From positions 1-22,524 of IMG/VR virus record IMGVR_UViG_3300036885_000433: a stretch of 22,524 bases of DNA; one strand, written 5' to 3'. The notes below the pieces were generated by a model. That model was not told the DNA's origin. It saw only the letters and a list, made by a program, of their open reading frames with translations, and made no database searches. Source of the stretch: a virus. The position numbers and the translations under genes were made by a program. How positions within the stretch are numbered: the first letter of the stretch is position 1; every line of letters begins with the position of its first letter. Positions 1 to 22,524 of the stretch are shown in pieces.

Positions 1-608
1 AAACTGTCATTTGTACTGGTTCCATAATGCAATAACCAATACCAGTTAGCGGTATAAATTCTGTTAAATGTTGCCGGTGGAGTATTAGTGTTAGTAGCTT
101 CTATCTGCCATATATTACTGCTTGGAGTATCATATTCAAGACCACCTCCAGCATAACCATTGAAATTATATGTAGCAGGACTCGTTACAGAATGGCCGGT
201 AACTAAAGATAAAACATTTGTAACGTCAGTGATATTAACGCTATTCGCCGCAGCGTGAGTTGGATCTGAAATTGTCCAAGTGAAGGTCTGTATTCCAGAA
301 ATAATTGCTCCAACTTCTTTGGTAGTTTGACCTGAAATTGCAAAAGCGGTAAATGTAGGGTGTATATAGGGTTTAAATGCCCTATTTATAGTGTCTACTG
401 GAGTATCCCCTAATAAAGAACTTCCAGCGGGGATGCCGCCTATTCCAATAGTTGTCAAAGTCGCATCTGTATTTACAATTCCAGAGGTTCCCGCAGCTAA
501 TTTTTTTGTAATTCCCGAATTATCTACCACTGGAAATATATCGGTTGCCGATAATTTAGATCCATCGGCGGGCAATCCGGAAATCGGTAAGTCTTCACTT
601 CCAGGCAT
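1..608 (-). CDS. Tail fibre / receptor-binding protein, N-terminal part (runs off left edge)
   Basis: The minus strand is open from ATG at 608 to the window edge, giving 202 codons without a stop; the C-terminus lies outside. The start is preceded by TGAGGA 9 nt upstream, which also contains the stop of the preceding small gene. The protein begins MPGSEDLPISGLPADGSKL and continues with low-complexity, Gly/Thr/Ser/Asn-rich beta-type sequence (KLAAGTSGIVNTDATLTTIG, then FTAFAISGQTTKEVG, then many aromatic residues such as ANWYWLLHYG). I recognise the style of phage tail-fibre or virion adhesin proteins but no named domain. Its position at the end of a baseplate-fibre cassette supports a fibre or adsorption role on the virion surface. 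Which receptor it binds cannot be told. Confidence 0.75.
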   Translation of the reverse strand, partial: MPGSEDLPISGLPADGSKLSATDIFPVVDNSGITKKLAAGTSGIVNTDATLTTIGIGGIPAGSSLLGDTPVDTINRAFKPYIHPTFTAFAISGQTTKEVGAIISGIQTFTWTISDPTHAAANSVNITDVTNVLSLVTGHSVTSPATYNFNGYAGGGLEYDTPSSNIWQIEATNTNTPPATFNRIYTANWYWLLHYGTSTNDS

Positions 609-610
609 AA

Positions 611-626
611 AAATATCCTCAAATTA
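611..626 (-). repeat. 16-bp stop/RBS junction repeat, copy 1
   Basis: Plus-strand AAATATCCTCAAATTA is identical to positions 1771-1786. On the coding strand it reads TAATTTGAGGATATTT: the TGA stop of the upstream gene is embedded in the Shine-Dalgarno TGAGGA of the next one. Both copies sit at gene boundaries of the tail-fibre cassette. Confidence 0.8.
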
Positions 627-750
627 AAATTCGATAACCATTCTCTTGTAGTAAAAATCCGCCATTTTCTTGTAATAGAAATCCTTTAAACGGAGGTGGT
701 GAACTCTTCTCTATTCCAAAAAACATTAAAATGTAAGTTGCTAAAATCAT
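619..750 (-). CDS. 43-aa peptide with tandem FLLQENG repeat
   Basis: This small gene fills the gap between two fibre genes. ATG is at 750, 4 nt after the TAA of the upstream LamG protein, and TGA at 619-621 lies inside the Shine-Dalgarno of the next gene. The product has a hydrophobic start (MILATYILMFFGIE), a proline patch (SSPPPFKG) and two copies of FLLQENG, as FLLQENGG then FLLQENGY, before RILI. From memory, short peptides with LLQENG or LLLEDG repeats occur beside phage structural genes; this is not a database result. There is no strong ribosome binding site of its own, so expression would rely on coupling to the gene just before it. The perfect fit between neighbours and the in-frame repeat favour a real gene. 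Function unknown; possibly a small virion component. Confidence 0.55.
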   Translation of the reverse strand: MILATYILMFFGIEKSSPPPFKGFLLQENGGFLLQENGYRILI

Positions 751-754
751 AGTA

Positions 755-1768
755 TTATGCCAAAGGATCAGATCCAACTATTGATAAATTTTTTATTTTC
801 ATATTGGAATTGCTTGGAGCAGTTGAATCATAATTGTTTCCTGCTCTAAATAATCCTATTGAACTATCTCTAACTCCAGTTCCGATATTAGTAGAACCAA
901 ATTGCACTCCATCAATAAAAACAGAATTACTCCCTGCTGTTATATCGAAATGAACCCTGAAAATATAATCAGTGCCGCTTACAGGCACCCAAGTCCCAAG
1001 AGAACCAGATACAATTGTAGAATCAGTATCGTCTTTAATAGTTAATTCTAAATTACCAGTAGTGTTCTTATGCGTTAGTTGTATTAGATTAGTGGAATCT
1101 TCATCAGCTTTAGAAATAGAAATAAATGTCTGACCTGAAGTTGGTGATCCATCATAATTTGGCTTTACAGTAAATTGTATTGTTCCAATTTGCTGCTCAT
1201 CTGCGTTATCCACTGCTGAGTAGTCAGCATAACTTCCATCATCAAACGATAAATTCAAATATCCATTAGTTATTACTGCGCTACCAACTGGCGCGCCTAC
1301 TAAAGAACCTATGGCATAATCTGCATTTATAATCGCAGAATAAGAAACCTGAAATGTTGTATATAAAGCATAAGGCAAAGTCGGGTATCCGGTTGTGTAA
1401 TTGTATGCTTCCACATCAGGTACGGTTAATAATGCGTAAATATTTTGATAGTGTTGATTATAATTTTGGATGCAGGCATAATACAATTCACTTATAGAAG
1501 CAGATATTGCTTTAAAATCATCTTTAGTTAAAGTTACAGGAGTTGCTGGATAAGAATTATCCATCATATAAAATCCAGCGGGAAGATCGCCGAAATAAGC
1601 AATTAAATCTCCAAAAGCCAGCAAATGCTTGCCCGCGGGTAAACCAGTTATTTCATTATCACTTGGAAATATATTTCCAGAATAAAGAACATTAACATCT
1701 ATTCCAGAATAAAAAGAATTTATTGCCTGCGTTACGACTATATCTTGAATGTCTGTTAAATCACTCAT
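755..1768 (-). CDS. Tail adhesin with C-terminal LamG / concanavalin A-like domain
   Basis: The product is 337 aa. ATG at 1768 is preceded by TGAGGATATTTCC, part of the repeated 16-bp junction. Residues 1-115 look mostly helical and may anchor to the previous fibre or baseplate, with a Gly/Pro motif (TGLPAGKHLLAFGDL, 41-55). Residues 120-165 form a linker. Residues 168-332 have the alternating beta-strand pattern of LamG/concanavalin A-like jelly rolls: LNLSFDDGSYADY, then GTIQFTVKP, FISISKA, LELTIKDD, YIFRVHFD, SVFIDGVQFGS and MKIKNLSIVG. The HFD...SVFIDGVQ pattern is typical of the last strands of such domains. This suggests carbohydrate binding at the tail tip, that is receptor recognition. 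The fold assignment is from sequence pattern only. Confidence 0.7.
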   Translation of the reverse strand: MSDLTDIQDIVVTQAINSFYSGIDVNVLYSGNIFPSDNEITGLPAGKHLLAFGDLIAYFGDLPAGFYMMDNSYPATPVTLTKDDFKAISASISELYYACIQNYNQHYQNIYALLTVPDVEAYNYTTGYPTLPYALYTTFQVSYSAIINADYAIGSLVGAPVGSAVITNGYLNLSFDDGSYADYSAVDNADEQQIGTIQFTVKPNYDGSPTSGQTFISISKADEDSTNLIQLTHKNTTGNLELTIKDDTDSTIVSGSLGTWVPVSGTDYIFRVHFDITAGSNSVFIDGVQFGSTNIGTGVRDSSIGLFRAGNNYDSTAPSNSNMKIKNLSIVGSDPLA

Positions 1769-1770
1769 GG

Positions 1771-1786
1771 AAATATCCTCAAATTA
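1771..1786 (-). repeat. 16-bp stop/RBS junction repeat, copy 2
   Basis: Identical to 611-626. The coding strand reads TAATTTGAGGATATTT, carrying the TGA stop of the 453-aa fibre gene and the Shine-Dalgarno of the LamG adhesin gene. Confidence 0.8.
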
Positions 1787-3140
1787 CTAAAACTGTTATT
1801 AATTCACAATCTACATCACCAGCTGTTTTATCATTCTGATGTCCCATCGTATGAACTTTAAATCCTGAAACAGTGGGACTTAACTCTCTGGCTAAAATAC
1901 TTCCATCACTTCCACCACTCGTCAGAACTTCCGTGGCAGATATAATTACTCCATAATTTGCATTAGACATGGGGGAAGTAAAGGTTATTTGAGAATATCC
2001 TCCCGCTACATAAGCGACTGAAGCTATTACTCCAGATACAGAATATTGCGTAAATCCACTACGAGTTTTATAAACAGCGGCACCTTTTATAAAGGAATTC
2101 ACATAACTTTTAACATCTTGAGGGCGAAGATATGCTAATTGCGTTCCTCTTCCAAAGGTATTTGCATCACTCCAAATAGTATTCATTAGAAACCAAACAG
2201 AACCATTGAATATTACGTTATATCTATATGACTGTATGATTTCAGCCGCGCCCAATAAAACCCCCCCTGAATTATTTCCTACTTCTACTGGATAATATGT
2301 GCCATTAACGCCTAAAGTAATCGCGCCACTACTTGCGCCGCCGGTAATAACGTCTACATAAAAAGTTAATACGGTTCCATTTACCGGTATAATTGAAGCA
2401 TCAATAATATTATAATTATTAGCAGAAGTTTCTAATGCAGCGCGTAATGTATATATTGAATTTTGTATCCCTACTTGTTGTGCATATCGGGCATCTGCAA
2501 ATGCTTGAGTTATGTAACCAGAAAGCGCCGTAATAAAAGGTGCGCCAGGATACATAGTTATATTACCCGAGATTATCTGTGTCTCCCCGTAATTTACCGT
2601 AATTACCCACGCGCCAACAAAACCGGCATCGGGGGAAGGCGTAATTTGTGTTCCAATAGGTGCTTCTGTACCGGCCTTTATTTGAACAAGTGCTGTGTCT
2701 TGGCGTAATGTATTAACATTCGATGTGTAAGGGGTGTAAGGCGGTGAAGAATTTACAAAAGTTCTTGATGTAGGATTTGTATCAACTTCTTCAAACGCAA
2801 CTTCAACTAAGTAGTTAATCGCATTACCACTTCCTACAGGGGCAGGTGTTGCAAACGTTGTGGGCGTTAAAATAATTCCTTGTTTTAAAATTTGTGTAGA
2901 ATCTGGTGGCAATGTGCCCCATGAACTAGTATCAACGCTTGTATATTTATAAACTTCTCCATTAGCTACAGATACATTAAGTCCTGTAAGAGGAGTGCAT
3001 GCAAAATTATTAATTACAGTTGAAGTGCCCCAAAGAGTTTCTGCCATCTTAGCCAAAGCTATATAAGCAGCCTTAGACGGAATTAATACATCTTGTCCTG
3101 ATACTGCCGATTCAGCGGGAAATACTATTACTCTATCCAT
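1779..3140 (-). CDS. Tail fibre / baseplate-attached fibre protein
   Basis: The product is 453 aa. ATG at 3140 has AGAGGGTGTTAAG upstream. The N-terminus (MDRVIVFPAESAVSGQDVL, then helical AYIALAKMAETLWGTSTVI) resembles the first section of fibre proteins that follow gpI in P2/Mu-like phages and attach to the baseplate. The middle is beta-rich with repeated short strands. Near 210-217 is the TQAFADARYA motif, similar to the A-x-x-A-RYA segments common in fibre shafts. The C-terminus (about 345-453) is Gly/Ser/Thr-rich and ends in a compact beta segment (GDVDCELITVLVI). Its place directly after gpI supports attachment to the baseplate. A run of seven Cs at 2261-2267 encodes Gly-Gly here and does not disturb the frame. 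Confidence 0.72.
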   Translation of the reverse strand: MDRVIVFPAESAVSGQDVLIPSKAAYIALAKMAETLWGTSTVINNFACTPLTGLNVSVANGEVYKYTSVDTSSWGTLPPDSTQILKQGIILTPTTFATPAPVGSGNAINYLVEVAFEEVDTNPTSRTFVNSSPPYTPYTSNVNTLRQDTALVQIKAGTEAPIGTQITPSPDAGFVGAWVITVNYGETQIISGNITMYPGAPFITALSGYITQAFADARYAQQVGIQNSIYTLRAALETSANNYNIIDASIIPVNGTVLTFYVDVITGGASSGAITLGVNGTYYPVEVGNNSGGVLLGAAEIIQSYRYNVIFNGSVWFLMNTIWSDANTFGRGTQLAYLRPQDVKSYVNSFIKGAAVYKTRSGFTQYSVSGVIASVAYVAGGYSQITFTSPMSNANYGVIISATEVLTSGGSDGSILARELSPTVSGFKVHTMGHQNDKTAGDVDCELITVLVI

Positions 3141-3151
3141 CTTAACACCCT

Positions 3152-3832
3152 CTATATTTGTTCAAATTTAACCCAACATACAGTACCAAATACCTTAAAT
3201 AAATTTATTACTCGCAGAATAAGTTCTTGTGTCAAACTAATCTGCACATCGTCTGCATAGCAAAATGTATACTGCCCTCTAACTAAATCATACGCTCCTA
3301 ATGAAGAATCCCAAGGTGAATAAGGCGCTGCAATCTCAGTAGCGCCTGACATATATACTATTATGAAACATTGATATGCTAAACTACCATCTCCACCACC
3401 CCACAATTCTCCATTATCCCAATAGGAAACATCCCATACAAAAGTCCCCTCTGGAAATGCGGATTCAATTATTAAAGGCTTATATCCTGTAATGAATTCT
3501 ATAACGCTTTCCATAGCGGGTCTAGTTGCTTTTTCACGCAATAGGCAACTTAAAATTATAAGCCGAAATGAGTCATCGTCCTCATTCGTCTGTCTTACTA
3601 TTGCGTCTCCAAAAAAATCTTCAGCAATAAGATCCAAGATGCTTCCCGTAGCGGTTTTTATCCTTAATTGCGGATTTACATATTGCTCCAAAGTATAAAT
3701 CCATTGCAATATATTAGCGATTCCAGTAAGAGTCGTATCCAATACTAATGGGGTATCTCCAAACCAACTAGGGGGAAGATATGATCTTAACCTTCTTTCA
3801 ATATTTTCAATGGAAATATCTGGTAAATTCAT
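3152..3832 (-). CDS. Tail protein I-like baseplate protein (P2 gpI / Mu gp48 type)
   Basis: The product is 226 aa. It starts inside a TAATG junction with the gpJ-like gene, so it is translationally coupled. The opening (ENIERRLRSYLPPSW) followed by LRIKTATGSILDLIAEDFFG resembles P2 gpI and Mu gp48 family proteins, where a segment specifying length and orientation is followed by a statement of the basic tail geometry. The order gp25, gpJ, gpI, fibre matches P2. In these phages gpI closes the wedge at the baseplate rim and carries the fibres. The C-terminal half contains aromatic, beta-like sequence (FVWDVSYWDNGELWGGGDGS), which may form the fibre-docking face. Confidence 0.75.
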   Translation of the reverse strand: MNLPDISIENIERRLRSYLPPSWFGDTPLVLDTTLTGIANILQWIYTLEQYVNPQLRIKTATGSILDLIAEDFFGDAIVRQTNEDDDSFRLIILSCLLREKATRPAMESVIEFITGYKPLIIESAFPEGTFVWDVSYWDNGELWGGGDGSLAYQCFIIVYMSGATEIAAPYSPWDSSLGAYDLVRGQYTFCYADDVQISLTQELILRVINLFKVFGTVCWVKFEQI

Positions 3833-5013
3833 TATGGGTTATCCGCCAATATTGTCACTGTTTCCATAACTATCTTCTCTTTACTAGTTACTATCAAGTC
3901 GCTTGTGCCACCATTTAAAAATACACTGTGTACATTTACGATGACATTCGGCGAGACGGAATAACAAATGTACTCAATTTTACTGTAATAAAATGTCTCT
4001 CCAATCTGCAAAGAAGCTATGTAAGACTCTATAGCTTCCGCCACAGACAAAATCAAAGGTGCCGTATCTGTACCTATTGGCACGGTAATTGTTGCCGTAA
4101 CAGTTACCTGAACAATTACAGGCCTATAAACTTCAAAAAATATAGTTAGTCCTCGCGTTGCATTTAATACATCATACGCTGCAGTCATCAAAGAATCTGG
4201 GGGATCTCCAGACCCATCATCAATAATTGCATAGAAATATCCAAGGCGTATCGCATCAGTATGATAGTCCATATTTTCTACTACATTATACTCGATATTC
4301 TCCTGCAATCCCGCCAAAGCTGCCTCTAATGCAATTAATGTTGCCTTAGATAACCCATTGATATAAAGGACAAATCTTAATTTAACCTCATCGTCCGTCT
4401 CTTCATCTGAACCATTATCAAAAGGAACTGTATTTGTTACAGTATCCACATAGATGATTGGATTAACAATCGTATCTATGGATCCTGATGCAACATTTCC
4501 TACAGAACCAATCGTATTACACTGAACCAGTACATTTATGCTAGAAGTTCCAGATGGTATAACATACGCGGACATTCCAGAAATATAATAAGGATTGGAA
4601 CTATCGGCAATCGCAGAAAAAACCAATCCTGTAGTTGAAGACTTAAATTGCTGACCAATCAATATAACTGCTTGATTAGTATTAGAAAATCGCGATACCG
4701 TAACATTTCCAGTGGTGTGCACCGCTGGCAATCTAATTAAATCATAATCCGCAATAAAGGAATCAACATCGGGACTATAACTCGCTCCAGGGCCTCCGCA
4801 CGTTGATAGTCGAGAAATTGCCAATAGCTTTACAATCTGCCCTTGCAACCACAAAGTAACCCCTGCTACGCTCTCAACCTCGGCCAATGTCACTGATCCT
4901 GGGGTAAGATTAATTACCTCCTGCAAATTAACTTTAGCCGCTGCTTGTATAGCAGTGGTCATTTGATTCACAATTTCCGCAAAAGTTTTTGTCTGCAATT
5001 CAGAGACGCCCAT
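3832..5013 (-). CDS. Baseplate J-like wedge protein (P2 gpJ / Mu gp47 type)
   Basis: The product is 393 aa, in the usual range for gpJ/gp47. Residues about 35-70 (LTPGSVTLAEVESVAGVTLW) match the family's N-terminal statement that the start of a wedge arm precedes a helical segment. Residues about 85-110 (DSFIADYDLIRLPAVHTTGN) correspond to the D-x-x-A...R-L-P-A...A-x-G signature. Residues about 205-230 contain the GSDEETDDEVKLRFVLYING segment, equivalent to the GG-x-D-x-E-x-D-E-x-L-R-x-R motif that is the best diagnostic of baseplate J. The C-terminal part is a beta-alpha domain with valine-rich strands. The protein builds the baseplate wedge together with the gp25-like and gpI-like products on either side. 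Confidence 0.9.
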   Translation of the reverse strand: MGVSELQTKTFAEIVNQMTTAIQAAAKVNLQEVINLTPGSVTLAEVESVAGVTLWLQGQIVKLLAISRLSTCGGPGASYSPDVDSFIADYDLIRLPAVHTTGNVTVSRFSNTNQAVILIGQQFKSSTTGLVFSAIADSSNPYYISGMSAYVIPSGTSSINVLVQCNTIGSVGNVASGSIDTIVNPIIYVDTVTNTVPFDNGSDEETDDEVKLRFVLYINGLSKATLIALEAALAGLQENIEYNVVENMDYHTDAIRLGYFYAIIDDGSGDPPDSLMTAAYDVLNATRGLTIFFEVYRPVIVQVTVTATITVPIGTDTAPLILSVAEAIESYIASLQIGETFYYSKIEYICYSVSPNVIVNVHSVFLNGGTSDLIVTSKEKIVMETVTILADNP

Positions 5014-5025
5014 AAAATTAACCTA

Positions 5026-5397
5026 TTAAGTTTGTAACGTAAAATTTAATGTCGAAAGTTGATCCTGTGCTAAATTAAAATACACAATAGTACATTCCAA
5101 TTGCCCAATACTTTCAACTAAAGTTACTGTCGGAATTGGAGTTTTAGCTACGGAAGTTTCTAAATACATCTGTGAAATAATTAACTGTGTTATCTCTTGC
5201 AAAACTTCCGTATTCAATGCAACACCGACATATCTGCCCAAGCCGGCACCATAGTCCTGATGCCATAAATATTCACCGGGATTTGTCAATAATCGTCTCA
5301 AAATACGTTGATTAGTTTCATTTAACCCATCAACCATCTTGATGTCGTTATAATTATCTAGTGATAAGTCACTACTCCACTCATGAGCAATGTCCAT
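5026..5397 (-). CDS. gp25/gpW-like baseplate wedge protein
   Basis: The product is 123 aa, the usual size for T4 gp25 / P2 gpW proteins. Family features in order: a D-I-x-x-D-x-x-x-x-D-L region (EWSSDLSLDNYNDIKMVDGL, 6-25), the R-x-L-L-T-x-P-G-E segment (RRLLTNPGEYLWHQDYGAGL, 34-53), and C-terminal helix plus strands (EITQLIISQMYLE then VTLVESIGQLECTIVYFNL). gp25 joins the wedge to the first sheath ring and starts sheath polymerisation. It sits 8 nt after the spike gene and 12 nt before gpJ, as in P2. Confidence 0.88.
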   Translation of the reverse strand: MDIAHEWSSDLSLDNYNDIKMVDGLNETNQRILRRLLTNPGEYLWHQDYGAGLGRYVGVALNTEVLQEITQLIISQMYLETSVAKTPIPTVTLVESIGQLECTIVYFNLAQDQLSTLNFTLQT

Positions 5398-5405
5398 ACT
5401 TCACC

Positions 5406-5918
5406 TCAATTCACATTAGTATTAGCACTTAAATGATCGCTTGTTATTTGTTGCGTTGGGGGAGATCCAATATCTGGATGTGTATGATTATTAAACAAAT
5501 CTTTAAACGTATCTATAATCACTTTCCTAAATATGTCATTTTTATTTCCAATAGAAATAGTAGACGACGAATACACATTAATCACTCCACTTTGATCTAT
5601 CAAAACATCTCCGGAATTCACAGGAATAGACGGTTTACTCACTCCCCAAAATAAATTAACAACTCCACCATTTATATCACCATCAGAAAATAACACTTGG
5701 CACATATCCCCTACATTCGGGCCAATAAATATGTCACTGGAGGGTGATGCTATTTTAAGCCAACCGGTTACTACATCTTCCGGTACAGATGCAAATTTCA
5801 CTCTAACCAAATAATTTTCGGGATCATAATTAAAAACAGTACCGCATTTAATATATATTCTGCTTCCCAAAACATTTTCAGCATGTTGCCTCATCAAATT
5901 TATAAATTTTTCAGTCAT
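5406..5918 (-). CDS. Baseplate spike protein with HxH metal-binding tip (P2 gpV / Mu gp45 type)
   Basis: The product is 170 aa. The start overlaps the end of the hub gene by ATGA. Residues about 22-95 form an OB-fold-like beta domain (GTVFNYDPENYLVRVKFA, ... GDMCQVLFSDGDINGGVVNL), the platform that sits on the hub. Residues about 98-126 (SGDVLIDQSGVINVYSSS) form the repeating strands of the beta-helix. Near the C-terminus is NNHTHPDIGSPPTQQ, with H145 and H147, the HxH that binds iron at the apex of the P2 gpV and Mu-type spikes. The trimer pierces the outer membrane, which points to a Gram-negative host, although related spikes occur elsewhere. Confidence 0.88.
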   Translation of the reverse strand: MTEKFINLMRQHAENVLGSRIYIKCGTVFNYDPENYLVRVKFASVPEDVVTGWLKIASPSSDIFIGPNVGDMCQVLFSDGDINGGVVNLFWGVSKPSIPVNSGDVLIDQSGVINVYSSSTISIGNKNDIFRKVIIDTFKDLFNNHTHPDIGSPPTQQITSDHLSANTNVN

Positions 5919-7000
5919 ACGATACTCACTTCGCTTTCCGTAGAATGATTTTTAGCTTCAACATTCATACTACAATCACCTGTAAATTCAAGGTACCGCT
6001 CTATCTTCGATATAAAATAAATTTGATCTAATTTTGTGCTCGTACCAGACACCTTAATTGGATATACAATATCAAGAGTAACATCCAAGAATAAATCTGA
6101 ACGGAAAACAATTTCATGCTCCGTTATCTGCTGCAAATAGGATTGTGCTAATTGTAGTGCCTGTTCTGGAGTTAGATTTGGTTTAGTGTATACATAATTC
6201 TGCACATCTTCCGGGCTATTCCGCCTTCTACTTTTTGTTGCTTTTCTTTTTACTGTATTTCCAGTGCTACTATTAAAACTTACAACTTCAACGCTTACAT
6301 CGCGTGCAATAGATAAACATCTAGAAAATTTAGGATTTATTGCATTTGCTTTTATAGTCTGATTATTTGCATCAATAACAAATACTACACCATAATAATC
6401 ATCGCCATTTACAGGCTTAGGTTGAAAATGCAACTCTCTACCTCGCACAAACAATAAAAAAGTTTCTTGTTTCGCTAAAAACGTAAGAATGTCCCACTCA
6501 GTTCGCTGAATCCCTGTAGCAACATATTCATTATTTAAAAATACTCCGATTGGAGTTGTAGTATCTGTAACAATGGGAGTTAAACCATGTTCTTTAGCAA
6601 ATTGTATTGCTACTTGAGAACTCGTGCTATTAGGATAACGTTCTGTCGTTTTTGCGTCAATCAATAAAGCCGAATAGTCTCTTCCACTAACAATAATACT
6701 ATTTGAAGAATACTCAAAATCTATGTTATCGACTCTACCATAAAAAATAGGAATAAACGTAAGTCCCCCATCCAAACTCAAATCAATTTCCACATCTATC
6801 TGAGTCTCATCTGTAAAATTATTCACACTCCATATATCTGAATTTCCATACATAGGAAGCGTCACTTTAAAAGTATCTGCATTATAATAATTGCAATTTT
6901 CTACTGTAAGGTTACTCCAAACAACTTTATTTTTATTAAAAATAACATTAGCTCTAGGCTTTGTAAAATTCGATGTGGCTGCGGGATCATTAATTATCAT
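5915..7000 (-). CDS. Baseplate hub protein (late control D / Mu gp44 type)
   Basis: The product is 361 aa. It overlaps its neighbours by ATGA at both ends. It has the shape of gpD/gp44/gp27 hub proteins: an N-terminal beta domain (residues about 15-120) with IFYGRVDNIDFEYSSNSIIV and VSGRDYSALLID, the G-R-D-x-x-x-x-L-x-D motif being common in the family; then a helical domain with QVAIQFAKEHGL; then TEWDILTFLAKQETFLLFV, equivalent to the S-x-W-x-x-L-x-x-L-A-x-x-x-G motif; then a beta domain and a C-terminal basic loop (VKRKATKSRRRNSPED). It forms the trimeric hub on which the spike sits and through which the tape measure leaves. Confidence 0.85.
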   Translation of the reverse strand: MIINDPAATSNFTKPRANVIFNKNKVVWSNLTVENCNYYNADTFKVTLPMYGNSDIWSVNNFTDETQIDVEIDLSLDGGLTFIPIFYGRVDNIDFEYSSNSIIVSGRDYSALLIDAKTTERYPNSTSSQVAIQFAKEHGLTPIVTDTTTPIGVFLNNEYVATGIQRTEWDILTFLAKQETFLLFVRGRELHFQPKPVNGDDYYGVVFVIDANNQTIKANAINPKFSRCLSIARDVSVEVVSFNSSTGNTVKRKATKSRRRNSPEDVQNYVYTKPNLTPEQALQLAQSYLQQITEHEIVFRSDLFLDVTLDIVYPIKVSGTSTKLDQIYFISKIERYLEFTGDCSMNVEAKNHSTESEVSIV

Positions 7001-7299
7001 GTTATAAACTCTCCCTGTCTATCAATCCCATCCCATTGTGGAATAATCAAATTTTGAATGCCAACAATCTCAGGATCTATTAATTTATTTGCATCTGCAA
7101 TTATTGTCCATTGCAAAGAATCCCCATAAAATTGCGCTGCCAATGCATATAAATTACCTGTTGAAACAGTAATAATTTGCGAATTAGTATTGCCATTTAA
7201 TTGTTCGGTTATTATCTGCATCTTATTTAAAAGTGCTTGCATCACATAATAATTTGACAATAATAATATATTGTTGGCTTCTGTATTCAAATCCGTCAT
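6997..7299 (-). CDS. LysM-containing small tail protein (P2 gpX-like)
   Basis: The product is 100 aa. It overlaps its neighbours by ATGA on both sides. Residues 42-88 read as one LysM domain: IITVSTGNLYALAAQFYGDS, then WTIIADANKL and IQNLIIP, matching the V-x-x-G-D-x-L-x-x-I-A-x-x-x-Y-G-D...I-x-x-A-N...I-x-x-G-x-x-L-x-I-P pattern. In P2-like and Mu-like tails such a protein sits on the inner tube end near the hub and clamps baseplate and tube. The N-terminus is helical. Position between the gpU-like and gpD-like genes matches that role. Confidence 0.83.
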   Translation of the reverse strand: MTDLNTEANNILLLSNYYVMQALLNKMQIITEQLNGNTNSQIITVSTGNLYALAAQFYGDSLQWTIIADANKLIDPEIVGIQNLIIPQWDGIDRQGEFIT

Positions 7300-7904
7300 A
7301 TATTAATCCCTGCTATTGAATTGTTAACAATAGTTTGACATGAAGATATTTGTGCTAAAAGCTGTTGCTGTATCTGACTTGACACAGAAGTATTTGGAAG
7401 CAATGATCCAATATCATTCTCTAATATCGCGAAAGCTTCCCATAAAGGGGGGTTATTAACTAATGTCTTTAAATCATAAAACTCAGTTATCAAATCCCAC
7501 ATCAAACCACTATAATCGGAAGGCAATAATGGTACATTGGGATTAGATAATTCTTCAACAATCAATAAAGTAATTGTGTAAGGAATTTGATACCGTTTTT
7601 GCAGAGTAGTTTTAAAACTCTTTATAACAACGGTATACGCCTTATCAAATATGGTAAAAGTTAATGGATCGCCATTAATGCGTAACATATCTACGTATTC
7701 TGCTCTACTATATGCGGTCAATCCAAAAAACAAACCACTGAAAGATATATCATCGTCATTTCTGCCGAGGGATTTAACAGATCGAACACCACCTAATGCC
7801 ACATGCATAGATAGTTGCTGTTCACCGCTAAGAATATTTATTTCTTCCGGAATCTCATGTCCTGTAAATTCAAAATCTTCCAGTATTATCTTCGTGTCAG
7901 CCAT
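7296..7904 (-). CDS. Tail tube-end / DNA-circularisation-like protein (gpU or Mu gp43 position)
   Basis: The product is 202 aa. A strong ribosome binding site (GGAGGTCAATAAT) lies in the end of the tape measure gene. Residues about 10-120 form a beta-rich region (ISFSGLFFGLTAYSRAEYVD, then PLTFTIFDKAYTVVIKSFKT, then QIPYTITLLIVEEL). The form 'fused R/Y, I-x-G-D-P-x, F-x-I-P-Y-x-I' is what I associate with gpU-like or DNA-circularisation N-terminal domains next to the LysM and hub genes. Residues 125-202 are helical with Gln/Ser-rich sequence. The position between tape measure and LysM protein supports a role at the baseplate-proximal end of the tube. The exact family assignment is tentative. 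Confidence 0.6.
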   Translation of the reverse strand: MADTKIILEDFEFTGHEIPEEINILSGEQQLSMHVALGGVRSVKSLGRNDDDISFSGLFFGLTAYSRAEYVDMLRINGDPLTFTIFDKAYTVVIKSFKTTLQKRYQIPYTITLLIVEELSNPNVPLLPSDYSGLMWDLITEFYDLKTLVNNPPLWEAFAILENDIGSLLPNTSVSSQIQQQLLAQISSCQTIVNNSIAGINI

Positions 7905-7905
7905 A

Positions 7906-9501
7906 TTATTGACCTCCAGAAGTAAGATTTCCAGCGGGGGCTGTACTTACTCCATAATTAACTTGCGAGCCCATGGACCACCCTTGTCTCAACATGTCTG
8001 TAGTGTAATGACCAAATACCGCATTTCCTACCTTTTTTCCGTCCAAAAATACATCGCCTTTAATCTTTCTCGCTGCTTGATATGCTTTATAAGAATCCAT
8101 CGCACTAGAAGTAGGTTTCAATGATGTAGGCGTTACACCGACATCTTTAATCGTAACTCCGGCTGCAGCCGCCAAAAGATTTCCTCCGGGGATTGGAAGA
8201 AAAGCAAGAAGTTTATGAATATGATCTAAAAAATCAAAATTATTCCTCAAAAAATCATTTAATATGGTCAGCCCTGCAGTTAACCCTTGCAATATAGGTT
8301 GAATTCTTGTTAAACCTGGGGCACCTAAAGCAGCTCCTAAATTAACAAGTTGCGTCTTAAATCCTTTCCATGTAATATCAAAACTCTTTCTTGCATCCTC
8401 GCCCATCTGCTCTAAAGTTTTATTTTGAATTCTTTCATATAAACTAACATCCTTCAAAATCAATTCTCTCTTCACAACAGCTTGCATAAATGCCTGTTGC
8501 AAAATCTGTTGATTTGGAAACATCTTAGCAATATCAATTCCTATTTTAGCGCGTATCTTTTCGTCAGAAAAATCTGTTCCGTATTTCTTCTCTACGATTG
8601 GTGATAAGTATTTCCATGTCCACTCAATAAAATTTCCTGCCAACAATTCAGGATCTTTAATGCCTTTTTGATCCCACAATCCATATTGGGACAGCGCCAT
8701 TTTCAACTGCTTATTAACTCCTCCAGCTTTCAATCCCCCAACTGCTCCGTACAATCGAGCCATTGCCTGCAGCATTGACCCAACGCCTTGACGACCGCCT
8801 CCCCCCCCCTGCGAGGTAATCCATTCTTGCATAAACGTTGGAAATTCCTGATATAGAAACTTATCACTTACTGCAAGACCACTTCCTCGCGCAAATTTCA
8901 ATGTTGCTTGATATACCTCTGGTTTCACTCTTCCTGCTGTAACAGCCATTGATTTAGATATGCCAGTTAACATCGCAGTAAAACGCGCTGGATCCATTGA
9001 CCTTCCTGTCAATTCCGCAACCTTCATTGCAGAAAGCGCCATTTCTCGTGCTTTAGAGGTATCCCCTGCAGTAGCCGATGCCGCAAATATCTGTGTCATC
9101 AACGCCATTTTAGGAAGAAATTGAGACGCTCTTTCCACACTTCCCATTGTGTATCGCAAATCTCCAAACATCTGCAAAGCTTCACTTGCCGATACAATTT
9201 GCACTTCCGCAGTAGTCTTCCATGCTGCTGCCTGAGCTTTAGCTATTTCGACATTCGTCAAGCCAGCCATATTCAACTGATTTACAGCGTGTAAATAATC
9301 AGTACCCGCGATAGTAGCTTCTTTAAATATACCGGCAGCAAGACGATAGCCTTCATACATCGCGAAGGTCTTCATCATTGTGCCTCTAATACCGGCCAAT
9401 TGCGTATTTAATGCTCCAGCTTCTCGAGAGATGCCCAATAGCTTATTAGAGACGCCATCATAAAGAATGAATCTAACAAATGTATTAAAATATTCAGCCA
9501 T
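7906..9501 (-). CDS. Tape measure protein
   Basis: The product is 531 aa, the longest gene in the tail module apart from TerL and portal, with TGAGGGATAGAG before ATG 9501. It is almost wholly helical and Ala/Gly/Met/Gln-rich (for example ASATAGDTSKAREMALSAMK), with a hydrophobic stretch (residues about 400-455: ALGAPGLTRIQPILQGLTAG, FLPIPGGNLLAAAAG) that could be the membrane-active part. The tail (GDVFLDGKKVGNAVFGHYTT) is a frequent C-terminal motif of tape measures. With the usual 0.15 nm per residue, the tail would be about 80 nm, which is short for a myovirus. No lysozyme or peptidase domain is visible. A run of nine Gs in the coding strand (8801-8809) encodes part of QGGGGGRQG. Confidence 0.88.
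   Translation of the reverse strand: MAEYFNTFVRFILYDGVSNKLLGISREAGALNTQLAGIRGTMMKTFAMYEGYRLAAGIFKEATIAGTDYLHAVNQLNMAGLTNVEIAKAQAAAWKTTAEVQIVSASEALQMFGDLRYTMGSVERASQFLPKMALMTQIFAASATAGDTSKAREMALSAMKVAELTGRSMDPARFTAMLTGISKSMAVTAGRVKPEVYQATLKFARGSGLAVSDKFLYQEFPTFMQEWITSQGGGGGRQGVGSMLQAMARLYGAVGGLKAGGVNKQLKMALSQYGLWDQKGIKDPELLAGNFIEWTWKYLSPIVEKKYGTDFSDEKIRAKIGIDIAKMFPNQQILQQAFMQAVVKRELILKDVSLYERIQNKTLEQMGEDARKSFDITWKGFKTQLVNLGAALGAPGLTRIQPILQGLTAGLTILNDFLRNNFDFLDHIHKLLAFLPIPGGNLLAAAAGVTIKDVGVTPTSLKPTSSAMDSYKAYQAARKIKGDVFLDGKKVGNAVFGHYTTDMLRQGWSMGSQVNYGVSTAPAGNLTSGGQ
8801..8809 (-). repeat. G9 homopolymer within tape measure gene
   Basis: Nine consecutive C on the plus strand (G on the coding strand), in an AT-rich gene. 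It encodes the glycine run of QGGGGGRQG. The frame is open on both sides as given. Such tracts are prone to slippage in replication, transcription or sequencing. Confidence 0.7.
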
Positions 9502-9503
9502 CT

Positions 9504-9992
9504 CTATCCCTCAGTTTCAGAAACAGATGTAATTGGTGGTTGTGTAAAAATTCTTCCGAGAATTACCATTAGAGAAATTATTTTATCATGCTCTCGAAAT
9601 AATGCTGTTTTTAATGCGGGGCGTGGAGGAATCTTACCTTTACCTTCTTCTTGAGCTTTTGCATACTCATCAGTTCCATATCCTACCTTATAACCAATGG
9701 ACACATCTTTCTTTACGATACCACAATCAACTTTATAACCTACAGAATTTCGTAACTTACCTTCTCGGAGTAGTGGCTCATTCTCTGGATATCCCTTTGC
9801 CACACGGTCTGCTTTCGTAAAATCAGCTAATGGCGGCCATTCGGGCTGCTCATGGCCTATAAGTTCTTTTGTTTTATTTTTTACTGCCTTACCAACTTCT
9901 TTTAAAAATAATTTATCTAGCAGCTCTCTTTTTACAGCGGCGCGCATTAATACTATTGGAAATTCTCTAAAATCACACTCATTCATGCCCAT
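9504..9992 (-). CDS. Tail completion / HK97 gp10-like virion morphogenesis protein
   Basis: The product is 162 aa. ATG 9992 is preceded by GAGGGTAGAATA, and the frameshifted chaperone reading frame ends 11 nt upstream. Residues about 15-60 are helical and include the GHEQPEWPPLAD section that resembles the S-x-x-x-W-x-P-L motif of phage virion morphogenesis proteins. LLREGKLRNSVGYKV (74-88) is the typical L-x-x-T/S-G-x-L-R-x-S segment. KGKIPPRPALKTALFREHD (118-136) matches the I-P-P-R-P-F/A motif shared by HK97 gp10 and P2 gpS families. Those proteins finish the tail terminus or neck. Location between the chaperones and tape measure is unusual for this class, which is normally with the neck genes. 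Confidence 0.7.
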   Translation of the reverse strand: MGMNECDFREFPIVLMRAAVKRELLDKLFLKEVGKAVKNKTKELIGHEQPEWPPLADFTKADRVAKGYPENEPLLREGKLRNSVGYKVDCGIVKKDVSIGYKVGYGTDEYAKAQEEGKGKIPPRPALKTALFREHDKIISLMVILGRIFTQPPITSVSETEG

Positions 9993-10003
9993 TATTCTAC
10001 CCT

Positions 10004-10189
10004 CTAATCGTCTTCCTTTACTTTTTCAAACCTCCATCCATTGAAATTAAATCTTTGTATTCCTTCAAACTCAACAAAAATTATTAGATACCCTGTAACC
10101 TCATCTTCGGATAAACTAAAGGCAACGTCAAACGGCACTCCATTCTTTACAAGAAATAACCGATCTCGCAATCCCTTGTCATCGGCTAT
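10004..10189 (-). CDS. Tail assembly chaperone C-terminal extension (gpT-like), made by -1 frameshift
   Basis: There are 61 codons in the -1 frame, entered from the 134-aa chaperone at A-AAA-AAA (10189-10195), ending at TAG 10004-10006; the fusion would be 195 aa. The frame has no ATG, only weak starts such as TTG. The peptide begins IADDKGLRDRLFLVKNGVPF and contains DVAFSLSEDEVTGYLIIFVE followed by aromatic QRFNFNGWRFEKV. The pattern 'V-K-x-G-V-P-x-D-V-A-F-x-L...W/F-x-I-x-F-x-E-x-E-G' is what I know from T-type extensions in such phages. By analogy with lambda gpG/gpGT, the long form is needed in small amount to bring tube and tape measure together. It exactly fills the gap between two genes. 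Confidence 0.85.
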   Translation of the reverse strand: MADDKGLRDRLFLVKNGVPFDVAFSLSEDEVTGYLIIFVEFEGIQRFNFNGWRFEKVKEDD

Positions 10190-10215
10190 TTTTTTATTTC
10201 TTGCTTTAACCTCTC
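10157..10215 (-). promoter_or_regulatory. Programmed -1 ribosomal frameshift site
   Basis: The slippery heptamer A-AAA-AAA occupies 10195-10189 in the correct phase (ATA AAA AAA in the 0 frame) and the 0-frame stop TAG follows immediately (10188-10186). An 8-bp stem starts right after it: TAGCCGAT (10188-10181) pairs with ATCGGTTA (10164-10157), one G-U pair, 16-nt loop. GAGAGG at 10215-10210 is a Shine-Dalgarno-like element 14 nt upstream, similar in principle to the stimulator of E. coli dnaX. The stem is closer to the heptamer than usual, so its base would have to be melted by the ribosome. Confidence 0.82.
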
Positions 10216-10590
10216 TTCATCAATTGCCTGATCAAAATTCTCAGTACAACACTTTTCAATAGCTATTCGACCTTCGTCATCCAATATATTGAGCCACTTA
10301 TCGATCTCCATTTCATTGTTAAGTGTTACTGGCACATTGTCCACGGATTTGACAAACATTACTTGCATAATTGAACCATAATACAATTGGTTAATTGTGC
10401 CATCTTCATTTAAAGCTTTTTTTCCTAGTGCTTTTGTAAAATTAGCTCTTTTCAACCAACTGGGGACCTTCACAACAATAATTCTTCCCAAAGAATCTGT
10501 AACCGAATATTCCTTTTGAGATCGTTTTATAATTGTTTGCGAAGGGGTTTCTACACTATCTGATGGGGTTGTCTTTAGTTTTACTGTCAT
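10186..10590 (-). CDS. Tail assembly chaperone, short form (gpG-like)
   Basis: The product is 134 aa. It starts in a TAATG junction with the tail tube gene, so its translation is coupled. N-terminus is basic and Ser/Thr-rich, followed by a beta section (EYSVTDSLGRIIVVKVPSWL) and a helical C-terminal half with hydrophobic and acidic segments (MEIDKWLNILDDEGRIAIEK). This layout, the place between tube and tape measure, and a frameshift site at the very end are the marks of lambda gpG-type chaperones. The protein is not part of the virion; it keeps the tape measure soluble and recruits tube subunits, the extended form supplying the tube-binding part. Confidence 0.85.
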   Translation of the reverse strand: MTVKLKTTPSDSVETPSQTIIKRSQKEYSVTDSLGRIIVVKVPSWLKRANFTKALGKKALNEDGTINQLYYGSIMQVMFVKSVDNVPVTLNNEMEIDKWLNILDDEGRIAIEKCCTENFDQAIDEERLKQEIKK

Positions 10591-11033
10591 TACGGAGTTA
10601 CCTCTCTACGCGATGCCAATATTCCAACAGACCAACTAATCGTATCATTTCCCTTTAATGCACCAGTCTTAAATGCTTCCAACTGAACATCTGTGTAAAT
10701 AACATCTGTCACACTGCCATCTGTTTCTCTAACAGTTACGTGATAGTACATTGGAGGAACAGGAGTTGCGTTAAAATAACAAGCTTCTAAAAGCTGCCAT
10801 AAATCGTCCATATCTCGATTTTTTCTTTCTCCAGACATAGTTCCTGTATACCCCTCCATGAATACACAATGCTGTGGATTACCATTTACCGGTAATATTG
10901 TCTTGGTAGTTGTTTTTGCATCAAAATTCAATTCAGTAGTTTCCGGCATTGTGAAACTTTGACCAGTACCCACTACTACTAAATTTATCGTACAATCCTT
11001 ACCAACGTTATACCCGCCTACACTTGTAGTCAT
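10590..11033 (-). CDS. Tail tube protein
   Basis: The product is 147 aa, the usual length for Mu/P2-like tube proteins (gpFII or Mu gpM range). The GAGGTGTGTT Shine-Dalgarno is good. Sequence starts MTTSVGGYNVGKDCTINLVV and has the alternating strands (INLVVVGTGQSFTM, YYHVTVRETDGSVTDVIYTD, ISWSVGILASRR) of the tube beta barrel. KNRDMDDLWQLLEACY (70-85) is the helix on the outside of the barrel. It follows sheath and precedes the chaperone pair, the standard order. It forms the inner tube through which DNA passes. Confidence 0.83.
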   Translation of the reverse strand: MTTSVGGYNVGKDCTINLVVVGTGQSFTMPETTELNFDAKTTTKTILPVNGNPQHCVFMEGYTGTMSGERKNRDMDDLWQLLEACYFNATPVPPMYYHVTVRETDGSVTDVIYTDVQLEAFKTGALKGNDTISWSVGILASRREVTP

Positions 11034-11059
11034 AACACACCTCTTATCTTTTTAAAATT

Positions 11060-12613
11060 TTAACCAACGGTTTGAGTTGTAATCGATAATCCCGAACCAT
11101 TCAAATTGATAATAAATTTCTTCACAATATTCATATATTGCACATTTACATCGCAATATAAATAATCCGCTGCAATACTAGTTGGACTATTATTAGTTAA
11201 ATCACAAACAACTTGATATGCCTGAATCATTTTGTTTTTCACTAATTCCTGCAAAAATCCCGAAATTGTTGCCTTTACAGCTGCCCTAGTCGTATCAGAA
11301 GAAAGCATGGTTTGTGTCTGGCCAATAAAAATACCCATCGCAGAATTAAGAGTATACGCCAAATAATTAGTCATTCTGGTATAGCTATCATCACTTATCA
11401 AATTATTATTGCTCGTGTTGCAACCAATTCGAGCAGAAAAATAATTTCCACCTGGAGACGGATTCACAATTACATCAATTCCTGCTGTAGTTAATGTATC
11501 GAGATCGGCGCCAGAATATATTTTGCCATTAGTCAAGCCTTCTGTAGAAACAATACCAGAGATTGATTTATTTAAACTGCTTTGCTCAGGACTTAAATTC
11601 GCAATCCGACCTGCAATAAACGATTGCGGACTTATAAGGCGTGTTAAACCATTTGTTGTATCATTAAAATAACACCAATCTCCTAACATTATCTTAGCGT
11701 CGTAACTATTTATTCCTGCAGTATTTTTCAAACTAACTGCTGTAGCAATAGAATTATACTGCCCAGAAACATTTGTTAAAATCATATACGTTCCTTCACT
11801 TAATCCATACGCAGTTTGATTCGTCCATGTCGTACTATCATCCATGTCACAAATCATAGCCACACCACAACCGCTCCCTCTTAAGGAATACAATCCGGTT
11901 CTAGTGACGCCGTCTGTTCCCATAAAATTAGCTGAGGTTGGAGATGTGTTTCCATTCAACCCTCCTGTAAATGGCGAACTAACTAAAGCTGGAGATGACG
12001 TTGCTGTTCCAACAGTAGCACTTACAATTTGTGATTTAGCTCTTACATTTGGAATACCTGTATTTATTGCAGCTACCATATTTGTCCAAAATGCTAAACC
12101 CGTACCTCCAATATTATCGTAAACCTCAGGAACTGGAGTTGATGGCAATGCAATAGTCATTTTAAATGTTGGTGCCGCTAAAGTAGTATTCGATCCAGCG
12201 CTCATTGTGGCTACGATAGAATTTCCGGTTACACCAGTATACAAAGCAGTTAGAGTCATTCCCAATACAGGAACAACCTCACTATCCATAACACTTGCTG
12301 TGGCTGCCGCGTCAGTCGCATCAGTTATTCTTACACAACGCATGTTATTAGCGCCATTTATATACGCATTATAGACAGAAGATCCCATATCATGTTTAAT
12401 TGGTAGTATAGGACCAAATGTCTGAACATAATCAGACATATTAGAAATAGTTACAGGAGCGTTTTTAGGACCCCAAGAGGCCAAACCAACGATTCCTAAA
12501 ATATTAGTCGGCACCCCATTTATAGCTAAAACCGTAGGGGGAATTATATTGACATATAAATCAGGATGAATTAACGCATTCAGATTTGTACTACCATATT
12601 GAATCACTGGCAT
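11060..12613 (-). CDS. Contractile tail sheath protein
   Basis: The product is 517 aa, with GAGGAAAAAAAT before ATG. The opening half shows the sheath signature: LYVNIIPPTVLAINGVPTNI then GIVGLASWGPKNAPVTISNM then DYVQTFGPI (residues 19-69), equivalent to the V-x-G-x-A-x-x-G-P-x-x-x-P-x-x-I-x-S-x-x-D-Y-x-x-x-F-G motif. The middle section is a variable surface domain. The last 100 residues (TRAAVKATISGFLQELVKNK and FIINLNGSGLSI) form the conserved C-terminal domain that links sheath subunits in a mesh. Presence of sheath makes this a myovirus-type phage. Confidence 0.93.
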   Translation of the reverse strand: MPVIQYGSTNLNALIHPDLYVNIIPPTVLAINGVPTNILGIVGLASWGPKNAPVTISNMSDYVQTFGPILPIKHDMGSSVYNAYINGANNMRCVRITDATDAAATASVMDSEVVPVLGMTLTALYTGVTGNSIVATMSAGSNTTLAAPTFKMTIALPSTPVPEVYDNIGGTGLAFWTNMVAAINTGIPNVRAKSQIVSATVGTATSSPALVSSPFTGGLNGNTSPTSANFMGTDGVTRTGLYSLRGSGCGVAMICDMDDSTTWTNQTAYGLSEGTYMILTNVSGQYNSIATAVSLKNTAGINSYDAKIMLGDWCYFNDTTNGLTRLISPQSFIAGRIANLSPEQSSLNKSISGIVSTEGLTNGKIYSGADLDTLTTAGIDVIVNPSPGGNYFSARIGCNTSNNNLISDDSYTRMTNYLAYTLNSAMGIFIGQTQTMLSSDTTRAAVKATISGFLQELVKNKMIQAYQVVCDLTNNSPTSIAADYLYCDVNVQYMNIVKKFIINLNGSGLSITTQTVG

Positions 12614-12626
12614 ATTTTTTTCCTCT

Positions 12627-13430
12627 TCATTGTAAATTTTCTATAGCCTCTGCATCCAAAACAGAATATGCTGGAGCTGTTACCATAGTTGGATATTCTA
12701 CATAATAATTAAGATCCCGCACATAACAATCATCTACTTCTAACGCATCTTGTTCCTTAGAAGAACAATAATAAATTCTTGCAAATGTATTATCCGGCAA
12801 AACAAATCTTTCTATATCACTTAAATAAGAATCTATTGTACTAGACAATAAACTTCTATCTGAAATAGCAGACGCCGTTTTTGCCGAAGTCCATACGCGA
12901 ATCATGATTTCTCGCAATTGCCTCTTCACTTCTCTTGCCATTACACCGCCATTTCCAACCCTAACTACTAAACTAGTACAATTAGAAATAGTTACAACAT
13001 TATTCACAGCCACGGCATTTGGAATCAATGCTGCAATATTTAATGCAATCGAATTCAAAGTATCATTTGCAAGTTCCGTATATGAATATGCTATTCCATT
13101 ACATATTGTCATTATAACTTCACCTGTAGTTTTTGTACCACCAAAAGTTATAACATTTAAATTAACGGTTGTAGTTACAGTAGTCGGTTTCAATGAAAGC
13201 AATTGCCAAGGCTTTAAATAGCGAGTGGTGTTTCTTTCTACCATAGTGGGAAATATATTAATTACAGATTTCCCGGATAAAAGCCATGCATCTAAATCAT
13301 TCTTGGTCGGCCACCCCGGCATTATATCCACATCTTTTCCCGTAATAGATGCTTGAGTTGTTCCATTTGGATATATCAAAGGGGAAATTATATCTTGCAA
13401 TGTCGTTAAAACTTGACTTATGTCTGCCAT
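12627..13430 (-). CDS. Neck / tail-terminator-like protein with an inserted beta domain
   Basis: The product is 267 aa. The N-terminal portion (residues 1-80: ISPLIYPNGTTQASITGKDV then FPTMVERNTTRYLKPWQLLS) resembles the class of neck proteins placed just before sheath. Residues 88-160 look like an inserted beta domain built from a repeat of the 'VTFGGT-x-T-x-G-x-V-x-x-T-x-x-G-x-A-Y-S-Y' type, here VITFGGTKTTGEVIMTICNG then IAYSYTELANDTLNSIALNI. The same domain is common as an ornament in phage virion proteins. The C-terminal part (EVKRQLREIMIRVWTSAK, then RIYYCSSKEQDALEVDDCYV) looks like the rest of the fold. The start is 1 nt after the next upstream gene's TGA. Precise role unknown; position suggests tail terminator or neck. 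Confidence 0.55.
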   Translation of the reverse strand: MADISQVLTTLQDIISPLIYPNGTTQASITGKDVDIMPGWPTKNDLDAWLLSGKSVINIFPTMVERNTTRYLKPWQLLSLKPTTVTTTVNLNVITFGGTKTTGEVIMTICNGIAYSYTELANDTLNSIALNIAALIPNAVAVNNVVTISNCTSLVVRVGNGGVMAREVKRQLREIMIRVWTSAKTASAISDRSLLSSTIDSYLSDIERFVLPDNTFARIYYCSSKEQDALEVDDCYVRDLNYYVEYPTMVTAPAYSVLDAEAIENLQ

Positions 13431-13431
13431 G

Positions 13432-14097
13432 TCATACGCCTCGTTTCCTTATAGACAACCGCCAACCTAATTCTGTCAATTCATTGGTCGTAACAATATA
13501 ATCCGTACCTGTCTGATCTGTTATAATATGCCCTGTTTTTATCTGCACACCCCCTAAAAAAGGAACAAAGCAAAAAAACATAGGCAGTTTAGCATCAGTG
13601 GGAAGTTTCGCTTCCGCCTCTTCTCCTTTACCCGCTGTTATAAATGAACACGGGCAATTCTGCATAAGAGTTATCACGTCATCTTTTGTATAGCCGCCAT
13701 ACTCTGTCGGCCCTTTTGACATGCTGATATTAGGTTCTGTAATTGTGATAACACGATCACATTTAATTCCTAATATTGGCAGTATTTCTTGTTTTGCTAT
13801 AATAAAAAAAGTACTTGGTAAAATACTGTCAATAGTTGAATTCTCAACTAAATAATCACCTACATTAACAATTCTTCCATCGACGATTAATTGCCATACA
13901 CTATTCCCATACGCATTTGCTTTCATATAATTCCAAGAGACATTTGCGGTCATAAGAACTGTACTAACGAAATTTCCAACTGCGATGGGAGTCAACCCTG
14001 TGGTAGATCTGTATACGTTATAAGGTGATCCTAATTCGCTAGCGGCTTTAGCATATCCTTTATATACCTTACCCTGAACTCGTGCGTAAGTTGTCAT
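13432..14097 (-). CDS. Head-tail connector / neck protein, unassigned
   Basis: The product is 221 aa and overlaps the upstream gene by ATGA. It opens with MTTYARVQGKVYKGYAKAAS and is beta-rich in the middle (WQLIVDGRIVNVGDYLVENS); the TFFIIAKQEILPILGIKCDR segment follows, and the C-terminus ends TELGWRLSIRKRGV. From memory, similar proteins occur between the Mu/P2-type capsid block and the sheath block in many phages, described only as hypothetical or minor virion proteins. Position among connector genes suggests the head-tail interface. I can name no domain with certainty. Confidence 0.5.
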   Translation of the reverse strand: MTTYARVQGKVYKGYAKAASELGSPYNVYRSTTGLTPIAVGNFVSTVLMTANVSWNYMKANAYGNSVWQLIVDGRIVNVGDYLVENSTIDSILPSTFFIIAKQEILPILGIKCDRVITITEPNISMSKGPTEYGGYTKDDVITLMQNCPCSFITAGKGEEAEAKLPTDAKLPMFFCFVPFLGGVQIKTGHIITDQTGTDYIVTTNELTELGWRLSIRKRGV

Positions 14098-14501
14098 AAT
14101 AATACTTGATCGGTTTTCGGATAATATGCTTGATATTCATCCATAAATGCATATGGACCACAATACGGAACTCCCATAAACTCACATAACTGCTTTCGAC
14201 ATAAAACAAATAACGCCCATTTATCACGGATTTCCTTTGGATTTCTTTCCCAAACAGCGGCTTTATTTGTATCTAAATCTACATAAGAACCGTACATGTC
14301 GGCTTCTATAGCAGTTAAATTTGCTAAAAATGTTGTTCTAACTAGTGCCTCTTCTGCAGAACTCAAACTATTCATTCTATATTCAAGCGATCCATACCAA
14401 GTGGTAAAACGAACACCAAATGCAGATGTATTCACATTTCCTATGAACGGATAGCCACAATACTTACGTATTAATACTTTTTCTGCGATAGTAAAAGGCA
14501 T
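14094..14501 (-). CDS. Head-tail adaptor-like protein (6-helix connector type)
   Basis: The product is 135 aa. It starts MPFTIAEKVLIRKYCGYPFI, followed by GVRFTTWYGSLEYRMNSLSS and VWERNPKEIRDKWALFVLCR. This 'I-R-x-x-C-G-Y-P' plus 'Y-x-x-L-E-Y-R-M' plus 'W-x-R-N-P-x-E' combination is a recurrent family next to capsid genes in contractile-tail phages, and the mostly helical content suits a head-completion adaptor joined to the portal ring. I recognise the family by pattern only. The end overlaps the next gene by ATGA. Confidence 0.6.
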   Translation of the reverse strand: MPFTIAEKVLIRKYCGYPFIGNVNTSAFGVRFTTWYGSLEYRMNSLSSAEEALVRTTFLANLTAIEADMYGSYVDLDTNKAAVWERNPKEIRDKWALFVLCRKQLCEFMGVPYCGPYAFMDEYQAYYPKTDQVLL

Positions 14502-14504
14502 AAA

Positions 14505-14723
14505 TCACTCAAAATGATACTGTTTTCCAGAATTCTTTATTAAATTTTGCAATCGCACATCTGTAATAATATCTCCGGGATGAAATGTATATTCAGACGT
14601 AAAAAACTTATCTACCTGATTAAACATTCTTACGGTTGCTACTTCATCTACTACCATAGAGGGAGAAGAAACTTTTTCCCCCTCATCGGTATAATCTAAC
14701 ATTTTCAATTTCCTTGCGGCCAT
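14505..14723 (-). CDS. Small hypothetical protein between capsid and connector genes
   Basis: The product is 72 aa, starting MAARKLKMLDYTDEGEKVSS and ending with GDIITDVRLQNLIKNSGKQY. It lies 5 nt after the capsid gene and 3 nt before the adaptor gene. It is mixed in charge with no signal or membrane segment. The 'FHPGDIITD' stretch followed by a short helix is reminiscent of small head proteins, but I do not recognise a family. The tight packing and the place of the gene suggest a minor head or connector component. Confidence 0.5.
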   Translation of the reverse strand: MAARKLKMLDYTDEGEKVSSPSMVVDEVATVRMFNQVDKFFTSEYTFHPGDIITDVRLQNLIKNSGKQYHFE

Positions 14724-14728
14724 ATAAA

Positions 14729-16099
14729 TTAATAAGAAGATTCTATAATGACGGCGCGTTTAAAGTATTTACCGTTAGACGTCGGAATGATTTGTGGAGT
14801 AGTTAAAATATCAGTTGGAGCAACATATCCACCGATCCAAGTCCAAGCTTGGGTTATGTTCATACCTAACATATCCAAAGCTCCGCGAATAATAAATGCA
14901 ATGCCTTCATGCATTTCAATGTGGTGCAAATATTGTGCGTATTGATTTTGAACTGCAATTTCAGTGCCTTCAAATTCAGCCTCAATCAAACTATTAGCCC
15001 CACCAATAATTATACGATTAACATTTATTGTATCGCCTGCAAAATTTACTATTTGTTGCTGAATTGTTTCAGTTGTGAAGTTATAAATTGAACCCAATAC
15101 CTTATCAAATAACGCTTGTTTTACTGTGGTAGAGGTTTCTAGAGTTGTGGCTGTCAAATACTTAAATTGATCAGATTTTAATAACTGATTCTGCGCACTA
15201 TAATCCATATACAAATTATAAAATGCACCGTCAACTCTAGGTATGCGGTTATTCCTCAACATGTTTACGCCAGATACCAATTGATCAAAAGTTAAAGTAT
15301 CAGTAGATGCCAATTGCATAAAATTCGTTTTGTTATTTGGACGAATTATAATAGGTGCATAATAATGACGAATACTTTTATAAATGGTGCCTTGCGCTAC
15401 TGTAGCATTTGCCGAAAAAGTTATAGTTCCGGAAATACCACCATAAGCTGCTAAACTAGATGTATTTACAACATCAGGCGTAATTGCTACTGCATTAAGA
15501 GTTGTAAGATTTGTTCCATCTCCATCATCAAAATAGCATGGTAATGGGTAAGTAAGACTAATCGGCTGCATTATTCCAGTGACGCTATCATAGACTTTAT
15601 CAAAACCACGGGCATCGTCTACAGCAACAGTATCCCCTGGAACTCCTAATGTAGCAGTAATCCAAGTGTTTCCAGAGGTATATGCTGAAAAAATAGCATT
15701 CCTAGCTAACCTCTCTCTTGATTGAGATGATTGAATACCTAAATTCTCTGCATCTGTCAAAAAGTTATTGACAATATTTACTTGGTTGTCTAATAAATTC
15801 AAAGGGGTGTAATCACCGTATTGATTTATAGTAACTGTAAACTGTTCAACTGCGGGTAAAAAGGAAGTCATGCCATTATCCAAATCAGCATTATGCGTAG
15901 GATCTAATGGAATAATATTCGGTGCTAAACGAGCCTTACGAGTTTTCGTTAATGTTTCGCCAATTCTCACTGGAAATTTTTCTTTAGAAGCAATTTCACG
16001 ATAAGCGGTTTCACTTGTTAGGCCATCGTAGTAGGCCCTCTCTAACATATTTTGTTGAATAGTTTCTTGCAAATTCAACGGTAAATTATCTATTGGCAT
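14729..16099 (-). CDS. Major capsid protein (HK97 fold, possibly N4 gp56-like)
   Basis: The product is 456 aa, with TGAGAAACTTTT before ATG. It directly follows the scaffold gene, as a major capsid gene does. Residues 12-60 form the N-terminal helical arm (QETIQQNMLERAYYDGLTSE; GETLTKTRKARLAP). Residues 83-140 (VEQFTVTINQYGDYTPLNLL, then ESR-like SSQSRERLARNAIFSAYTSG) match the E-loop strand and spine helix pattern of N4 gp56-like capsids. Residues about 145-250 have no helix and are Gly/Thr/Asp-rich (GVPGDTVAVDDARGF), suggesting an inserted surface domain. The C-terminal half contains QLASTDTLTFDQLVSGVNML and NVNRIIIGGANSLIE. There is no sign of a cleavable delta domain or of a separate protease gene nearby. 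Confidence 0.85.
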   Translation of the reverse strand: MPIDNLPLNLQETIQQNMLERAYYDGLTSETAYREIASKEKFPVRIGETLTKTRKARLAPNIIPLDPTHNADLDNGMTSFLPAVEQFTVTINQYGDYTPLNLLDNQVNIVNNFLTDAENLGIQSSQSRERLARNAIFSAYTSGNTWITATLGVPGDTVAVDDARGFDKVYDSVTGIMQPISLTYPLPCYFDDGDGTNLTTLNAVAITPDVVNTSSLAAYGGISGTITFSANATVAQGTIYKSIRHYYAPIIIRPNNKTNFMQLASTDTLTFDQLVSGVNMLRNNRIPRVDGAFYNLYMDYSAQNQLLKSDQFKYLTATTLETSTTVKQALFDKVLGSIYNFTTETIQQQIVNFAGDTINVNRIIIGGANSLIEAEFEGTEIAVQNQYAQYLHHIEMHEGIAFIIRGALDMLGMNITQAWTWIGGYVAPTDILTTPQIIPTSNGKYFKRAVIIESSY

Positions 16100-16117
16100 A
16101 AAAGTTTCTCAATAAAA

Positions 16118-16705
16118 TTAAGATCTAAATTTTTCTACAAATCTCGATCTTTCTTTTTTAGCCTCACTCGGTGACAAACCCATTAATTTTTTTCTTCTCT
16201 CTTCATTTTCTGTAGTTTTACTTGCAGTGGCTGGAGGCGTTACGACACTAGAAGTCCCTACAGATTTTCTATCTGTGAAAAGATGTGGTTTTTGGGTCTT
16301 AACTGTAGCTAAAAATTCATCTACACCCAAAACATTTCCATTATCATCTAATTTTATCGCCGATTTATCTAAATTCGGAAGATCTAAAACATCAAGATCA
16401 ATTATGCCCATCTGGGACGCTTTAGTTCGTAATTCTGTTCTAATAACTCGAGAGTTCGCTAGATTAACCATCGCCATTGCTTTTTCTACTTGCTCCTTCA
16501 AGGCTTTAGCTTCTAATCTTCTAGCTTTATTTTCTTCTCGAAGTTCTCGAATATGCTTCATTCCTTCATCATCAATTTTTTTAGATTCCTTACCACTTTC
16601 TCTGGTGCCTTCTTCTAAAGGCGAATCTGTTTTTCTTGAATCTGAAGTAGTTGTTCCTTCTATACTACTCATCTGAGTAGAGTCTTTATTTTCTTCTGTT
16701 GACAT
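16118..16705 (-). CDS. Capsid scaffold protein
   Basis: The product is 195 aa. It starts in a TAATG junction with the portal stop. Residues 1-45 are Ser/Thr/Glu/Lys-rich and probably disordered. Residues 46-80 are a strong coiled coil (MKHIRELREENKARRLEAKA). Residues 93-143 contain ASQMGIIDLDVLDLPNLDKS and VDEFLATVKTQKPHLF, the closing motif typical of phage scaffolds in this position. The last 30 residues are basic (RRKKLMGLSPSEAKKERSRF), a likely capsid-binding tail. It acts inside the procapsid and leaves before DNA packaging. No protease motif is visible. Confidence 0.78.
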   Translation of the reverse strand: MSTEENKDSTQMSSIEGTTTSDSRKTDSPLEEGTRESGKESKKIDDEGMKHIRELREENKARRLEAKALKEQVEKAMAMVNLANSRVIRTELRTKASQMGIIDLDVLDLPNLDKSAIKLDDNGNVLGVDEFLATVKTQKPHLFTDRKSVGTSSVVTPPATASKTTENEERRKKLMGLSPSEAKKERSRFVEKFRS

Positions 16706-18333
16706 TATAGTACCTTTTTATCACCTTCTGGTAATGATTTATTTTGCTCTTGTGTTTCCATATTTGCATTTTCAACCTCAGACTTATCTTTAAGCTCAAT
16801 ATCAATTCGCTTAATTTCCTCTGCAGTATCATCAATATTATAATTTGATTCTATGCTTTTTACCGCCGTCTCTCTGCTAAGAAGTCCATTATTTACCAAA
16901 TTAACCAGTGCAACGGATTCTTTTTGCAAATCGTCGGGAGTGTACGGAAACCAATTGCCCCAAACTAGTTCAATACTAGTATTCTTATCAAAGTCTTTAC
17001 TTAAAAGCTCGTCTTCTAAGTAAATATCGTACTTACTAACCAACTTCAAAATCAATCTTAATAACTTACGTAAAGCGCCTTCTCCATAAGTCACACGTAA
17101 CTTATCAGCCAACCAAACCAAAGCTTGGTTCATCATCTCCATTGCCTTACCAGATTGTGCTACGCTTAATTTCTGTGTCTCCATTCTATTACCATGCATC
17201 ACTTCTAAACTGGATTCACGTTCCATTTTTGCAAAATCCATTAGCGTGGTAAGCCCATTTCCGGTTATTTCCAATAACTTAGCTTGAGCATCCTGAGGTA
17301 ATAAAAGCACGTTTGATCTACTCTTATTAACCTGTGGAGGACTAGCCGTACCTCCTAGAGTACCACTGCTGCCGTCTCCGGCATCCATAATCTCATCAGA
17401 CTGAATTGTTAATACTGGTTCGGCTGAATACTTTAATCCTCTATCTCCTTGAGATAACAGATAATCTTTGCAAATCATATTATCAATGCCTTCAGAAAAT
17501 GTACACTGGCCGTCTATATTATTGTCACCACCGGGGAGATTCTGAATCCAGATGATGGGTACAAAACCTAAATCATGCGTGACACTTCTTTCTTTATCAA
17601 TCGTCCATGTTGACTCATTATGAACATCGGAAATATCTAACTGTTTATCTTCAGAAATCCACAATTTTCCAGAAAGATGATCTTGGCGAATGGGAACAAA
17701 GTATGATTCATCTGTCCTATCCCATACACGGCGAAACCAGTAAACATCTCCTTTGTCCTGAAACTTCTCATCAAGCATATAACCTGATTTTTTCAAAGAA
17801 AATCCGTCCGTCTTGTACAACTCAATTATGCGTTTCAGATGCTTGCACTTATCATTCTCATACTCAGGCGTTAAAAAAATTGTCTTAAGCACTTTTATAA
17901 ATAACTCGCAACCTTCCAGATCGTGATGCGGCAATACTCCAACTAATAGTGCCACGCTTCCTATAGATCCTTTAAAAGCGCAATCCAAAAACAGCTCATT
18001 AAATCCCATTTCCTTCATTACTTTTTCCAAAATAACCCTGGCTTTGGGACAAGAACATGTTATTTTCGGAAAATGACTCTCACTAAAAAGTAATGATGTA
18101 CTATCATCAACTACCAACTTGCAAATATTATTTTTTATGCACGGCGCGCGTTTATGAAGCGGCACATACTCTTTTCCATTGCCTTGTTCGTGAAATTCTT
18201 TTTTTAAATCCTCATACGTACGATTAAATAAAATTCGATCATAAAAAGCCAAGTCGTAAGTCCTTTGCTCGAAAGCAATCGTACGATTGACTAATGCTTG
18301 AAATGCAATCGAATTTCGTATGGCACGTTTCAT
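16705..18333 (-). CDS. Portal protein (SPP1 gp6-like)
   Basis: The product is 542 aa. The start overlaps the stop of the 59-aa gene by ATGA. It has the long, largely helical body of portal proteins: NNICKLVVDDSTSLLFSESH (near 69-88), FNELFLDCAFKGSIGSVALL (111-130), GFVPIIWIQNLPGGDNNIDG (the P-x-x-x-x-x-N wing feature), then a helix region beginning GLTTLMDFAKMERESSLEVM and LSVAQSGKAMEMMNQALVWL. The end includes YTPDDLQKESVALVNLVNNG and LLSRETAVKSI, a hallmark near the C-terminus of this portal family. A dodecamer of the protein sits at one vertex, docking the terminase and the neck. Nine or so cysteines are present, including CSC, which is more than usual. Confidence 0.88.
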   Translation of the reverse strand: MKRAIRNSIAFQALVNRTIAFEQRTYDLAFYDRILFNRTYEDLKKEFHEQGNGKEYVPLHKRAPCIKNNICKLVVDDSTSLLFSESHFPKITCSCPKARVILEKVMKEMGFNELFLDCAFKGSIGSVALLVGVLPHHDLEGCELFIKVLKTIFLTPEYENDKCKHLKRIIELYKTDGFSLKKSGYMLDEKFQDKGDVYWFRRVWDRTDESYFVPIRQDHLSGKLWISEDKQLDISDVHNESTWTIDKERSVTHDLGFVPIIWIQNLPGGDNNIDGQCTFSEGIDNMICKDYLLSQGDRGLKYSAEPVLTIQSDEIMDAGDGSSGTLGGTASPPQVNKSRSNVLLLPQDAQAKLLEITGNGLTTLMDFAKMERESSLEVMHGNRMETQKLSVAQSGKAMEMMNQALVWLADKLRVTYGEGALRKLLRLILKLVSKYDIYLEDELLSKDFDKNTSIELVWGNWFPYTPDDLQKESVALVNLVNNGLLSRETAVKSIESNYNIDDTAEEIKRIDIELKDKSEVENANMETQEQNKSLPEGDKKVL

Positions 18334-18509
18334 TTTTTATTTCTAGATTTGCCAGCCTTGTTGTAAGCAATAGCTACAGCTTGTTTAATTGCTTTAGCTT
18401 TGGATTTTGGCTTACTAGTTCCTATTTTTCCTTTTTGTTTATATGTCTTTACTAATTCCTTCACATTACTTGAAATAATTTTTTTGCTGCCGCCCCTTTT
18501 TAATGGCAT
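18330..18509 (-). CDS. Small Lys-rich protein (59 aa), conserved phage type
   Basis: The product is 59 aa, with a very strong ribosome binding site (GAGGTGAT) that itself contains the TGA of the previous gene, and an ATGA overlap with portal. Sequence opens MPLKRGGSKKIISSNVKELV, followed by KGKIGTSKPKSKAKAIKQAV and AIAYNKAGKSRNKK. From memory, short proteins of the form MPLKxGxSKKxIS-x-N-x-x-E-L followed by KQAVAIALSKAGK are common near portal genes in phages from many environments; function is unknown. About one-third of residues are Lys, so binding to DNA or to packaged genome is plausible, as is an accessory role in packaging. Confidence 0.75.
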   Translation of the reverse strand: MPLKRGGSKKIISSNVKELVKTYKQKGKIGTSKPKSKAKAIKQAVAIAYNKAGKSRNKK

Positions 18510-18517
18510 ACATCACC

Positions 18518-18823
18518 TCATTTCTTTTTATGGATTTTCTCATAATAAATCGACAACACATCATGCTGCACACGCTTATATGCTTTCTTTCCAAACTTTT
18601 TCTTCTCATCCTTATTAGCTTGTCTATGTGCAGTTAAATACTTATTTTTTTTCTTCTCTATACGAAATGCTTCATCCTCTTCATGAAAAACAACCTCTGG
18701 AATATCTTTTTTGGGAAGCTTTTTGTCAATCCAAATCTCATTCTTATTTCTAGGGTGTTTTCCAATCCATTTGACGTTTTCCTTAATGACAACTTTACGT
18801 TTGAAAGGTGATATTAATTTCAT
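18518..18823 (-). CDS. Hypothetical Lys-rich protein with HExxE-like motif
   Basis: The product is 101 aa. Residues 8-38 form a beta section (RKVVIKENVKWIGKHPRNKN then EIWIDKKLP); residues 43-66 contain PEVVFHEEDEAFRIEKKK followed by YLTAHRQANKDEKK. This HEExE plus A-H pattern (H47, E48, E51, H66) is like small phage and archaeal-virus proteins with 'LLVHE-x-x-E...A-H-x-x-A-x-x-x-E' thought to be zincin-like, but the HExxH of a true metalloprotease is missing, so catalysis is doubtful. The rest is basic. No function is known to me. Confidence 0.6.
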   Translation of the reverse strand: MKLISPFKRKVVIKENVKWIGKHPRNKNEIWIDKKLPKKDIPEVVFHEEDEAFRIEKKKNKYLTAHRQANKDEKKKFGKKAYKRVQHDVLSIYYEKIHKKK

Positions 18824-18826
18824 ACC

Positions 18827-19201
18827 TTACAATCTTCCATAAAGAGGTGCTAATACCGCTTTAACTGTAACTGCATTGGCCTGCACAATTGAAAAATTTA
18901 ACTTGATATATTGAGACCCAATTAAAAAGTAACCATAACTACGGCATTGACCTGCAACCACATTAACAGACACTAGCTCAGCTACTCCAACCCCTGTCTC
19001 AATGTTAGTATCATACCAATTCACACCATCATCTGATTCTTGAAACGTAACATCACAAGTTGTCCAATTACTTGGAAAGTACAATTTCAAAAGTGGAAAC
19101 GATGCGGTTCTAATTACTGCAGACGACGCACCGGCAGACAAAATTATTTTCTGATTACCATCTGCTATTGTAGGATCTTCTCGAAACTCAGTAATTTTCA
19201 T
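18827..19201 (-). CDS. Small beta-rich virion-like protein
   Basis: The product is 124 aa, mostly beta strands with few charges. It contains AVIRTASFPLLKLYFPSNWT (about 28-47), then CDVTFQESDDGVNWYDTNIE (49-68), then QYIKLNFSIVQANAVTVKAV. The 'F-P-x-x-W-T-x-x-D-V-T-F-Q-x-S-x-D-G-x-x-x-Y/F-D' pattern with a later 'Y-I-K-L/I-x-x-x' is a recurrent small phage protein resembling a galactose-binding or discoidin-like strand set. It lies between the terminase and portal genes. A head decoration or minor structural role is an inference only. Confidence 0.6.
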   Translation of the reverse strand: MKITEFREDPTIADGNQKIILSAGASSAVIRTASFPLLKLYFPSNWTTCDVTFQESDDGVNWYDTNIETGVGVAELVSVNVVAGQCRSYGYFLIGSQYIKLNFSIVQANAVTVKAVLAPLYGRL

Positions 19202-19212
19202 ATCATATCTCT

Positions 19213-20862
19213 TTATTTACTTGCATAGTCAAACGTGGAAAACATAGCGGGCCTTCGATAGGTCAACTCAGCAAAAGCATAAACCAAACTATCTCCTTTA
19301 TCTGGAGAGCGCCCTATCCTCTTAATAATATCTCCTTTATCCTCAATCTGCAATCCTTGCGGCGTGAATCGCCAATGGGGGGTGCATAAATCTCTTGTTA
19401 ATTCTGCATCATCTGGAATCGCAATATTATTTCCGGTTTCTGGGTCTAATGCCTCACGTAATCTCCACCACCACTCAGCGCGTTTATTTCTGAAGTCAAA
19501 TTGCTTGGTTTTGTCTTTCTCATGTGATCCACTATTACCAATTAAACCGATCACAGATGATTTTCGAGAACATGTTGATGCCAACAAAATAAGCTTACTA
19601 TCTCGCACTTCAGCTATTCCTCCAAGTTTCACACAAAGCGCATCATAGACAGAAGCTCCAACACCAATGACGTCAATGTGAACAGGAGCGCCGTCTTTTC
19701 TATATCTTAATATTTCTGCCGCAACTTCTTGTCCGGAGGGGGAGTCTTTTCCTTTAATGACAATCTGTCTTGCACAATACCCGAACTCATGCAGCGGCGT
19801 AATCACAGTCTTATCCTTACCGCCTCTAGCCACGTCGACCCCTACAGAAACCATCCTGTAAATATTGCGCTTAGATTGCATATCGCGCCACCTGCCTTGT
19901 GCCATGATAACCCATTTTCTCGGTATAACCTGGTACTCGTGATCAATACTGCCAGCCTTAAAATCCCCATAAAGCAACTGTGATCTTAATGGTTCCGGCA
20001 TGGCCTGTAAACGCGCTCTATAGTCCTCACCGTAATACTTGTTGTCTTCTAAGCGTGCGGGTATAAAAGTTCTGCTACGAGGTCTCAGGCGTTCCCCTTT
20101 GTACATAAAGGGCTCATCGCTCTCTACCTCTTGGTCTACTCCACCCACTGTTGTAAACCAACGTAACTCTCCAGGATTAGCGGGTTTAGGGTGCTGATCA
20201 TCAAGCCATGGGGCCCAATACTTGATTACCCAGTCTCCCTGTCCGGAAGATGGCGGGTTACCCGTCACAATTATACGCGTTCTCTGGTTTGGCATCGTTG
20301 TTCTACACCACCCAATGAGAAATCGATATTGTTCCTCAAGAAAGTTGGTAATTTCGTCAAAAGCTTTCAAATCCGAAGCCCACCCCTGGTACTTAGTTTC
20401 ATCTCCAGTGTTTTGACAATGGCAGAAGCGAATTAACTTGCCATCGCCCATAGACCACTCGTTATCATTTTTGTTGAATTTCCCTATTGATCTGAAAAGC
20501 GTATTGGATCTAGTTTTTAAATCTTTAAGCTCAACGTTAGTTCTGCGGAAAATCATAGAAACTATGTGGTGCATTTGTGCAACACCCAGAAGCAAGTCAG
20601 TCTTACCACCGCCGGCGGCGCCGCCGTAAAATAGCTCATCAGCCTGGTTTTGTATCGCCTGTAACTGACGAGCTTGTGGTATCCAGATTGCCGGCTTCTT
20701 CCCCTGTAATATCTCTAAAGTCTGCATCCGTGTACTCAGCGGTAGGGAGTTTAACACCTCTTCTTGCTGCTTCACTGATAGCTTCTCGAAGTAAGTTACC
20801 AATGAGTTGTTGCTCATCGCTTCCAATAAGTTTTTGTCCAGTGTCTTTTGTTTGGTTGTCAT
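19213..20862 (-). CDS. terL: Terminase large subunit (ATPase and nuclease)
   Basis: The product is 549 aa. ATPase: Walker A GGAAGGGKT at 80-88 with Q-motif-like residues before it (W60, Q63, Q66, Q69), Walker B KAFDE with D169 and E170, and coupling motif VTGNP at 199-203. Nuclease, RNase H-like: D343 in VGVDVARGG, D397 in VHIDVIG, D524 in KGDSLVYAF. All key acidic residues are present. It is the motor that packages DNA into the procapsid through the portal. ATG 20862 has AGGAG 12 nt upstream. The gene starts 224 nt inside terS; even the latest possible start upstream of Walker A (Met46, 20727) still overlaps terS, so the overlap is real. Confidence 0.96.
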   Translation of the reverse strand: MTTKQKTLDKNLLEAMSNNSLVTYFEKLSVKQQEEVLNSLPLSTRMQTLEILQGKKPAIWIPQARQLQAIQNQADELFYGGAAGGGKTDLLLGVAQMHHIVSMIFRRTNVELKDLKTRSNTLFRSIGKFNKNDNEWSMGDGKLIRFCHCQNTGDETKYQGWASDLKAFDEITNFLEEQYRFLIGWCRTTMPNQRTRIIVTGNPPSSGQGDWVIKYWAPWLDDQHPKPANPGELRWFTTVGGVDQEVESDEPFMYKGERLRPRSRTFIPARLEDNKYYGEDYRARLQAMPEPLRSQLLYGDFKAGSIDHEYQVIPRKWVIMAQGRWRDMQSKRNIYRMVSVGVDVARGGKDKTVITPLHEFGYCARQIVIKGKDSPSGQEVAAEILRYRKDGAPVHIDVIGVGASVYDALCVKLGGIAEVRDSKLILLASTCSRKSSVIGLIGNSGSHEKDKTKQFDFRNKRAEWWWRLREALDPETGNNIAIPDDAELTRDLCTPHWRFTPQGLQIEDKGDIIKRIGRSPDKGDSLVYAFAELTYRRPAMFSTFDYASK

Positions 20863-21235
20863 GTTTTAACCCAACTCCTAAAATTCTAGCTTCTTCCGCA
20901 ATTGTTGTAACCACAAGGCGCAAAGATCCCTTTTCCCAGGCTTCTTTTCTAACCAACTGAAGTTCTCGGACCAAACGCTTTTGATGTTCTGCAATATCTT
21001 CGTAGTAGCACTCGCGCCACTCTTCTTCCGCTTCGTGAATGCAGTTGTTGATTGTAATTGCTGTAACCTTACCACCTTTAACGTTTGTAATTCCTTTCTC
21101 TAAGAGGATTGTAGCGATTTCTGCAGTGGTCTTGCCCTTTAATCGAAGTTCGGCAATTAACGCTTTGTGCTTAAACTCAGCCGTTTCCTTAAGGCGTTTA
21201 GGCATCTTATCGAATTTAAAGCCTACATGTTTCAT
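20639..21235 (-). CDS. terS: Terminase small subunit
   Basis: The product is 198 aa. It begins in an ATGA overlap with the HigA-like gene. Residues about 22-70 contain a helix-turn-helix followed by a linker: HKALIAELRLKGKTTAEIAT, ILLEKGITNVKGG, VTAITINNCIHEAEEEWREC. Residues 75-125 form long helices with DIAEHQKRLVRELQLVRKEA and VVTTIAEEARILGVG, the oligomerisation core. The last 60 residues (EQQLIGNLLREAISEAARRG... ADFRDITGEEAGN) resemble the TerL-binding tail. It recognises phage DNA and starts packaging. The last 75 codons share DNA with terL in another frame. Identity rests on its place beside terL and its domain pattern. Confidence 0.82.
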   Translation of the reverse strand: MKHVGFKFDKMPKRLKETAEFKHKALIAELRLKGKTTAEIATILLEKGITNVKGGKVTAITINNCIHEAEEEWRECYYEDIAEHQKRLVRELQLVRKEAWEKGSLRLVVTTIAEEARILGVGLKHDNQTKDTGQKLIGSDEQQLIGNLLREAISEAARRGVKLPTAEYTDADFRDITGEEAGNLDTTSSSVTGDTKPG

Positions 21236-21456
21236 TTTTTTTCGCCCCGCGACGTGCCAGATGGGGGATCTAACCAGAAATAGATACTAGTTTTGAAAAT
21301 AACTGATAAACGCAATGCAGTTTCAGTGCTTATAGGCCTTTTATTGTGCAAAAGAGCAGAAACATGCTGCCGACAATAACCAAGGGCATCTGCCAAATCG
21401 CAAACCGATATACTTTCTGCATCAATTTTCTCTTGTAACCTTCTGCCAGTGCTCAT
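21232..21456 (-). CDS. HigA-like XRE-family HTH regulator (orphan antitoxin type)
   Basis: ATG 21456 is chosen because GAGG stands 5 nt upstream; the longer frame to 21507 has no ribosome binding site. The product is then 74 aa. Residues 11-62 form the HTH of the HigA/VapI branch: ISVCDLADALGYCRQHVSAL, then LHNKRPISTETALRLSVIFK, then TSIYFWLD. The 'L-x-N-x-K-R-x-I-S-x-x-x-A-L-R-L...F-W-L' run is diagnostic. Bona fide HigA proteins are longer by 20-30 residues after W-L; here the tail is 12 residues. No HigB toxin is adjacent. It overlaps terS by ATGA, so it is co-translated with the packaging genes and is more probably a promoter regulator than half of a toxin-antitoxin pair. Confidence 0.8.
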   Translation of the reverse strand: MSTGRRLQEKIDAESISVCDLADALGYCRQHVSALLHNKRPISTETALRLSVIFKTSIYFWLDPPSGTSRGEKK

Positions 21457-21571
21457 TTTAACCTCTAGAAATGCTTCACGTGGAACATAGTAACATGCAA
21501 GAGACATTAATTCTAGGGATTTTTCCGGGGGACATTCATATTTTTAATTTTTACGCGTTATGTTGGAAACC

Positions 21572-21586
21572 CACGCGCGCACGCGC
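21572..21586. other. Alternating purine-pyrimidine GC-rich tract
   Basis: CACGCGCGCACGCGC is 15 bp of strict alternation, mostly CG steps, which can adopt Z-DNA under negative supercoiling. It lies in the leader between the promoter and the HigA-like gene. Confidence 0.5.
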
Positions 21587-21616
21587 TAACAGTTCCCCTA
21601 CCCCCAGTAACTACTA

Positions 21617-21764
21617 TTACCGGGGTTATCAAACGCGCTAACGCTCAAATATCGAATTATATTAGATTAAGTGGTCAAATAGTCAAAACGTTAGCCTTTA
21701 ATTGATTTTTATGTCTAGTATTGACGCGTTCGATTGTACAAATTAGTCGCCATAACCCCGGTAA
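21617..21764. repeat. 13-bp inverted repeat pair flanking the promoter (operator-like)
   Basis: TTACCGGGGTTAT at 21617-21629 and its exact complement ATAACCCCGGTAA at 21752-21764. Each arm is itself a near-palindrome (TTACC-GG-GGTTA, one mismatch pair), as in dimeric repressor sites. One arm is about 20 nt downstream of the expected transcription start and the other about 65 nt upstream of the -35 box. A weaker partial copy, TTTCCGGGGGA, is at 21522-21532. Confidence 0.6.
21656..21686 (-). promoter_or_regulatory. Putative promoter of the late operon
   Basis: On the minus strand, a TTGACT -35 box (21686-21681) is followed by AATATAAT-type sequence. TAATAT (21664-21659) gives a 16-bp spacer and the perfect TATAAT (21661-21656) gives 19 bp. 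A second TTGACC (21678-21673) forms an 8-bp repeat with the first. It is the best sigma70-like site upstream of the HigA-like gene and faces the whole operon. Confidence 0.5.
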
Positions 21765-21854
21765 ACCCAATACAAGAGCTAAGTGATTGATTCTTAACGA
21801 CTATATTTATCAAAATCCCCATTAAAAATTAAACACTTGAAGCCCGAAACATTT

Positions 21855-22274
21855 ATGGGTAAAATTAATCTACCTAAAAAATCATACAAAACAATGCTTA
21901 AGAGCGATCTAAGAAAGCGCGGGCGAGTCAATATAAATAACTATCGAATCGAATACCAACGGCGCCACAAAAGATGGGCAGTAATCAATTATTTCACTTA
22001 CGAAACTGTTGCAGTATATTTGCGGCGAGGGCAAGCGTATCAATACGCGTTAACGCATCTTGATCTAATAATTAACGCTCTGATGCAAAAAAGAATGCGC
22101 AAACAACTAAAAGCGACGAATATGGATCTAAATGTCATGGCTGAACATATTTACGGCGATAATCTGAAAAGCGCGTGCGAAGACTACCGCAAAAAGCATA
22201 AATACAAACGAAAATCCCAAAAATCTATAGAAAAAGAGATAAAAGATACAACAACAACATCAAACCTTACATAA
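21855..22274 (+). CDS. Unrecognised very basic protein, divergent from the late operon
   Basis: The only clear plus-strand gene. ATG 21855 (139 aa) is preferred over the TTG at 21837 (145 aa); neither has a ribosome binding site. The sequence is Lys/Arg-rich: KSYKTMLKSDLRKRGRVNIN, then NYRIEYQRRHKRWAVINYFT, then TYETVAVYLRRGQAYQYALT, then HLDLIINALMQKRMRKQLKA; the C-terminus is a Lys-rich tail (CEDYRKKHKYKRKSQKS) followed by a run of Thr. It might be a small helical domain flanked by basic tails; a nucleic-acid-binding or regulatory role is likely from charge and from its place next to a control region. I do not recognise a family. Confidence 0.6.
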   Translation: MGKINLPKKSYKTMLKSDLRKRGRVNINNYRIEYQRRHKRWAVINYFTYETVAVYLRRGQAYQYALTHLDLIINALMQKRMRKQLKATNMDLNVMAEHIYGDNLKSACEDYRKKHKYKRKSQKSIEKEIKDTTTTSNLT

Positions 22275-22524
22275 TCTTAAAATACAATTACAAAACCACA
22301 AAAATACCCGAAAACTAGACAAAAGAGTACATTTAAAAAAAAATGAGTCTAATCAACAACGTATCAACATTAAAAAAAGAAAACCCCGCCTCCAGAAGCC
22401 ATTGTTGCAGAAAGCCAAAACGTATAAAAAACTGCTACAAAAAATGATACATAGCTAACGCGTTGATAAATAAAGGATTTTTCTTGTCTTGTAGCAATGT
22501 ATCATTATTTATATATTTATATAT
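22275..22524. other. AT-rich region at right end, no convincing gene
   Basis: 250 bp with no clear gene. A 34-codon plus-strand frame (22343-22447) exists but lacks a ribosome binding site. The region holds the interleaved complementary pairs at 22433-22506, an AACGCGTT element, and ends in ATATATTTATATAT, possibly a contig end. Confidence 0.5.
22433..22506. repeat. Two complementary pairs in interleaved order (pseudoknot-like)
   Basis: TGCTACAA (22433-22440) is complementary to TTGTAGCA (22489-22496), and AATGATACAT (22443-22452) to ATGTATCATT (22497-22506). The order is A, B, A', B', so in RNA the two stems would cross (H-type pseudoknot order) or be alternatives; in DNA they are two overlapping inverted repeats. 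Between B and A' are 36 nt, with AACGCGTT. Confidence 0.5.

Follow-up and report, generated by a model that had tools for sequence, protein, structure and literature searches.

Sequence evidence for a programmed −1 ribosomal frameshift in the probable tail assembly chaperone gene of a phage with a contractile tail

Introduction

In phage lambda, genes G and T follow the tail tube gene and are located upstream of the tape measure gene. The products gpG and gpGT come from a small chaperone gene in which ribosomes slip by −1 close to the 3’-end, adding an extension encoded in the second frame (PMC5009743). Tail chaperone frameshifts are also described in the contractile-tailed phages P2 (E/E’) and Mu (gp41), the shift being −1, or −2 in Mu (PMC5009743, PMC2628397). 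This kind of frameshift is already established by lambda G/GT and its P2 counterpart (PMC5009743), whereas the family studied here and its extension domain were previously unlabelled in the libraries searched.

The locus is found in a viral record (IMG/VR, IMGVR_UViG_3300036885_000433); the whole stretch analysed, 22,524 nt long, is further referred to as the window. Judging from comparative sequence evidence, it almost certainly belongs to a phage with a contractile tail and carries a programmed −1 ribosomal frameshift in the gene of the tail assembly chaperone.

Structure of the junction

The anatomy of the junction was read directly from the window. It comprises the following features.

10186–10590, minus strand: 0-frame product, probable tail assembly chaperone (134 aa; G-like); ORF list, phrog_20383 (E 1.8e-12), 2ob9 (Z 4.9), position directly after the sheath and tube genes
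10189–10195, minus strand: slippery heptamer A_AAA_AAA, in phase; sequence, canonical heptamers at the homologous position in 126/143 distinct loci
10186–10188, minus strand: 0-frame stop TAG directly 3’ of the heptamer; sequence
10004–10189, minus strand: −1 frame extension (61 codons and TAG; T-like) with the motif NGVPFDVAFSLS; alignment, pN/pS 0.068 against the sister phage L003, relatives
10210–10215, minus strand: SD-like GAGAGG, a possible upstream stimulator; sequence, family-wide enrichment of SD-like 4-mers within 20 nt upstream of the heptamer
10157–10188, minus strand: hairpin of 8 bp directly after the heptamer, a possible, unproven stimulator; arms 10188–10181 and 10164–10157

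The chaperone ORF (10590..10186) ends with GAA ATA AAA AAA TAG. The X base of the A7 run is the third base of ATA, and hence the phase is correct for an X_XXY_YYZ site. The −1 frame reads ATA GCC GAT GAC ... GAC GAT TAG, with the stop at 10006–10004, and has no in-frame ATG over its 61 codons in the window; the predicted fusion is 134 + 61 = 195 aa long. All these elements had been proposed in an earlier note on this DNA, and they hold: the heptamer in phase with the stop immediately after it, and the −1 frame open without ATG down to the TAG at 10004, yielding a 61-codon extension and a 195-aa fusion. The note was also right that the gap following the chaperone stop is open in the −1 frame, but the length it gave, 190 nt, needs correction, as the downstream gene starts with the ATG at 9992 and the gap measures 193 nt.

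The window is AT-rich and A7 runs are common there, with 20 observed and 23.7 expected. The junction heptamer by itself is thus not significant; its significance comes from conservation in relatives rather than from A7 alone. A second in-phase A_AAA_AAA is located inside the chaperone gene at 10423–10417. It was rejected as an alternative slip site, given that the −1 frame there stops within a few codons and that the sister phage has AAAGAAT instead; probably it occurs by chance. The junction heptamer, unlike this one, is retained in the sister phage.

Gene neighbourhood and protein identity

The chaperone and the extension lie among tail genes:

11060–12613, minus strand: tail sheath protein; phrog_23, E 2e-42
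10590–11033, minus strand: probable tail tube protein (phrog_12993), the upstream neighbour; profile, gene order kept in relatives
9504–9992, minus strand: tail completion/neck-like protein, the next gene after the extension; phrog_222, E 2.3e-10
7906–9501, minus strand: probable tape measure protein (531 aa); position and length, no PHROG match

Relatives show the same succession of sheath, tube, chaperone and extension, with a large ORF of tape measure size after it. The chaperone and the extension are placed between the tube and tape measure genes, both named by position, with the single tail completion/neck-like gene intervening before the tape measure gene. A phrog_222 match is encoded by 41 relatives, and in those read it is found just downstream of the extension.

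All 40 aligned relatives match phrog_20383, as does the window chaperone; this family has no functional annotation. For six of the 40 there is in addition a weak match to phrog_508 (“tail assembly chaperone”), with the best E 1.6e-4. For the window chaperone itself no function-bearing sequence profile was found. Its AlphaFold model (pLDDT 83) has as the best solved-structure match the HK97 tail assembly chaperone 2ob9, with rmsd 5.0 and 10% identity over 99 aligned residues, a weak match (Foldseek E 0.086). Several of the best viral models matching it, also weakly, are annotated as tail assembly chaperones. These weak fold matches agree with the gene position in the sheath, tube, chaperone, extension order.

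The extension is modelled with pLDDT 91 and has no convincing solved relative (best Z 2.8); it is absent from PHROGs and Pfam. Pfam yielded nothing convincing for the chaperone either, and the PDB sequence search returned chance matches only. Direct tblastn of the chaperone and extension from the window and three relatives (L087, L081, L025) against annotated phages produced nothing.

Slippery sites in homologous loci

Using the extension protein as a query, we found 94 homologues in viral contigs (80 retained) and 90 in prokaryote genomes (80 retained), the latter from Burkholderiales, Acetobacteraceae and other Rhodospirillales, Rhizobiales, Planctomycetota and others. Once duplicates had been removed, 143 distinct loci, including the window, were left and examined. 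Motif conservation in the extension is partly ascertained, since the search patterns used the extension motif, whereas heptamer conservation is not.

Conservation of slipperiness throughout the family was observed directly. In 134 of the 143 loci a canonical X_XXY_YYZ heptamer is found in phase, the frame of the upstream ORF being the one from which a −1 shift leads into the extension. The heptamers are GGGAAAC (79 loci), AAAAAAC (36), AAAAAAA (8), AAAAAAG, CCCTTTG and GGGAAAT (3 each) and AAAAAAT (2). The letters vary; in 126/143 loci the heptamer starts exactly 45 nt, or 15 codons, before the same landmark in the extension. The others start 60, 90 or 96 nt before it: 90 nt in L022, L038, L058 and L060, and 60 nt in L007, L014 and L032. 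With the slippery site located farther upstream (60 or 90 nt), the stretch linking the two domains gains 5 to 15 codons.

Canonical heptamers are absent from nine loci. Three of these (L015, L051, L090) have GGGGGAA 45–46 nt before the LVKNGVPFDVA region, with TAG following. GGGGGAA has been reported at many SEA-PHAGES frameshift sites; according to the PRFect authors, about a thousand annotated frameshift sites of phages include no other “fivetwo” motif (PMC10885494). One more locus (L098) has A_AAG_AAG. In the remaining five (L092, L110, L135, L159, L161) the slippery site is absent or the frame is broken or unclear; these five include degenerate symbiont or draft assemblies. In L161 (Candidatus Burkholderia pumila), a run of A longer than in relatives precedes C about 45 nt before the motif, and the upstream frame does not fit a −1 shift, which matches the expectation for a decaying prophage or a homopolymer error.

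An error of the latter kind could be suspected in the window as well, as homopolymers are error-prone and IMG/VR-type virus records are assembled from reads; one continuous gene would then have been split at the A run. The relatives refute such an error as the cause of the frame break, and its probability is practically nil: the independent contig of the sister phage, 89–90% identical, has the same A7, and 79 relatives show the same −1 relation at GGGAAAC, a heptamer that is no homopolymer.

When the fused proteins were placed on a tree, the junction residues being masked, at least 8 switches between A-type and G-type heptamers were needed. This count is approximate, since the tree was built quickly and many of its branches are weakly supported; the supported branches force 3 to 5 changes per type.

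The strongest single test of the frameshift is provided by the X base. X occupies the free wobble position of the codon preceding the slippery pair, and its expected composition was calculated from the codons that these genes use for the same amino acids farther upstream. X agrees with the next codon in 127 of 127 cases, about 41 being expected. Before GGA-AAN (codons GCG, GTG, CAG, CTG and six others) X is G in 77/77 cases, the prediction being 34.3; before AAA-AAN (GCA, CTA, GTA, ATA, TTA) it is A in 50/50, the prediction being 6.3.

The A7 and A6C sites are A-rich, and RNA polymerase slippage at the A run (transcriptional slippage) would yield an edited mRNA. We consider it extremely unlikely, as most relatives use GGGAAAC, CCCTTTG or GGGGGAA and the constraint depends on codon phase. 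Besides, A7 is a short run for bacterial transcriptional slippage.

Alternatively, the extension might be a separate small gene with its own start (TTG 10171 in the window), translated by initiation or by reinitiation after the chaperone stop. A TTG-started ORF of 55 aa (10171..10004) is indeed present in the extension frame in the mechanical ORF list, and the extension of Komagataeibacter phage phiKX1, a distant relative found via its sheath (42% identity) and not via the chaperone, is annotated in this manner, starting from ATG. In phiKX1 the site is GCA AAA AAC TGA (A_AAA_AAC TGA) and the −1 extension is LSRHPVMQEMLLLADSGVPWDVAS, including SGVPWDVAS; the two halves, PhiKX1_580 and PhiKX1_590, are annotated as two separate hypothetical proteins. 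However, in 136 of the 143 distinct loci the extension frame has no ATG between the usual heptamer position and a point just past the core motif. In the window, TTG 10171 lacks a spaced SD, its sole SD-like bases (AAGGGA) abutting the TTG. Finally, independent initiation leaves both the fixed position of the heptamer and the complete X-base agreement unexplained, which makes a separate gene very unlikely and favours the −1 frameshift.

Selection on the −1 frame

The alignment of the extension took in 38 members. The window and the sister phage differ at 28 sites of the extension, and 23 of these are third positions in the −1 frame. In this frame 22 differences are synonymous and 6 are nonsynonymous (pN/pS 0.068), whereas pN/pS in the other two frames equals 1.06 and 1.93. 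For the chaperone in its own frame the same pair of phages yields a similar value, 0.091. Measured against the sister phage, the −1 frame of the extension is hence under strong purifying selection, and coding selection in this frame is observed directly.

Candidate stimulatory elements

The earlier note had suggested two stimulators, upstream GAGAGG and a downstream stem. The upstream suggestion is consistent with the family data: 61 of 143 loci have an SD-like 4-mer within 20 nt upstream of the heptamer position, against 22.5 expected from the same genes, with peaks at 10–13 and 17–18 nt. In the window GAGG starts 18 nt upstream, i.e. in the farther peak.

The stem exists in the window but is not a feature of the family. 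It has 8 bp with one G-U pair and begins without a spacer after the heptamer; the minimum free energy of the 50 nt after the heptamer is −10.1 kcal/mol (z −1.5). In the sister phage the hairpin is retained, with one A-U pair replaced by G-C, a compensatory change. A conserved downstream RNA structure was sought across the family and not found, the mean z being −0.32 vs −0.09 in a control segment. Rfam gave no match in the window.

Discussion

The support for the −1 frameshift is as strong as sequence evidence permits. The frameshift reading had been put forward in the earlier note, and heptamer conservation, the wobble-base test and pN/pS all support it. The two comparisons the note proposed gave the same answer: the heptamer is canonical and in phase in nearly all distinct loci, and the −1 frame is conserved by purifying selection. 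Its expectation that a standard gene caller would mis-annotate such a locus is borne out by the phiKX1 halves.

We infer the slip itself and its efficiency as follows. Most ribosomes reaching ATA-AAA-AAA-TAG would terminate at TAG, releasing the 134-aa chaperone. In a minority, the two tRNA-Lys on A_AAA_AAA would slip back by one base, and 61 more codons would be read to form the 195-aa fusion. If the two products act as gpG and gpGT do in lambda, the tape measure protein would be coated by the short form, and tail tube subunits would be recruited to it by the fusion.

Probably a −1 frameshift is used by nearly all members of the family formed by the phrog_20383 chaperone and its extension, which is spread over the phages and prophages of both Pseudomonadota and Planctomycetota. 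The site would have switched repeatedly between A-type, G-type, CCCTTTG and GGGGGAA and moved 5 to 17 codons upstream in some lineages, both protein domains remaining unchanged. The known rule of two tail chaperones made via frameshifting in long-tailed phages would thus be extended by a large, previously unlabelled family. In addition, a T-like domain (core NGVPFDVAFSLS) of a kind that gene callers miss or split off is named, and 143 distinct sites at one orthologous position form a natural series, from which one may learn what heptamers and what SD-like elements upstream of them are functional in the respective hosts.

Comparison with known systems

The HK97 chaperone (2ob9) is the best solved match of the 0-frame protein, but a weak one at 10% identity. 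The tail of HK97 is non-contractile, in contrast to the contractile-tail setting of the window phage.

The likeness to lambda gpG/gpGT consists in the small chaperone gene, the −1 slip near its 3’-end, the second-frame extension and the placement between the tube and tape measure genes. A lambda G/GT-like arrangement in a contractile-tailed phage had been suggested previously, and the sheath PHROG and the fold match fit it. No lambda record was among the tblastn matches; the likeness to lambda G/T is one of arrangement. The window phage differs from lambda in having a sheath, the A_AAA_AAA heptamer and the tail completion/neck-like gene between the extension and the tape measure gene.

P2 E/E’ and Mu gp41 are genes of the same kind and in the same position as the window chaperone. 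By profiles they belong to a different protein family, the window protein being a member of phrog_20383, and the window shift is −1 as in P2, unlike the −2 of Mu.

A further parallel is phiKX1, which belongs to a set of induced phages whose tails were seen by TEM to be contractile (PMC8566455). After the related sheath its gene order is the same as in the window, and it has a homologous frameshift site and −1 extension.
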